From assembly GCA_013791855.1 (NCBI GenBank), contig VMTA01000021.1:1-64000 (forward strand): a DNA stretch of 64,000 nucleotides. The letters are read 5' to 3'. This document shows, in pieces, positions 1 through 64,000 of the stretch. The DNA comes from Sideroxydans sp. GTDB lineage: Bacteria > Pseudomonadota > Gammaproteobacteria > Burkholderiales > Gallionellaceae. The stretch's first letter is position 1, and each line of letters begins with the position of its first letter. The notes under the pieces are model-generated. The model ran no database searches, was not told the origin of the DNA, and worked only from the letters and a program-made list of their open reading frames with translations. The position numbers and the translations under genes were made by a program.

Positions 1-497
1 AGGCATCCATGTGTTCGAAGCGGGTGTAGGGGAAGCCGGTGCCGATCAGGCTGTCTGCCAGTTCTTTGCGCTTGCTCACACGCAGGCGCTTGTCGTTGAG
101 GAACGCTCCGCTACCGCGCGTGGCAGTGAACAGGTCGTTGCTGGTCGGGTCGTACACCACAGCCTGGGTCAGCACGCCGTTGTGTTGCAGCGCGATGGAG
201 ACGGCGTACTGCGGAACGCCATGCAGGAAGTTGGTTGTGCCGTCGAGCGGATCGATGATCCACACGTATTCCGACTCGCCTTGGGCGCCGCCTTCCTCTG
301 CTAGAATCGCATGGGTCGGATAGGCCTGTAACAAGGTCTCGACGATGGTGCGCTCGGCGGCGCGATCCACTTCGCTGACGTAATCCGCATGGGATTTTTT
401 GGTCACGGTGAGGTGATCGATGTTGTCGGCGGCGCGATGGATCAGATTGCCGGCGCGACGCGCGGCCTTCACCGCGATGTTGAGCATGGGGTGCATA
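1..497 (-). CDS. suhB: Inositol-1-monophosphatase, partial (C-terminus outside window)
   Basis: Reading the minus strand from the ATG at 497-495 gives [20 protein letters not shown], then a continuous frame to the window edge (about 165 codons). The IMPase metal-binding signatures are visible: EEGGAQGES, then [15 protein letters not shown]. The family hydrolyses inositol monophosphate and related sugar phosphates in the cytoplasm; in E. coli SuhB also joins rRNA antitermination complexes. The gene is divergent from trmJ with only 61 bp between starts, the usual suhB/trmJ arrangement of betaproteobacteria. The catalytic C-terminal part is missing only because the window ends. Confidence 0.93.
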
Positions 498-558
498 TCA
501 GTACGACCTTTTTAATGAGCTGGGGAAATCCGGCCCGCATTTTAGTTGGTATTGCCTT

Positions 559-1323
559 TTGAATAAACCTAATCCTTTAAGTAATGTTCGTGTGGTGCTC
601 AGCCATACCTCCCATCCGGGCAATATCGGCGCGGCGGCGCGGGCGATGAAGGTCATGGGATTGAGCCGTCTTTACCTCATCAATCCGCGTTTCTTCCCCG
701 ATGCACAGGCCAGTGCCATGGCTTCCGGGGCGGACGATATCCTTGAGAATGCCGTGGTTTGCGGCTCCATTGACGAGGCTTTGCAGGGCGTGGTGTACAC
801 CGTAGCGATGACGGCGCGCCTGCGCGATATCTCCATCGAGGTGCAGACGCCGCGCGAGGCGGCGCCGCAGGTGATGCAGGAAGCGTCGGCCGGGCCGGTG
901 GCTTTGCTGTTCGGCACCGAGATGTCCGGTCTGACCAATGACGAGATGGGCCGTGCCCAGCTGGGCGTGAACATCCCGGCCAATCCCGAGTTCTCTTCGC
1001 TCAACGTGGCGTCCGCCGTGCAGTTGATGGCTTATGAGTTGAGCGTGGCGGCATCTTCATTCCAACCCGCCTTGCCGGAGATCAACCCGGCGACGCATGA
1101 ACGCGTGGAAGGCCTGTACGAACATCTTGAAAAGACGCTGGGCGAGATCGGCTTCTTCACCACGCAGAACCCGGAGCGATTGATGCGCCGTCTGCGCCGC
1201 TTGTTCTCGCGCACGCGGCTGGAAGATGAGGAGGTCAACCTGCTGCGCGGTATCCTGAGCGTGACGACCGAGTACAATGCGCGCCTCAGGAAGCGTTATC
1301 AGGAAGAGCATCCAGATGTTTAA
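559..1323 (+). CDS. trmJ: tRNA (cytidine/uridine-32-2'-O)-methyltransferase TrmJ
   Basis: SpoU/TrmH-family methyltransferase (SPOUT fold) that 2'-O-methylates position 32 of the tRNA anticodon loop. The 254-residue protein opens with [20 protein letters not shown] (SPOUT motif 1) and has the SAM-binding knot [11 protein letters not shown] and the motif-3 stretch [20 protein letters not shown]. The C-terminal extension with an Arg-rich helix ([20 protein letters not shown]) is typical of TrmJ. The start is TTG at 559, since no ATG lies ahead of the conserved N-terminus. The 3' end overlaps cysE by 8 bp, so the two are probably translationally coupled. Confidence 0.93.
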
Positions 1324-2044
1324 GAATATCCGTGAAGACATCGCCAGCGTATTCGCCCGCGATCCCGCCGCCCGCACCACGTTCGAGGTGCTGACCTGCT
1401 ATCCGGGGCTGCACGCGCGCATCTTCCATCGTCTTTCCAATACCTTGTGGCATGCCGGCCTGAAATGGATGGCACGCTTCGTTTCGCATTTCGCACGCTG
1501 GTTCACCGGTATCGAGATCCATCCCGGCGCGACCATCGGCCGCCGTTTCTTCATCGACCACGGTATGGGTGTGGTGATCGGCGAGACGGCCGACATCGGT
1601 GACGATGTGACGCTGTATCACGGTGTGACGCTGGGCGGTACCTCGTGGAAAGAAGGCAAGCGCCACCCGACATTGGGTAACGGCGTAGTGGTGGGTGCGG
1701 GGGCCAAGATTCTCGGTCCCATCCATATCGGTGCGAACGCCAAGATCGGCTCCAACGCCGTGGTGGTGAAAGATGTGCCGGCCGGAGCGACGGCGGCGGG
1801 AATCCCGGCGCGTGTGCTGGATGACGCGAAAAAAACCACTGGATTCAACGCCTACGGCATCAGCTCTGACCAGAACGACCCGGTTGCCAAGGCCCTGCAT
1901 GGTTTGATCGGTCACAGCGTCACGGTCGATCAGCGTATCGAGCATATTCTTCAACAATTAGAGAAGCTTGGCGTGCGTATGGAAGACGAGCAGGCGACCG
2001 CCGACAAGTTCGATCCGAACTACCTGAACAAGATAGTTGATTAA
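1316..2044 (+). CDS. cysE: Serine O-acetyltransferase
   Basis: Transfers acetyl from acetyl-CoA to L-serine, the first step of cysteine synthesis in the cytoplasm. It has an N-terminal helical region ([20 protein letters not shown]) and then a left-handed beta-helix of hexapeptide repeats with the catalytic region [20 protein letters not shown] and YHGVTLGG. I chose the ATG at 1316 because it gives the conserved CysE N-terminus; an upstream in-frame codon at 1277 would only add residues lying inside trmJ. At 242 residues it is the short form. Its position just before iscR ties cysteine supply to Fe-S cluster synthesis, whose sulfur comes from cysteine via IscS. The last codons carry the iscR operator. 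Confidence 0.95.
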
Positions 2045-2065
2045 AACTCTCGGGTATCCTATGAT
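2033..2065 (+). promoter_or_regulatory. iscR promoter with type 1 IscR operator
   Basis: Positions 2033-2057 match the 25-bp E. coli type 1 IscR consensus at 22 of 25 positions by my hand alignment (left arm ATAGTTGATT, right end CTCGGGTAT). A sigma-70-like promoter overlaps it: -35 TTGATT at 2037-2042 and -10 TATGAT at 2060-2065, 17 bp apart. The operator covers the -35 and spacer, which fits autorepression by [2Fe-2S]-IscR. It also overlaps the last three codons and stop of cysE (2042-2044). Confidence 0.8.
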
Positions 2066-2142
2066 TCTTTTCAGAGGGGGTCATTTCATTGCGGTGGGAT
2101 GGCTTGAGCGAGTAGGTCTGACATTCTGAGGAGAGAAACAAC

Positions 2143-2613
2143 ATGCGCCTGACAACTAAAGGACGTTTCGCAGTAACGGCAATGGTCGATCTGACCCAGC
2201 GCGGCGGCAAAGGCCCGGTCACACTGGCTGCAATCAGCGAACGCCAGCAGATCTCGCTGTCGTATCTGGAACAATTGTTCGCCAAGCTGCGCAAGAACAA
2301 CGTGGTCGCCAGCGTGCGCGGCCCGGGCGGCGGTTACTGTCTGGCGCGCCCCGCCAGCAAGATCACCATCGCCGACATCGTGGTGGCAGTGGATGAACCG
2401 CTGGATGCCACCAACTGTGACCGTCAAGGCAACTGCAAGGATGGCAAGCCCTGTTCCACGCACGACCTGTGGTTCGGTTTGAGCGAGCGCATCTATGAAT
2501 ACCTGCAACAAGTCAATCTGCAACAGCTGGCCGACGGCGAACTGAGCAAGAAAGACGAAGGATCTCCGATCCGCATGACGCGCGGGGCAACTTCGGCGAC
2601 TGCAGCTGTCTGA
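2143..2613 (+). CDS. iscR: Rrf2-family Fe-S cluster regulator IscR
   Basis: Cytoplasmic [2Fe-2S] transcription factor that represses the isc operon when cluster supply is adequate. The N-terminal winged helix ([17 protein letters not shown] ... [29 protein letters not shown]) is canonical. The cluster ligands Cys92, Cys98, Cys104 and His107 fall at exactly the E. coli numbering ([20 protein letters not shown]). The 156-residue length is normal. It is first in iscRSUA-hscBA-fdx-iscX, 22 bp before iscS, and is preceded by a good operator/promoter. Confidence 0.97.
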
Positions 2614-2635
2614 TATCAAAAAGGAAGCTAAACCC

Positions 2636-3844
2636 ATGCAACTGCCTATCTACATGGATTACTCGGCCACCACACCGGTAGACCCGCGCGTGGCCGAGGC
2701 CATGATCCCCTACCTGACCGAGAAGTTCGGCAACCCGGCTTCGCGCTCGCACTCCTTCGGCTGGACGGCGGATGAGGCGGTTGAGCGTGCACGTGCACAG
2801 GTGGCAGCCTTGGTGAACGCCGACCCGAAAGAGATCGTGTGGACTTCAGGCGCGACCGAGTCGAACAACCTCGCCATCAAGGGCGCGGCACATTTCTACC
2901 AGGATAAGGGCAAGCACATCGTGACCGTGATGACCGAGCACAAGGCTGTGCTCGACACCGTGCGCGAACTGGAGCGGCAGGGGTTCTCCGCAACCTATCT
3001 CGATCCCGAGCCGAACGGCCTGATCGATCTGGAAAAACTGAAAGCGGCACTGCGTCCCGATACCATCATCGTCTCGGTGATGCTGGTCAACAACGAGATC
3101 GGCGTGGTGCAGGACATCGAAGCCATCGGCGAACTGTGCCGCAGCAAAGGCATCCTGTTCCATGTGGATGCGGCTCAAGCCACTGGCAAGGTCGGCATCG
3201 ACCTGCAGAAGCTGAAGGTCGACCTGATGAGTTTCTCCGCGCACAAGACCTACGGCCCCAAGGGCATCGGTGCCTTGTACGTGCAGCGCAAACCGCGCGT
3301 GCGTCTGGAAGCGCAGATGCACGGTGGCGGTCACGAGCGCGGTTTCCGTTCCGGCACACTGGCGACACACCAGATAGTCGGCATGGGCGAAGCGTTCCGC
3401 ATCGCACAGGAAGAGATGGCCGCCGAGAACGAACGCATCCGCATGTTGCGCGACCGTCTGTGGGCGGGCCTGTCCAGCATGGAAGAGGTCTATCTGAACG
3501 GCGACATGGAAGCGCGCGTGCCGCACAACCTGAACGTCAGCTTCAACTTCGTCGAAGGCGAATCGCTGATCATGGCGGTGAAAGATGTGGCGGTATCCAG
3601 CGGCTCGGCCTGTACCTCGGCCAGTCTGGAACCTTCCTACGTATTGCGCGCCCTTGGGCGTAACGACGAACTGGCACACAGCTCCATCCGTTTTACCGTG
3701 GGACGTTTTACCACTGTGGAAGAAGTGGATTATGTAGTGAAGCTATTGCAGGACAAGATCGCCAAACTACGTGACCTATCCCCCTTATGGGATATGTACA
3801 AAGATGGCATCGACCTGAATACTATCGAGTGGGCGGCACATTAG
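2636..3844 (+). CDS. iscS: Cysteine desulfurase IscS
   Basis: PLP-dependent enzyme that removes sulfur from L-cysteine and passes it as a persulfide to IscU and other acceptors. Visible hallmarks are the N-terminus [18 protein letters not shown], the PLP-lysine region [18 protein letters not shown] and the mobile-loop catalytic cysteine in [20 protein letters not shown]. The C-terminus ending in LNTIEWAAH resembles the IscU-contacting tail of E. coli IscS. The length of 402 residues is standard. RBS AAGGAAG precedes the ATG. A 125-bp structured spacer separates it from iscU. Confidence 0.97.
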
Positions 3845-3855
3845 AGGACTGCCCT

Positions 3856-3933
3856 TTGTCTGCCTGGCTGCGTTGTCGGGTTGCTTGTTTGCTAGAGTAA
3901 ACGGCGCAGCCCTCCGCCTTGCCAGACAGGCAA
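3856..3933 (+). other. Structured iscS-iscU intercistronic spacer
   Basis: The 125-bp gap after iscS contains two nested, partly competing stems. The outer stem is 3856-3868 with 3921-3933 (12 of 13 pairs counting one G-U). The inner stem is 3866-3872 (GGCTGCG) with 3905-3911 (CGCAGCC), with a small GTTT/AAAC hairpin in the loop. There is no T-tract, so it does not look like a terminator. It may affect differential stability or translation of iscS and iscUA; this is inference only. Confidence 0.45.
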
Positions 3934-3969
3934 ATCATCAGTTCTCTGAAGAAACTTAAGGAGCACAAA

Positions 3970-4386
3970 ATGGCATACAGCGAAAAAGTACTGGATCACT
4001 ACGAGAACCCGCGCAACGTCGGGTCCATGAACAAGGACGACGAGATGGTCGGCACTGGCATGGTCGGTGCACCGGCTTGCGGCGACGTGATGAAGTTGCA
4101 GATCAAGGTGGGCAAGGACGGCGTGATCGAAGATGCGAAGTTCAAGACCTATGGTTGCGGTTCGGCCATCGCGTCGAGCTCGCTGGTGACCGAGTGGGTC
4201 AAGGGCAAGACCGTCGATCAGGCGCTCGCCATCAAGAACACGCACATCGCCGAAGAACTGGCATTGCCGCCGGTGAAGATCCACTGCTCCATCCTCGCGG
4301 AAGACGCGATCAAGGCGGCCGTGGCGGACTACAAGGCCAAGCACGGCGCGAACGTCGAAGCAGCGGCCTGCAACGCGAACAAGTAG
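3970..4386 (+). CDS. iscU: Fe-S cluster scaffold IscU
   Basis: Scaffold on which [2Fe-2S] and [4Fe-4S] clusters are built from IscS-derived sulfur. The three ligand cysteines are in GAPACGDVMKLQIK, FKTYGCGSAIASS and KIHCSILAEDAI, and the HscA-binding LPPVK motif precedes the last one. The ATG at 3970 is preceded by AAGGAG with 6-nt spacing and gives MAYSEKVLDHYENPRNVGSM, the typical N-terminus. The length is 138 residues. It is followed by iscA after 9 bp. Confidence 0.97.
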   Translation: MAYSEKVLDHYENPRNVGSMNKDDEMVGTGMVGAPACGDVMKLQIKVGKDGVIEDAKFKTYGCGSAIASSSLVTEWVKGKTVDQALAIKNTHIAEELALPPVKIHCSILAEDAIKAAVADYKAKHGANVEAAACNANK

Positions 4387-4395
4387 GAGTTGAAG

Positions 4396-4719
4396 ATGAG
4401 CATCTCGTTGACTGAGAACGCGGCCAAACATGTGCAGAATTTTTTGGTCAAGCGCGGCAAGGGCGTTGGCCTGCGCATCGGTGTGCGCACCAGCGGCTGT
4501 TCCGGCATGGCATACAAGCTGGAATTCGCCGATGCGGCAGAGGGCGATGACCTGCAGTTCGTCAGCAACGGCGTGACCGTGCTGGTCGATCCGCAAAGCC
4601 TGCCGTACATCGACGGCATGGAACTGGACTACACGCGCGAAGGTTTGAACGAAGGCTTCAAATTCAACAATCCGAACGTGAAGGATGCGTGCGGGTGTGG
4701 AGAAAGCTTTACAGTGTGA
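4396..4719 (+). CDS. iscA: A-type Fe-S carrier IscA
   Basis: HesB/IscA family carrier that delivers clusters (chiefly [4Fe-4S]) to apoproteins. The conserved cysteines are in [14 protein letters not shown] and at the C-terminus [11 protein letters not shown]. The 107-residue length equals that of E. coli IscA. I chose ATG 4396, which sits 6 nt after GGAG; a TTG six bases upstream is less likely. Its stop overlaps the hscB start by one base (TGATG). Confidence 0.96.
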
Positions 4720-5261
4720 TGAGCGCGCCGGCAGTCGATCTCCAGCAAGACTTCTTCACCATTTTCTCACTTCCCCGCAGCTTCCTGCTCGATAACGCCG
4801 CGCTCGACCAGCGCTATCGCGAGCTGCAATCGCAAGTCCATCCCGACAAGTTCTCCCACCTCTCCGATGCAGAGAAGCGTCTGTCCATGCAATGGGCGAC
4901 GCGCGTCAACGAGGGTTACCAGACCCTGCGCGATCCGCTCAAACGCGGCCGCTATCTGCTGACGCTGCATGGTGTCGACACGCAGGAAGAGAACAACACC
5001 GCGATGCCGATGGATTTCCTGATGCAGCAGATGGAATGGCGCGAAGGCTTGCAGGACGCTATCGCCGCCAAGGACATCGATGCGCTGGATGTATTGGCCG
5101 ACACGGCACGCAACGAGACGCGTAACTTGCAACAGCAGCTGGCCGAACAACTCGACACCACACATGAGTTCGTCGCCGCTGCCGGCACTGTGCGAAAATT
5201 GCGCTTCCTTGAAAAACTGGCTGAAGAGATCGCTGACGCCTACGACGAGCTGGATTCCTGA
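4719..5261 (+). CDS. hscB: Fe-S assembly J-protein HscB
   Basis: Type III J-domain co-chaperone that brings IscU to HscA and stimulates its ATPase. The J-domain (residues about 8-80) includes the HPD signature in [17 protein letters not shown]. The C-terminal helical bundle (about residues 95-175) is the IscU-binding part. The ATG at 4719 overlaps the iscA stop, and the resulting length of 180 residues is close to the usual 170-175. The next gene, hscA, starts 2 bp after the stop. Confidence 0.95.
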
Positions 5262-5263
5262 AC

Positions 5264-7129
5264 ATGGCATTGCTGCAAATCTCCGAGCCGGGTCTTTCCG
5301 CCGCACCGCACCAGCATCGACTGGCGGTCGGCATAGACCTCGGCACCACCAACTCACTCGTTGCCACCGTGCGCAACGGCATCAGCGTGGTGCTCAACGA
5401 TGATGAAGGCAGCGCATTGCTGCCATCGGTCGTGCGTTATCTGGCCGATGGCTCGCTGCAAGTCGGCATGGCTGCACAAGCCGTGCAGAGCGAAGACCCG
5501 CAAAACACCATCGTGTCGGTGAAGCGTTTCATGGGGCGCGGCCTGAAGGATGTCGGCGATGTGGTCGATCTCCCTTACCGTTTCGTGGATACGCCCGGCA
5601 TGCTGCAACTGCGTACTGCGGGCGGCGTGAAAAGCCCGGTTGAAGTCTCAGCCGAGATCCTGAAAGTGTTGCGCGACCGTGCCGAACGTTCGCTGGGCGG
5701 CGAGCTGGTTGGCGCGGTGATCACCGTGCCAGCCTATTTCGACGATGCGCAGCGTCAAGCCACCAAGGATGCAGCCAAGCTGGCCGGTCTGAATGTGTTG
5801 CGCCTGTTGAACGAACCGACCGCAGCGGCTATCGCCTACGGTCTGGATAACGCCTCGGAAGGTGTGTACGCGGTGTACGACCTCGGTGGCGGCACTTTCG
5901 ATATCTCCATCCTGCGTCTGTCCAAGGGCGTGTTCGAAGTGTTGGCGACCAACGGCGATTCGGCACTGGGAGGCGACGATTTCGACCAGCGCATCTATTG
6001 CTGGATACTGGAGCAGGCCGGGCTGTCGCAGCTCGGCGTCAACGATGTGCGCCTGTTGCTGACCCATGCGCGCACCGCCAAGGAACAACTGACCGACAAC
6101 TTGCAGGCGCAGATCACCGCCGTGTTGAGTGGTGGCGAACTGGTGGACGTGACGCTGACGCGCGATACGTTCTATGACATGACCAAGAACCTGCTGGCGC
6201 GCACCATGCAGCCGACGCGCAAAGCTTTGCGAGATGCCGGGCTGGGGGTGGACGAAGTGCAGGGCGTGGTGATGGTGGGCGGCTCCACGCGCATGCCGCA
6301 GGTGCAACGCGCCGTGGCCGAATATTTCAAGCAGACCCCGCTGACCAACCTCGACCCGGACAAGGTGGTGGCGCTGGGCGCGGCCATCCAGGCCAACGTG
6401 CTGGCGGGCAACCGCAGTGCCGACGACTGGCTGCTGCTGGACGTGATCCCGCTGTCACTCGGCATCGAGACCATGGGCGGTCTGACCGAAAAGATCATCC
6501 CGCGCAACAGCACCATCCCCACCGCGCGCGCGCAGGAATTCACCACCTACAAAGACGGCCAGACCGCGATGAGCATCCACGTGATGCAGGGCGAGCGCGA
6601 ACTGGTGAGCGATTGCCGCTCGCTGGCGCAGTTCGAGTTACGCGGCATCCCGCCCATGGTGGCCGGTGCGGCGCGCATCCGCGTCACCTTCCAGGTGGAT
6701 GCGGACGGCTTGTTGAGCGTGTCCGCACGCGAGATGATCAGCGGCCACGAATCCAGCATCGCGGTGAAACCTTCCTACGGTCTCTCCGACGAAGAGATCA
6801 CGCAGATGCTGAAAGACTCCGCGCAGCATGCGAAGGATGACATGCAAGCGCGTGCCCTGCGCGAACAACAGGTCGAGGCGCGCCAGTTGCTGGAAGCGGT
6901 GGAAGCCGCACTGCAGGAGGATGGCGACTTGCTCGATGCCGATGCCAAGGCAGCCATCCGCGCCAGCATGGAAGGCGTGCGTTTCCTGCTGGAAGGTGAA
7001 GACCAGACCCCGATCAAGCGTGCGGTGGAAGCACTGAATCAGGCGACGTTGCCGTTCGCACAAGCACGCATGGACAAGAGCGTGTCGGGTGCGTTAAAAG
7101 GACACAAGATGTCCGACCTGGAAAGTTGA
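5264..7129 (+). CDS. hscA: Hsp70-type Fe-S chaperone HscA
   Basis: Specialised Hsp70 that binds the LPPVK motif of IscU and drives cluster transfer with ATP hydrolysis. The nucleotide-binding domain runs from [16 protein letters not shown] (residue about 22) through [14 protein letters not shown] and [14 protein letters not shown]. The substrate-binding domain and helical lid follow (residues about 390-620). The 621-residue length is near E. coli HscA (616). It lies directly between hscB and fdx. Confidence 0.97.
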
Positions 7130-7130
7130 T

Positions 7131-7475
7131 ATGACTCAAATCATTGTATTGCCCCATGAAGAACTCTGCCCCAAGGGCACCCTGTTTGACGCTGCGCCCG
7201 GCACCTCCATCTGCGACGCCTTGCTGGAGAACGGCATCGAGATCGAACATGCCTGCGAAAAATCCTGCGCCTGCACGACCTGCCACGTCATCGTGCGCGA
7301 AGGTTTCAACAGCCTGGAAGAAGCGACCGAGCTGGAAGAGGATATGCTGGACAAAGCCTGGGGGCTGGAAGGTAACTCTCGTTTGAGCTGTCAGGCCATC
7401 GTCGCCGATGCACCGCTGGTGGTCGAGATTCCCAAGTACTCCATCAATATGGCGAAAGAAGGTGGGCACAAATGA
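7131..7475 (+). CDS. fdx: ISC [2Fe-2S] ferredoxin
   Basis: Adrenodoxin-type ferredoxin that supplies electrons during ISC cluster assembly. The cluster ligands follow the C-x5-C-x2-C spacing in HACEKSCACTTCHVIV, with the fourth cysteine in SRLSCQAIV. It is 114 residues long, starts 1 bp after the hscA stop and overlaps iscX by 4 bp (ATGA), so it is in the same operon. Confidence 0.96.
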   Translation: MTQIIVLPHEELCPKGTLFDAAPGTSICDALLENGIEIEHACEKSCACTTCHVIVREGFNSLEEATELEEDMLDKAWGLEGNSRLSCQAIVADAPLVVEIPKYSINMAKEGGHK

Positions 7476-7666
7476 AATGGATAGATGTGCGCGACATCGC
7501 GATCGCGCTGACCGAGAAACATCCCGATGTCGACCCGCTCAAAGTGAACTTCGTCGACCTGCATAACTACGTGGTCGAATTGGACGGTTTCGACGACGAC
7601 CACAGCCGCGGCGGCGAGAAGGTGCTGGAAGCCATTCAGACTACGTGGATCGAAGAGGCGGAATGA
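7472..7666 (+). CDS. iscX: Fe-S assembly protein IscX
   Basis: Small acidic protein (64 residues) that binds IscS and iron and modulates cluster assembly, competing with frataxin CyaY. The family pattern MKWIDVRDIAIALTEKHPDV, then VNFVDLHNYVVELDGF, is clear. Start and stop overlap fdx and dsbB by 4 bp each. Confidence 0.95.
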   Translation: MKWIDVRDIAIALTEKHPDVDPLKVNFVDLHNYVVELDGFDDDHSRGGEKVLEAIQTTWIEEAE

Positions 7667-8187
7667 TGCTGCAACGCCTCAACGCACTTTCCAATCGCTG
7701 GCTGTTCCTGATCGGTGCCGTGGTGGTAGCCGGGTTGTTCAGTGCGGCGATGGTTCTGCAATACGTGCTGCGCGAGGAGCCGTGCCCGCTGTGCATGTTG
7801 CAACGTGTGATCTTCATTGTCATCGGTGTGCTGTTCTTCATGGCGGCCTTGCATCATCCGCTGCGCCTCGGCGCGCGCATCTACTCCGGCCTGATCGCCT
7901 TGTTCGCGCTGGGCGGCGTGGCCACCGCCTCGCGCCATATCTGGTTGCAGAACCTGCCCAAGGATCAAGTGCCCGCCTGCGGTCCCGGCCTCGATTACAT
8001 GTTGCAGAACTTTCCTTTGGCCGAAGTGTGGCAGGAGCTGATGCACGGCTCCGGCGAATGCGCGGAGAAAGGCTGGACTTTCCTCACCCTCGGCATCCCC
8101 GAGTGGTCGCTCATCTGGTACGTGCTGCTCGGCGCGTGGGCCATCTACATCGCCATGAAAAAACCGCCCGCAGGCGGTTCATTCTGA
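7663..8187 (+). CDS. dsbB: Disulfide bond formation protein B (quinone-linked DsbA oxidase)
   Basis: Inner-membrane protein that reoxidises DsbA and passes electrons to quinone. There are four membrane spans. The first periplasmic loop holds the redox pair CPLC (EEPCPLCMLQRVIF) and the second loop holds the distal pair (PACGPGLDY ... GSGECAEKGW). I chose ATG 7663, which overlaps the iscX stop; the following codon is also ATG. Its position at the end of the isc operon is unusual relative to E. coli. It is followed by a terminator. Confidence 0.9.
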   Translation: MMLQRLNALSNRWLFLIGAVVVAGLFSAAMVLQYVLREEPCPLCMLQRVIFIVIGVLFFMAALHHPLRLGARIYSGLIALFALGGVATASRHIWLQNLPKDQVPACGPGLDYMLQNFPLAEVWQELMHGSGECAEKGWTFLTLGIPEWSLIWYVLLGAWAIYIAMKKPPAGGSF

Positions 8188-8196
8188 TTCAAGACA

Positions 8197-8223
8197 GGGC
8201 GCCGAATGGTGCCCTTTTTATTT
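8197..8223 (+). terminator. Rho-independent terminator after dsbB
   Basis: A 7-bp stem, GGGCGCC (8197-8203) with GGTGCCC (8208-8214), one G-U pair and a GAAT loop, is followed by TTTTTATTT. It ends the long trmJ/cysE-isc-dsbB transcription unit. Confidence 0.8.
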
Positions 8224-8233
8224 ATGAGCAACC

Positions 8234-8268
8234 GTAGGATGGGTGGAGCGTAGCGATACCCATCCTGC
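8234..8268. repeat. GTAGGATGGGT-type intergenic hairpin repeat
   Basis: Stem AGGATGGGT (8236-8244) pairs perfectly with ACCCATCCT (8258-8266) around a 13-base loop. The wording (GTAGGATGGGTGGAGCG ... GATACCCATCC) resembles a short dispersed intergenic repeat that I recall from many proteobacterial genomes. Only one copy is in this window. Confidence 0.55.
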
Positions 8269-8303
8269 GCGCTTGCCTAAGCGAAACGCGGCAATCGGCC
8301 GTC

Positions 8304-8528
8304 TCAAACAGTAACCTTCGCCACCACCCTCCTTACGAACGGCGCGACGAACAGCACAGTAGGGAAGGCGATGGGCCAGGCGGTGGCGAAGCCTTTGAAC
8401 CAGCGCGCGAAGAACTCAGGGTCGTAGCCCTGATTGATGAGTACCACGGTGGCAGAGATGATGCTCACCATGATGAGCGAGAGCAGGGCGCCGAACAGGA
8501 TGTGGCTATAACGGGCGGGTATCTTCAT
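8304..8528 (-). CDS. DUF2798 small membrane protein
   Basis: A 74-residue protein, MKIPARYSHILFGALLSLIM..., with two predicted membrane spans (about residues 10-32 and 45-67) and the GYDPEFFARWFKGFATAWPIAFP pattern of DUF2798. The ATG at 8528 has AAGGAAAG upstream. The function of the family is not known to me. It lies downstream of the hybrid kinase gene on the opposite strand from isc. Confidence 0.75.
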   Translation of the reverse strand: MKIPARYSHILFGALLSLIMVSIISATVVLINQGYDPEFFARWFKGFATAWPIAFPTVLFVAPFVRRVVAKVTV

Positions 8529-8591
8529 TGTTGCGCTTTCCTTGTTTCCAACATTCAAATGAGTCGAGCGGCTGTCAGGAGGTCGATAGCT

Positions 8592-10535
8592 TCAGTGTGC
8601 TTGCGCTTTGAGGCTGGAGACCAGCTTGGATAGATGCACCGGCTTGTGCAGGATGGGCCAGTCGCAATCGACTGCGCTCCTGATGAAGCTGCTGGAGGTG
8701 TCGCCGGTCATCAGCACGGCTCGGATAGGTCTGGCTAGTTGCGGCCGCAACTGGTTCAGGAACTCGATGCCGTTGAGCTTTCCAGCCAGCATGAAATCCA
8801 CGATGTAGTAATCGGCTCGTCCGGCATCGGGATCGATGAGCGCTTCTTCCGCACTGGCAAAGCAGTGCACCTGTCCGCCCAAGCTCTCCAGTAATCCCTT
8901 GAGCGCTTCCGCAACCATCCCCTCGTCCTCGATCACGACGAAATGCTTGCTGCTGGCAAAGGAATCATCAGTACTGTAGATCTCGGATGGGGTGACCTCG
9001 ATATGCTTGCTCACGACAACCGAGGCACCGGTCAGCGGCAGGCTGAATTCGAAGACCGATCCTCGTTCCGGGATCGATCGACAGGTGATTGATCCATCGA
9101 ACAGTGCCAGGGCCCGCTTGGCGATGGCCAATCCCAGTCCGACGCCGCGTGTTCGGTCACGCTGCGGATTGTTGACTTGATAGAACTCGTCGAAGATGTG
9201 TGCCAACTGGTCGTTCGGTATGCCAACGCCCGTGTCCCATACCTGGAACAGCATATTGCCGCCGCGCTTGCGCGCGCCGATCAGGACATTCCCGGCGGGG
9301 GTGAATTTGATCGCATTGGAAACGAGATTCATCAGCACCGATTTGAGCAGATCGAAATCGGCGCGAACCAGCACCGGCTTCGCGGTCGGGAAGAACAGCC
9401 TGAATCCGAGTCCTTTGTCGCGCGCCAGCGGCTCGAAACTCTGCTCCAGCCATGAGAATATCTCGGCGACCTCGATCGGTGTGAAGGACGGCTTGATCAT
9501 GCCCGCATCCAGTTTGGATACATTGAGCAGGGCATCAAGCAGCTCATTGAAGCTGGACATGGTTTGGGTCAAACGCATGATGACCCGCTCCTGCTCCGGA
9601 GTGGGTTTGGAAAGCCGGAGCGCATCGATGAACAGATTGGCGGCTGCCAGCGGCTGCCGCAGATCGTGACTGGCGGCGGCAAGGAAGCGGGATTTGGCCA
9701 GCTCCTTCTGCTCCAGCTTTTGCATCAAAGCCGCGAGTGCCTGCTCGGATTCTTTGCGCTGGGTGATGTCTTCGCCCACTGCCTGGAAGCCGGTCACTTT
9801 GCCGTGGGTGTCAAAGAACGCGCGGTTGGTCCATTGATGGAAGATATGTGTCCCGTCTGCTGCATGGTATTGCTGCAGGTGGGATTCGATCGGATCTTCC
9901 GGAGTGAGAGAATCCAGACGCGCGCGGACCATCTTCCGGTCTTCTTCGGACAGGAACTCGAAGAAGTTCATGCCGATCAGCTTCTTCGATTCGATATCGG
10001 AAAATCTTGCGATGGCTGAGTTGGCAAAGGTCAGGGTGCCGTCCGGCAGGAAGGTCACGACAAACAGCGGCATATCCTCGGCCAGGCGACGGAAGTGTTC
10101 CTTGCTCTCATACAGGATCTTCTCGGCCTCTTTCCGGTTGGTGATGTCTTCGAAGATCGTGACGAAGCAATCCTTGTCGGGCGAGAACACATTGATCAGA
10201 AAATGTTTCCCCAGCGGCGGGAAATACTGCTCGAACTTGGCCGGTAGCTTTGTTTCCGCCACTCTGGAATAGATGTCCAGAAACGGAGCCGTGCCCGAAC
10301 CGTAGGCGGAGGAGGCCAACTTCCCCTTGACCGTATCCTTGTGCAAACCTGTCTGCCGCTCGAATGAATCGTTCACATCGAGGATCAGATAATCGACGGC
10401 CTTGCCGTCGGGGTCATAGACCAATCGATGGATCGCCATCCCTTCCGACATGGCGGCAAATGACGCGCGCAGCAACTCTTCCTTGAGCAAAGGATCGACA
10501 TACGACTTTGGTGTGCTGGTTCGATCAGAAGCCAT
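8592..10535 (-). CDS. Hybrid sensor histidine kinase (PAS-PAS-HisKA-HATPase-REC)
   Basis: A soluble 647-residue hybrid kinase with no membrane span. Two PAS domains lie at about 25-135 and 145-265. HisKA contains the phospho-acceptor His290 in AASHDLRQPLAAAN. HATPase_c has VLMNLVSNAIKFT and GVGLGLAIAKRAL. A C-terminal receiver (about 525-645) carries FVVIEDEGM and the phospho-Asp in YYIVDFMLAGKLNG. The SHDLRQPL box and C-terminal REC are common in orphan hybrid kinases. No partner regulator is adjacent, so its output is unknown. PAS domains suggest cytoplasmic redox, ligand or light sensing. Confidence 0.9.
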   Translation of the reverse strand: MASDRTSTPKSYVDPLLKEELLRASFAAMSEGMAIHRLVYDPDGKAVDYLILDVNDSFERQTGLHKDTVKGKLASSAYGSGTAPFLDIYSRVAETKLPAKFEQYFPPLGKHFLINVFSPDKDCFVTIFEDITNRKEAEKILYESKEHFRRLAEDMPLFVVTFLPDGTLTFANSAIARFSDIESKKLIGMNFFEFLSEEDRKMVRARLDSLTPEDPIESHLQQYHAADGTHIFHQWTNRAFFDTHGKVTGFQAVGEDITQRKESEQALAALMQKLEQKELAKSRFLAAASHDLRQPLAAANLFIDALRLSKPTPEQERVIMRLTQTMSSFNELLDALLNVSKLDAGMIKPSFTPIEVAEIFSWLEQSFEPLARDKGLGFRLFFPTAKPVLVRADFDLLKSVLMNLVSNAIKFTPAGNVLIGARKRGGNMLFQVWDTGVGIPNDQLAHIFDEFYQVNNPQRDRTRGVGLGLAIAKRALALFDGSITCRSIPERGSVFEFSLPLTGASVVVSKHIEVTPSEIYSTDDSFASSKHFVVIEDEGMVAEALKGLLESLGGQVHCFASAEEALIDPDAGRADYYIVDFMLAGKLNGIEFLNQLRPQLARPIRAVLMTGDTSSSFIRSAVDCDWPILHKPVHLSKLVSSLKAQAH

Positions 10536-10606
10536 AGAGCGGATGCACCATGTTGGTTATTCAGCGAATGTGAAGAACGGCTATCGAACTATAGCTTGTA
10601 TCCGTG

Positions 10607-11254
10607 TCATTTGCTGATGGCCCACTCCGCCACGCCTTCGCGCAGATGGAAGGCGGTGAATCCTTCGTCTTTGAGCAAGGCGACGGCATCCGCCGCCATC
10701 AAGCAATACGGCCCCCGGCAGTAGGCGACCACAGAGCGGTCTTTGGGAAGTTCGCTCAAGCGCTGACGCAACTCTTCCAGCGGGATGGATCTGGCGAAGG
10801 GCAGGTGTGCGTTCAGATATTCCTCGGACGGGCGCACATCGAGCACCACCACTTCGCCTTTGCGTGCCGCCTTCATCAGGCTTTCGCGGTCGCTGGCGAT
10901 GAGGTCGGCCGGCTGGGTGGCGATCTTCTGCAATGCCAGTTGTAGCTCGACCAGCCGGTCTTCGGCCAGCGTGTGCACCTGCACCCACAGGTCGGCCACC
11001 GATTTGTTAGCCAGACGGTAGAGGATGTTCTTGCCTTGCCGCTCGGTCTCGACCAATTGCGCCATACGCAATTCGCGCAGATGCGAACTGGTCAGCTTCA
11101 CGCTGATCGAGGCCTCGCGCGCGAGGGTCTCCACCGTCTTCTCACCCTGACAGAGCAATTCGATCAACTCCAGCCGTTTGGGGCTGGAGAACACCTTGCC
11201 GATGCGGGCGACCTGTTCGTACAACAGATCTTTGATCTTGCGGGCGTCTTTCAT
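10607..11254 (-). CDS. ArsR-family regulator fused to a rhodanese domain
   Basis: A 215-residue fusion. Residues about 10-95 form an ArsR/SmtB winged helix (IGKVFSSPKRLELIELLCQGEKTVETLAREA ...), and about 115-210 form a rhodanese domain with the active-site loop VAYCRGPYCLMAADAV. A rhodanese carried by a DNA-binding protein suggests sensing of sulfane sulfur (persulfide on the loop cysteine); this is inference. The gene is divergent from a DsrE-like/metallo-beta-lactamase pair of the kind found in persulfide metabolism, and a perfect palindrome lies 2 bp upstream of its start. Confidence 0.88.
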   Translation of the reverse strand: MKDARKIKDLLYEQVARIGKVFSSPKRLELIELLCQGEKTVETLAREASISVKLTSSHLRELRMAQLVETERQGKNILYRLANKSVADLWVQVHTLAEDRLVELQLALQKIATQPADLIASDRESLMKAARKGEVVVLDVRPSEEYLNAHLPFARSIPLEELRQRLSELPKDRSVVAYCRGPYCLMAADAVALLKDEGFTAFHLREGVAEWAISK

Positions 11255-11256
11255 TT

Positions 11257-11272
11257 AATCAATCCATTGATT
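11257..11272. promoter_or_regulatory. Candidate operator of the ArsR-rhodanese regulator
   Basis: Perfect inverted repeat AATCAAT-CC-ATTGATT, immediately upstream of the regulator start (11254) and about 30 bp upstream of the promoter of the divergent dsrE-like gene. An AT-rich inverted repeat of this size suits an ArsR dimer. Binding is inferred. Confidence 0.5.
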
Positions 11273-11304
11273 TATAGAACGTATGGCTGTCACTGTAATA
11301 CAGA

Positions 11305-11334
11305 TTGACACATGCAAACAAGCGATGCTCTAAT
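11305..11334 (+). promoter_or_regulatory. Promoter of the dsrE-like/MBL/MFS genes
   Basis: The consensus -35 TTGACA (11305-11310) and a -10 TCTAAT (11329-11334) are separated by 18 bp. A second inverted repeat, ATCATTC (11333-11339) with GAATGAT (11352-11358), begins at the -10 box and may be a second regulator site. Confidence 0.65.
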
Positions 11335-11374
11335 CATTCCAGCATTCACTAGAATGATAACTCAGGAGGTCGAC

Positions 11375-11725
11375 ATGAATCACCTGTACATCCTCAACGA
11401 CGCCCCATACGGCAGCGAACGAACCTATAACGCCCTGCGTCTGGCGGGGGCGGTCTCCAAAGTGGAAGGCAACACGGTGCGCGTGTTCCTGATCGGCGAC
11501 GCCGCTGCGGCCGCGAACAAGGGGCAGAAGGTCCCGCAGGGTTTTTACAACGCCGAAGTGATGATCGGCAATGTGGTACGCCACGGCGGCGAGATCGGCA
11601 TCTGCGGCACCTGTATGGATGCGCGCGGCATAAACGAAAACGGGATCGCCGAGGGCACCCATCGCAGCACATTGGCCGAACTGGCCGAATGGACCATCTG
11701 GGCCGACAAGGTTCTGGTGTTTTAA
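11375..11725 (+). CDS. DsrE-family sulfur-relay protein
   Basis: A 116-residue DsrE/TusD-fold protein: MNHLYILNDAPYGSERTYNALRLA ... and a conserved cysteine pair in GICGTCMDARGI, the likely persulfide-carrying site. The start at 11375 has a strong AGGAGG. Such proteins bind or transfer sulfane sulfur in the cytoplasm. The next gene, a persulfide-dioxygenase-like hydrolase, is 16 bp downstream. A function in persulfide handling is inferred from fold and context. Confidence 0.83.
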   Translation: MNHLYILNDAPYGSERTYNALRLAGAVSKVEGNTVRVFLIGDAAAAANKGQKVPQGFYNAEVMIGNVVRHGGEIGICGTCMDARGINENGIAEGTHRSTLAELAEWTIWADKVLVF

Positions 11726-11741
11726 CTTCAGGGAGAGAGGG

Positions 11742-12473
11742 ATGTTCTTCAAACAACTGGCAACAAAGGAGTCTTCACTGTCGTACTTCTTCGGCTGCGG
11801 CACCAAGGGTAAATCCATGGCGGTGGACGTGGTGGCAGGCGACGAGGAGTGGTATATCGAAGAGGCGAAGAAGGCGGGCGTCACCATCAATTTTGTGATC
11901 GACACGCATGTGCATGCCGACCATTATTCCGGCGGCCGCAAGCTGGCGCAGATGGTGGGCGCGCCCTATTGCCTGCACGAATCCGACCAGGGGCGCGTGA
12001 AGTTCGAGTTCGAATCCCTGACCGACGGTCAATCGCTCAACCTCGGCAACGTCAACGTCGAAGTGCTGCACACGCCTGGCCACACGCCCGACAGCATCTG
12101 CCTGCTGGTGACTGACATGCGTCGCGGCGAACTGCCCTGGTTCGTCATCACTGGCGACACGTTGTTCGTCGGTGCCATCGGCCGCCCCGATCTGCTCGGC
12201 CGCGAGAAGGAGATGGCCGCCCAGCTCTACGACAGCATCCATGCCAAATTGCTGACCCTGCCTAACGAGGTCGAGATCTATCCCGGCCATCAGGCTGGCA
12301 GCGTCTGCGGTGCCGGTTTGTCCGGCAAGCCGAGTTCGACCATCGGTTTCGAGAAACGCTGGAACTCAGCCCTGACGGGCAGCAAGGAAGCGTTCGTCGA
12401 ATCTCTGTTGCAGGAGATCCCGCCGCGCCCCGCCGAGATGGACAAGATGGTCGCCGCTAACATCGCGGGCTGA
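11742..12473 (+). CDS. Metallo-beta-lactamase-fold hydrolase, persulfide dioxygenase-like
   Basis: A 243-residue glyoxalase-II/ETHE1-like protein. The metal motif THVHADHYSGG, further ligands in VLHTPGHTPDSICLLV and ITGDTLFVGAIGRPDL, and the late YPGHQAGSVCGAGL are visible. ETHE1 enzymes oxidise glutathione persulfide to sulfite. The GRPDL loop and single Fe-type ligand set favour that activity over glyoxalase II, but this is not proven by sequence alone. It is cotranscribed with the DsrE-like gene. Confidence 0.82.
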   Translation: MFFKQLATKESSLSYFFGCGTKGKSMAVDVVAGDEEWYIEEAKKAGVTINFVIDTHVHADHYSGGRKLAQMVGAPYCLHESDQGRVKFEFESLTDGQSLNLGNVNVEVLHTPGHTPDSICLLVTDMRRGELPWFVITGDTLFVGAIGRPDLLGREKEMAAQLYDSIHAKLLTLPNEVEIYPGHQAGSVCGAGLSGKPSSTIGFEKRWNSALTGSKEAFVESLLQEIPPRPAEMDKMVAANIAG

Positions 12474-12497
12474 ACGCAATACGCAAAACCATAAATC

Positions 12498-12623
12498 TAG
12501 CCACAGAGAACACAGAGGGCACAGAGAAAGGTTCGGTTGTTTGAATTTTTGACTCTCCGAATAGCTAGGCGCTCTATACGTTACATCCGTTTCTCTCTGT
12601 GAACTCTGTGTTCTCTGTGGCTA
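12498..12623. repeat. CACAGAG inverted repeat
   Basis: Two near-identical inverted arms, 12498-12531 and 12588-12623, match over 28 of the first 30 bases. Each contains CCACAGAGAACACAGAG and a further CACAGAGA. The arms flank about 56 bp of unrelated sequence. I recognise this wording as a very common dispersed intergenic repeat in environmental bacteria; it creates false short reading frames. It lies between the MBL gene and the MFS gene and would form a long hairpin in RNA. Confidence 0.75.
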
Positions 12624-12646
12624 ATTGTTTTTTTCGAGGTAAAAAC

Positions 12647-13912
12647 ATGCAACACGGCATCCGCGACAACCTCTCCCAGTTCCTGCACCAACTGCTGCAA
12701 GTCATGCTGGTGGGTTTCACCATCGGCATGATGCGCACGGTGGTGCCCGCGCTGTCCGAATCCGAATTCGGCGTGCCGAAGGATTCCTTCATGCTACTCA
12801 CCGCTTTCGTGGTGGCGTTCGGGCTGGTCAAGGGCACGCTCAATTTCGTGGCAGGTCGCCTGTCCGAGCGCATCGGCCGCAAGAAGGTGTTGCTGCTGGG
12901 ATGGGCGGCAGCACTGCCGATTCCCTTGATGGTGTATTTCGCGCCATCGTGGAGCTGGATCGTCGCCGCCACCGTGTTGCTCGGCATCAACCAGGGCTTG
13001 ACCTGGTCGATGACGCAGACTTCCAAACTCGACATCACCCGCGCCGACCAGCGCGGCCTGACCATCGGCCTCAATGAGTTCTCCGGCTATGTCGGCCTTG
13101 CGCTGGCGGGCATCATCACCGCGTATCTGGCGACCATGCTGGGTCCGCGCAGTGGTCTGCTGCTGTTCGGTATGACCACCATCCTGCTCGCCCTCCTGCT
13201 CACCCTGTTGTGGGTCAAGGACACGCTGCCCTGGGCGAAGCATGAGGCCGGTTTGAGTAGCGGCCCGCTGGCACGTTACCCGACCAACATCAGCGCACAG
13301 CCGACGACGTGGGAAGTGTTCACGCTGGTGTCATGGCGCGACAAGCGCCTCGCTGCCATCAGCCAGGCCGGGCTGGTGGAAAAGTTCGTCGATGCGCTGG
13401 TGTGGGTGTTCTATCCGGTGTTCCTCTACCAGCGCGGCATCAGCCTGCCCGACATCGGCTGGATCGTCGGCGTGTACGGCTTCGTCTGGGGCGGTTCGCA
13501 ATTCTTCACCGGCAAACTGTCCGACCACATCGGCCGTCATATGCCCAATGTCCTCGGCATGTGGATATGCGGTGCGGGCGTGGCGCTGATGCTGTTCGGC
13601 GAAGGCATGGTGTGGTGGTCGTTCTCCGCCGCCGTCTCCGGTATCGGCATGGCGCTCCTGTATCCCAACCTGTCGGCCGCCATCGCGGACATCTCTCATC
13701 CCGACTGGCGCGGCTCGGCCATCGGTATCTACCGTTTCTGGCGCGATCTGGGTTACGGCATCGGCGCTCTCGGGCTGGGCATCGCCGCTCACTTCAGCGG
13801 TTCGGTGGAGGCGGCGTTCTGGTTCGTGGCGATCTCCATGTTCCTGTCGGGAGGTTGGCTCTGGCTGTTCGGGGAGGAGACGCATCCGCGTATCAATCCG
13901 CTGCAACCGTAA
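12647..13912 (+). CDS. MFS transporter
   Basis: A major facilitator protein of about 421 residues with twelve predicted membrane spans. The motif-A-like loop GRLSERIGRKKVLLLGW lies between spans 2 and 3, and a second copy, GKLSDHIGRHMPNVLG, in the C-terminal half. I chose ATG 12647 (GAGG upstream), because an earlier in-frame codon would translate the CACAGAG repeat. The substrate is unknown. The location after the DsrE/MBL genes suggests export or import of a sulfur compound or metal oxyanion, but the intervening repeat could separate it from that operon. Confidence 0.85.
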   Translation: MQHGIRDNLSQFLHQLLQVMLVGFTIGMMRTVVPALSESEFGVPKDSFMLLTAFVVAFGLVKGTLNFVAGRLSERIGRKKVLLLGWAAALPIPLMVYFAPSWSWIVAATVLLGINQGLTWSMTQTSKLDITRADQRGLTIGLNEFSGYVGLALAGIITAYLATMLGPRSGLLLFGMTTILLALLLTLLWVKDTLPWAKHEAGLSSGPLARYPTNISAQPTTWEVFTLVSWRDKRLAAISQAGLVEKFVDALVWVFYPVFLYQRGISLPDIGWIVGVYGFVWGGSQFFTGKLSDHIGRHMPNVLGMWICGAGVALMLFGEGMVWWSFSAAVSGIGMALLYPNLSAAIADISHPDWRGSAIGIYRFWRDLGYGIGALGLGIAAHFSGSVEAAFWFVAISMFLSGGWLWLFGEETHPRINPLQP

Positions 13913-13940
13913 GGTCAGCGCAGTGACTGGAAACAAAAAA

Positions 13941-13956
13941 GCCCGGCATGCCGGGC
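13941..13956. terminator. Bidirectional terminator between the MFS and cytochrome b561 genes
   Basis: The perfect palindrome GCCCGGCATGCCGGGC is preceded by AAAAAA and followed by TTTGTCTT, so it can terminate from both sides of this convergent junction. Confidence 0.85.
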
Positions 13957-13984
13957 TTTGTCTTGCTGGGAGGCTTGTGTCCGC

Positions 13985-14506
13985 TCAGTCTTCGAATCGT
14001 CTCACCATGATGCGGCGCAGCAGGTTGTCCTTGACGATGAACTGGTGATACAGCGCGGCCGCGACGTGGAAGGCGATCAGCAGCAGCATGACGGCGATGA
14101 ACATCTCGTGGAATTCCTTGGCGGCCACCGTTTTGAAATCGGGGATCAGTTCGGCGTTGCCGGTCTTCAGCGCTTCGATCACGCCCGAGGTGGCGGCGGT
14201 GGTGATGCCGGAGACGACCACGGCGATCACCGACAGGTTGAGTAGCTTGTGGGTGGCGGCGGCGACCTTGTTCAGCAGCGGGTTGGCGTTGGCCGGGGCG
14301 GGTTCGCCGTCCTTCTTGCGGAAGTAGAGGCGGATCAGGGTGAGCAGCAGAACCAGATCGCCGATCAGGAAATGTACCGGGTACATGGACAGTTTCTCGG
14401 CCCCGTTCTGCGATTCATGCACCTCATGGCCCAGATAGAAAGCGATGCACACCAGTGCGAAGATGATCCAGTGGAACAGTGCGATGCGTTTGCTGTATTG
14501 CTTCAT
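13985..14506 (-). CDS. Cytochrome b561
   Basis: A 173-residue, four-span di-haem b membrane protein. Candidate haem-ligand histidines are in ALFHWIIFALV, YPVHFLIGDLVLLLTLIRLYFR, AATHKLLNLSV and LLIAFHVAAALYHQFIV. The ATG at 14506 has AAGGA upstream. Prokaryotic b561 proteins transfer electrons from quinol, often to a periplasmic or soluble partner such as superoxide. It is downstream of the nsrR-led operon on the same strand after a 66-bp gap, so it may belong to that unit. Confidence 0.85.
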   Translation of the reverse strand: MKQYSKRIALFHWIIFALVCIAFYLGHEVHESQNGAEKLSMYPVHFLIGDLVLLLTLIRLYFRKKDGEPAPANANPLLNKVAAATHKLLNLSVIAVVVSGITTAATSGVIEALKTGNAELIPDFKTVAAKEFHEMFIAVMLLLIAFHVAAALYHQFIVKDNLLRRIMVRRFED

Positions 14507-14572
14507 GTTTTTATCCTTGCAGTTGGGGGAAAAGATGGCGCGCATTGTAGCGCAGGAAAAGCGCGGGAACGC

Positions 14573-15799
14573 TCACAGACCCTGCGCGGATTGGGGATGT
14601 TGCAGCCATTGCGCCACGCCGTTCCCTGCGGCATGGCCGCTGGCGAAACAAGCTGACAGCAGGTAGCCGCCGGTGGGTGCTTCCCAGTCCAGCATCTCGC
14701 CGGCGACGAACACGCCGGGCAGCTTGCGCAGCATCAGCGCTGTATCCAGTTCTTCAAACATCACGCCACCCGCCGTGCTGATGGCTTCACGCAAAGGGCG
14801 CGCTGCAAGCAAACGCAGCGGCAATCTCTTGATGGTCTGGCTCAGCAGTTTCGTATCCTGCATCTGTTCGGCATTCAACACTTCGCGCAGCAGATTGGCC
14901 TTCGCGCCTTTCAATCCGAGGCGGCTTTGCAGATGGCTGGAGAGCGAACGCGAACCGCGCGGATGCGCTACTTCTTTCTCTATGCGCTCCGGCGTCCAGT
15001 CCGGCAGCAGGTCGAGATGCAGCGTGGCATGGCCGTTGGCTTCAATCTCGTCGCGCAGCGCGGCCGACAGCGCGTAGATCAATCCGCCTTCGATGCCGTG
15101 CGCATCGATCATGCATTCGCCCTGTTTTCGTATCGCACCGAATTCTGCGACCACCGATTTCAGCGGCTCGCCCGCATGGCGATCACGGAAGTGCGGAGTC
15201 CATGCGATCTCGAAGCCGCAGTTGCTCGGGCGCAGCGGGGCGATGGCGATGTCGCGTTGTTCGAGTAGCGCAGTCCATGCGCCGTCCGAGCCGAGCTGCG
15301 GCCAGCTTGCACCGCCCAGTGCCAGCACCACGGCATCGGCCGCGAGGCTGTGTTCGCCGTCCACGGTGGCGAAACGCAGCGCGCCCGCTGCATCCCACCC
15401 CAGCCAGCGATGGCGCATATGGAAGCGCACGCCGTGTTCGCGCAGCCGGTGCAACCAGGCACGCAGCAGCGGTGCGGCTTTCATCTCTTTGGGGAACACG
15501 CGGCCGGAAGTGCCGACGAAGGTCTCGACACCGAGAGCGTGTATCCAGTCGCGCAGCGCCTGCGGCGGAAAGGCTCGCAGCAGCGGTGCGATCTGTTCGC
15601 AGCGTGCGCCGTAGCGCGTCAGAAAATCCTCGAACGGTTCGGCATGGGTGATGTTCATGCCGCCTTTGCCCGCCATCAGGAATTTGCGCGCCGCGCTGGG
15701 CATGGCGTCGTAGACATTGACCTGTATCCCGCGTTGCGACAGCACTTCGGCGGCCATCAAGCCGGCCGGGCCGGCCCCGATCACTGCCGCCTGCTTCAA
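14573..15799 (-). CDS. HI0933/BaiN-like NAD(P)/FAD-dependent oxidoreductase
   Basis: A 408-residue flavoprotein with an N-terminal dinucleotide fold (AAVIGAGPAGLMAAEVLSQRG) and the family stretch ARKFLMAGKGGMNITHAEP. The C-terminal FAD motif GGVMFEELDTALMLRKLPGVFVAGEMLDWEAPTGGY is also clear. It overlaps the hemerythrin gene by 4 bp, so the two are translationally coupled. The substrate is unknown. As the neighbour of an O2/NO-binding diiron protein in an NsrR-led operon, it could be a reductase partner, but that is only inferred. Confidence 0.83.
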   Translation of the reverse strand: MKQAAVIGAGPAGLMAAEVLSQRGIQVNVYDAMPSAARKFLMAGKGGMNITHAEPFEDFLTRYGARCEQIAPLLRAFPPQALRDWIHALGVETFVGTSGRVFPKEMKAAPLLRAWLHRLREHGVRFHMRHRWLGWDAAGALRFATVDGEHSLAADAVVLALGGASWPQLGSDGAWTALLEQRDIAIAPLRPSNCGFEIAWTPHFRDRHAGEPLKSVVAEFGAIRKQGECMIDAHGIEGGLIYALSAALRDEIEANGHATLHLDLLPDWTPERIEKEVAHPRGSRSLSSHLQSRLGLKGAKANLLREVLNAEQMQDTKLLSQTIKRLPLRLLAARPLREAISTAGGVMFEELDTALMLRKLPGVFVAGEMLDWEAPTGGYLLSACFASGHAAGNGVAQWLQHPQSAQGL

Positions 15800-16323
15800 T
15801 CCGCCACCCCGCGCCGCTCGGCCATGCAGCGGCCAAGCAGCTGCAGTTGCTGCGTATCCAGCAAGGTCGTCGCCAGCGGCAGCAACTGGCTGTTCTCGAA
15901 TGCGATGTGTCGCGCGTAGCTGTCGATGAAATGTGCGACGACGTCTGCATCCAGCGTGTTGGCACTGTCTTCCGCTATGGCGACCAGTAAAGGGCGCAAG
16001 GCTTGCCAGGCGGCGTCCATCACCTTGTGCTCTTCAAGCAATTTCGCCACATAGGCCGCAGCTTCGCTGTCGCCGCTGGCGAGCAGCGCGGGGAACAGGT
16101 CCTGCTCTTCATCCTGATGGTGGTACTGACCGGCGGTATCGAAGTAACGCAGGATGGCGCGCGCCGCCTGTCCGGCTTGTTCGTCGTTGCCCTGCATCTG
16201 CAAGTGCGCAACCAGTCGCTGCAGGGTGTCGCACTGTGCCGTGATGCGGCCGTGACAGGCTTGTAGCATCTCCAGCGGATCGTCGAAGCTGGGTGCGGCC
16301 GGGGTGTTGAATGGGTCGTTCAT
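15796..16323 (-). CDS. Hemerythrin-domain protein
   Basis: A 175-residue cytoplasmic four-helix hemerythrin-like protein. Probable iron ligands are in LQACHGRITAQ, YHHQDEEQDLFPALL, LLEEHKVMDAAW and ARHIAFENSQLLPLA. Proteins of this type bind O2 or NO, and some protect or repair Fe-S clusters under nitrosative stress. The start at 16323 follows the typical N-terminal extension; the RBS is weak. It sits between the sirB-like gene (10 bp) and the flavoprotein gene (4-bp overlap), in the operon headed by nsrR. Confidence 0.87.
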   Translation of the reverse strand: MNDPFNTPAAPSFDDPLEMLQACHGRITAQCDTLQRLVAHLQMQGNDEQAGQAARAILRYFDTAGQYHHQDEEQDLFPALLASGDSEAAAYVAKLLEEHKVMDAAWQALRPLLVAIAEDSANTLDADVVAHFIDSYARHIAFENSQLLPLATTLLDTQQLQLLGRCMAERRGVAD

Positions 16324-16333
16324 GGTTAGGACT

Positions 16334-16708
16334 TTACAGTGTAAGTAGCGGATCGTGCGTGATCGCGGCGGCCACGATGTAGCCGAACACGAGCAACGCA
16401 CCCAACCATGCGGTGAGACGCTGCGCAGTCGTGCGCGCGAAGCGGAACGCCAGCATGCCTAACGCTATATACACCAGCAGCGCGACGATCTTTGCAGTCA
16501 GCCAAGGGGAATTGAACGGTGTGACGCCGAGTTGCCAGGCGAGCGCGATGGCGCTGACGAGCAGGACGGTATCCACGCTGTGCGGGGTGATCTTCACCCA
16601 GCGCTGCTGCATGACGGGCGAGCCGCGCAACAGCCACACGCCGCGCAGGAAGAACAGCACGAAGCTGGCGACCACCGCGGTCAGATGGATGATCTTCAGC
16701 AACGACAT
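16334..16708 (-). CDS. SirB2-family membrane protein
   Basis: A 124-residue protein with four predicted membrane spans and the SirB pattern IIHLTAVVASFVLFFLRGVWLL ... HSVDTVLLVSAIALAW. The biochemical role of the family is unclear. It starts 6 bp after the HPP gene. The conserved histidines (His8, His43) at membrane edges could bind haem; that is speculation. Confidence 0.8.
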   Translation of the reverse strand: MSLLKIIHLTAVVASFVLFFLRGVWLLRGSPVMQQRWVKITPHSVDTVLLVSAIALAWQLGVTPFNSPWLTAKIVALLVYIALGMLAFRFARTTAQRLTAWLGALLVFGYIVAAAITHDPLLTL

Positions 16709-16714
16709 GGCGGG

Positions 16715-17416
16715 TCAGCGTGCTGCGGATTCGAAGCGCGCTTGGGCATGGCGCTGGGCGCGGCCATACAGGGCTAGCAGGTCGTCGGTGCTGATGTCGA
16801 GCAGGCTGTCTTCTTCCGCCAGCGCGCGTTCGATGTCCTGCTGTTCGGGCAGCACGCGCATCGCCGGTGGGTGTGGGGCGGGTGCTGCAGGGGCCTGCGG
16901 ATAGTGACGGCGCGGCAGGGCGTTGTTGATGGTCAACGCCAGCAGCAGCGAGATGAAGGCATTGGCGCCCACGATGGTCAACGTCCAGCCCGCGCCCATC
17001 TGCAGGAACTGCGTCGCGCCCAGCACCAGCGTCAGCGCGGTGGCCGCGCCGGGCGGATGCAGGCAATCCAGCAGATACATGAGAAAGATTGCGCTGCCCA
17101 CCGCGATACCGGCCGCTGTCAGCGGGTCATGCACGAAGCTGATGGTGATCCAGCCGGCCAGTGCCGAGACCAGGTGGCCGCCGATCAGGTTCCACGGCTG
17201 CGCCAGCGGACTGTGCGGGACCGCGTACAGCAACACCGCCGACGCGGCCATCGAGCCCAATAGCAACAGGGGAAGATCCGGCTGCGGCAACAGGTGCAGC
17301 GCCCAGGCCAGCAGGAAGATGCCCAGGCCGCCGGCAAAGCCGCTGCGCAGGCGCTCGGCGAATGGGGCGGGGGAGCGGTGCGGGGCGAACGATCTCAGCA
17401 AGGCGGGGATGTTCAT
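16715..17416 (-). CDS. HPP-family membrane protein, possible nitrite transporter
   Basis: A 233-residue protein with about five membrane spans and the family signature LDCLHPPGAATAL (residues about 115-127). HPP proteins of cyanobacteria and plastids have been linked to nitrite transport. Location next to nsrR and opposite nirS makes nitrite movement an attractive role here. A C-terminal soluble tail (about residues 175-233, PAPHPPAMRVLPEQQDIERALAE...) is not membrane. The start overlaps the nsrR stop by 4 bp. Confidence 0.82.
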   Translation of the reverse strand: MNIPALLRSFAPHRSPAPFAERLRSGFAGGLGIFLLAWALHLLPQPDLPLLLLGSMAASAVLLYAVPHSPLAQPWNLIGGHLVSALAGWITISFVHDPLTAAGIAVGSAIFLMYLLDCLHPPGAATALTLVLGATQFLQMGAGWTLTIVGANAFISLLLALTINNALPRRHYPQAPAAPAPHPPAMRVLPEQQDIERALAEEDSLLDISTDDLLALYGRAQRHAQARFESAAR

Positions 17417-17838
17417 GGTTTCACCTTGATCGGTTTACTTGGCAGCAGATCGCTCAGGGTGCTTTCGTTGAGCGAGGCCAGGAACGCCTTTTGCGCCTTG
17501 CCGAAGGTCTTCTTCAGTTTGCAGCCGGGCAACAGCGGGCAATCCGCTTCGGTCGCGTCCGGCCGCATGCAATACACCAGCGCCATGCTCGGTTCCATGG
17601 TCTGCACCACATCGCCGATGCGTATCTTGGCGGCGTCGCGCGCGAGGCGGATGCCGCCGTTGCGGCCGCGCTCGCTGGTCACCAGACCCTGCGCGACCAG
17701 CGTCATCGCCACCTTCATCAAATGGGTCTTGGCGATGCCGAAGGCGGCGGACACTTCGGAGATGGTGGCGGGCCCGCCCTTCTGACCCAGATAGATCAGG
17801 GTGCGCAGCGCGATGTCGGTGGAAAGGTTGAGTTGCAT
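17413..17838 (-). CDS. nsrR: Nitric-oxide-sensing Rrf2 repressor NsrR
   Basis: A 141-residue Rrf2 protein with a winged helix (MQLNLSTDIALRTLIYLGQ ... GRNGGIRLARDAAKIRIGDVVQTMEP). Asp8 and Cys90, Cys100 and Cys106 (YCMRPDATEADCPLLPGCKL) match the Asp/3-Cys [4Fe-4S] ligand set known for NsrR. NO nitrosylates the cluster and relieves repression. It heads an operon (HPP, SirB, hemerythrin, flavoprotein) and is divergent from the norCB-nirS group, which are typical NsrR targets. Confidence 0.92.
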   Translation of the reverse strand: MQLNLSTDIALRTLIYLGQKGGPATISEVSAAFGIAKTHLMKVAMTLVAQGLVTSERGRNGGIRLARDAAKIRIGDVVQTMEPSMALVYCMRPDATEADCPLLPGCKLKKTFGKAQKAFLASLNESTLSDLLPSKPIKVKP

Positions 17839-17921
17839 GCCGGTTCACTCCTTGTTGGTCGGGCCGATTATAGGCGGGCGGCCGCTATCGGTGACGCCTA
17901 ATATTAATACATTCATAACGC

Positions 17922-17950
17922 TTGCATAATTAAAAAAACAGGAATACATT
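17922..17950 (+). promoter_or_regulatory. Candidate promoter for the nor-nir cluster
   Basis: TTGCAT (17922-17927) and TACATT (17945-17950) are separated by 17 bp. Around and upstream (17895-17935) is an AT-rich stretch in an otherwise G+C-rich region. It has one NsrR-like half-site core on the minus strand (ATGTATT, complement of 17908-17914) but no clean palindrome. The divergent nsrR promoter must lie in the same 177-bp space. Confidence 0.4.
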
Positions 17951-18015
17951 GACGCGCAGTGAATCATTGAATGATGCAGAGGTGGGTCGTCCGATCCGCC
18001 GCACAAGGGGGCAAC

Positions 18016-18375
18016 ATGATTGAGCCGGCCGGTCTTGCCGATTTCTTCACCATCTTCTTTTCCTCGGCTATGGTCATCCTGCTCGGCGCGCTGTACGCGC
18101 TGCTGTTCGCCTACGCACGCATCCGCGCCATGCCGGTGCTGATGCCGCTGGCCTATCTGTCCTATGCCGGTCTGCTCGTCTCCACGCTGTTCCTGGCGCA
18201 AGCCGCCAACCTGCTGTCGCACCCGCTGTGGACGACGGTGGTGGCGTGCATGCTGCTGGGCTATCTGCTGGCACCGCACGGCATCTGGCATCTGTGTGTG
18301 GGGACGCATGCGGAGGGCGCGGAGAAAGATGCTGTAACGGAAGTGATCCCTGAATCAATGACTAAGGAGGCATAA
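18016..18375 (+). CDS. Small membrane protein preceding norC
   Basis: A 119-residue protein (MIEPAGLADFFTIFFSSAMVILLGALYALLF...) with three predicted spans (about residues 10-32, 40-62 and 67-88) and an acidic soluble tail. The fixed position directly before norC (the stop adjoins the norC ATG) suggests a nitric-oxide-reductase accessory or assembly protein. I do not recognise a family with confidence. I chose ATG 18016 (GGGGG upstream) over an ATG at 17971 because the membrane segment then begins normally. Confidence 0.75.
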   Translation: MIEPAGLADFFTIFFSSAMVILLGALYALLFAYARIRAMPVLMPLAYLSYAGLLVSTLFLAQAANLLSHPLWTTVVACMLLGYLLAPHGIWHLCVGTHAEGAEKDAVTEVIPESMTKEA

Positions 18376-18969
18376 ATGGCGACGAATCAATGGTGGGCGT
18401 CGGAATCGTTCTGGCGCAAGACGGCGATATGGGTGACGGGCGGTTCGTTCGTCGTGCTCATGCTGCTGACGATGGACACGATATCTCAGATAAGTGTGGG
18501 CACGACGCGTGTACCGGCGTATTCGGTGATCAATCATCGCATCGAATACAAGTTCGACGAGCAGCGCCGTGTGCAGGTGCCGGTTATCGGCGTCAAGGAA
18601 CCGTTGTTCGGCAAGGAGCTGAACGAAGAGGAAGCCGAGGCGCTGGTCAAGCTGGGCAAACTGACCACGCAGGCCAAGAACTGCATGAACTGCCACACCC
18701 TGCTCGGCAACGGCGCCTACTACGCGCCCGACCTGACCAAGTCATGGCTGGACCAGTACTGGGGTACCTCAGAGATCCGCGAGGTGCAGATGGTCGAGTT
18801 CATCAAGGACCCTTCCGACAAGCTGCATAACAGCATGGGGCGTCGCATGCCGAAGCTTGGCATCACCGACGAGGAAGCACGCGGTGTGGTGGCCTTCCTG
18901 AAATGGATGTCCAGCATCGACACCAACGGCTTCCCCTATAACTTCAAATCCATCGAACAGGAGAATTGA
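18376..18969 (+). CDS. norC: Nitric oxide reductase subunit C (cytochrome c)
   Basis: Membrane-anchored periplasmic cytochrome c that feeds electrons to NorB. It has one N-terminal span (about residues 14-36), the haem-binding CMNCH at 103-107 in NCMNCHTLLGNGAYYAPDL, and the likely axial methionine in MGRRMPKLGITDEEA. At 197 residues it is somewhat longer than the roughly 150 usual for NorC, because of an insert before the haem domain. A strong AAGGAGG precedes the ATG, and norB follows 2 bp after the stop. Confidence 0.95.
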   Translation: MATNQWWASESFWRKTAIWVTGGSFVVLMLLTMDTISQISVGTTRVPAYSVINHRIEYKFDEQRRVQVPVIGVKEPLFGKELNEEEAEALVKLGKLTTQAKNCMNCHTLLGNGAYYAPDLTKSWLDQYWGTSEIREVQMVEFIKDPSDKLHNSMGRRMPKLGITDEEARGVVAFLKWMSSIDTNGFPYNFKSIEQEN

Positions 18970-18971
18970 TC

Positions 18972-22212
<3,241 letters not shown>

Positions 22213-22231
22213 GCCGCCCTTAAACAACCAG

Positions 22232-22258
22232 AAGGGCGGGGGATACCCGCCCTTTTTT
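22232..22258 (+). terminator. Rho-independent terminator after nirS
   Basis: A 9-bp stem, AAGGGCGGG (22232-22240) with CCCGCCCTT (22246-22254), runs into TTTTTT. The first possible start codon of the next gene directly follows the T-run. Confidence 0.85.
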
Positions 22259-24508
22259 ATGAGACAGACCGCCATGTGCATCCCCCGAATACGAATCGCC
22301 TTTTGCAGCATGTTGCCAGTTGTGTGCTGCACACCGGTGCTGGCGCAGGAGACACAGTTGTTGCCCGAACTGGTAGTGACGGCGACCCGCAGTAGCAGCG
22401 CGGCGGAGCGCGTGCCGGCGGCGGTGACTGTGGTGGTGGCGGATGACATCGCCGACCGTGATGTGACGCGCCTGGGCGATGCGCTGGAACAGGTGCCCAG
22501 CCTGTACCTGCGCGGCGGGGCGCTCGGGCAGTCGCAGGGCACACAGGGCACGAGCAGCATGTCGCTGCGCGGCATCGACCAGTCGAGGACGCTGGTGCTG
22601 CTGGACGGGCAGCCGTTGCAGGATGCCGGCTCGGGCAAGGTGAACTGGCGTGTGCCTTTCGTCGAGGACGTCGAACGCATCGAGGTGGTGCCCGGCGCCT
22701 ACTCGGCCCTGTATGGCAGCAATGCCATCGGTGGCGTGATCAACATCATCAGCAAGCGTCCGGACCGCGAGGAACGCAGTGTGCGCATCCGTCAGGGTTG
22801 GGGCGATGCGCAGGGCACGGATGCGAGTCTGTATCTGCGCAACAGGCTGGACGAAAGCTGGGGCATCGTCGCCGGTCTGGGCTATCAGGAGCGCGCCAGT
22901 TATGTGAACGAGTTCGTGGTGAAGTCGCCCTCGTGCCCGCCGCCGCCTGCTCCCTGCACGCCGGGTATCCCGGTCAGCGGTGCACAGGCGATCACCACGC
23001 GTGACGGCACGCCGGCTTATCTGGTGGGCGACCTCGGCAGGACGCCGTGGCGCACACTGAACGCCACGGCCAAACTGTTCCACGAACTGGATGCGCGCTC
23101 GACGCTGTACACCGCCATCAGCCACCAGCAGACCGATCAGCACCAGACGATGTTCAATTCCTACCTGCGCGATGCGGCGGGCGATACGGTCAGCAGCGGC
23201 ACACTGGATATCAATGGAGAGCGCGTCGCGCTGAGCGCTTATGATTTCACCCTGTTCTCTTTCCAGCCGCTGCACGAGGCCAGCACGCAGTATCGGCTCG
23301 GCTACGACGGCACGCTGGGCGACGATATGCTGTTGAAAGCCGAACTGGCGAGCATGGTGCGCGAATACCGCTATGCCCTGGCCAGCCCGACCGCCACTTG
23401 GGACAGCGGCAGCGGTACGCTCGCCGACACGCCCAACCATGCGCTGGATGCCAATGTGCAACTCAGCTTCCCGCTGGGCGAACGCCATTTCATGGTGAGC
23501 GGCGTGGCGCTGCATCAGGATGCGGTGGACCAGAATCTGCTCGCGCTCTCCGCATGGCGCGACCCTTCCTCGGTCACCGCCGTGAACGGCGGTTATCACG
23601 GCCGGTCCACCACCTGGTCGCTCTATGCGCAGGACGAGTACGGCGCGACGGACAAGCTCACGCTCTATCTCGGCGGGCGCTGGGACACATGGCGCACGCG
23701 CGGCGACAATTTCAGCAACGGCACGACGCCGGTGAGCAACGTCTACGCGGAACGCACGGTGGACGCCTTCAGTCCCAAACTGTCGGCCGTCTATCGCCCC
23801 GATACGGCGCTGACGCTGCGCACTTCGTATGGCCGTTCCTTCCGCGCACCCACCCATCAGGATCTGTACACCACTTCTACCAGCCGTGGCCGCACCACCT
23901 CCGGCGATCCGGACTTGCAGCCGGAGCAGGGCACGACTTGGGAAGTCGGCGGGGACTGGCGACCACAAGCGGAGAGCAAGCTGAGTGCGACGCTGTATTC
24001 GACCGAGTTGCGCGACCTGATCTATCTGCAGCAGTTGTCCACCACGCAGTCGCTGCGCATCAATGCCGGACGGGCGCGGGTGAACGGGGTCGAGCTCGCG
24101 CTGGAGAAACGGCTGGCGAACTGGCTCACCCTGGGCGCGAACTATGCGCGCATCGATACCCGCATGCTGGAGAACACGGCCGACCCGGCCAGTGTCGGCA
24201 AACGTCTCACCGATGTGCCGGAGCGCATCGCCGGTCTCATGCTGAAGGCGCAGCAAGGTGCATGGGACGGACGACTGGAAGTGCGGCATGTCAGCCATGT
24301 TTACTGGACGGCGCAGAATACGGATGTGGTCGAGGGCGTACCGGGTAGTTATGACGGGCATACCCTGGTCGATGTCGGTGCCGGTTACGCGCTCTCGAAA
24401 CAACTCCGCGCCAGTCTGGTCATCAATAATCTGTTCGACCGCAAGGCCTATGCCTATTTCCTGTTGCCGCGCCGCACCTTGAGCGCCGAACTTCGCTTTA
24501 CGTACTGA
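22259..24508 (+). CDS. TonB-dependent outer-membrane receptor
   Basis: A roughly 749-residue receptor with a signal peptide and an N-terminal TonB box-like LLPELVVTATR. The plug domain follows (about residues 45-170, including ALYGSNAIGGVINIISKRP), then a 22-strand-type barrel ending in the aromatic LSAELRFTY. The substrate is unknown; it lies between nirS and nnrS, so copper, haem or another cofactor for denitrification are candidates. The start is uncertain: ATG 22259 abuts the terminator T-run and ATG 22274 has only a weak GAG. No good RBS is visible for either. Confidence 0.85.
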   Translation: MRQTAMCIPRIRIAFCSMLPVVCCTPVLAQETQLLPELVVTATRSSSAAERVPAAVTVVVADDIADRDVTRLGDALEQVPSLYLRGGALGQSQGTQGTSSMSLRGIDQSRTLVLLDGQPLQDAGSGKVNWRVPFVEDVERIEVVPGAYSALYGSNAIGGVINIISKRPDREERSVRIRQGWGDAQGTDASLYLRNRLDESWGIVAGLGYQERASYVNEFVVKSPSCPPPPAPCTPGIPVSGAQAITTRDGTPAYLVGDLGRTPWRTLNATAKLFHELDARSTLYTAISHQQTDQHQTMFNSYLRDAAGDTVSSGTLDINGERVALSAYDFTLFSFQPLHEASTQYRLGYDGTLGDDMLLKAELASMVREYRYALASPTATWDSGSGTLADTPNHALDANVQLSFPLGERHFMVSGVALHQDAVDQNLLALSAWRDPSSVTAVNGGYHGRSTTWSLYAQDEYGATDKLTLYLGGRWDTWRTRGDNFSNGTTPVSNVYAERTVDAFSPKLSAVYRPDTALTLRTSYGRSFRAPTHQDLYTTSTSRGRTTSGDPDLQPEQGTTWEVGGDWRPQAESKLSATLYSTELRDLIYLQQLSTTQSLRINAGRARVNGVELALEKRLANWLTLGANYARIDTRMLENTADPASVGKRLTDVPERIAGLMLKAQQGAWDGRLEVRHVSHVYWTAQNTDVVEGVPGSYDGHTLVDVGAGYALSKQLRASLVINNLFDRKAYAYFLLPRRTLSAELRFTY

Positions 24509-24525
24509 ACCACTGGAAGGTAATC

Positions 24526-25737
24526 ATGTTGAAAAGTTTCATCGCTGCACCCCATCGTGTCATGTTCTTCGGCGGAGCCGTGCAGACCCTGCTCGCCATG
24601 TCATGGTGGCTGTTCGAACTGGGCACCCGTTATCTGTTGCCGCAATACAGCGTGAGCTGGCCGCTGTTCCCGACCGCCGCCCATATCTGGCTGTTGCTGT
24701 TCGGCATGTTGCCGTTCTTCTTCTTCGGTTTCCTGATGACCACATTCCCGCGCTGGATGGCTGGGAACGAGATCCCGGTGCAGCGTTACGTGCCGGCCTT
24801 CGTCTTCATGTTCGCCGGTGTGTCGCTGTTCTATGCCGGGCTGTTCTTGGCGCCTGTGCTGCTGATATTGGCGAGCGCATCCATGCTGGTCGGCTGGGGC
24901 GGTGGACTGTACGCACTGTGGCGCGTATTGCGCGACACACGGCCCAGCGACAAGCGCCATACCAGCGTGCTGCTCGCTGCATTCAGCATCGGCTGGCTGG
25001 CGCTGGCGGTCTTCCTTTATTGGCAAGTGACCGGCAGGCACGAAGCGCTGCAGCTCGCGCTGCGCGCCGGACTGTGGGGTTTCGTGCTGCCGGTGTTCGC
25101 CACCGTGGCGCACCGCATGATCCCGTTCTTCACCTCCAGCGCGTTGCAGCAAAAGGAAGTGCCGCGCCCGTTCTGGCCGTGGTGGACCATGCTGGCGGCC
25201 AGTCTCGTGCACGGCCTGCTGGAGTTCTTCAGTCTGCCTGCATGGTTGTGGCTGGCCGACCTGCCGCTGGCGTTCGCCGCACTCAAGTTGAGCTGGTTAT
25301 GGGGCTTCCGTCGCAGTTTCAAGAATCCGCTGCTGGCCGTGCTGCATGTGGGCTTCGTCTGGCTGGGCATCGCCATGCTGCTGTACGCAGTGCAAAGCCT
25401 GTGGCTGCTCACGCACGACGGCACCGGCTTCATCCTCGGGCTGGCACCGCTGCACGCGCTGACCATAGGTTGCTATGCCACGCTGATGATAGGCATGGGT
25501 ACACGCGTCACGCTGGGTCACTCCGGCCTGCCGTTCGCCATCGACACGCCGGTCCAACTGATGTTCGCCGGCATCCAGCTCACCGCGCTGCTGCGCATCG
25601 CGGCCGATCTGCTGCCGGCGCAATCCGGCTGGCTCTATCTCGCCGCCACCTTGTTGTGGCTGGCCTGCTTCGGCCCGTGGGTGTGGCGCTACCTGCCAGC
25701 CTACTGGCGTCCGCGCGCAGACGGACAGCCGGGCTGA
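24526..25737 (+). CDS. nnrS: NnrS-family haem/copper membrane protein
   Basis: A 403-residue protein with about 12 membrane spans and NnrS signatures: APHRVMFFGGAVQTLLAMSWW, FFFFGFLMTTFPRWMAG, VAHRMIPFFTSSAL and LHALTIGCYATLMIGMGTRVTLGHSG. NnrS lowers the toxicity of NO by preventing iron-nitrosyl damage. It is regularly linked with NsrR or NnrR regulons and nir/nor genes, in agreement with this location. It lies 17 bp after the TonB receptor, so they are probably cotranscribed. Confidence 0.92.
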   Translation: MLKSFIAAPHRVMFFGGAVQTLLAMSWWLFELGTRYLLPQYSVSWPLFPTAAHIWLLLFGMLPFFFFGFLMTTFPRWMAGNEIPVQRYVPAFVFMFAGVSLFYAGLFLAPVLLILASASMLVGWGGGLYALWRVLRDTRPSDKRHTSVLLAAFSIGWLALAVFLYWQVTGRHEALQLALRAGLWGFVLPVFATVAHRMIPFFTSSALQQKEVPRPFWPWWTMLAASLVHGLLEFFSLPAWLWLADLPLAFAALKLSWLWGFRRSFKNPLLAVLHVGFVWLGIAMLLYAVQSLWLLTHDGTGFILGLAPLHALTIGCYATLMIGMGTRVTLGHSGLPFAIDTPVQLMFAGIQLTALLRIAADLLPAQSGWLYLAATLLWLACFGPWVWRYLPAYWRPRADGQPG

Positions 25738-25783
25738 TCATCGTAAACACCTGAATCAAGTAAGGTTGCGTCATCTGCCATAC

Positions 25784-25815
25784 CCAATTAAGATAGTAAC
25801 CAATTACTTAATTGG
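25784..25815. promoter_or_regulatory. CCAATTA operator-like repeats before the export operon
   Basis: The inverted repeat CCAATTA-CT-TAATTGG (25800-25815) is perfect and overlaps the region just upstream of the adaptor start. A further CCAATTA lies 16 bp upstream at 25784-25790. The likely binder is the TetR-type protein encoded at the end of the same operon; this is inferred. Confidence 0.5.
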
Positions 25816-25823
25816 TGGCTGAC

Positions 25824-26987
25824 ATGTCCGGGCAAAAGATCAAACTTCTGGTGGTGGGTGGCGCTGTGCTGGCGCTGTTCGTGTGGGTCATCATGACGCA
25901 GGGACCGCTGGCGTCGGTCAAGGTCACGGTCGAGCAGGTGCAGACTGGCGACTTGACGAGCAGTGTGTTCGGTGTGGGCACGGTGCAGGCGCGGCACCAC
26001 CACGATCTGGCACCGACCATGACCGGCAGGGTGAAGAACGTGCGCGTCGATCAGGGCGATACGGTCAAGGCCGGACAGGTGCTGGCCGAGATGGACCCGG
26101 TCGATCTGGACGACAAGCAGGCGGGTGCGCGGCGCATGGTCGACAAGTCGATCAACGCGATCCGCGCGGCGGAAGCGCAATTGAGCGAGGCACGGAGCCG
26201 GCTCAAGACCGTCGAGGCCACCATGGTGCGTTATCAGGAGTTGCGCAGCGGCGGCTTCGTCAGCAAAGAAATGTTCGATGCCAAGCTGCACGAACAGAAC
26301 GCGGCACAGGCTGCGGCTGTCGCGGCCGTCGCCAATCTGGCCTCTGCCCGCGATGAAAATGCACGGGCGCAAGCCGAACTGCGCGGCATCGGCAAGACGC
26401 GTGCGCAGATGCAGTTGATCAGCCCGATAGACGGTATCGTCACCTTGCGCCGCATCGAGCCGGGTAGCACCGTAGCCGGTGGGCAGCTCGCGTTGCAGGT
26501 GGTCGATACGTCCCAATTGTGGGTCGAGACGCGCATCGCGCAACAACAAGCCGGACAGGTGCATGCCGGGCAGGCGGCGCAGATCGTGTTGCGTTCCCGC
26601 CCGCATGCGCCGGTCGCAGGCAAAGTCGCGCGCGTGGACCGGGTGAGTGACGCGGTGACCGAGGAGCGCATCGTCAACGTCACGCTCGATATGCCGGATG
26701 CCAGCCTTGGCGAATTTGCGGAAGTCACCATCGCGCTGCCGGTCATGAAACAGGTGCGTAGCATCCCGAGCGCCGCCGTGAAAACGGTGAGCGGCCAGAC
26801 CGGCGTGTGGGTCCTGCAAGACGGTGAAGTGCGCTTCAAGCCGGTGCGGATCGGCTTCGCCACCCTCGATGGCCGCAGCCAGATCCTGGAGGGGCTGGAT
26901 GACGGTGAGACAGTGATCGTGCACAGTCAGCAATCCCTGCGCGCGGGCCTGCCGGTGAAGGTGGTCGCTGCGCTGGTGCGGGGCTGA
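25824..26987 (+). CDS. HlyD/DevB-type periplasmic adaptor protein
   Basis: A membrane-fusion protein of about 387 residues. It has an N-terminal anchor (KIKLLVVGGAVLALFVWVIM) and a lipoyl half-motif GRVKNVRVDQGDTVKAGQVLAEMDP. A coiled-coil hairpin (about residues 95-185) and the second lipoyl half QLISPIDGIVTLRRIEPGSTV follow, then beta-barrel and membrane-proximal domains. I chose ATG 25824 because GGTGG lies 5 nt before it; GTG 25815 and TTG 25812 are alternatives. It pairs with the FtsX-like permease and ATPase that follow, a DevBCA-like tripartite exporter. Confidence 0.87.
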   Translation: MSGQKIKLLVVGGAVLALFVWVIMTQGPLASVKVTVEQVQTGDLTSSVFGVGTVQARHHHDLAPTMTGRVKNVRVDQGDTVKAGQVLAEMDPVDLDDKQAGARRMVDKSINAIRAAEAQLSEARSRLKTVEATMVRYQELRSGGFVSKEMFDAKLHEQNAAQAAAVAAVANLASARDENARAQAELRGIGKTRAQMQLISPIDGIVTLRRIEPGSTVAGGQLALQVVDTSQLWVETRIAQQQAGQVHAGQAAQIVLRSRPHAPVAGKVARVDRVSDAVTEERIVNVTLDMPDASLGEFAEVTIALPVMKQVRSIPSAAVKTVSGQTGVWVLQDGEVRFKPVRIGFATLDGRSQILEGLDDGETVIVHSQQSLRAGLPVKVVAALVRG

Positions 26988-26990
26988 TCC

Positions 26991-28172
26991 GTGATCAATC
27001 TGGCGAGTCGCGACATCCTGCACGGCTGGGGGAAGTTCGTCTTCACCGGCGTGGGTCTTGGTCTGCTGATCGGCGTGACGCTGACCATGGCCGGGGTGTA
27101 TCGCGGCATGGTGGACGATGCGCGCGTGCTGATCGAGAACGCGGGTGCCGACCTGTGGGTGGTGCAGCAGGACACGCTGGGGCCTTATGCCGAGCCGTCC
27201 AGCGTGCGCGATGATGTGGCGCGCGATCTGCTGGGGCTGCCGGGCATACGCGAGGCCGGCAACGTGACTTACCTGACCATGCAGATGAACCATGCCGGCA
27301 AGGATATCCGTGTGATGGTGGTCGGTTTTGAAACCGGCAAGCCGGGCGCGCCGGGCTATCTGGTGGCGGGCCGTCCGGTCACCCGCTCGCATTACGAGGC
27401 GGTGGCGGACATCAAGAGCGGTCTGGCGCTGGGCGACCGGGTCAACATCCGCCGCCACGAATACACGGTGGTCGGCCTGACGCAGCGCATGGTCTCGTCC
27501 AGTGGCGACCCGATGATCTTCATCCCGCTGAAGGATGCGCAGGAAGCGCAGTTTCTGAAAGACAACGATGCGCTGCTCAACGAGCGTGCGCGCACCGCCG
27601 CCAATCCCGCCTTCAATCGTCCCGGCGTGCTGGAGGCGGTGCAGGCCAGCCAGACCTCCAGCCATCTGGTGAACGCGGTGCTGGTGCGCACCGCACTGGG
27701 CGAGGAAGCGGCGGTGGCCGCGCAGATCGAACGCTGGAAACATCTGCAGGCCTATACCAAGCCGCAGATGGACGAGATCCTGGTGGCACGCCTGATCGCC
27801 ACCTCGTCCAAACAGATCTTCATGTTCCTGGTGATCCTCGCCGTGGTCAGTGCGGCCATCGTCGCCTTCATCATCTACACCATGACGCTGAACAAGGTGC
27901 GCGAGATCGCGGTGCTGAAACTGATCGGCGCGACCAACCTCACCATCAGCGGCATGATCCTGCAGCAGGCGCTGGGCCTTGGGCTGATCGGCTTCATGGT
28001 GGGCAAGCTGTCTGCCACGCTGTGGGCGCCGCTGTTCCCTAAGTTCGTGTTGCTGCTGCCGGGCGACGCGGTGACCGGTTTCATCCTAGTCATGCTGATG
28101 TGTGCCGTCGCCAGCGTCTTCGCCATTCGCGCCGCTTTGAGCATCGACCCGGCCACGGCGATTGGAGGATAG
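26991..28172 (+). CDS. DevC/MacB-like ABC transporter permease (FtsX fold)
   Basis: A 393-residue permease with one N-terminal span (about 20-42), a large periplasmic domain (residues about 43-265) and three C-terminal spans in the FtsX pattern (LNKVREIAVLKLIGATNLTISGMI). It starts with GTG three bases after the adaptor stop. Together with the adaptor and ATPase it would move a substrate across the envelope or act as a mechanotransmitter; the substrate is unknown. Confidence 0.87.
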   Translation: MINLASRDILHGWGKFVFTGVGLGLLIGVTLTMAGVYRGMVDDARVLIENAGADLWVVQQDTLGPYAEPSSVRDDVARDLLGLPGIREAGNVTYLTMQMNHAGKDIRVMVVGFETGKPGAPGYLVAGRPVTRSHYEAVADIKSGLALGDRVNIRRHEYTVVGLTQRMVSSSGDPMIFIPLKDAQEAQFLKDNDALLNERARTAANPAFNRPGVLEAVQASQTSSHLVNAVLVRTALGEEAAVAAQIERWKHLQAYTKPQMDEILVARLIATSSKQIFMFLVILAVVSAAIVAFIIYTMTLNKVREIAVLKLIGATNLTISGMILQQALGLGLIGFMVGKLSATLWAPLFPKFVLLLPGDAVTGFILVMLMCAVASVFAIRAALSIDPATAIGG

Positions 28173-28176
28173 CCAT

Positions 28177-28884
28177 ATGAGCGAACCCGCTATCCATATC
28201 GAAAATTTGAAGAAACGCTACGGCGAGGGTGAGACCGCCGTGGACGCGCTCAAGGGTGTGGACATGACCATCTGGCCGGGCGAGGTGGTGGGGCTGGTCG
28301 GCCCCAGCGGCTCCGGCAAGAGCACGCTGCTCAAGTGTCTGGGCGCGGTGATCGAGCCCACCGCCGGACGCATGACGCTGGGCGGGCAGACCATCTTCGA
28401 CGGGAAGTGGCTGATCGACGATCTGCGCGAACTGCGTCGCGACCGCATCGGCTTCGTGTTCCAGGCACCGTACCTGATCCCCTTCCTCGATGTTACCGAC
28501 AACGTCGCCATCCTGCCCATGCTGGCCGGCATGGCGGATACGGATGCGCGCAAGCGTGCGCTGGAACTGCTGCAGGCGCTGGACGTGGGCCACCGCGCAC
28601 GGGCCGCCGTCTCGCATCTGTCGGGCGGCGAGCAGCAGCGCGTCTCCATCGCGCGCGCACTGGCCAACCATCCGCCGGTCATCCTCGCGGATGAGCCAAC
28701 CGCGCCGCTGGACAGCGAACGCGCGCTCAACGTGGTGCGCATCCTCAACCAGATGGCGGAGCAGTACCAGACCGCGATCATCGTGGTGACGCACGACGAG
28801 AAGATCATCCCGACCTTCAAGCGCATCTATCACATCCGCGACGGACGCACCTACGAGGAAGCGGGCGAGGGCAAGCAGGTTTAA
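28177..28884 (+). CDS. ABC transporter ATP-binding protein (DevA/LolD-like)
   Basis: A 235-residue ATPase with Walker A GPSGSGKST, Q-loop VFQAPYLIPF, signature HLSGGEQQRVSIARAL, Walker B VILADEPTAPLD and the H-loop VVTHDEKI. I chose ATG 28177, which follows the permease stop by 4 bp. It energises the FtsX-like permease. Confidence 0.92.
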   Translation: MSEPAIHIENLKKRYGEGETAVDALKGVDMTIWPGEVVGLVGPSGSGKSTLLKCLGAVIEPTAGRMTLGGQTIFDGKWLIDDLRELRRDRIGFVFQAPYLIPFLDVTDNVAILPMLAGMADTDARKRALELLQALDVGHRARAAVSHLSGGEQQRVSIARALANHPPVILADEPTAPLDSERALNVVRILNQMAEQYQTAIIVVTHDEKIIPTFKRIYHIRDGRTYEEAGEGKQV

Positions 28885-28908
28885 CGATCTATTTAGAGGG
28901 GAGATGTC

Positions 28909-29523
28909 GTGATTCAGAAAACAGTAAAAAAACGGATGAGCTCAGAAGATCGCCAAGGTGAAATCATTCGTGTGGCTGTTGAACTGGCCGCCGACAAGGG
29001 GGTGAACAGCGTCACTACTCAGGATATGGCGGATGCCATGAACCTTACCCAGGGCGCGATCTTTCGGCATTTTTCGACCAAGGATGACATCTGGTTCGCC
29101 GTGATCGTGTGGGTGCGCGAACGCTTGATGAAAATATTGGATAAAGCGGCGGCAGAGGCAACGGATCCGCTAAACGCCATCGAGCGCATGTTCTTTGCAC
29201 ACATTTCATTCATCAGTAAACATCCGGCGATCCCTCGGTTGTTGTTTTCAGAATTGCTGCACAAGAAGAGCGGAAAGTTGCGCCAATTGATCGAGGGGAT
29301 CATCTCTGGATACGAGGCCAAGATCGCAGGTGCGTTGGAAGAGGCGAAATCACAATCTTTGGTATCGGCTGATCTGGATAGTCAAAGTGCGGCGGTGCTC
29401 TACATCGGCATGATTCAAGGCTTGGTCATGCAGTCTTCAATATTTGGCGGGAAACACGCACTTAAGCAACAGGCAGAAAAAGCTTTCCCGATCTTTTTAC
29501 ATGGCGTTAAAGCACGCAGTTGA
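28909..29523 (+). CDS. TetR/AcrR-family regulator
   Basis: A 204-residue repressor with an N-terminal HTH (IIRVAVELAADKGVNSVTTQDMADAMNLTQGAIFRHFSTKDDIWFAV) and a helical ligand domain. The GTG start at 28909 follows AGGGGAG; ATG 28936 would give a shorter form. It is the last gene of the adaptor-permease-ATPase set and probably controls it through the CCAATTA repeats upstream. The inducer is unknown. Confidence 0.87.
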   Translation: MIQKTVKKRMSSEDRQGEIIRVAVELAADKGVNSVTTQDMADAMNLTQGAIFRHFSTKDDIWFAVIVWVRERLMKILDKAAAEATDPLNAIERMFFAHISFISKHPAIPRLLFSELLHKKSGKLRQLIEGIISGYEAKIAGALEEAKSQSLVSADLDSQSAAVLYIGMIQGLVMQSSIFGGKHALKQQAEKAFPIFLHGVKARS

Positions 29524-29548
29524 TCATCAAACCCCACAAGGAGAATCC

Positions 29549-29986
29549 ATGAAGAAACAAGCAAACTTAGCCGTATTCGTGACCGCCTTGGCACTGTCCG
29601 TCCCTCATGCACAAGCTACAGAGCCACTCGAACTGCAAAAAGTGATGAAGGAGCTGGGTAGGAACATGCAGGTCATCACCGATGGTATCTCGCGTGAAGA
29701 TTGGGAATCGGTCGCCAAGACGGCTCCGCTGATCGCCATTCATCCCCAGCCTCCTGTTTCTGAAAAGATGCGCATCATGAAATTCATGGGGTTGGAAATG
29801 GCTAATTTCAAAGCGTTTGATAGTGAGACGCATAAAGCCGCGCATGCGCTTGAGCAGGCGGCTCACGAGAAGGATGGACAAAAGACAATCGCCACTTTTG
29901 GACAGCTGCAGACCACCTGTCTGAATTGTCACCAGGCATTTCGGGGCAAGATCGTTGAGCATTTCTACGGCAAGGAAAGTAAGTAG
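29549..29986 (+). CDS. Class II (c'-like) cytochrome c, periplasmic
   Basis: A 145-residue exported protein with a signal peptide cut near AQA-TEP and a single haem site CLNCH at 124-128, close to the C-terminus as in cytochrome c' four-helix bundles. Cytochromes c' bind NO and protect denitrifiers, which would fit this region. The start at 29549 has AAGGAG upstream. It lies 25 bp after the TetR gene. Confidence 0.83.
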   Translation: MKKQANLAVFVTALALSVPHAQATEPLELQKVMKELGRNMQVITDGISREDWESVAKTAPLIAIHPQPPVSEKMRIMKFMGLEMANFKAFDSETHKAAHALEQAAHEKDGQKTIATFGQLQTTCLNCHQAFRGKIVEHFYGKESK

Positions 29987-30025
29987 ATAAGCCACTGATG
30001 AACCATCACATAGGGTGAAGATATT

Positions 30026-30493
30026 ATGAAGAATTGCAAATTGAGTTGGATGTTGGTTGTCGTGCTGTCCGTTATCGTTGCCGCTTTGGGCTACAAATTC
30101 ACAGTCGGCAATGTTCAGCCATCGGACGATGGTCGTCAGGCGGTGATGTTGAGTAAAGATGAGCGTAATGCCTTGTTGCTGGAGATGCGTGTGTGGTTGC
30201 AGAGCGCGCAAGGAATATTGTCTGCGGCTTCCGTGAAGGATTTTGACGCAGTCGTTAAGTCTGCCAAAGCTTCCGGCATGAGTGCCGAGGCAGAAACTCC
30301 CGGCTCCTTGTTCAGGAAACTCCCCGTCGAAATGAAAGCATTGGGTTTTGATACACGGGAGAAATTTGATGACATTGCCGCCACGGCAGCCAAGTCAAAA
30401 GACAGCAATCTGGTGGTGGAAAAATTGAGTGTCGCCATGAATAACTGCATCGCCTGCCACGAGATGTATCGCTTCGTTGAAGAAACCAAATAA
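30026..30493 (+). CDS. Membrane-anchored class II-type cytochrome c
   Basis: A 155-residue protein with an uncleaved-looking N-terminal span (LSWMLVVVLSVIVAALGYKF) and a single haem motif CIACH at 141-145 near the C-terminus. The preceding helices have no other cysteine pairs. It is similar in layout to the preceding cytochrome and 39 bp downstream of it. A redox or NO-binding role is inferred. Confidence 0.78.
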   Translation: MKNCKLSWMLVVVLSVIVAALGYKFTVGNVQPSDDGRQAVMLSKDERNALLLEMRVWLQSAQGILSAASVKDFDAVVKSAKASGMSAEAETPGSLFRKLPVEMKALGFDTREKFDDIAATAAKSKDSNLVVEKLSVAMNNCIACHEMYRFVEETK

Positions 30494-30547
30494 ATCCGAT
30501 CGAGCCATCCGGGTTCGGTATCCATTTCCAAGAAAGGTGAGATAAGT

Positions 30548-30949
30548 ATGACTACACTGAAACAACCACGAGGCTGGATAAACAGTGCGCTCGCGATAGT
30601 GGCTGTCCTGTTCGGTTTGATGACGCTCAAGGGCGGCGGCACGGTGCTGTTCGGTGACGAGGCGGCGCGGATCGCCGCCGGCAACTATGTGCCGCTGTTG
30701 CTGCGGTTCAACTTTCTGTCAGGTTTCGTTTACATCGCAGCTGGCATCGGATTGTGGCTGCAGAAGCGTTGGGCGATGTGGCTGAGTATCGGTCTGCTTG
30801 CCGCTATCGCTATCGCTTTTGCCGCATTTGGCATACATATCAGCTCGGGCGGGGCTTTCGAGCAGCGGACGGTCATCGCCATGAGTGCCAGACTACTGAT
30901 TTGGACGGTGATAGCAGCGCTGGCTGCAAGGACATTCCGGCGCATATGA
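30548..30949 (+). CDS. Small membrane protein of unknown function
   Basis: A 133-residue protein with four predicted spans (about residues 12-30, 48-68, 72-95 and 108-128). I recognise no family. It is preceded by GGTGAG and ends the cytochrome group before a terminator-like hairpin. The conserved-looking arginines between spans suggest a DUF4345-like or DoxX-like topology, but without clear motifs. Confidence 0.6.
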   Translation: MTTLKQPRGWINSALAIVAVLFGLMTLKGGGTVLFGDEAARIAAGNYVPLLLRFNFLSGFVYIAAGIGLWLQKRWAMWLSIGLLAAIAIAFAAFGIHISSGGAFEQRTVIAMSARLLIWTVIAALAARTFRRI

Positions 30950-30974
30950 AGCGGTGGGTCGGGAAGTGACCCTC

Positions 30975-31000
30975 GGGGGCGTATAATGCCCCCACTTTTT
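30975..31000 (+). terminator. Terminator that also contains a TATAAT box for rhlE
   Basis: The stem GGGGGC (30975-30980) with GCCCCC (30988-30993) is followed by ACTTTTT. The loop is GTATAAT, giving an exact -10 hexamer at 30982-30987 and a transcription start expected at about 30994. No good -35 is present. The element may terminate the upstream operon and start rhlE transcription. Confidence 0.6.
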
Positions 31001-31026
31001 AGACCACGACCCAAGAGACCCACACA

Positions 31027-32412
31027 TTGAATACAGTCAGTTTTGCCGACCTGAAGCTCGCGCCCGAGATACTTAAAGCACTCACCGAAGCTGGATACAC
31101 CACGCCCACGCCGATCCAGGCGCAGGCGATTCCGGTCGTGCTCAGTGGCGAAGATCTGATGGCGGGCGCGCAGACGGGTACCGGCAAGACCGCAGCGTTC
31201 GCACTGCCACTGTTGCAGCAGTTGCTGCCGCACGCCAGTGCCAGCACTTCGCCCGCCAAGCATCCGGTGCGTGCATTGATATTGGTGCCGACACGCGAAC
31301 TGGCGGTGCAGGTCGAAGAGAGTGTGAAGATGTATGCCAAGTACACCAACCTGCGTTCGCTGGTGGTGTACGGTGGGGTGGACATCAAGACACAGACACC
31401 GCATCTGAAGACCGGCGTGGAGATCCTGGTGGCTACACCGGGACGATTGCTCGATCACATCGAACAGAAGACCGTGATGCTGAACCAGGTGCAGATGCTG
31501 GTGCTGGACGAAGCCGACCGTATGCTGGACATGGGCTTCATGCCCGCGCTCAAGCGCATCCTTGCGCTGCTGCCGCGCCGCCGCCAGAGCCTGATGTTCT
31601 CCGCCACCTTCTCCGACGACATCAAGAAGTTGTCCGAAGATTTCCTAATCTATCCATCGCTGATCGAAGTGGCACGCAGCAACGCGACCTCGGAGAACAT
31701 CAAGCAGAAAGTCTATCTGGTCGCGAGCGAAGACAAGCATGCGCTGCTGGCCAAACTGCTGAAGGGTGACGACGCCAAGCAGGTCATCGTGTTCACCAAG
31801 ACCAAGCTCACCGCCAGCCGTCTGACGCGCCAGTTGCAGCGCGAAGGCATCGAAGCCGACGCCATCCACGGTGACCGCAGCCAGTCGGAACGCCAGCAGA
31901 CGCTGGAGGCATTCAAGCAGGGCAAAGTGGCCGTGCTGATCGCCACAGATGTGGCCGCGCGCGGTCTGGACATCGACCATCTGCCAATGGTGATCAACTA
32001 CGAGATCCCGCATGCGGCGGAAGACTATGTGCACCGCATCGGACGCACCGGCCGCGCCGGGGCGTCGGGCACGGCGCTGTCGCTGGTGTCGCCGGAAGAA
32101 GAGAAATATCTGGTCGAGATCGAGAAGCTGATCAAGACCACCATCGAGAAAGAAAAGGCCAGCGTGCCGCATGCACCGCGTGGCGAACACCGTGCACAGA
32201 GCGAGCCGCGTCCGCAGAGCGAACCGCGCGAAGCTAGCGAACCGCGTAAGGCGTACCACAAGCCGTCGCTGAGCAGGCCCGCGCATGATCCCTGGTTCGA
32301 CCAGCCTTACGTGCCCAAGGTGACCGAGCCGGCACCCTCGACCAGCAAGCCGGATCTGCCTTCAGCCAAGCCGAAGGCGGCGATCCCGGCCTTGTTCAGG
32401 CGCTCCAGCTAA
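31027..32412 (+). CDS. rhlE: DEAD-box RNA helicase RhlE
   Basis: A 461-residue helicase with motif I AQTGTGKTAAFALPL, motif II VLDEADRMLDMGF, motif III MFSATFSDD and motif VI HRIGRTGRAG. The disordered C-terminal tail with EPRPQSEPREASEPRK repeats is typical of RhlE. RhlE works in ribosome maturation and RNA decay. A TTG start at 31027 is used because no ATG precedes FADLKLAPEILKALTEAGY. Confidence 0.92.
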   Translation: MNTVSFADLKLAPEILKALTEAGYTTPTPIQAQAIPVVLSGEDLMAGAQTGTGKTAAFALPLLQQLLPHASASTSPAKHPVRALILVPTRELAVQVEESVKMYAKYTNLRSLVVYGGVDIKTQTPHLKTGVEILVATPGRLLDHIEQKTVMLNQVQMLVLDEADRMLDMGFMPALKRILALLPRRRQSLMFSATFSDDIKKLSEDFLIYPSLIEVARSNATSENIKQKVYLVASEDKHALLAKLLKGDDAKQVIVFTKTKLTASRLTRQLQREGIEADAIHGDRSQSERQQTLEAFKQGKVAVLIATDVAARGLDIDHLPMVINYEIPHAAEDYVHRIGRTGRAGASGTALSLVSPEEEKYLVEIEKLIKTTIEKEKASVPHAPRGEHRAQSEPRPQSEPREASEPRKAYHKPSLSRPAHDPWFDQPYVPKVTEPAPSTSKPDLPSAKPKAAIPALFRRSS

Positions 32413-32442
32413 AGTTCCCTTCCGCGCGTCACTCATCCGGCC

Positions 32443-33339
32443 ATGACCGTCGCGCAGATCATCGTTCCCATCTTCCTGCTGATCCTGCTCGGCGCTGCGA
32501 TGCGCCGCTGGTTCGGTCTGCGCGACGAATTCTGGCCGCAGCTCGACCGCCTCATCTACTACGTGTTCTTTCCCGCGCTGTTGTTCCACACGCTGTCGCA
32601 CTTCACCATCGATCTGGGGACGGCGGCACCGATGATGGGCGTGGCGATCTTGTACATGGGCGCGGGTATCCTGCTCGGGCTGCTGGCGAAACCCTTGTTC
32701 CATGCACCGCCCAAGGTTTACGCCGCCACTTTTCAAGCCACGTTCCGCTTCAACAGTTATGTCGGTCTCTCCATCGCGGGCAGTCTGCACGGCACGACCG
32801 GCCTTGCCGCCATCGGTCTGCTGATGGGCTTCATGGTGCCCATCGCCAATGTCGCCAGTGTGCTGATGCTGGCGCGCCATAGCGAGAGCCACTGGCTGCG
32901 CGAGATCATGCTCAACCCCTTGATCCTCGCCACGGCGGGCGGCATCGCGTTCAGTTTGAGCGGGCTGCACTTGCCTTCCATGTTGAATACGACACTCGCT
33001 CTGTTGTCGCAGGCATCGTTGCCGATGGGCTTGATAGCGGTCGGTTCGGCGCTACGCCTGAAGGGGCTGCATCAGCAGCGTGGCACGCTGTGGTACGGCG
33101 TGCTGGTGAAGCTGTTGTTGCTGCCAGCCATCGCCTGGGGATTGGCGACGCTGTTCGGGCTGCAAGGGGTGTATTTCAATATTCCGGTGCTGATGGCCGC
33201 GCTGCCTGTTTCCACCATGGCCTATGTGCTGGCAACGCGCATGGGTGGTGATGGCGACACCATCGCGGCGCAGGTGGTGTTGAGCACCTTGCTGGCTGCG
33301 CTGACGCTGCCCTTATGGCTGTTCCTGCTGGGATTCTGA
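32443..33339 (+). CDS. AEC-family (auxin efflux carrier-like) transporter
   Basis: A 298-residue membrane protein with about ten spans and the family pattern VAQIIVPIFLLILLGAAMRR ... FNSYVGLSIAGSLHG ... LPVSTMAYVLATRMGGD. AEC carriers move small organic acids such as malonate. Its last 27 bp overlap the 3' end of envZ on the opposite strand. Confidence 0.85.
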   Translation: MTVAQIIVPIFLLILLGAAMRRWFGLRDEFWPQLDRLIYYVFFPALLFHTLSHFTIDLGTAAPMMGVAILYMGAGILLGLLAKPLFHAPPKVYAATFQATFRFNSYVGLSIAGSLHGTTGLAAIGLLMGFMVPIANVASVLMLARHSESHWLREIMLNPLILATAGGIAFSLSGLHLPSMLNTTLALLSQASLPMGLIAVGSALRLKGLHQQRGTLWYGVLVKLLLLPAIAWGLATLFGLQGVYFNIPVLMAALPVSTMAYVLATRMGGDGDTIAAQVVLSTLLAALTLPLWLFLLGF

Positions 33340-34647
33340 CAGCGGCAATCTGAGTTCTGCCACCGTGCCGCCGCCGTCGCGCGCATGCAGCGCGACCTGC
33401 CAACCGTTGGCTGTACACAACTGCTGCACGATGGCCAGTCCCAGTCCGCTGCCGCCGGTATCCGCGTTGCGCGATGACTCGATGCGGTAGAACGGGCGGA
33501 ACACTTTTTCCATCTCATGCGGCGGGATGCCGGGGCCTCGATCCAAGATATTGATTAATGCTTCGTCATCGCTGCGCGTCGCTTCGATCTGCACCGGCTT
33601 GCCGTCGCTGTAGCGCAAGGCGTTGCCGAGCAGGTTCTGCACCACGCGATGCAGCGCGAGCGGACCGGCGCGCACGGTCAGGCCGGGCGGAACATGGCAC
33701 GCGACCTGTGCGCCTTGCGTGTTCTTCTCTTCCGCCATCTCGCGCAGCATCGCTTCCAGTTCGATCTTCTCCGGTGCTTCCTGTTGCAGGTCGCGGCTCA
33801 ATGTCAGGAACTCGCCGATCAATCCATTCATGTCTTCGATGTCGCAGCGCAGACGTTCGACAGTCTTTGTGTCGCTGTTGTCGGGCAGCATCTCCACCGC
33901 CAGCCGCATGCGCGCCAGCGGTGTACGCAGGTCGTGCGAGATACCGGCCAGTAGCGTGGTGCGGTTGGCCAGCAGTTCGCGCACTTGCAGCGCCATCTGG
34001 TTGAAGGTGGCGGCCAGCTCGGCAAGCTCCTGAACGTGGGAGTGCGGCAAGTCTTCGGGGATGCTGCCTGCGCCGATGCGTCGTGCAGCTTGCGAGAAGT
34101 GCGCCAGCGGCTGCGTGATGCGGCGCGCCAGGATGTATGCGGTGAGCAGGCTGAGCATCACCGTGGCGATCAGTGCGAGCAACAGCATCGTGGTGGGGTC
34201 GGTAAGCAGGCGCGACTTGGGAAAGCCGATGCGTATCAGTTTGCCGCCGGCCGGGATGTCCGCCCAGAACCAGGTGGTGTCGAGGTCGGTCATCTTCACC
34301 GACACCGCCTCGCCCAGACGGGCCGACAGCGCATCGTCCAGCAGGCCGAGATAGGGCAGCGGGATAGTGCGTTCCGCCAGCGGGGAGACATCCTCGAACA
34401 ACATGAATTGATGCTCGCGGATCAGTTCCAGCTCGAAATCCTTGCGCGTCTGCGGCGGCAGCTCCACCCATGTCTTGGCGGACAGGATCAGCAGTGACGC
34501 CAGATCGTCCGCGCTGCGCTTCGCCATGGGCAGCATGACGTAATGCACCGTGGCGGCGATGAGGAATATCTGGAACACCAGCAGCGCGGCGGCCACCGTG
34601 CGTACCGTGCCGTAGAACAGGGAATGCTGTTTGTCGCGCGCGGCCAT
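33313..34647 (-). CDS. envZ: EnvZ-type sensor histidine kinase
   Basis: A 444-residue inner-membrane kinase with two spans (about 16-38 and 160-182) around a periplasmic sensor. HAMP follows (TQPLAHFSQAARRIGAGS), then HisKA with GISHDLRTPLARMRLAVEM and HATPase with LLGNALRYS and GSGLGLAIVQQL. The ATG at 34647 lies just after the ompR stop. EnvZ phosphorylates OmpR in response to osmolarity or envelope state. Its targets here are probably the small exported proteins encoded divergently. Confidence 0.9.
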   Translation of the reverse strand: MAARDKQHSLFYGTVRTVAAALLVFQIFLIAATVHYVMLPMAKRSADDLASLLILSAKTWVELPPQTRKDFELELIREHQFMLFEDVSPLAERTIPLPYLGLLDDALSARLGEAVSVKMTDLDTTWFWADIPAGGKLIRIGFPKSRLLTDPTTMLLLALIATVMLSLLTAYILARRITQPLAHFSQAARRIGAGSIPEDLPHSHVQELAELAATFNQMALQVRELLANRTTLLAGISHDLRTPLARMRLAVEMLPDNSDTKTVERLRCDIEDMNGLIGEFLTLSRDLQQEAPEKIELEAMLREMAEEKNTQGAQVACHVPPGLTVRAGPLALHRVVQNLLGNALRYSDGKPVQIEATRSDDEALINILDRGPGIPPHEMEKVFRPFYRIESSRNADTGGSGLGLAIVQQLCTANGWQVALHARDGGGTVAELRLPLSESQQEQP

Positions 34648-34649
34648 CG

Positions 34650-35354
34650 CTAGTTCGTGCCGTTGGGCGAGAACAGATAGCCTTCCCCCCACACGGTGCG
34701 GATGTATTGCGGCGCGTTCGGATCGTCCTCGATCTTGCGCCGCAGGCGCGTCACCCGCACATCGATGCTGCGGTCGAACGGCGAGCGTTCATAACCTTTG
34801 AGCATGTCCATCAGGTTGTCGCGTCCCAGCACACGGTTGGGGTGTTCGGCGAAGATGCGCAGCAGGTTGAATTCGCCGGCAGTGAGCTGCACGGTCAGGT
34901 CGTGCTTGTGCAGTACGCGCGCATCCACGTCCATGCTGAACGGCCCGAAACGGCGCACGTTGTTCTCGTCCTGCTTGAGTTGTCCCTGCTCGTTGCGGCG
35001 CAACAGGGCGCGGATGCGCGCCAACAGTTCACGCGGGTTGAAAGGCTTGGCCAGATAATCGTCCGCGCCCACTTCCAGTCCCACGATGCGGTCCACATCC
35101 TCGCCGCGCGCGGAGAGCATGATGATGGGCAGGCTGCTGCGTGTGCGCAGGCGGCGCGCCAGCGACAATCCGTCTTCGCCGGGCAGCATCAGATCGAGGA
35201 TCAGCAGATCGACCGGATGCTGCGACAGATGTGCATCCATCTGCACACCATCGGCCACGGTCGCCACCTGCAAGCCCTGCGCGGAGAGATATTCCTGCAA
35301 CAGCTCGCGCAGGCCGGCATCGTCGTCCACCACCAGTATGTGTCTGCTTTCCAT
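34650..35354 (-). CDS. ompR: Response regulator OmpR
   Basis: A 234-residue OmpR/PhoB regulator: receiver with phospho-Asp54 (LLILDLMLPGEDGLSLARRL) and a C-terminal winged helix (LTAGEFNLLRIFAEHPNRVLGRD ... RSIDVRVTRLRRKIEDDP ... IRTVWGEGYLFSPNG). Close to E. coli OmpR over its length. It is transcribed with envZ and is divergent from the exported-protein operon. Confidence 0.93.
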   Translation of the reverse strand: MESRHILVVDDDAGLRELLQEYLSAQGLQVATVADGVQMDAHLSQHPVDLLILDLMLPGEDGLSLARRLRTRSSLPIIMLSARGEDVDRIVGLEVGADDYLAKPFNPRELLARIRALLRRNEQGQLKQDENNVRRFGPFSMDVDARVLHKHDLTVQLTAGEFNLLRIFAEHPNRVLGRDNLMDMLKGYERSPFDRSIDVRVTRLRRKIEDDPNAPQYIRTVWGEGYLFSPNGTN

Positions 35355-35406
35355 GTGTCCACTATAACCGAAGCAGATGGCGCGGGGCAGGGGCGGGATT
35401 GGCGCG

Positions 35407-35434
35407 GTAACACTCTGTTACAAACTGTTGCACA
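35407..35434. promoter_or_regulatory. Candidate OmpR-type tandem binding site
   Basis: The block holds two direct copies of CTGTTRCA 10 bp apart (CTGTTACA at 35415-35422, CTGTTGCA at 35425-35432) and GTAAC/GTTAC as an inverted pair. Repeats phased by one helical turn are what OmpR/PhoB-family dimers bind. It lies between ompR and the divergent operon. Confidence 0.5.
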
Positions 35435-35517
35435 TCGGAAATCGCCGGGTAACGGCTGGCGCGCACCATGCAGCCATCAGAGAACGCTCTGATCTTCCAA
35501 CAACCAAGGAGAACATC

Positions 35518-35880
35518 ATGAGAACCACTTCGATTTTACTGAACAGCCTGCTCGCTTTGGCCTTGGCCGGTATCGGCAACGCCTACGCTGCCGAAGAGGC
35601 ACAGGTGCAGACCCGCGAAGAGATCCGCGCCCAGCACCGTGAAGAGACCAGCGGCATGACGGTGCAGGAACGCGAGCAATATCGCCTGCAGAAGCAGGAA
35701 GAGATGACCGACGAGCAGCGTGCGGCCCTGCGCGCCGAGAAGCAGAAAGCCAAAGCCGAGCAGAAGAAGAACAAGTCTGCGACCAAACAAGGCGCCGGTA
35801 ACGGTACCATGTTGCGCGACGGCTCGGGTGCCGGCTCGCAACGCGGCAGTCAGGGCGGCGGTATGGGTATGGGCCGCTGA
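35518..35880 (+). CDS. Small exported protein with charged helix and Gly-rich tail
   Basis: A 120-residue protein with a signal peptide (about residues 1-24, cut after AYA). A very charged Glu/Gln/Lys/Arg helix follows, with the motif MTxxExxxYRxxxxExM at 47-63, then a Gly/Ser/Met-rich tail (QGGGMGMGR). The same motif recurs in the next protein. I chose ATG 35518 with AAGGAG upstream. I recognise no family; the layout recalls periplasmic chaperone-like stress proteins (CpxP/Spy), without their LTxxQ motif. Confidence 0.75.
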   Translation: MRTTSILLNSLLALALAGIGNAYAAEEAQVQTREEIRAQHREETSGMTVQEREQYRLQKQEEMTDEQRAALRAEKQKAKAEQKKNKSATKQGAGNGTMLRDGSGAGSQRGSQGGGMGMGR

Positions 35881-35939
35881 TCACGAAAGCGCGCGAACTG
35901 CTGAAAGAGCGGTTCGCGCCATTTTTCCAGGAGTATGAA

Positions 35940-36251
35940 ATGAACATCCGTTATGCATCCCTCCTCGCCTCACTGTTGTTCGCCCTGTCGGCGAGCGCCC
36001 CGGTGCAGGCAAGTGAAGATGCACCCTTGCCAACGGCTCCAAGCGAGATGACGCAGGAAGAATATGATGCCTACCGTGCACGCGTTCGCGAACAGATGGA
36101 AGCGGCGCAGCAGACGGAAAACAAGGACGAAGCAGCAGCAACGACGACACGCCGCAATACCGGCAATGGCTACGGCCAAGGCTACCGTGCGCGGCAAGAG
36201 CGCGCCGGAGGCAACGGCGCGATGGGCCGGACCGGCGGACATGGTCGCTGA
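35940..36251 (+). CDS. Small exported protein, related to the preceding one
   Basis: A 103-residue protein with a signal peptide (about residues 1-24), the shared motif MTxxExxxYRxxxxExM at 37-53 and a Gly/Arg-rich tail ending in GGHGR. It probably arose by duplication of the preceding gene followed by divergence. Its function is unknown. It lies 59 bp after that gene and 15 bp before the barrel gene. Confidence 0.73.
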   Translation: MNIRYASLLASLLFALSASAPVQASEDAPLPTAPSEMTQEEYDAYRARVREQMEAAQQTENKDEAAATTTRRNTGNGYGQGYRARQERAGGNGAMGRTGGHGR

Positions 36252-36266
36252 AACAGGAGAGATGCA

Positions 36267-37052
36267 ATGAAGAATTGGATGTTACCGGCAGCTATCCTGC
36301 TGGCTATGAGTGGTGGCGCATGGGCCGAGGACGACAGCTATCTGGCTATGAGTGTCGGGCTGGAACGCAGTTCAGGAAAATACGGCGGCACCAGTACCAC
36401 GGACACCACCTCGATCCCTGTGTCGCTGCGCTACGTGGTGGACGATTGGTCGCTGAAGCTGAGCGTGCCCTATCTGTTCGTCACCGGTGACGGCAGTGTG
36501 CTGGTCAGCGGCAGTCGCGGAGGCAGACGCGGTTCTGTGACGACCACGACAACGACCAGCACGACGCGCACCACCAGTAGTGGCTTGGGGGATGTGGTCG
36601 CTTTCGCCAGTTACAGTATGTTGCGTAGCGAGGAAGGGGATGCCGGTCTGGATGTCGCGGCGCGCATCAAGTTCGGCACAGCCAGCACGAAGTTCGGCAG
36701 CGGTGAGAACGACTACGCCGTGCAGGCTTCCACCTATGTGGCGTTCGGCGACTTCACTTCCAGCCTGATGCTGGGCTATGAAAAGCTGGGCAGCACAGCC
36801 ACGGCACCTTTGGACAACGCCGCCTATGGCTCGCTCGGACTGGACTATGTACTGGGAGACGAATCGAACATGGGCGTGGAGTACTGGTACGCGCAGCAAG
36901 CTTCCGCCACCGGCTACGCACAGAAAGAGCTGACGCTGTATGCCAGAACGCAGATCGGTGAAGACCTGACGCTGAATGCCTTTGTGATGAAAGGTCTGTC
37001 AGACGGCAGCCCGGACACCGGCTACGGCGTGTCGCTGTCGAGCGGATTCTGA
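36267..37052 (+). CDS. Outer-membrane beta-barrel protein with Thr-rich loop
   Basis: A 261-residue exported protein (signal peptide about 1-20) with alternating hydrophobic strands and a terminal phenylalanine (GVSLSSGF), typical of outer-membrane barrels. A loop of Thr/Ser repeats follows GSRGGRRGSV (residues about 80-110). I recognise no transport family with confidence. It is the last gene of the OmpR-adjacent operon. Confidence 0.75.
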   Translation: MKNWMLPAAILLAMSGGAWAEDDSYLAMSVGLERSSGKYGGTSTTDTTSIPVSLRYVVDDWSLKLSVPYLFVTGDGSVLVSGSRGGRRGSVTTTTTTSTTRTTSSGLGDVVAFASYSMLRSEEGDAGLDVAARIKFGTASTKFGSGENDYAVQASTYVAFGDFTSSLMLGYEKLGSTATAPLDNAAYGSLGLDYVLGDESNMGVEYWYAQQASATGYAQKELTLYARTQIGEDLTLNAFVMKGLSDGSPDTGYGVSLSSGF

Positions 37053-37057
37053 TCGGT

Positions 37058-37423
37058 TCACTTTTTGAGCAGCGCCTTCAGGTCGGCAAAGGGGTTGTGC
37101 GTGGCAGCAGGAGGGCCGTTCTCCTTGCGATCCCGCACCACCTCGTCCATCACGCGCGAATGCTCGTTGTCGTGACAGTACAGGCATAACAACTCCCAGT
37201 TGCTGCCGTCCGGCGGATTGTTGTCGTGATTGTGGTCGCGGTGATGCACCGTCAACTCGCGCAACCGTTCCCCCGCGAACTCCCGCCCGCAGCGCCCGCA
37301 GATGTGCGGATAGATCTTGAGCGCGCGTTCGCGGTAACCCGCCTCGCGCTGTTCGCGTTGCTTGCGCGCCTCGGCTACGACACGGTCGAGGCGGGCATGG
37401 TCGGGTGTGGTGTGCTTGGGCAT
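37058..37423 (-). CDS. yajD: YajD-family HNH nuclease-like protein
   Basis: A 121-residue protein with CGRCGREF, the HNH core LRELTVHHRDHNHDNNPPDGSNWELLCLYCHDNEH and the C-terminal NPFADLKALLKK, all as in E. coli YajD. It has two zinc-binding CxxC pairs. Its function is unknown. It converges on the barrel gene with a 5-bp gap. Confidence 0.92.
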   Translation of the reverse strand: MPKHTTPDHARLDRVVAEARKQREQREAGYRERALKIYPHICGRCGREFAGERLRELTVHHRDHNHDNNPPDGSNWELLCLYCHDNEHSRVMDEVVRDRKENGPPAATHNPFADLKALLKK

Positions 37424-37489
37424 GGCGGTTCACCGGTGAAATGTTGGAAGAACTATAGCAGCCAACGCCGCAGGCGAGGATAATCGCGC

Positions 37490-38908
37490 ATGACCAAAAC
37501 AAGCCAAACCACCCCCCAGACCGCCAGCGGTCCCGCTTTCAACACACTGAAACTGCCGTCTGCCATGCTGGACAACCTGCAGCAGCTCGGCTACCTGACC
37601 ATGACACCGATCCAGGCCGAGAGCCTGCCCATCACGCTGGCCGGGCAAGACCTGATCGCACAAGCCAAGACCGGCAGCGGCAAGACCGCCGCCTTCGGCT
37701 TGCCGCTGCTGACCAAGCTCAATCCCAAGCACATGGGCGTGCAAGCCATGGTGTTGTGTCCCACGCGCGAACTGGCCGACCAGGTCACGCAGGAACTGCG
37801 CCGTCTGGCGCGCTATATGCACAGCATCAAGATCCTCACGCTGGTCGGCGGCAGCACCATGCGCCCGCAGCGCGAGAGTCTGGGCTTCGGTGCACACATC
37901 GTGGTCGGTACGCCGGGCCGCATCATGGACCACATCGAGCGCGGTACGCTGGAACTGAACGCCATCAACACACTGGTGCTGGACGAAGCCGACCGCATGC
38001 TGGACATGGGCTTCTACGACTACATCGCATTCGTGGCGAAGCGCTGCCCGGACCGTCGCCAGACCATGATGTTCTCCGCCACCTATCCGGACGGTGTCAC
38101 CAAACTGGCGCGCCAGTTCATGCACCAGCCGCAGGAAGTGAAGCTGGTCGAACAGCACGACGAGAACAAGATCCGCCAGCGTTTCTATGAGATACGCCAC
38201 GAGACTCGCCTGCCCGCTGTCGCCGCCTTACTCAAGCATTACCGCCCAGTCAGCACGCTGGCCTTCTGCAACACCAAACAACAATGCCGCGATCTGCTCG
38301 ACGTGTTGCAGGCCGAAGGCATCCACGCGCTCACGCTGAACGGCGACATGGAACAGCGCGAACGCGATCAGGTGCTGATCCAGTTCGCCAACCGCAGTTG
38401 CTCCGTGCTGGTCGCTACCGATGTCGCCGCGCGCGGTCTGGATATCGCGCAACTGGAAGCCGTCATCAACGTCGACGTCACCCCCGATCCAGAAGTCCAC
38501 ATCCACCGTATCGGCCGCACCGGCCGCGCCGACGCAGAAGGCTGGGCGCTCAATCTGGTCAGCCCCGCCGAGATGAGCCGCGTCTCCAACATCGCCAAGA
38601 TGATGGGCATCGAACCCGAATGGGAAGAGCTGGACAAACTGCAACGCGAACACAACGCCCCGCTGGTGCCGCCCATGGTCACGCTACAGATACTCGGCGG
38701 CCGCAAGGAAAAGATGCGCCCCGGCGACGTGCTGGGCGCGCTCACCGGCGAAGCAGGCTTCACCCGCGAACAAGTCGGCAAGATCACCGTCACCGACATG
38801 TCCACCTACGTCGCCGTCACCCGAGACATCGCACGCGAAGCCGTGAAGCGGCTAAATGCGGGCAAGGTTAAAGGCAAGTCGGTGAAGGTTAGGGCGCTGG
38901 AGGATTGA
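37490..38908 (+). CDS. dbpA: ATP-dependent RNA helicase DbpA
   Basis: A 472-residue DEAD-box helicase (AKTGSGKTAAFGLPL, VLDEADRMLDMGF, MFSATYPDG, HRIGRTGRAD) with the C-terminal RNA-binding domain specific to DbpA (VTLQILGGRKEKMRPGDVLGALTGEAGF ... VGKITVTDMSTYVAV). That domain binds hairpin 92 of 23S rRNA. It acts in 50S subunit assembly. Confidence 0.94.
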   Translation: MTKTSQTTPQTASGPAFNTLKLPSAMLDNLQQLGYLTMTPIQAESLPITLAGQDLIAQAKTGSGKTAAFGLPLLTKLNPKHMGVQAMVLCPTRELADQVTQELRRLARYMHSIKILTLVGGSTMRPQRESLGFGAHIVVGTPGRIMDHIERGTLELNAINTLVLDEADRMLDMGFYDYIAFVAKRCPDRRQTMMFSATYPDGVTKLARQFMHQPQEVKLVEQHDENKIRQRFYEIRHETRLPAVAALLKHYRPVSTLAFCNTKQQCRDLLDVLQAEGIHALTLNGDMEQRERDQVLIQFANRSCSVLVATDVAARGLDIAQLEAVINVDVTPDPEVHIHRIGRTGRADAEGWALNLVSPAEMSRVSNIAKMMGIEPEWEELDKLQREHNAPLVPPMVTLQILGGRKEKMRPGDVLGALTGEAGFTREQVGKITVTDMSTYVAVTRDIAREAVKRLNAGKVKGKSVKVRALED

Positions 38909-38928
38909 GGTTTTAGTGGGGCGGCTTC

Positions 38929-38960
38929 TCGGCCTTATGTGAATATTCACATAAGGCCGA
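38929..38960. other. Perfect 32-bp palindrome between dbpA and katG
   Basis: The half-sequence TCGGCCTTATGTGAAT is followed by its exact reverse complement, with no spacer. It lies between convergent 3' ends, so a bidirectional terminator is one role, but no T-run follows on either side. A protein-binding or repeat-derived element is the alternative. Confidence 0.75.
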
Positions 38961-39031
38961 TGAGGAGACTGCTAAAGCTCGCAGCCCGAATTTTCGTTTG
39001 GGACAGTCCCCCGGTTATTGATTCTTCTGGC

Positions 39032-41440
<2,409 letters not shown>

Positions 41441-41971
41441 CTAGGGCGTCACGACACCCCAGAGACCGGCACCGCCCGCGTCTCGATAACTTAGATACAC
41501 GCGCAGGTCGAACTCGAGTTGTCCGTAGTCCGGTTCCATGTGCATGCACAGTTGGTAGAACGCCTTGTCGTGTTCGCGCTGTTTCATGTGTGCGAGTTCG
41601 TGGACGACGATCATGCGCAGGAATTCGGGTGGGGTGTCTTTGAAGAGGGATGCGATGCGTATCTCTTTCTTGGCTTTGAGGTTCAAGCCTTGCACGCGCG
41701 AGTGGGTGGTGTGGGTGCCGAGGGCGTTTCGCAAGACTTGCAGCTTGCTGTCGAACATCACTTTGCTCAGTTGGCCGGCGTTGCGCAGATATTCATTTTT
41801 GATTTGCAGCACGTAGTCGTACAGCGCTTTGTCGGTGCGGATGTCGTGGGCTTCGGGATATTTCTTGCGCAGCAGGTCGGCGACTTTGTCCTGCGCGATC
41901 AATTGCCGCACTTGCGCTACCAACGCGGCGGGGTAGCCGGTGAGGTAGTTGGGCGAGGGGGCGGGGCGCAT
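41441..41971 (-). CDS. YgjP-like zinc metallopeptidase domain protein
   Basis: A 176-residue protein with the zinc motif VVHELAHMKQREHDKAFYQLC and the family preface IRIASLFKDTPPEFLR (DUF45/WLM-like). The start at 41971 excludes a low-complexity Arg-rich frame upstream. It is 20 bp downstream of the HDOD gene on the same strand. The substrate is unknown. Confidence 0.85.
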   Translation of the reverse strand: MRPAPSPNYLTGYPAALVAQVRQLIAQDKVADLLRKKYPEAHDIRTDKALYDYVLQIKNEYLRNAGQLSKVMFDSKLQVLRNALGTHTTHSRVQGLNLKAKKEIRIASLFKDTPPEFLRMIVVHELAHMKQREHDKAFYQLCMHMEPDYGQLEFDLRVYLSYRDAGGAGLWGVVTP

Positions 41972-41991
41972 GACGGTCGATCGGCGCTGGG

Positions 41992-42852
41992 TCAGGTATT
42001 GGTCGCGGCCGCGACTTCCTGCATGTGTTCGAGTACGCGCCCCCTGACTTCTTCCGCCCGCGCCGGATCGATGCCCAGAGCCTGCCAGTTGCTGTCGTCG
42101 ATATTCTGCATGACCGGCTCCACGATGCCGAAGGTGGGCAACAACTTCTCCGCCATGCAGGCCATGCCGACCAGCGGCTGTCCGCCGGTGGCGCGCGGGT
42201 CGTCCGGTGTGTGGTGATACTGCAGCACGACGGCGACGGACTCCGGCAGGTTCCAGTGGCGCGCCAGTATCGCACCCAGTTCGCCGTGACTGGTCTCCAG
42301 CATCTCCGTCTCGATCTGTTCCACGGTGCAACCCGGTTCGGTGGCGAGACGCGCATGGAAGCGGTCGCTGAGGTCGGGGTCGAGGTAGTCCAGCACCATG
42401 AAACCGATGTCGTGCAGCAGGCCGGCCAGATAGATCTCCTCGTCGGCAGGGCGGCGTGCGCTGGGCATCAGGTGCGCGAGGGTGTCCATGGTCAGGGCGA
42501 CGGACAGGCTGTGTTGCCACAACTTGTGCATGTCCAGATGGCCGGCGGACTTGCGGGCCATGGCCGCCATCATGGCGAAGCTCAGCGCGACCATCTTGAC
42601 CCGCTTGCTGCCGAGGATCGCCGCCGCATCGTGCAGGTTGAGGATCTTGCGGCTGGTGCCGAACAGCGGCGAGTTGGCGAGGCCGATCACCTTAGCCAGG
42701 ATGGGCGGGTCCCGTTCGATCAGTTGCAGCAGGGCGCGCTCGCCTTCGTCGGTGTTGATCTTCAGCGACAGGATGCGTTGCGCGACCAGCGGAATGGGCG
42801 GCAGCGAGCCGATGCGTTCCAGTGCCTGACGCAGGGTGAGGGAGACATTCAT
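41992..42852 (-). CDS. HDOD-domain signalling protein
   Basis: A 286-residue protein that is almost wholly an HDOD domain (LPPIPLVAQRILSLKINTDEG ... DPPILAKVIGLANSPLFG ... ILGSKRVKMVALSFAMM ... LAGLLHDIGFMVLDYL). HDOD proteins relate to HD phosphohydrolases but often lack catalysis and work in regulation. It lies beside c-di-GMP genes, in keeping with a signalling role. Confidence 0.88.
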   Translation of the reverse strand: MNVSLTLRQALERIGSLPPIPLVAQRILSLKINTDEGERALLQLIERDPPILAKVIGLANSPLFGTSRKILNLHDAAAILGSKRVKMVALSFAMMAAMARKSAGHLDMHKLWQHSLSVALTMDTLAHLMPSARRPADEEIYLAGLLHDIGFMVLDYLDPDLSDRFHARLATEPGCTVEQIETEMLETSHGELGAILARHWNLPESVAVVLQYHHTPDDPRATGGQPLVGMACMAEKLLPTFGIVEPVMQNIDDSNWQALGIDPARAEEVRGRVLEHMQEVAAATNT

Positions 42853-42937
42853 GGAAGCGCCTTTCCAGCAACAGGCCTGTGTAGGTGCCTACGGTCTGCG
42901 CGATAGGTGCATGCCGCATCGATGTGGGGGGCGGGAA

Positions 42938-45900
42938 TCATACGAAGCTCCAGCGGCGCAGTTCCGCGGCCGGCATCGGGCGCGCGATCAAATACCCTTG
43001 GCCGTGGCCGCAACCCATGTCGAGCAAGGCGCGGTATTGCGCCTCGGTCTCGATGCCTTCTGCCACGATCTGTCGCCCGAACGCGTGCGCTAGCCCGATG
43101 ATGCCTTGCACGATGGCCAGATCGCCCTTGTCTTCCAGCATGTCGTGCACAAAGGACTGGTCTATCTTGAGCACGTCCACTGGCAGCCTGCTCAGATAGG
43201 ACAGCGAGGAGTAGCCGGTGCCGAAATCGTCCAGCGCGAAACGCACGCCGTACTTGCGGCAAGCCTCGATCACGTCGCGTACGATCGCGATGTCGTTCAG
43301 CGCTGCAGTCTCCAGCACCTCGATCTGCAGCCTGTCCTGCGTCAGTCCGGGATGGCGCGCCAACTGGCGTTGCAGCTTGTCGGCGAAATCTCGCGACTCC
43401 AGGTGGTGGGCCGAGATGTTGATGCTGATCTCGATGTCCAGCCCGTCCTTGGTCCAGCGGTCAAGCTGGGCCAGTGCGCTGGTGATCACCCAGTCGCCGA
43501 TCTCGATGTCGAGTTCGGTGTTCTCGATGGGGCGCAGGAACTCTGCCGGATACAGCAGACCGCGTTCCGGGTGGCGCCAGCGGATCAGTGCTTCGGCACC
43601 AGTCAGCTGGCGCGTGCGCAGGTCGATCTTGGGTTGGTAGTGCAGCTCGAACTGCTGCTGTTGCAGCGCCTCGCGGATATTGTTGAGCAGGATATGCTGG
43701 CTGCGCGTGCGCATGTCCAGCGCGGGATCGTAGATGTGGAAACGGTTCTTGCCCGATTGCTTGGCGACGTACATGGCCTGGTCGGCGTGGCGCAGCAGCG
43801 TGTCCGGGTCCTCGTCGTCCAGCGGGTAGAGGCTGACGCCGATGCTGGTGCTCAGCGTCAGTGATTGCTCCTTGATCAGCATGGGTTCGGCGATGGCGGA
43901 CAGCAGGCGTTCCAGCGTTGCCATGCATTCTTCGCCTCTCTCCAGCCCGAGCAGCACCACCACGAACTCGTCGCCGCCCAGACGCGCCACGGTGTCACCG
44001 CCGCGCAGTGTGTCGCCGATGCGGCGGGCGATCTCGACCAGTACCTGGTCGCCGGCGTCGTGTCCCAGCGTGTCGTTGATGTGCTTGAAGCCGTCCAGGT
44101 CGAGATAACAGACGGCGACCATGTTCTGCTCGCGCGCGGTCTGCGCGATGGCCTGTTTCATACGGTCGGCCAGCAGTACCCGGTTGGGGATGCCGGTCAG
44201 CGCGTCGTAATGCGCGATGCGGCTGAGCTCGGCCTCGTGAGCCTTCAGGTGGCTGATGTCGGAAAACACGCCGACGTAACGTTGCACTTTGCCATCGCTG
44301 TCGCAGATCGCCGAGATGGACAGCAGTTCGGCGTAGATCTCGCCCGACTTGCGCCGGTTCCATATTTCACCCCGCCAGGCCTTGTCCTGTTGCAACGCCT
44401 GCCACATGCCGGCATAGAAGTCGCGGTCATGGTGGCCGGAGCTGAGCAGGCGCGGATTGAGTCCCAGCACTTCCTCGCGGCTGTGGCCGGTGATGTCGAC
44501 GAAGGCCGGATTGACGTCGACGATGTTGTTGTCGGCATCGGTGATCAGGATGGCCTCCTGGCTGTTGTCGAACACGCTGGCGGTGATGCGCAGCGCGTCC
44601 TCCGAAAGTTTGCGCTCGGTGATGTCGGTGCCGATACCGACCAGATAGGAACGGCCGTCGTTGCGGCTGAGGTGACCGGTGAAGTAGTAGGGGACCTTGT
44701 GTCCAGATTTGAGCACGAGTTCCGCTTCGGCCGAAGCGGAACCGTTGCGGAACACATCCTGCATGCGCTGGGCGATCAGGGACTGGTCGTCGCCCTCGAA
44801 CAGATCCAGCGCCGTCATACCTTCGATCTCCTGCTGAGAGTAGCCGGTCACCTGCAGGAAAAGCGGGTTCACCCGCATGAAGTTGCCCGCGGCATCGAGC
44901 ATGTAGAAGATGCCGGGCAGGCTGTTGATGATGTCGTCCAGGAACTGCTTCTGCTGGTGCAGCGCGGTTTCCGCCTGTTTGCGTTCGGTGATGTCGCGGA
45001 TCAGGCCCAGCGCATGCCAGCTATCCTGCAGGCGGAAGGCGGAGATCGACAGCTCCACCGGGAACTCCTCGCCGCTCTTGCGCAGTGCGCTGATCTCGAA
45101 CGTGCTGCCGATGATGTTGCCCTCGCCGCTGTGGCGGAAGAGGCTGAAGCCGCCGTGTGCCTTGTCCCTGTAGATCTCGGGCGTCAGCAGCAAGTGCAGG
45201 TTCTTTCCCATTGCTTCGTCCGCCGTATGGCCGAAGATATCCTCGGCGGCGGGGTTCCAGTAGATGATCTGTTCGTCCGGGCCGACGATCACGATGGCGT
45301 CCTTGGCGAAGGTGCTGATCAGGCGGAACTTCTCCTCGCTCTCGGCCAGTTCCCGGCTGCGCAGCAGCAGATCGGCAGTGCGTTGCCGCACCAGTTCTTC
45401 CAGATGTTCCTGGTGTAACTTCAGTTCGTCCGTCACCTCATGCAACTCGCCGATGATGCTGCGGACGTGGCGGGTGAACGGGTGGAAGATCAGCACTGCT
45501 TCCAGCAACAGCAACAGCAGGGTGACCAGCCAGAACAGGGTCTCGGCCTGTTTCAGGCGCGCGACCGATGTCTCGCCCTCCAGTTGGTACTGCTGCACCA
45601 TGCTGTCGAGCGAGGCGACCAGCGGGCCCGGCGCGGTGCGGGTGATGTATTGCAGCAGCGGGTGGTCGTGGTGCAGCGCGCTATCCTGCAGCCGCAGCAG
45701 TTCGCGCACCGCTTTGATGTAGGTCTTGACCTGCGAGTCGAGCGCATCCGGACCGTCGAAATACATGGCTTGTACGGTCGGTGACTGGATGCCGGGCAGG
45801 CCCATCTCCGCATTGCCATGTGTGAGCCCCCGGTGCGAGACGTCCATCAGATCGATGGCTTCCTGCAGTTTGGCGCGGAAGGCCGGCCTTTCGCTCTGGC

Positions 45901-46135
45901 GCGCATCCGCCAGCAGGTTGGAGAACAGCGCGGTGCGCTGGCTCAGCATGCGCTGGCGTCCGCTGACGTTGACCACCGCCGCGGTGCTCTTCTGCTCGGT
46001 GATCACCAGATCGAGGCTGATCCATGCAGCCGTCGACAGCGTCGCCACCAACGTGAGCGCGATGGCATAGCGCCAGGTCAGCGCACGGGCGACAGCGGTA
46101 TGGGCAGCGTGTTCAAATGAGACGGATGGGATCAT
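42938..46135 (-). CDS. PilJ-type sensor, 3xPAS, GGDEF-EAL protein
   Basis: A 1065-residue membrane protein: span at about 22-44, PilJ/NarX-like sensor with VNVSGRQRMLSQRTALFS, and a second span at about 195-215. Three PAS domains lie at about 270-390, 395-515 and 520-640. GGDEF has an intact VARLGGDEFVVVLL, and EAL has TGAEALIRWRHPERG, LQIEVLETAAL, FALDDFGTGYSSL, LKIDQSFV and VAEGIETEAQ. Both domains keep their catalytic residues, so it could make and degrade c-di-GMP. The NarX-like sensor motif suggests, but does not prove, nitrate or nitrite sensing. Confidence 0.9.
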   Translation of the reverse strand: MIPSVSFEHAAHTAVARALTWRYAIALTLVATLSTAAWISLDLVITEQKSTAAVVNVSGRQRMLSQRTALFSNLLADARQSERPAFRAKLQEAIDLMDVSHRGLTHGNAEMGLPGIQSPTVQAMYFDGPDALDSQVKTYIKAVRELLRLQDSALHHDHPLLQYITRTAPGPLVASLDSMVQQYQLEGETSVARLKQAETLFWLVTLLLLLLEAVLIFHPFTRHVRSIIGELHEVTDELKLHQEHLEELVRQRTADLLLRSRELAESEEKFRLISTFAKDAIVIVGPDEQIIYWNPAAEDIFGHTADEAMGKNLHLLLTPEIYRDKAHGGFSLFRHSGEGNIIGSTFEISALRKSGEEFPVELSISAFRLQDSWHALGLIRDITERKQAETALHQQKQFLDDIINSLPGIFYMLDAAGNFMRVNPLFLQVTGYSQQEIEGMTALDLFEGDDQSLIAQRMQDVFRNGSASAEAELVLKSGHKVPYYFTGHLSRNDGRSYLVGIGTDITERKLSEDALRITASVFDNSQEAILITDADNNIVDVNPAFVDITGHSREEVLGLNPRLLSSGHHDRDFYAGMWQALQQDKAWRGEIWNRRKSGEIYAELLSISAICDSDGKVQRYVGVFSDISHLKAHEAELSRIAHYDALTGIPNRVLLADRMKQAIAQTAREQNMVAVCYLDLDGFKHINDTLGHDAGDQVLVEIARRIGDTLRGGDTVARLGGDEFVVVLLGLERGEECMATLERLLSAIAEPMLIKEQSLTLSTSIGVSLYPLDDEDPDTLLRHADQAMYVAKQSGKNRFHIYDPALDMRTRSQHILLNNIREALQQQQFELHYQPKIDLRTRQLTGAEALIRWRHPERGLLYPAEFLRPIENTELDIEIGDWVITSALAQLDRWTKDGLDIEISINISAHHLESRDFADKLQRQLARHPGLTQDRLQIEVLETAALNDIAIVRDVIEACRKYGVRFALDDFGTGYSSLSYLSRLPVDVLKIDQSFVHDMLEDKGDLAIVQGIIGLAHAFGRQIVAEGIETEAQYRALLDMGCGHGQGYLIARPMPAAELRRWSFV

Positions 46136-46325
46136 GGCACTCCCGCGTCTATCGGCGGCGGCACATGCGTGCCGGCCGCAATGGATTGCATGACATGAAG
46201 CTTACTCTCTCTCCGGTTCGGTGCGATCCGGTCGTTGACCGTCCGCGCCTGTAATAGTGTGGTGCTGCCCGAAGTTTACACCATCAGCCCCACGTGCCAT
46301 GAGGTCTATCCGGGGCGTGTGAGCT

Positions 46326-47162
46326 TTAATTCCGCTGTGCGGGCAGAAACAGTTTGGGGTCGACCATCGCCCCGTTGAGGATCACGCTCCAGTGCAGATG
46401 CGGACCGGTGGCGCGGCCTGTCTTGCCGGAGAGGCCGATGGGTTGACCTTTGCGCACCGCCTGGTCTGCGGCGACGTCGATGCGGTCCAGATGGCAGTAC
46501 ATGGTGAGCAAGCCGTTGCCGTGGTCGAGGAACACTGTCTTGCCATTGAAGAAGTAGTCTCCGACGGCAAGCACCTTGCCGTGCGAACTGGCAACGACCT
46601 CGGTACCTGTCGGGACGGCCACGTCGATGCCGGCATGCGGTGCGCGCGGCTGGCCGTTGAAGATGCGGCGCAGGCCGAAATGGCCGGATAGCCTGCCTTG
46701 GGCGGGCTGAATGAACGCGGGGTCGGTGTCCGGGATGGGTTGCCAGTGCAGCTTGAGCGATTTGATGAGTGCGATCTCGCGCACGGCGCGTTCGGTATCT
46801 TCGGGCGAGAGTTCCACCTTGCTCTTGTCCTTCAGCGTGATGCGCTGTTCTGGGTAACGCTTGGGCCTGACCTTGAAGGTGAGTTCTTGCGAGGTTTCGC
46901 CACGTTTGACCTGCAGCACATGCGAGCCCGGTTTCATGTCCAGCGGCAGGCCGACCACGGCGTACCATTTGCCTTTGTCGGCGGTCACGAGTACGGGCTG
47001 TTCGCCCAGCCAGGCTTGTGGCGGCTGGGCATTCGCAACCGCTGCGCCCAATGGCACGAGTGCGACGCCGCCGGGCACGCTAGCTGCCTGCGGCAGGGCG
47101 GCATGCGCGTACAGGGGCAGGGCAAGGAGCAGCAGACAGAATTTGAGGCAGAGACGGATCAT
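46326..47162 (-). CDS. M23-family (LytM/peptidase M23) metallopeptidase
   Basis: A 278-residue exported protein (signal peptide about 1-21). An N-terminal beta domain is followed by an M23 domain with PHAGIDVAVPTGTEVVASSHG and GRATGPHLHWSVILNG, which carry the zinc ligands (HxxxD and HxH). It probably cuts peptidoglycan cross-links or activates amidases in the periplasm. I chose ATG 47162 because it begins the signal peptide MIRLCLKFCLLLL. Confidence 0.88.
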   Translation of the reverse strand: MIRLCLKFCLLLLALPLYAHAALPQAASVPGGVALVPLGAAVANAQPPQAWLGEQPVLVTADKGKWYAVVGLPLDMKPGSHVLQVKRGETSQELTFKVRPKRYPEQRITLKDKSKVELSPEDTERAVREIALIKSLKLHWQPIPDTDPAFIQPAQGRLSGHFGLRRIFNGQPRAPHAGIDVAVPTGTEVVASSHGKVLAVGDYFFNGKTVFLDHGNGLLTMYCHLDRIDVAADQAVRKGQPIGLSGKTGRATGPHLHWSVILNGAMVDPKLFLPAQRN

Positions 47163-47322
47163 GGTTGTATGTGATGTGGAAGCTCCGTTCATGCTTCGAT
47201 ACGCGCAATAGATGCGCTACTCAGCACGAACGTGGTTAGGAGTGAGCGAGAAAGAGACTGCCCCAGTCGAAGTTCACTTCGATACCGGCAGCGGATGACT
47301 GCGGATGGACATTGAGTCAGCC

Positions 47323-48018
47323 TCACCATTGATACGATACGCCCATGGACAGCAGTGGGGACCACAGCGAGGCCTCGTTCTCCAGTCTGGCCCTTTCCGC
47401 TTCGATATCGGCGGCGGCGACCGTGCCCGTAGCACCCAACGTTACCGTTGGCCGGCCCTGATAGATGACGCCGGCATCCAACTTGAAACCCCAACTTTTG
47501 CCATTCTTGACCGGGTTGCCCCAGCCCCAGCCCAGATAGGGGGCCAGTCCGTTGTGGCTGACATGACCTTGCAACACGCCGACCTGATTTGCAGAATAGT
47601 GCGTGCCGCCCAAAATGTAGCCGCCAGTGATCTGCTCAAGTCCGGTGATGTCCTCGCTGTTGCGGTTGTAGCCTAGCCCGGCACTGAAGTGCGATTGGCT
47701 ATCGGGGTCGGGATACCAGTCCGCGATGAGCGACAGGAGATGTTGCCGACCCTGATAATTGTAGACGTTGTCCGAGCGGGTGATGCCGAACAGGTCGGTC
47801 CAGAAACTGTCGAACTGGTCCATCAGGGCGAACGGGTCTGCGCCGAGTGAACGGTACTGGTGGTAGGCGAGACGCGCGTTGAAGGCGGGAGCGATTGGCC
47901 GTGTCAGCTCGATGCCGCCACCCAGTGCGCTGGCATGCAGGGTCACGGCGAGACCTTCCGCTTGCGAGAGCGGCGCCAGTGCGAGCATGCAAGCGCCGGC
48001 GATGAGCCGGCGGATCAT
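47323..48018 (-). CDS. Probable outer-membrane beta-barrel protein
   Basis: A 231-residue protein with a signal peptide (MIRRLIAGACMLALAPLSQA) and barrel-like strands ending in GVSYQW (C-terminal aromatic). I do not recognise the family. It is 23 bp after the nrdJ stop on the same strand and starts with ATG 48018. Confidence 0.68.
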   Translation of the reverse strand: MIRRLIAGACMLALAPLSQAEGLAVTLHASALGGGIELTRPIAPAFNARLAYHQYRSLGADPFALMDQFDSFWTDLFGITRSDNVYNYQGRQHLLSLIADWYPDPDSQSHFSAGLGYNRNSEDITGLEQITGGYILGGTHYSANQVGVLQGHVSHNGLAPYLGWGWGNPVKNGKSWGFKLDAGVIYQGRPTVTLGATGTVAAADIEAERARLENEASLWSPLLSMGVSYQW

Positions 48019-48041
48019 CGGGCGCGCTGACGCTGGCTGAC

Positions 48042-51000
48042 TCAACCGCACGCCCCGATCGCGCCGCAACTGGTGCAGAACTCGCAGCCGTCCTTCTTGA
48101 TCAGCGTGGCGTTACCGCATTCCTTGCAGAGCTTGCCGGTGATCGTGCGGATGGCGGTGGGTTTGAGCTGGCCTTCGGGGATCTCCAGCACGCCCATCTG
48201 CTGCACCGGATAGCCGTGTTCGTCCAGCACACCGAGCATGGCGTAGCGGTGGATGATGAGTTTGGCGACATACGAGACGGTCGACGGATAGCTTTCCATC
48301 TTGTTGCCGCCCGGCACGCGCGCCATGAAATCGCCTAGCGGTTCGCCGAAGTTGAGCAGCTTGCGCAACTTCATACCGATCCAGGCCGGATCGATCACGC
48401 GCATGTCCAGACTGAGCACCTTGCACAGTCCGTCCAGTGCGCGCGGATACACGCCGGACAGCCACATCGAATAGGGGCGGCGCTGGCCGTCCGGCAACAC
48501 CAGTTCCTTCAGGCCCAGTACGAAGTCGTCGCCGCTGCCCGCGTTGGAGATGTCCACCGTCCAGCTCATGGTGCCGTCGACGCCGGTCTTCGGTTCCTTC
48601 TTGGCGAACAGTGCGTCCATCATCGGCGTGGTCGCGCCGTCGCACACTTCCAGCGCGCCCAGTTGTTCGATGCGGTATTTCAGCAGATGCGCGAAAGCGG
48701 CCACCAGACTGGGCATGCGTTTCACTTCGCCATCCGGCGGCATCGCCATGTCGAAGCCATCGTCGCCCGCCGACTTCATCAGCATCTCCAGCTTCATGCG
48801 TATCCACACCGGGTCGCGCGTGCGCATGTCCATCGACAGCGATTTCGCCAATGCGCCCAGACCGCGCGGCTGCTCGGAACCGTTCACCCACACTTCGAAC
48901 GGATGGTTGCAGCCGTTGGTGGTGTGCGACACGAAGGCCACGAAACTGCCGAGCGGATGTTTGACGACCTGCGACACCCAGCCTTCGCTACCGGCGGGCA
49001 GTTCGGGGCGGCCCGGCCAGCGCAGCGAGGCCAGCGCGGGTTCGGGTGCAGATTCCAGCACGATGCGGCGGTCCTGATCGAACACGAAATCCTGCGGCTG
49101 TTCTTCTGTCTTCTTCTCCGGCGTGACGGATAGCACAGAGCCGAGCACGCTGTTGGGGCGATAGGTCGCCAGACCTTTCAGTCCGGCCTTCCAGGCTTCG
49201 GTGTACAGGTCCTTGAAATCCTCGTAGGGATAGTCGGCCGGCACGTTCACCGTCTTGCTGATCGAGGTGTCGATGTAGGGCGCGACGGCGGCCACCATCT
49301 TCATGTGGTCGATGGCGGAGATCTCCAGCGCGGTGACGAAAGCAGGCGGCAGCTTGTCGGTATCGCCGCCCAGTTTCTTGTACAGACGCCAGGCGTGGTC
49401 TTCCACTGAATAGTCTTTGGTGGTGCCGTCCGGCATGCGCTTCTTGCGCGTGTAGAACCAGGAGAATGGCGGTTCGATGCCGTTCGAGGCATTGTCGGCG
49501 AAGGCCAGCGAGATGGTGCCGGTGGGTGCGATGGAGAGCAGGTGGCTGTTGCGCAGACCGTGCTTGCGTATCTTGTTCTTCAACTCGTCCGGCAGACGCG
49601 AGGCGAAGCGCGGTGCGTCCAGATATTTATCCGCATCCAGCAGCGGGAATGCGCCGCGTTCGATGGCCAGATCGACCGAGGCGGCATAGGCCTCGTCGCG
49701 CATGATGCGCGTGATGTCGGCGGCGAAATCGCGCGCCTCGCCGGTGTCGTAGCGCAGCCCCAGCATCGCCAGCGCATCGCCCAACCCGGTGAAACCGAGC
49801 CCGACACGGCGCTTGCTGCGCGCTTCTTCCTGTTGTTCCGGCAACGGCCACGCGGTCACGTCCAGCACGTTGTCCAGCATGCGGATCGAGGTGCGCACCA
49901 GATGCTTGAACGGTTCGTGATCGAAGCCGGCGTGGTTGGAGAACGGGTTCTTCACCATGCGCGTCAGATCGATGGAGCCGAGGCAGCAGCAGCCGTAGGG
50001 GGGGAGGGGTTGCTCCGCGCAGTTGTGCACATACAGACCGTTGGCATCGAAGGCATGCACCTCGGCGACGGTCACGTCGTACACGTCTTCTACGCCATCC
50101 TCTTCCAATGCGGCGACCGTGGCGACAAAGCGTTCCGCATTCGGCTTGCGCTGATAACTCGCCAGAGATGCCTTGAGCTTGCCCATCTTGTCGCTGTCGG
50201 CAAAGCCGATGCGTTCGGCGTAGCGTGCGAGGTTATCGCCGCTGATGATGAGTTCGTGCAAAGCCTGGCAGGGATATTCTTTGGCGCTGCCTTTGCCGTC
50301 CGGCAACCGTTTCATACCTGCCGGGCGACGATCCTGATAGATGGTCGACACGATGCCGAGTCGTTGCAGCATGCGTTGTGCGGCCTGCAGGTTGTCGAGA
50401 TCGATCTGCGTCAGGCGGACGCTGATGCCTTTCTCCTGTGAACCTTGCACGGAGCCGTCGGCGTCGAACATGCCGCGCAACGCACCGCGATAGAAGTCGG
50501 AGGAGGCGGTTTCCATCGCGGGGGTGAAACGCTTGTTGCCTGGGGATAGCCCCAGTTGCAACGCCAGCGAGCGCAAAGCGCCCGTCGCCATGCGGAACTC
50601 ACCTCGTCCGTCTACCGGTCGCTGCCAGCCGTTGAAGTCGGCGCGATGCGGCAACGTGCGCGCGGCCTGTTCCGCTACGCGCATGACACTCGCGACGCCG
50701 GGTGAGGGTTGGATGTCTGCACCGTTGGCTTGCTTCAGCGCGGCAGCATCCCACACGCTCAACACTGCCTTGTCGGTTTTCAGCGTGCCGTCGCCGATCA
50801 GCAGTCCGATCAGATAACCCTCGGCTTCGGTGTGCGCGCCGCCCCATGCATGCAGGGCGCGATGGTCGTGCAACACGACCTGGTCACCGGATTTTAGTTC
50901 TCCCGCTTTGACCCATTCCGATTCGCGCACGTAGCGTGTCATCCGGGATACGCGCAGCACTTGATGGTCGGCGGTCAAACGCAGGGTATGGCCTTCGCGG

Positions 51001-52007
51001 GTATTCAGGCGCAGCACCGGTTTGTGGCCGGTGAAGAAGAAGCCTTGCGATTCGGTCGGATAGCACTTGCCGTCTACGACAGCTTCGAATGGCTGGCCGA
51101 TCAGATCGCGCACCTGACGCGCACCTTGGTCGGTCATCACCCAGCTGTCTGCAGTGACGCATGGATTCGTAGCCTCGATCACTTCGCAATACGACAGGTT
51201 GTTGTCGCGGTTCATCAGGTCGATGAACAGCACGCCGGGCTCGGCGTGGTCGTAGGTGCTGGCGATGATCTGTTTCCACAGGTCGGTGGCGCGCACCTTG
51301 CGATATACCCACTTGCCGTCGGCGCGTTGTGTCGCACCGGCTTCCTTGATTGCTGCGGAGGGTTCGGCGGCATGCACCAGATCGAACTCTTCGTCTTTCT
51401 CCACGGCTTGCATCAACGCATCGGTCACGCCGACCGAGATGTTGAAGTTGCGCAGGTCGCCCTTGTCCTTGGCGCTGATGAATTTCTCGATGTCGGGATG
51501 GTCGCAACGCAGTACGCCCATCTGTGCACCGCGTCGTGCACCGGCAGACTCAACCGTCTCGCAGGAGCGATCGAACACGCGCATATAGGAGATGGGGCCG
51601 GAAGCGCGCGAGTTGGTGCCTTTCACGTGCGCGCCTTCTGGGCGGATGGTGGAGAAGTCGTAACCGACGCCGCCACCACGCCGCATGGTCTCGGCCGCCT
51701 GTTGCAGCGCGTCGTAGATGCCGGGGCGGCCGTCGCTGAAGCCGGAGATGGCATCGCCCACCGGCTGCACGAAGCAGTTGATCAGCGTGGCTTGTATCTT
51801 CAGTCCGGCGGCGGAGTTGATGCGGCCCGCGGGGACGAAGCCGTTCTCCTGCGCCTGGAAGAAAGCCTCTTCCCATTGCGCGCGTTGCTCCGGTTTCTCG
51901 GCCTGCGCCAGCCCGCGTGCCACGCGACGGCGCACGTCCTGTACCGTGTTTTCGTCTGCTTCCGCGTATTTTTCAAGGAGGACTTCGGTGCTGATCTCTT
52001 GTGTCAT
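48042..52007 (-). CDS. nrdJ: B12-dependent class II ribonucleotide reductase, intein-containing
   Basis: A 1321-residue precursor that would splice to a 941-residue NrdJ. The enzyme reduces ribonucleotides with adenosylcobalamin and works with or without oxygen. Class II/I catalytic blocks are seen: [31 protein letters not shown], the interrupted [39 protein letters not shown] and [24 protein letters not shown]. The C-terminus has TSCPD-like domains and a zinc-like tail ([28 protein letters not shown]). No cobalamin riboswitch is apparent upstream. Confidence 0.95.
50022..51161 (-). mobile_element. Intein with LAGLIDADG homing endonuclease in NrdJ
   Basis: The 380-residue insertion occupies precursor residues 283-662. 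It begins with Cys ([13 protein letters not shown]), has a block B TADH ([14 protein letters not shown]), and two LAGLIDADG-type helices, [13 protein letters not shown] and [14 protein letters not shown]. Block F ([16 protein letters not shown]) precedes the C-terminal LYVHN. The next extein residue is Cys, and removal joins ATNP to [10 protein letters not shown], the catalytic loop. All splicing residues (Cys1, Thr-x-x-His, His-Asn, Cys+1) are present, so splicing is expected to work. The frame is unbroken. Confidence 0.95.
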
Positions 52008-52066
52008 GTCTGGGCTTCCTGAGCGTTCTCTTGATCGGGGCAGGAGAAGGGGTGATATGGCTGGCG

Positions 52067-52072
52067 ATTATA
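52067..52072 (-). promoter_or_regulatory. Possible nrdJ -10 box
   Basis: TATAAT on the minus strand, 60 bp upstream of the nrdJ ATG, in the context CGTATAATCG. No convincing -35 is found at 16-18 bp. Confidence 0.35.
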
Positions 52073-52168
52073 CGGATAGATGGCGTGCAATCACATGACG
52101 CAATTTCGCCGTGGATGCGGTAATGTGATGCTTGTTTGTGTTATGTCGACGATGACGAAAAGGATGGT

Positions 52169-55100
52169 ATGAGTGATAACGCATTGAATCCTATTCGTTT
52201 AGGTCTGATGCCACCGTTGACCGGTCTGGTCGGGTTGTACGGGATCGAGATTTGCAATGCTGCGCGCATCGCCTGTGCCGAGATCAATGCAGCTGGCGGG
52301 CTACTCGGCCGTCCGCTGGAACTGATCATCGAGGATGACGGCAGCTTGCCGGATACCGCGGTTCCGGCCGCCTTGCGTCTGGTCGAGCAGCATCATTGCG
52401 ACGCCATCATCGGCAACCTGTTGTCCAACTCGCGCATCGCCGTTGCCGCACAGGTGGCCGAACCCAAGCGTATCCCCTATCTCAACTTCTCGTTCTACGA
52501 AGGCAGCATCTCCGGGCGTTATTTCTTCCACTTCGCCGCATTGCCCAACCAGCAGATCGACCAGATGATTCCCTGGCTGGCCGAACACCACGGCCACAAG
52601 ATGTTCTTCGCGGGCAACAACTATGAATGGCCGCGCGGCTCCATCGATGCAGCCAAGCGCTCGCTGGCCGGGCTGGGGGGCGACGTGCTTGGCGAGGAAT
52701 ACCTGCCCATAGGCGCGAGTCTGCAGGATATCGACTCCTTGCTGCAGCAGGTCGCCCTCTCCGGTGCCGATGTGTTCGTGCCCTATTTCGCCGGTGAAGA
52801 CCAGGTGCATCTGCTCACACGTTTTACTGAGATGGGCTTGAAGAAGCGCATGGCGGTGGCGATGGGGCACTACGACGAGATGATGGTCAGCCAATTGCCG
52901 CCGCAGGTGCGCGAGGGTTTCTATTCCAGCAACACCTATTTCATGTCGGTGGATACGGCGGAGAATCGCAATTATCTGGCGCAACTGGCGCAGCAGCCCG
53001 GTATCTCCGGTATCTGGCCGAACGGCAACGGCATCGTCACCAATTTCGGCGAGGGCACTTATCTGTGCGTGCGCGCTTATGCCAAAGCCGTGCAGGCGGC
53101 GGGCACGACCGAGCCGGAAGCGGTGGTGGATGCGTTGGAGAACGTGCGCGTGGCCTCCCCGCAGGGCGAAGTGGTGATGGATGCCGCCACCCATCATGCC
53201 GCTGTCAACTCATATCTGGCACGGTGCAATGCTGACGGGTCGTTCAGCATCGTCGAATCCTTTGGGCGCATCGCGCCAGTGATCCCCGAGCGCTATCGCC
53301 AGCAAGCCACGTTGGCGAAGTTGCATGAATCGCCTCCGTCGCCCCAGGTGTCTGCGCGCATCTCGGCGGAAGCCAGTGCCGCCATGCAAAGGCTCAATAC
53401 GGCGCGCCAGATATTGTCCATCGCCGACATGGCTATCATCGCCACCAACGAGTTGGGCCTCATCGCCGAGGCCAATCCCAGTGCCTGTTCGCTGTTCGGT
53501 TATACCCTGCAGGAGATGGTCGGCATGTCGATACACCTGCTGCTGCCGCCGCATATACGCGAACGGCATGTCGGTATGGTGCGAGGCTTCGTCGAAGGCG
53601 AGGAGATGGAACGGCGCATGTCTTCGCGCGGCGAGATATCGGGGTATCGCAAGGACGGCTCGTTCTTCCCGCTGGAAGCGGCCATCGCCAAATTCAGGGA
53701 TGGCGAGGAATGGATGCTGGTCGTCACCATGCGCGACGTCACAGAACGCAAGCGCGCGGAGGAGGACATGCTGTGGCGTGCCACGCACGATGGGCTGACG
53801 CAGTTGCCGAACCGTGCGCTGATCCGCGAGCGGCTGGTGAATACCTTGCAGCGTTCGCAGCGGCAGGGGCTGAGTATCGCGCTGCTGTTCATCGATCTGG
53901 ACGGATTCAAGCTGGTGAACGATACCCACGGGCATCAGGCGGGCGATGCCTTGCTCATCAAGGTGGCGGCACGATTGATCGAACAGGTGCGTCCCGGCGA
54001 TACCGTGGCTCGTCTGGCGGGCGACGAATTCGTCGTGTTGTGCGAACAGTTGGAGCAGCCCACCACCATCTCCGCGTTGGCCGAGCGTATCAATGAGGCG
54101 ATGCGCCAGCCTGTCGACTTCAACGGTACACCGCTGTACGTGACCGCCAGCATCGGCATCGCGGTGGGACACGGCAGTACCCATACTGCCGACGATCTGC
54201 TGCGTTCCGCCGATGCCGCGATGTACGAGGTGAAGCAGAAAGGGCGCGACGGATGGCAGTTCTTCAGCGACAGTCTGGAACAGAAAGTGCGCCAGCGTTT
54301 GTCGGTGACCGAGGGTTTGCGCCATGCCATGGAGCGTCAGGAGCTCTCCTGCCGTTTCCAGCCCATCGTCTCTGCCGAGAACCGTCGCATCGTCGGTGCC
54401 GAGCTGTTGCTGCGCTGGCATCCGCAGGGCGGCGAGATATCGCCCGCCGTGTTCATTCCGATCGCCGAGATGACCGGCCCTATCGTCGCCATCGGCTTGT
54501 GGGTGTTCCGTCAGGGCTGTCTGGCCGAGGTCAAGTGGCGCCAGCGCTGGGGCGCACAGGCACCGTCCTATGTGTCGGTGAACGTGTCGACACGCCAGTT
54601 GGACGAGGAGACCCTGGCGCAGGATTTCGCCGGGATATTGCGCGAGACCGGGGCGGATCCGTCCCGCATGCTGATCGAGATCACCGAGACCTCGCTGATG
54701 GCCGATGTGGAGACCAATCTGCATGTGTTGAGACAGCTGGCCGAGCTGGGTTTGCGTGTCGCCGTTGATGACTTCGGCACAGGCTACTCCTCGCTGGCGC
54801 AACTGACGCGCATGCCGGTCAGCGTGCTGAAGATCGACAAGGCTTTCGTCGACGGCGTGGACAAGCAGGCCGATAGCCGCACCCTCATACGCGCCATCAT
54901 CGGTCTGGGACGTTCGCTGGGCATGAAGCTGGTGGCGGAGGGGGTGGAGAACGAGGCACAGATGCTGGAACTGCGCTCGAACGGTTGCCACTTCATCCAG
55001 GGCTATCTTTGCCATCGTCCGCTCGACGAGCAGGCCTTCATCGAGACCGTGGACCGTGAGATCAGCAGCGAGATGCAGGGGGCGGAACCGTCCTTGTATT

Positions 55101-55507
55101 TCCTGCTGTATGTAAGCCAGGCGGCCGTGGAGATGGATGAGGCAACCCTGGCAGAGATCCTCGGAGTGTCGAAGCGGAACAATCAGGTGGCCGGTATCAC
55201 CGGCTGCATGCTCTATCAGGATGGCTGCTTCATGCAGATATTGGAGGGCAGCCGTGACAACGTGCTGAAGCTGATGGAGTACATCCAGACCGATACGCGA
55301 CACAAGCATGTGCGCATCGTCATGCAGGGGAACGAGCAGCAGCGTGTATTCCTGGACTGGAGCATGGAGTTCCACGACATGTCCAGGATTGCCGGCGCGC
55401 CAGACTTCAGCCAGTGGCGGCGCAGGACCATCAATTTCCTCGAACTGGCCGAGGATGCGCGCATGTGCTACAGCTATATCACTGCATTCAAGGGCAATAT
55501 CCTCTAG
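52169..55507 (+). CDS. Cytoplasmic ligand-binding domain-PAS-GGDEF-EAL-BLUF photoreceptor
   Basis: A 1112-residue protein with no signal peptide or span. Residues about 8-375 form a type I periplasmic-binding-protein fold like AmiC/UrtA (IRLGLMPPLTGLVGLYGIEI, AACAEINAAGGLLGRPLE). PAS is at about 410-530, GGDEF (variant RLAGDEFVVL) at about 535-695 and EAL (GAELLLRW, VNVSTRQL, IEITETS, VDDFGTGYSSL, KIDKAFV, EGVENE) at about 710-955. BLUF (975-1068) has Tyr981, Asn1005, Gln1023, Trp1064 and Met1066 at the same relative spacing as AppA Tyr21/Asn45/Gln63/Trp104/Met106. ATG 52169 has AGGA upstream; a TTG at 52136 is less likely. Confidence 0.93.
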   Translation: MSDNALNPIRLGLMPPLTGLVGLYGIEICNAARIACAEINAAGGLLGRPLELIIEDDGSLPDTAVPAALRLVEQHHCDAIIGNLLSNSRIAVAAQVAEPKRIPYLNFSFYEGSISGRYFFHFAALPNQQIDQMIPWLAEHHGHKMFFAGNNYEWPRGSIDAAKRSLAGLGGDVLGEEYLPIGASLQDIDSLLQQVALSGADVFVPYFAGEDQVHLLTRFTEMGLKKRMAVAMGHYDEMMVSQLPPQVREGFYSSNTYFMSVDTAENRNYLAQLAQQPGISGIWPNGNGIVTNFGEGTYLCVRAYAKAVQAAGTTEPEAVVDALENVRVASPQGEVVMDAATHHAAVNSYLARCNADGSFSIVESFGRIAPVIPERYRQQATLAKLHESPPSPQVSARISAEASAAMQRLNTARQILSIADMAIIATNELGLIAEANPSACSLFGYTLQEMVGMSIHLLLPPHIRERHVGMVRGFVEGEEMERRMSSRGEISGYRKDGSFFPLEAAIAKFRDGEEWMLVVTMRDVTERKRAEEDMLWRATHDGLTQLPNRALIRERLVNTLQRSQRQGLSIALLFIDLDGFKLVNDTHGHQAGDALLIKVAARLIEQVRPGDTVARLAGDEFVVLCEQLEQPTTISALAERINEAMRQPVDFNGTPLYVTASIGIAVGHGSTHTADDLLRSADAAMYEVKQKGRDGWQFFSDSLEQKVRQRLSVTEGLRHAMERQELSCRFQPIVSAENRRIVGAELLLRWHPQGGEISPAVFIPIAEMTGPIVAIGLWVFRQGCLAEVKWRQRWGAQAPSYVSVNVSTRQLDEETLAQDFAGILRETGADPSRMLIEITETSLMADVETNLHVLRQLAELGLRVAVDDFGTGYSSLAQLTRMPVSVLKIDKAFVDGVDKQADSRTLIRAIIGLGRSLGMKLVAEGVENEAQMLELRSNGCHFIQGYLCHRPLDEQAFIETVDREISSEMQGAEPSLYFLLYVSQAAVEMDEATLAEILGVSKRNNQVAGITGCMLYQDGCFMQILEGSRDNVLKLMEYIQTDTRHKHVRIVMQGNEQQRVFLDWSMEFHDMSRIAGAPDFSQWRRRTINFLELAEDARMCYSYITAFKGNIL

Positions 55508-55636
55508 CCATGCCCGCTGCGGGAGTTATTGGCGGGGGTGATTCCCGAGTGTAATTCAGGGTGTTTGTTTGCAGAACGAGCAGGTAGAGTCCCAGTCGAG
55601 CGGTCAACTGTTCCACATCGGATCTTGGAGGTTTAC

Positions 55637-56377
55637 ATGAAAGAAGGCATCCCGATGCGTCATTTCTTCCAGTTGCTGGGGCTCATCGCCCTTGCGGAGC
55701 TGTTGCTGATGGTCACCGTCGATCCGATGATGGATGCGTACGGCTATCCGGTGTGGATACGCGCCATGACCGATGCCGGTCTGCTCGCTGTCATCTGCGT
55801 GCCTTTCATGATGAGCTTTCAGCTGCGACCGATGCAGATGGCCTACCACGACCCGATGACGGGCTTGCCGAATCGACAGTTGTTCAACGACCGTCTTGCG
55901 CATGCGCTGGTCGTGGCCAAGCGCGAGCAGCGCAGCTTTGCGGTGATCTTCCTCGATCTGGATAACTTCAAACCGATCAATGACCAGTTCGGCCACCGTG
56001 TCGGCGACGTGGTGCTGAAGCTGGCGGCGGTGCGCATCGAGAGCGGTGTGCGTGAGAGTGATACGGTGGCCCGCCTCGGCGGCGATGAATTTGCCATCCT
56101 GCTCACTGATGCGGAAAGTACGGCGGACGCGGATCGTGTGATCCGCAAGATTACCGTGGCCCTGTCCCGGCCGTTCGAAGTGCGCGGTCATACACTGGAA
56201 CTGGGCGTCAGTGCCGGTGTGGCTTTCTATCCTGCGGATGGAGTGAGCGGAATGGAATTGGTCGATGCTGCCGATGATGCGATGTATCGCAACAAGGGGC
56301 TGAAAAAAACGCTGGATACGGTGGCAATACAGGACAACAGTCTACAGCCGAGCGGGGCCGATTCAATACAACTCTAG
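55637..56377 (+). CDS. Membrane-bound diguanylate cyclase
   Basis: A 246-residue protein with two N-terminal spans (about residues 8-26 and 38-58) and a GGDEF domain (YHDPMTGLPNRQLFNDRL, FLDLDNFKPINDQFGH, VARLGGDEFAILL). The catalytic GGDEF is intact, with no clear RxxD I-site five residues upstream. I chose ATG 55637 because of GGAGG 5-9 nt upstream. It lies 130 bp after the BLUF protein gene and may share its signal pathway. Confidence 0.9.
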   Translation: MKEGIPMRHFFQLLGLIALAELLLMVTVDPMMDAYGYPVWIRAMTDAGLLAVICVPFMMSFQLRPMQMAYHDPMTGLPNRQLFNDRLAHALVVAKREQRSFAVIFLDLDNFKPINDQFGHRVGDVVLKLAAVRIESGVRESDTVARLGGDEFAILLTDAESTADADRVIRKITVALSRPFEVRGHTLELGVSAGVAFYPADGVSGMELVDAADDAMYRNKGLKKTLDTVAIQDNSLQPSGADSIQL

Positions 56378-56395
56378 TTTAGTTGCAGCCTTGCG

Positions 56396-56415
56396 CCGAA
56401 CGTCAGTCTGTTCGG
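56396..56415. terminator. Weak hairpin at the convergent diguanylate cyclase-serB junction
   Basis: CCGAAC (56396-56401) pairs with GTTCGG (56410-56415) over an 8-base loop, with no T-run. Its position between convergent genes is the main support. Confidence 0.3.
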
Positions 56416-56438
56416 TTAACACGTTCATCAGGCTGGAA

Positions 56439-57278
56439 TCATGCCTGCTCGAACAAGGTGGATAAACCATCCAGTCCGACGAAGTTCAGTGCATGGCTGG
56501 CCTGCGCGCGCACCACCGGCTTGGCGTGGTAGGCCATGCTCACGCCCGCCTGAGCCATCATCTTCAAGTCATTTGCACCGTCGCCCATGGCGATCACCTG
56601 CTCGCGGCTCAAACCCAGTTCTTCGCGTACACGGTTGAGCCAGTCCGCCTTGCCCTGTGCATCCACGATGTCGCCCAGTACCTTGCCGGTCAATTTTCCG
56701 TTCACGATCTCCAGCGTGTTGGCGTGCGCATAGTCGAGGCCGAGGCGCGCTTTCAGGCGTTCGGTGAAGAACACGAAACCGCCGGAAACCAGCATCGTCT
56801 TGATACCGTGTTGCTTCATCGCGGCCAGCATATTCTCTGCGCCGGGATTGAGTTGCAGGCGTTCTTCGTACACGCGCTGCAAAGCGGATTCATCCAATCC
56901 TTGCAGCAACGCCACCCGGCGGCGCAGGCTTTCGGAGAAGTCGATCTCACCGCGCATCGCCGCTTCGGTGATCTCGGCAACCTGCGGTTTGATGCCCTGC
57001 ATGTCGGCAATCTCGTCGATGCATTCGATGCTGATCAGCGTGGAATCCATATCCATCACCAGCAGGCCGAAATCGCCCAGATGCTTGCCTTCCGGCACGT
57101 AGCCGCAGTCGATCTGGTGTTCGTAACAATAGGCTCCGATGATCTCGTGCGGCTCGACGCCGCGCAGGCGAAAGGCGTGCGGCGTGATCTGTTCGATGCG
57201 TTGCGCCGATGCAAGAGTGGCGATGTGTTCGACTTGAACGGCTGGGATGGCGTGCAGTGCTTGTAGGATGAGGTTCAT
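56439..57278 (-). CDS. serB: Phosphoserine phosphatase SerB
   Basis: A 279-residue HAD phosphatase, the last step of serine synthesis. The nucleophile motif is LLVMDMDSTLISIECIDEIADM, followed by MLVSGGFVFFTERL and the acidic GDGANDLKMM. The N-terminal 80 residues are the usual short domain. Serine feeds CysE encoded at the start of this window. Confidence 0.94.
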   Translation of the reverse strand: MNLILQALHAIPAVQVEHIATLASAQRIEQITPHAFRLRGVEPHEIIGAYCYEHQIDCGYVPEGKHLGDFGLLVMDMDSTLISIECIDEIADMQGIKPQVAEITEAAMRGEIDFSESLRRRVALLQGLDESALQRVYEERLQLNPGAENMLAAMKQHGIKTMLVSGGFVFFTERLKARLGLDYAHANTLEIVNGKLTGKVLGDIVDAQGKADWLNRVREELGLSREQVIAMGDGANDLKMMAQAGVSMAYHAKPVVRAQASHALNFVGLDGLSTLFEQA

Positions 57279-57340
57279 GTGCAGGTGATACAGCCCGCAA
57301 TGGCGGGCAGCCGGTTGAAAACAGTGGCGCGCATTTTACT

Positions 57341-57742
57341 TCAGCCCTGTCGCGCCTGCTGCGCCTTCATGATCTTGGGCAAGTTGCTTTCTATCCAGTC
57401 CACCAGACTGTCGATCTGCGCGCCGATCTGTCCGCCCAGCGGCGTCAGCGAATATTCCACATGCGGCGGCACCACCGGATAGGACACGCGATCGACGAAG
57501 CCGTCCATCTCCAGTTGTTGCAGGGTCTGCGCCAGCATCTTCTCGCTCACGCCGTCGATCTTGCGGCGCAGTTCGCTGAAGCGGTGCGTGCCGTCCATCA
57601 ATGCGGACAGCACCAGCACGCCCCAGCGGCTGGTGACATGGTTGAGGATCTCGCGCGAAGGGCAGTTCGTGGAGAACACTTCTCCACGGTCCACGGCGAA
57701 ATACGGGCTTGGGATTGGCTGCGGCGATAGCGGGCATGACAC
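57341..57742 (-). CDS. HxlR-family transcriptional regulator (QorR/YtfH-like)
   Basis: A 133-residue winged-helix protein: CPSREILNHVTSRWGVLVLSALMDGTHRFSELRRKIDGVSEKMLAQTLQQLEMDGFV is the HxlR pattern. The cysteine near the N-terminus of the domain (NCPSREI) is where related regulators sense thiol-reactive quinones or aldehydes. It is divergent from qorB, the E. coli ytfH/ytfG arrangement, and probably represses both genes. Confidence 0.87.
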   Translation of the reverse strand: MSCPLSPQPIPSPYFAVDRGEVFSTNCPSREILNHVTSRWGVLVLSALMDGTHRFSELRRKIDGVSEKMLAQTLQQLEMDGFVDRVSYPVVPPHVEYSLTPLGGQIGAQIDSLVDWIESNLPKIMKAQQARQG

Positions 57743-57746
57743 TTAC

Positions 57747-57770
57747 CTTTTTGTACGTACTTACGAAAAG
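57747..57770. promoter_or_regulatory. Palindromic operator of the HxlR-type regulator
   Basis: A 24-bp inverted repeat with 10 of 12 pairs: outer arms CTTTT and AAAAG, inner GTACGTAC-TTAC core. It starts 5 bp before the regulator ATG, a position suited to autorepression and to control of divergent qorB. Confidence 0.6.
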
Positions 57771-57799
57771 TTATTGTAGCGGATACTCTTTGTTCACCC

Positions 57800-57831
57800 A
57801 TTCATAAAACAACGAATTCATAAAACAACGA
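57800..57831. repeat. Perfect 16-bp tandem duplication upstream of qorB
   Basis: ATTCATAAAACAACGA occurs twice without spacer (57800-57815 and 57816-57831), directly before the RBS AAAGGAAA of qorB. It is probably a recent slippage duplication in the 5' untranslated region, or a repeated regulatory site. Confidence 0.85.
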
Positions 57832-57845
57832 AGAAAGGAAACACC

Positions 57846-58694
<849 letters not shown>

Positions 58695-58837
58695 GGAAGT
58701 AGAACGGCCTGCGTCTACGCTGCATGCGCGGCGCAGCGCAGGCTGCCACATGCTGCGTGCGCGGAAATGACGCGCCGCACTCCCCATATTGTTTAGAATG
58801 GCGCGCCTCAGCCTCACGCTCATCCGCCATTCCAGCC

Positions 58838-59794
58838 ATGACCCAAGTCCCGACCAAAACCAAACTGCATCCGCGCAATCTGCATCGGGAGCGTTACGAC
58901 TTCGCGCAACTCATCAGCGCCAGTCCCGAGCTGGCCGCGTATGTGTCCGTGAATGCACATGGTAATGAGTCGATCGACTTCGCCGATCCGGCTGCAGTGA
59001 AAGCGCTCAATCGCGCGCTGCTGAAGCAGCATTACAACATCGCAACATGGGACATCCCCGACCTATACCTGTGCCCGCCCATTCCCGGTCGCGCCGACTA
59101 CATTCACTACCTTGCCGACCTGCTGGCCGAGAGCAACGGAGGCGAGATCCCGCGCGGCGATGCGGTACGCGTCCTCGACATCGGCGTGGGTGCGAACTGC
59201 ATCTATCCGCTCATCGCCAATGCCAGCTATGGCTGGCATTTCGTCGGTACGGATATCGATGAGGTCGCACTGGACAATGCCCGGCATATCATCGAAGAAA
59301 ACAAACTGAGCGAAGCCGTCGAGCTGCGCTTGCAAGCTTCCAGCGCAGACATCTTCTCCGGTGTCACCTATGCCGACGAATATTTCGCGCTCACCCTGAG
59401 CAATCCGCCGTTCCACGCCTCGCTCGCAGAAGCCAGAAAAGGCGCGCAGCGCAAATGGCAGAACCTCGGCAAGGAACATAACAAGCACAAGAAGCCGGTG
59501 CTGAACTTCGGCGGACAGAGTATGGAGCTGTGTTGCGAAGGCGGCGAAGAAGCCTTCGTCACCCGCATGATCGAAGAGAGCGCAAGCGGAGGCGAACACT
59601 GCCTGTGGTTCACCACCCTGATCTCAAAATCCGCCAGCCTGCCGCAGGCCTACAGCGCGTTGCAACAAGCCGGTGCGGTAGACAGCCGCACCATCGAGAT
59701 GGCGCAAGGGCAGAAGAAGAGCCGGTTGCTGGCCTGGACGTTCCTGGACAAGCAGCAGCGGCGGGAATGGTGGGGGAAGCACGGGAAGAAGTAG
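58838..59794 (+). CDS. rlmF: 23S rRNA (adenine-1618-N6)-methyltransferase RlmF
   Basis: A 318-residue SAM-dependent methyltransferase with [14 protein letters not shown] (SAM site) and the N6-adenine catalytic motif LSNPPFHAS. The N-terminus [20 protein letters not shown] is characteristic of RlmF/YbiN. I chose ATG 58838 rather than an upstream codon inside a low-complexity stretch. Confidence 0.95.
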
Positions 59795-59844
59795 CGTACT
59801 GATAGGGCCCGTACACCCGGCGCGGGCCAGGAAATGAAGATCCT

Positions 59845-60099
59845 CTAGCCGAAGCGTATCTTCATCACCAGCACAGCCCCCGCCAGCAGCAGTGTGATGC
59901 TGTTGGCGACGATGATGGGCCATGCTTCAAGCAGGATGCCATATGCCAGCCACAACGCCACGCCCAGCGTGAACATGGCATACATCCCCAGCGAGATGTC
60001 GGCGGTGTGCCGTGTGTGCCATACCTTCAGCGCCTGCGGTATGAATGCGGTAGTGGTCAGTGTCGCAGCGGCGCTGCCTATCCAGTCGACAGAGTTCAT
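59845..60099 (-). CDS. SemiSWEET sugar transporter
   Basis: An 84-residue protein of three membrane spans with the PQ motif TTAFIPQALKVWHTRHTADISLGMYAMF. SemiSWEETs work as dimers and move sugars down their gradient. I chose ATG 60099. It lies 43 bp after mfd on the same strand. Confidence 0.88.
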   Translation of the reverse strand: MNSVDWIGSAAATLTTTAFIPQALKVWHTRHTADISLGMYAMFTLGVALWLAYGILLEAWPIIVANSITLLLAGAVLVMKIRFG

Positions 60100-60142
60100 G
60101 AGCGATATTCCGGATTGTGAACGCAGTTTGAAATGCTGACTT

Positions 60143-63100
60143 TCAAGATAGCTCCCCAAAGAAATTCCTGATCGCCAACACTCTTTGCTTCAACTCCCCA
60201 TACTTCAGTTCGATGCGCAGCTTGTCCTGCCCTGCCATCTTGATGTGCCGTTTGCTCTGGATCATGGTGATGACCTTCATCGGATCGATGGGCGGGTTGG
60301 GGACGAATTGAACTTGTATCGCTTCCGATGAAGCGTCCACTTTGCTGATGCCCAGCGGCTTGGCGAGGATGCGCAGGCGGTGGCAGTCGAACAGCGTCTG
60401 TGCGGGTTCGGGCAACAGGCCGAAGCGGTCGATGAGTTCCTGCTGCATGTCGTCCATATCTTCCTGCGTGTTGCAGTTGGCGAGGCGTTTGTAGATGACC
60501 AGACGCTGGTGGATGTCGCCGCAGTAGTCGTCCGGCAGTAGCGCAGGCGAGTGCAGATTGATCTCGGTGGTGACGCCCAGTGGGTGCGCCATATCCGGCT
60601 CGTGGCCGGCCTTCAGCGATTTGATGGCGGCGTTGAGCATGTCGTTGTACAGGCTAAAACCGATCTCCTGCATCTCGCCGCTCTGCGATTCGCCCAACAC
60701 TTCGCCCGCGCCGCGTATCTCTAGGTCGTGCATGGCGAGGTAGAAACCGCTGCCCAGTTGTTCCATGGCCTGGATGGCTTCGAGGCGTTTTTTCGCCTGC
60801 GCGGTGAGACCTTCCTTGTTGTCCACCAGCAGGTATGCATAAGCCTGATGGTGCGAACGTCCGACGCGGCCGCGCAACTGATGTAACTGCGCAAGGCCGA
60901 AGCGGTCGGCGCGGTTCATGATGATGGTGTTGGCGGTGGGCACGTCGATGCCGGTCTCGATGATGGTGGAGCACAGCAGCACGTTGAAGCGCTGGTGGGT
61001 GAAGTCGCGCATCACCGCTTCCAGATCGCGTTCGCCCATCTGGCCGTGCGCCATGCGGATGCGCGCTTCGGGCAGCAGTTCGGTCAGTTTCTCCAGCATG
61101 TTGGGCATGGTGTCCACTTCGTTGTGCAGGAAGTACACCTGCCCGCCGCGTTTCAGTTCGCGCAGCACGGCCTCGCGGATCACGCCCGCGCTGTAGTTGC
61201 TGACGAAGGTCTTGATGGACAGGCGACGCTGCGGCGCGGTGGCGATCACCGAGAAGTCGCGCAGGCCTTCCAGCGACATGGCCAGCGTGCGCGGGATGGG
61301 TGTGGCGGTGAGCGTGAGCACATCCACTTCGGCGCGCAAGGCCTTCAGTCTTTCCTTCTGCTGCACGCCGAAGCGGTGCTCCTCGTCGAGGATGACCAGT
61401 CCAAGATTGTGGAACTTCACATCCTTCTGAATCAGTTTGTGTGTACCGATGACGATGTCCAGCCTGCCATCCGCCAGGTCCTTCAGCGCCTGTGTGGTCT
61501 CCTTGGTGGAACGGAAACGCGACAGTTCGGCGAGCTTGATCGGGAAGTCGGCGAAGCGGTTGGAGAAGTTCTGGAAATGCTGTTCCACCAGTAGCGTGGT
61601 CGGCGCGAGCACGGCCACCTGCTTGCCTTCCATCGCGGCGATGAAGGCGGCGCGTAGCGCGACCTCGGTCTTGCCGAAGCCGACGTCGCCGCAGATCAGG
61701 CGGTCCATCGGCTTGCCGGATTGCAGGTCGAGGATGACGGCTTCGATGGCGGCGGCCTGATCGGCCGTCTCCTCGAAGCCGAAACCGGCGGCGAAGGCTT
61801 CGTAGTCGTGATAGTTGAACTTGAATGCATGGCCCTTGCGCAGGGCGCGTTGCGCATAAAGGTTGAGCAGTTCGGCGGCGGTGTCGCGCACCTGTTGCAT
61901 GGCGCGGCGTTTGGCCTTGTCCCAAGCGCCGCTGCCCAGCTTGTGCAGTGGCGCGGTTTCGGGTGCGCCACCACTGTATCGACCGATCACATGCAGTTGC
62001 GAGACCGGCACATATAGCTTGGCTTCGTCCGCATATTCCAGAAGCAGGAACTCGTTCTCGCCTTCGCCCATGTCGAGATTGACCAGCCCGTGGTAGCGCG
62101 CGATGCCGTGCTGTTCATGCACCACCGGGTCGCCCGGCTTGAGCTCGGACAGGTCGCGCAACATGCCTTCGACGTTGCTCTTCTTGGCGGTGCGCGAGAT
62201 GCGCGCGCGCGACGGCGTGGCATACAGCTCACTTTCTGTCACCAGCACGATGTTTTCATCAGTGAGCATAAAGCCGTTGCCGACGGTCGCCACGCCGAGC
62301 ATGAACTTCTCCTTGCCGGCGAGGAACGCTGCGTAGTCTTCGCACACTGCCGGTGTCAGTCCATATTCCTCAAGGTAGTTGGACATGATCTCGCGTCGGC
62401 CCAGGCTGTCGGCCAGCAACAGCACGCGCCCCTCGTAGTCGCGAATGAAGTCGGCGAACTTCTGCGTGGGGATCTCGGCGCGGCGATCTACGGCGATATT
62501 GGGGATGGCGGCGGTAGGGCAGCGCGTCAGCGAAGCTCCACTATCGTCAGCGGCGATGTCGATGCGCCCGAATTCCTTGGCACGGACGAAGAACTGCTCC
62601 CCATCCATGAACAGTTCCTTTGTCTCCAGCAGCGGATGCTGCGGGTCTCCGCGCAGCAGTTTGTAGCGCGAGGCTGTGTCCTGCGCGAACTGTTGTATCG
62701 CGGCGGTCACGTCGTGATGCAGACACAGCGTGGCGTCATTGGGCAGGTAGTCGAACAGATTCGCGGTCTGTTCGAAGAACAGCGGCAGGTAATACTCGAT
62801 GCCGGCCGGCGCGATGCCTTTGCTCACGTCTTTATAGATGCGCGATTTGGACGGGTCGCCCTCGAAACGCTCGCGGAAGTTCTGGCGGAAGGTGGCCTGA
62901 CCTTTTTCGTCCATGGGGAACTCGCGCGCGGGCAGCAGGCGGATCTCCGGCACCGGGTATAGCGTGCGCTGCGTGTCCACATCAAAGGTGGCGATGGTCT
63001 CGATCTCGTCGTCGAACAGGTCGATGCGGAAAGGCAGCGCGCTGCCCATGGGGAACAAATCGATCAGTCCGCCGCGCACGCAGTATTCGCCCGGCGTCAG

Positions 63101-63547
63101 CACCTGCTGCACATGGGTGTAACCGGCCAGTGTCATCTGGTGGCGGAAAGCGTCGAGGGCCAGCGCCTCGCCCTTCTTCAGAAAGAAGGTGTAGGCCGCC
63201 ATATAGCTCACCGGCGGCAGCGGGTAGAGCGCCGTGGTGATGGGCACGATGACGACGTCGAAGGCCTGGGTGCGGATATGGTGCAGGGTTGCCAGTCGCT
63301 CGGAGATCAGGTCCTGATGCGGCGAAAAGTGGTCGTAGGGCAGGGTCTCCCAGTCTGGCAACAGGTGCACTTTCAATGCAGGGTTGAAGAACGGGATCTC
63401 GTCCACCAGTCGTTGCGCTTCCAGCGCATTGGCAGCGATCACCACCAGCGGGGCTTTCTGTTTTGCAAGTTGCGCGATCCCGAGCGCATCGGACGAGCCG
63501 ATCAGGTTGGCGTAGCGGGGGCGGGAATGGGGTGAGGCGAACAGCAT
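60143..63547 (-). CDS. mfd: Transcription-repair coupling factor Mfd
   Basis: A 1134-residue SF2 translocase that removes stalled RNA polymerase and recruits UvrA. The UvrB-like region (about 1-330) is followed by the RNA-polymerase-interacting domain (DLSELKPGDPVVHEQHGIARYHG). The helicase motifs are ICGDVGFGKTEVALRAAF, VILDEEHRFGVQQKE, LTATPIPRTLAMSL and QLRGRVGRSHHQAYAYLL. The C-terminal TRCF domain is complete. The length is standard. Confidence 0.97.
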   Translation of the reverse strand: MLFASPHSRPRYANLIGSSDALGIAQLAKQKAPLVVIAANALEAQRLVDEIPFFNPALKVHLLPDWETLPYDHFSPHQDLISERLATLHHIRTQAFDVVIVPITTALYPLPPVSYMAAYTFFLKKGEALALDAFRHQMTLAGYTHVQQVLTPGEYCVRGGLIDLFPMGSALPFRIDLFDDEIETIATFDVDTQRTLYPVPEIRLLPAREFPMDEKGQATFRQNFRERFEGDPSKSRIYKDVSKGIAPAGIEYYLPLFFEQTANLFDYLPNDATLCLHHDVTAAIQQFAQDTASRYKLLRGDPQHPLLETKELFMDGEQFFVRAKEFGRIDIAADDSGASLTRCPTAAIPNIAVDRRAEIPTQKFADFIRDYEGRVLLLADSLGRREIMSNYLEEYGLTPAVCEDYAAFLAGKEKFMLGVATVGNGFMLTDENIVLVTESELYATPSRARISRTAKKSNVEGMLRDLSELKPGDPVVHEQHGIARYHGLVNLDMGEGENEFLLLEYADEAKLYVPVSQLHVIGRYSGGAPETAPLHKLGSGAWDKAKRRAMQQVRDTAAELLNLYAQRALRKGHAFKFNYHDYEAFAAGFGFEETADQAAAIEAVILDLQSGKPMDRLICGDVGFGKTEVALRAAFIAAMEGKQVAVLAPTTLLVEQHFQNFSNRFADFPIKLAELSRFRSTKETTQALKDLADGRLDIVIGTHKLIQKDVKFHNLGLVILDEEHRFGVQQKERLKALRAEVDVLTLTATPIPRTLAMSLEGLRDFSVIATAPQRRLSIKTFVSNYSAGVIREAVLRELKRGGQVYFLHNEVDTMPNMLEKLTELLPEARIRMAHGQMGERDLEAVMRDFTHQRFNVLLCSTIIETGIDVPTANTIIMNRADRFGLAQLHQLRGRVGRSHHQAYAYLLVDNKEGLTAQAKKRLEAIQAMEQLGSGFYLAMHDLEIRGAGEVLGESQSGEMQEIGFSLYNDMLNAAIKSLKAGHEPDMAHPLGVTTEINLHSPALLPDDYCGDIHQRLVIYKRLANCNTQEDMDDMQQELIDRFGLLPEPAQTLFDCHRLRILAKPLGISKVDASSEAIQVQFVPNPPIDPMKVITMIQSKRHIKMAGQDKLRIELKYGELKQRVLAIRNFFGELS

Positions 63548-63573
63548 GGCGGTACTCGAAGCAAAGGGCGCGC

Positions 63574-63579
63574 ATTATA
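63574..63579 (-). promoter_or_regulatory. Possible mfd -10 box
   Basis: TATAAT on the minus strand, 27 bp upstream of the mfd ATG, in the context GGTATAATGCGCG. A TTGACT lies 21 bp further upstream, which is too far to be a standard -35. Confidence 0.4.
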
Positions 63580-63652
63580 CCTTCGATGCAACCTCGGACC
63601 AGTCAAGGAGGCTTTGTAATATGATGCACCGACCTTGCACAACGACGATGGC

Positions 63653-64000
63653 ATGAACGCCCCTGACCTTACACGCACTGCCTTGCTGAAGCGCAATATC
63701 CGCCTCCTGATGCTGGCTTGGTCGGTCATCGTTGCGCTGTCGCTGGGTTGGACACTGTATTCCCAGGAACGGGCTTTCGAGTCCAATCTGCTTTCCGAAG
63801 CCCGGGCGATCCATGCAATGGATATGGCTTATCGCTACTGGATCGTGCATAGCGGAGGCATCTATGTCCCGGTCAGCGACGAAGTACCTCCCAATCCCCG
63901 ACTCGGACATGTGCCCGAGCGCGATATCCAGACACCGTCAGGCACTCGCCTGACACTGATGAATTCAGCCTACATCCTCCGGCTGGTGCATGAAGCTATG
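63653..64000 (+). CDS. DUF3365 (Tll0287-like) sensor protein, N-terminal part
   Basis: The ATG at 63653 gives 116 codons to the window edge. It begins with a short cytoplasmic head and a span (IRLLMLAWSVIVALSLGWTL). The pattern DMAYRYWIVHSGGIYVPVSDEVPPNPRLGHVPERD and LTLMNSAYILRLVHEAM typical of DUF3365 sensors follows. These usually precede PAS, histidine-kinase or GGDEF domains; the output domain is outside the window. The gene is divergent from mfd. Confidence 0.75.
   Translation, partial: MNAPDLTRTALLKRNIRLLMLAWSVIVALSLGWTLYSQERAFESNLLSEARAIHAMDMAYRYWIVHSGGIYVPVSDEVPPNPRLGHVPERDIQTPSGTRLTLMNSAYILRLVHEAM

Follow-up and report, generated by a model that had tools for sequence, protein, structure and literature searches.

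Gene organization and genomic context

The locus considered here lies in a stretch of 64,000 nucleotides, referred to below as the window, and consists of a single open frame of 1112 codons on the forward strand (52169-55507). Its translation, Pfam matches and orthologues point to a BldP-type gene for a protein of 1112 residues with the order receptor-PAS-GGDEF-EAL-BLUF. A Shine-Dalgarno-like AAGGA (52160-52164, forward) ends 4 nt 5' of the ATG at 52169, and a scan for promoters found none.

Every Pfam match of the window protein exceeds its gathering score. The N-terminal receptor (residues 8-378; 52190-53302), matched by Peripla_BP_6 (residues 8-357, E 6e-77) and Peripla_BP_5 (residues 9-378, E 3e-62), adopts, according to Pfam, its model and fold matches, a type-I binding-protein fold of the UrtA/AmiC branch with a predicted cytoplasmic location. 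It is followed on the same strand by a PAS domain resembling the haem PAS domains of FixL and DosP in its sequence matches (residues 413-530; 53405-53758; PAS_9 at residues 421-526, E 6e-13), a GGDEF domain of the AGDEF variant with an intact RPGD I-site at residues 608-611 (residues 536-696; 53774-54256; Pfam GGDEF at residues 538-694, E 7e-47), an EAL phosphodiesterase domain whose alignment shows the full catalytic set (residues 713-952; 54305-55024; Pfam EAL at residues 717-951, E 4e-67) and a BLUF domain (residues 976-1067; 55094-55369; Pfam BLUF over the same residues, E 2e-28). Past the BLUF domain lies a poorly conserved C-terminal tail, modelled as two short helices (residues 1068-1112; 55370-55504). 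The arrangement of the domains is not fixed by the full-length model, which has a pTM of 0.43. The original prediction had placed an AmiC/UrtA-type fold, PAS, GGDEF (AGDEF), EAL with its catalytic residues kept and BLUF on one chain, all of which is confirmed by Pfam and the alignment; it had missed the FixL-like putative haem PAS, the intact RPGD I-site, the downstream diguanylate cyclase and the commonness of the architecture.

The neighbouring downstream gene (55637-56377, forward; Pfam GGDEF) encodes a predicted diguanylate cyclase with an LGGDEF motif and a hydrophobic N-terminus, a possible counterpart of the window protein, and its sequence indicates that it likely starts at the ATG at 55637 rather than at the TTG at 55529. 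An orthologue of this cyclase adjoins the gene in two of the nine loci L032-L040 (L033 and L034). Single-linkage clustering of the neighbours in 84 loci yielded one recurring cluster, present in 27 loci, the next clusters reaching at most six; those members of the large cluster whose identity was established turned out to be GGDEF proteins (L034, L079) or the second half of the gene itself (L083). Ten chosen neighbours belong, according to Pfam, to unrelated families, including a response regulator and MotB. Deducing the ligand of the receptor from its neighbourhood was rejected, as the 84 loci offer no telling recurrent neighbour.

Orthology to BldP and the predicted light-sensing module

An orthologue of the window protein was found in Allochromatium vinosum, 57% identical over residues 1-1107, and in a genome that is presumably that of Magnetococcus marinus MC-1, 55% identical over residues 9-1100; in each of the two it is the sole BLUF frame with room for an EAL domain. 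The A. vinosum genome was recognised by its plasmid, which is 100% identical to NC_013852.1 over 15,000 bases. The BLUF phosphodiesterases of these two species are listed as BldP, activated by blue light, in the available text of a 2022 review (PMC8846402). Because the two orthologues correspond to the listed BldP proteins, a light-controlled output has already been characterised in orthologues of the window protein. With a complete C-terminal EAL-BLUF module and whole-chain orthology to both proteins, along which the same five domains occur in the same order, the window gene is probably a BldP orthologue, encoding a cytoplasmic EAL phosphodiesterase that would be activated by blue light through its C-terminal, FAD-bearing BLUF domain and the mechanism proposed below. 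The proteins differ in their GGDEF domains, the motif being AGDEF in the window protein and the presumed M. marinus one and GGDEF in that of A. vinosum, while the I-site arginine is replaced by asparagine in the presumed M. marinus protein; the activity of the window protein is, moreover, a predicted one. AGDEF motifs can be catalytic.

In the BLUF domain, Tyr981, Asn1005, Gln1023, Trp1064 and Met1066 were found at the positions originally predicted, the last four lying 24, 42, 83 and 85 residues after the tyrosine, offsets that match the spacing in AppA. These residues are kept in 50, 50, 50, 50 and 48, respectively, of the 50 BLUF-bearing rows, the window's included, and the nearest solved sequences are Tll0078, Slr1694 and AppA. 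By these residues, the domain qualifies as a putative BLUF photoreceptor. BLUF is likewise coupled to EAL in BlrP1 of Klebsiella and BluF (YcgF) of E. coli, and BlrP1 (3gfx) matches both domains of the window protein; in BlrP1, however, the BLUF domain comes first (chain 6-105) and the EAL domain second, without receptor, PAS or GGDEF, whereas the BLUF domain of the window protein is C-terminal. BluF/YcgF also has BLUF first, followed by EAL. A further parallel is RmcA of Pseudomonas aeruginosa, described in the available text of the review as an arginine-sensing, blue-light responsive phosphodiesterase bearing a domain of the binding-protein clan, SBP_bac_3; this is another Pfam family, the clan is called periplasmic, and light acts through a PAS domain with FAD rather than BLUF (PMC8846402).

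Distribution, conservation and cytoplasmic location of the receptor

A homologue search with the N-terminal domain yielded 153 loci, of which 80 named loci were kept. An identical domain order is found in 44 of these 80, and in eight of eight genomes from the genus that includes A. humboldtianum a match reaches residue 1108 of 1112, so a unique architecture was rejected. Accordingly, the suggestion in the original prediction that the combination is undescribed is not supported, given these 44 loci and the orthologues listed as BldP in the available text of PMC8846402; its reservation that many characterised proteins might share the architecture holds in part, since the orthologues from these two species match BldP. 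No BLUF domain is seen in 16 of the 80 loci, two of them cut by contig ends, and the receptor is attached to a histidine kinase in 15. On the receptor tree, a single change separates 70 c-di-GMP rows from 32 kinase rows (support 93), and the BLUF domain comes and goes. Light is dispensable in the family, since 15 uncut relatives lack BLUF. A viral origin was also considered and rejected, no relative being confirmed among viral contigs.

No domain of the chain is better conserved than the receptor, whose identity to that of the window is 63-92% among the relatives examined. The use of the receptor as search query could by itself have produced this conservation, an explanation that was rejected: the receptor still ranks highest in ten members picked independently of receptor similarity, whose cross-lineage pairs show 66.0% identity in the receptor versus 43.5% in BLUF.

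In the window protein, the receptor begins at residue 8, too close to the start for a signal peptide to fit, and the sequence shows no lipobox. The 19-residue mean hydropathy of the linker (residues 371-416) never exceeds 1.01 in any of the 67 members, and therefore no membrane helix lies between the receptor and the cytoplasmic domains. On these grounds, the cytoplasmic placement originally proposed stands, with neither of the sequence features found that would direct the N-terminus to the periplasm. Fewer than 20 residues precede the receptor in the open frames of 54 of the 80 loci. An N-terminal hydropathy scan, in which none of the 80 loci rises above 1.6, proves little about location, the same scan flagging just 6 of 23 exported relatives. 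Ligand sensing in the cytoplasm is known from AmiC, and the window receptor resembles sensors of this type in having neither an export signal nor a helix before the signalling domains.

Ligand, possible haem and direction of c-di-GMP turnover

The original prediction suggested urea or short aliphatic amides as ligands, and the fold speaks in its favour: for the receptor model (pLDDT 93.6), the ten best solved Foldseek matches are all UrtA-type urea receptors or AmiC (TM-score by query 0.87-0.88, with 8tg1, 7s6e, 7s6f and 8hic among the UrtA structures), which also represent the closest solved sequences, so that the AmiC/UrtA-like fold itself is upheld. The pocket argues otherwise. The urea pocket of UrtA comprises Trp120, Ser122, Tyr141, Gln144, Glu146, Tyr190 and Asn246, according to the available text of PMC10392092. 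In a residue mapping read by eye from the sequence alignment, only three of the seven are kept: Trp120, Tyr141 and Gln144 correspond to Leu84, Asn106 and Phe109 in 77 of 77 sequences and Asn246 to Ala208 in 76 of 77, whereas Ser122, Glu146 and Tyr190 are retained as Ser86, Glu111 and Tyr152 in all 77, a point of little weight for urea, since 23 of 23 distant relatives also keep them. The receptor, which unlike UrtA and AmiC is fused to a signalling enzyme, moreover scores 167.5 against the UrtA model TIGR03407 (NCBIfam), below the cut-off of 492.75, and is itself the sole match to that model in the source genome. Urea or a short amide is thus an improbable ligand, and it appears likely that the ligand is not urea bound in the UrtA manner and not a short amide bound in the AmiC manner. 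A rival view is that the domain has become a structural or dimerisation module in a phosphodiesterase regulated by light and perhaps oxygen only; no recurring transport or catabolic neighbour was seen among the neighbour clusters or in Pfam matches of the ten chosen neighbours, and BLUF-EAL alone suffices for light control in BlrP1, according to the available text of PMC8846402. Such a loss of binding is nevertheless unlikely, given that the receptor surpasses all other domains in conservation, that its invariant positions include loops aligning with the UrtA cleft and that the sister branch joins the same domain to histidine kinases. Among the text-search listings and passages covered, no account of a ligand for the N-terminal receptor was found.

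A further input may enter through the PAS domain, for which FixL 1d06 is the best solved sequence match (E 1.5e-13), the seven best all being FixL haem PAS domains and DosP coming next. His467 (53567-53569, forward) aligns with the histidine that ligates haem in FixL and is present in 65 of 67 family rows, but in none of the 21 PAS stretches taken from kinase-branch proteins, of which 18 are distinct and 4 have a gap at that column. The candidate distal arginine, Arg487 (53627-53629, forward), also occurs in 65 of 67 rows, 20 residues past His467, presumably the FixL/DosP spacing, although the HMMER alignment sets it one column off the FixL arginine. Light activation of both BldPs reportedly depends on oxygen. 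DosP also combines PAS with GGDEF-EAL, but in the window protein haem is only predicted. An ordinary PAS domain without haem or any role for oxygen is a quite possible alternative, as 9 of 23 control PAS stretches from other GGDEF-EAL proteins carry histidine at this column, 2 of 23 with the His-Arg pattern seen in 65 of 67 family rows, and the FixL residues that touch the haem propionates are not conserved in the family alignment. Against it stand the FixL and DosP matches and the distribution of His467, and on balance it is slightly more likely than not that the PAS domain binds haem and that the response depends on O2. As for the output, one could imagine an enzyme that on balance makes c-di-GMP, or one that light or ligand switches between the two directions; pointing that way are the well-scoring GGDEF domain, the RPGD I-site in 62 of 67 rows and the LGGDEF (11) and FGGDEF (4) motifs, with A. 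vinosum among the GGDEF bearers. This is very unlikely in view of LAGDEF in 38 of the 67 rows and further Ala/Ser variants, against nearly invariant EAL motifs, and of the listing of BldP as a phosphodiesterase in the available text of PMC8846402. The window protein very probably breaks c-di-GMP down and does not synthesise it, with the AGDEF/I-site domain serving as a module regulated by GTP or c-di-GMP.

Proposed mechanism and significance

As described for BlrP1, BLUF photochemistry would quite probably shift the helices at the C-terminus together with the dimer interface of the EAL domain, giving more activity in blue light. The cytoplasmic N-terminal Venus-flytrap would likely close on a conserved small metabolite and signal through the flexible linker to the PAS domain, whose haem, if present, may make the response O2-dependent. 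Light, oxygen and metabolite could then jointly lower c-di-GMP and favour departure from surfaces in a host that is presumably an iron-oxidising bacterium living in gradients. Tentatively, BldP-type proteins might be three-input enzymes whose main input comes from the flytrap and its strictly conserved metabolite, with the haem PAS as an oxygen gate and blue light as an option that lineages retain or lose; the same receptor feeding the sister-branch kinases, this metabolite might be of general importance to redox-gradient bacteria and neither urea nor a short amide.

The light-controlled output was already known from orthologues, and the present analysis adds the conservation of the receptor, the turnover of BLUF, the pocket replacements and the FixL-like PAS domain. 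Ligand discovery has an obvious target in the receptor, which is conserved, differs in its pocket from the closest characterised relatives and lacks informative neighbours. In the available text of the 2022 review (PMC8846402), SBP_bac_3 is the only family of the binding-protein clan said to have been investigated in c-di-GMP networks. The present analysis suggests that natural BldP-type proteins have the N-terminal receptor as their fixed component, with light as an optional addition. The optogenetic tool EB1 presumably contains only the EAL-BLUF fragment of BldP. This tool for c-di-GMP is presented in the available text of PMC8846402 as a synthetic protein made from BldP.

Domain architecture and orthology to BldP

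The open frame at 52169-55507 (+), whose start codon is preceded by a good ribosome-binding sequence, translates into 1112 residues, and Pfam recovers in it, all above the gathering score, a Peripla_BP_6/5 receptor domain followed by PAS, GGDEF, EAL and BLUF, the architecture that the original prediction had read, rightly and well, from the sequence. The BLUF residues it named (Tyr981, Asn1005, Gln1023, Trp1064 and Met1066) are correctly placed, the AGDEF motif is present, and the EAL residues said to be kept form the full catalytic set, namely Glu745, Arg749, Asn805, Glu837, Asp867, Asp868, Lys888, Glu924 and Gln944. This gene carries the only BLUF match in its own genome.

The protein is an orthologue of BldP, joining a known but under-described family, and its interesting part is the orphan receptor. 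The BldP proteins of Allochromatium vinosum and Magnetococcus marinus are described in PMC8846402 as blue-light-activated BLUF/FAD phosphodiesterases. G555 is identified as the genome of A. vinosum DSM 180 by its second contig, which shows 100% identity to plasmid NC_013852.1 in a comparison of 15,000 bases. Two of its frames, of 1150 and 261 aa, carry BLUF; only the longer has room for an EAL domain, and this 1150-aa protein is 57% identical to the window protein across residues 1-1107 of the latter. In G593, presumably M. marinus MC-1, BLUF domains occur in frames of 1122, 168 and 144 aa, the 1122-aa protein sharing 55% identity over residues 9-1100. Within the genus around A. humboldtianum, the match reaches residue 1108 in 8/8 genomes. 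Ryu et al. 2017 reportedly described C-terminal EAL-BLUF modules and made the optogenetic tool EB1 from the M. marinus protein, and are also said to have found that light activation of both BldP enzymes needs oxygen.

From the orthologues and its own residues, we infer a phosphodiesterase role for the window protein. Across 67 aligned family members, the EAL motifs hardly vary, the I-site RPGD is present in 62, and the GGDEF motif reads LAGDEF in 38 and LGGDEF in 11; this pattern fits a phosphodiesterase whose GGDEF domain is regulatory. In the full-length model the individual domains are well predicted (mean pLDDT 83.3), their arrangement is not (pTM 0.43), and residues 380-419 come out disordered.

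Distribution of the architecture

The full-length protein was found in at least 8 of 158 genomes of the host's family, the window's own counted, with up to four candidates scored per genome; it is split into two frames in one genome and lacks BLUF in two, and the same receptor is joined to a histidine kinase in three. Of 399 genomes sampled from the order, 7 have the receptor subfamily, at 68-100% identity and in frames of 778-1156 aa, all other matches with E 1e-40 or better being at most 33% identical.

An alignment built from 16 receptor domains served as query against named genomes, and the best 80 of 153 loci, ranked by receptor similarity, were assigned architectures by profile HMMs built for this analysis. 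The order receptor-PAS-GGDEF-EAL-BLUF is present in 44 of these 80, the same order without BLUF in 16 (two cut by contig ends, one with the first part of a BLUF domain), receptor-kinase in 15, and split or cut frames in 5. The original prediction knew of no described protein of this kind, a view that gives way to these 44 loci and to the orthology with BldP. By their titles, the 80 loci belong to Proteobacteria and to MAGs called Desulfamplus, Nitrospirae, Myxococcota, Neomarinimicrobiota and others. Many of the receptor owners (L078-L157) are titled as bacteria of redox gradients: iron oxidisers, methanotrophs, and magnetotactic and purple sulfur bacteria. In the public MAG UBA12482, a BldP-type gene (L040:7108-10486, also L083) lies in two overlapping frames, through a frameshift or an assembly error.

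When 398 genomes were drawn evenly from the phylum, 20 receptor matches turned up in 18 genomes, 19 with a whole frame: 3 with BLUF (G000, G609 and G751), 3 GGDEF-EAL proteins without BLUF, and 13 kinases; the genes of G609 and G751 have the coordinates of those in G593 and G589. Among the BLUF matches listed for this draw, five are in frames of at least 700 aa, three of which belong to the BldP-type family. BLUF is rarely combined with GGDEF/EAL according to PMC8846402, and a BLUF-GGDEF/EAL protein of Methylomicrobium alcaliphilum was included in a census as early as 2014 (PMC4844311).

Fold, pocket and location of the receptor

The AlphaFold2 model of the receptor is confident (mean pLDDT 93.6, pTM 0.92). 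The ten solved structures that Foldseek ranks highest against it, at a TM-score by query of 0.87-0.88 and 25-27% identity, are all urea or amide receptors, namely the urea-binding protein 8tg1, UrtA (7s6e, 7s6f, 8hic) and AmiC (1qnl, 1pea, 1qo0), in agreement with a sequence search of solved proteins; the receptor thus has the fold of such proteins. In Prochlorococcus UrtA, as PMC10392092 describes, urea is bound by Ser122, Gln144, Tyr190 and Asn246, with Trp120, Tyr141, Glu146, Phe192 and Ser274 nearby. When this pocket is mapped onto the receptor through a sequence alignment read by eye, Ser122, Glu146 and Tyr190 are retained as Ser86, Glu111 and Tyr152, as they are in 23/23 distant relatives. 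Trp120, Tyr141 and Gln144 are replaced by Leu84, Asn106 and Phe109, each in 77/77 receptor sequences, and Asn246 by Ala208 in 76/77; because of these replacements, urea is unlikely to be held as in UrtA. The urea-binding protein 8tg1 keeps the UrtA letters at those places, again in an alignment read by eye. Residues characteristic of the subfamily are, among others, Asn83, Leu84, Asn106, Phe107, Asn151, Glu153, Pro205, His234 and Glu295. Of the binding-protein clan, SBP_bac_3 alone has been studied in c-di-GMP networks (PMC8846402, section 10).

The domains beyond the receptor need the cytoplasm, and the proposal of a cytoplasmic receptor without signal peptide is borne out by a receptor starting at residue 8 and by a receptor-PAS linker in which every 19-residue stretch has a mean hydropathy of at most 1.01 in 67/67 members. 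In 54 of the best 80 of 153 loci, the open frame offers fewer than 20 residues ahead of the receptor. A hydropathy scan of N-terminal extensions places 0/80 loci above 1.6, a weak measure because only 6/23 distant relatives exceed this value though 21/23 look exported by eye (the exceptions are L057, which starts inside a signal, and L056, which shows none).

A predicted haem PAS domain

The seven best solved-sequence matches of the PAS domain are to the FixL haem PAS (1d06, E 1.5e-13), followed by DosP, and His467 is aligned in the printed alignments with the haem-holding histidine of FixL. This column is His in 65/67 rows, the exceptions, L115 and L077, both being BLUF-less. Those 65 rows also keep Arg487, which lies 20 residues from His467, the His-to-Arg distance of FixL and DosP, but is placed one column off by HMMER. 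Kinase-branch PAS domains have His there in 0/21 stretches (18 distinct, 4 gapped at that column, the 13 phylum-draw kinases outside this count), and control PAS domains of other GGDEF-EAL proteins in 9/23; the His-Arg pattern is found in 2/23 control stretches versus 65/67 family rows. Judged by sequence, haem is likely in the window protein, and would, if present, explain the oxygen dependence attributed to BldP.

Conservation and evolution

Mean pairwise identity among 45 BLUF-bearing members is 70.5% for the receptor, 64.8% for GGDEF, 62.9% for EAL, 58.1% for PAS and 44.6% for BLUF. Since these members had been retrieved through the receptor, the comparison was redone with ten: the window protein, M. 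marinus and L192 (retrieved through BLUF), and seven Allochromatium genomes (by genus, with a whole-protein query). In the same domain order, the 24 cross-lineage pairs, which are not independent, gave 66.0, 59.0, 58.0, 44.1 and 43.5%, and all 45 pairs 73.6, 68.6, 70.4, 53.0 and 56.4%.

On a receptor tree of 104 domains (100 different), one change separates c-di-GMP from kinase outputs with a support of 93, below the 95 mark, which would fit a single fusion origin. When 65 GGDEF-EAL members are placed on a tree from which the BLUF columns were left out, the presence of BLUF takes 7 changes, of which well-supported branches force 4; since BLUF-bearing members are scattered across the whole tree, repeated loss appears the simplest reading. 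No BLUF relic was found near the 15 uncut BLUF-less genes, though some of their loci stop short, L081 about 200 bases beyond its gene. The BLUF-less member L086 has a weak separate BLUF-like stretch at 12778-12855 (E 0.002), about 4 kb downstream and near the locus edge. L077, L101, L115 and L149, all without BLUF, cluster together, three being titled Nitrosomonas or Nitrosomonadaceae.

Neighbouring genes

Just downstream, at 55637-56377 (+) with a probable start at 55637, lies a diguanylate cyclase (Pfam GGDEF) with a canonical LGGDEF motif and a hydrophobic N-terminus, an adjacent orthologue of which occurs in 2 of the 9 family loci L032-L040 (L033 and L034 only). A second large c-di-GMP protein, at 42938-46135 (-), combines by Pfam a PilJ-type sensor, three PAS stretches, GGDEF and EAL. 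The domain search also gave a vitamin-B12-type ribonucleotide reductase split by a LAGLIDADG intein at 48042-52007 (-); in L032 and L034 its orthologue aligns as two immediately adjacent segments with residues 284-662 left out, as if intein-free, and in L033 and L035 as a single segment.
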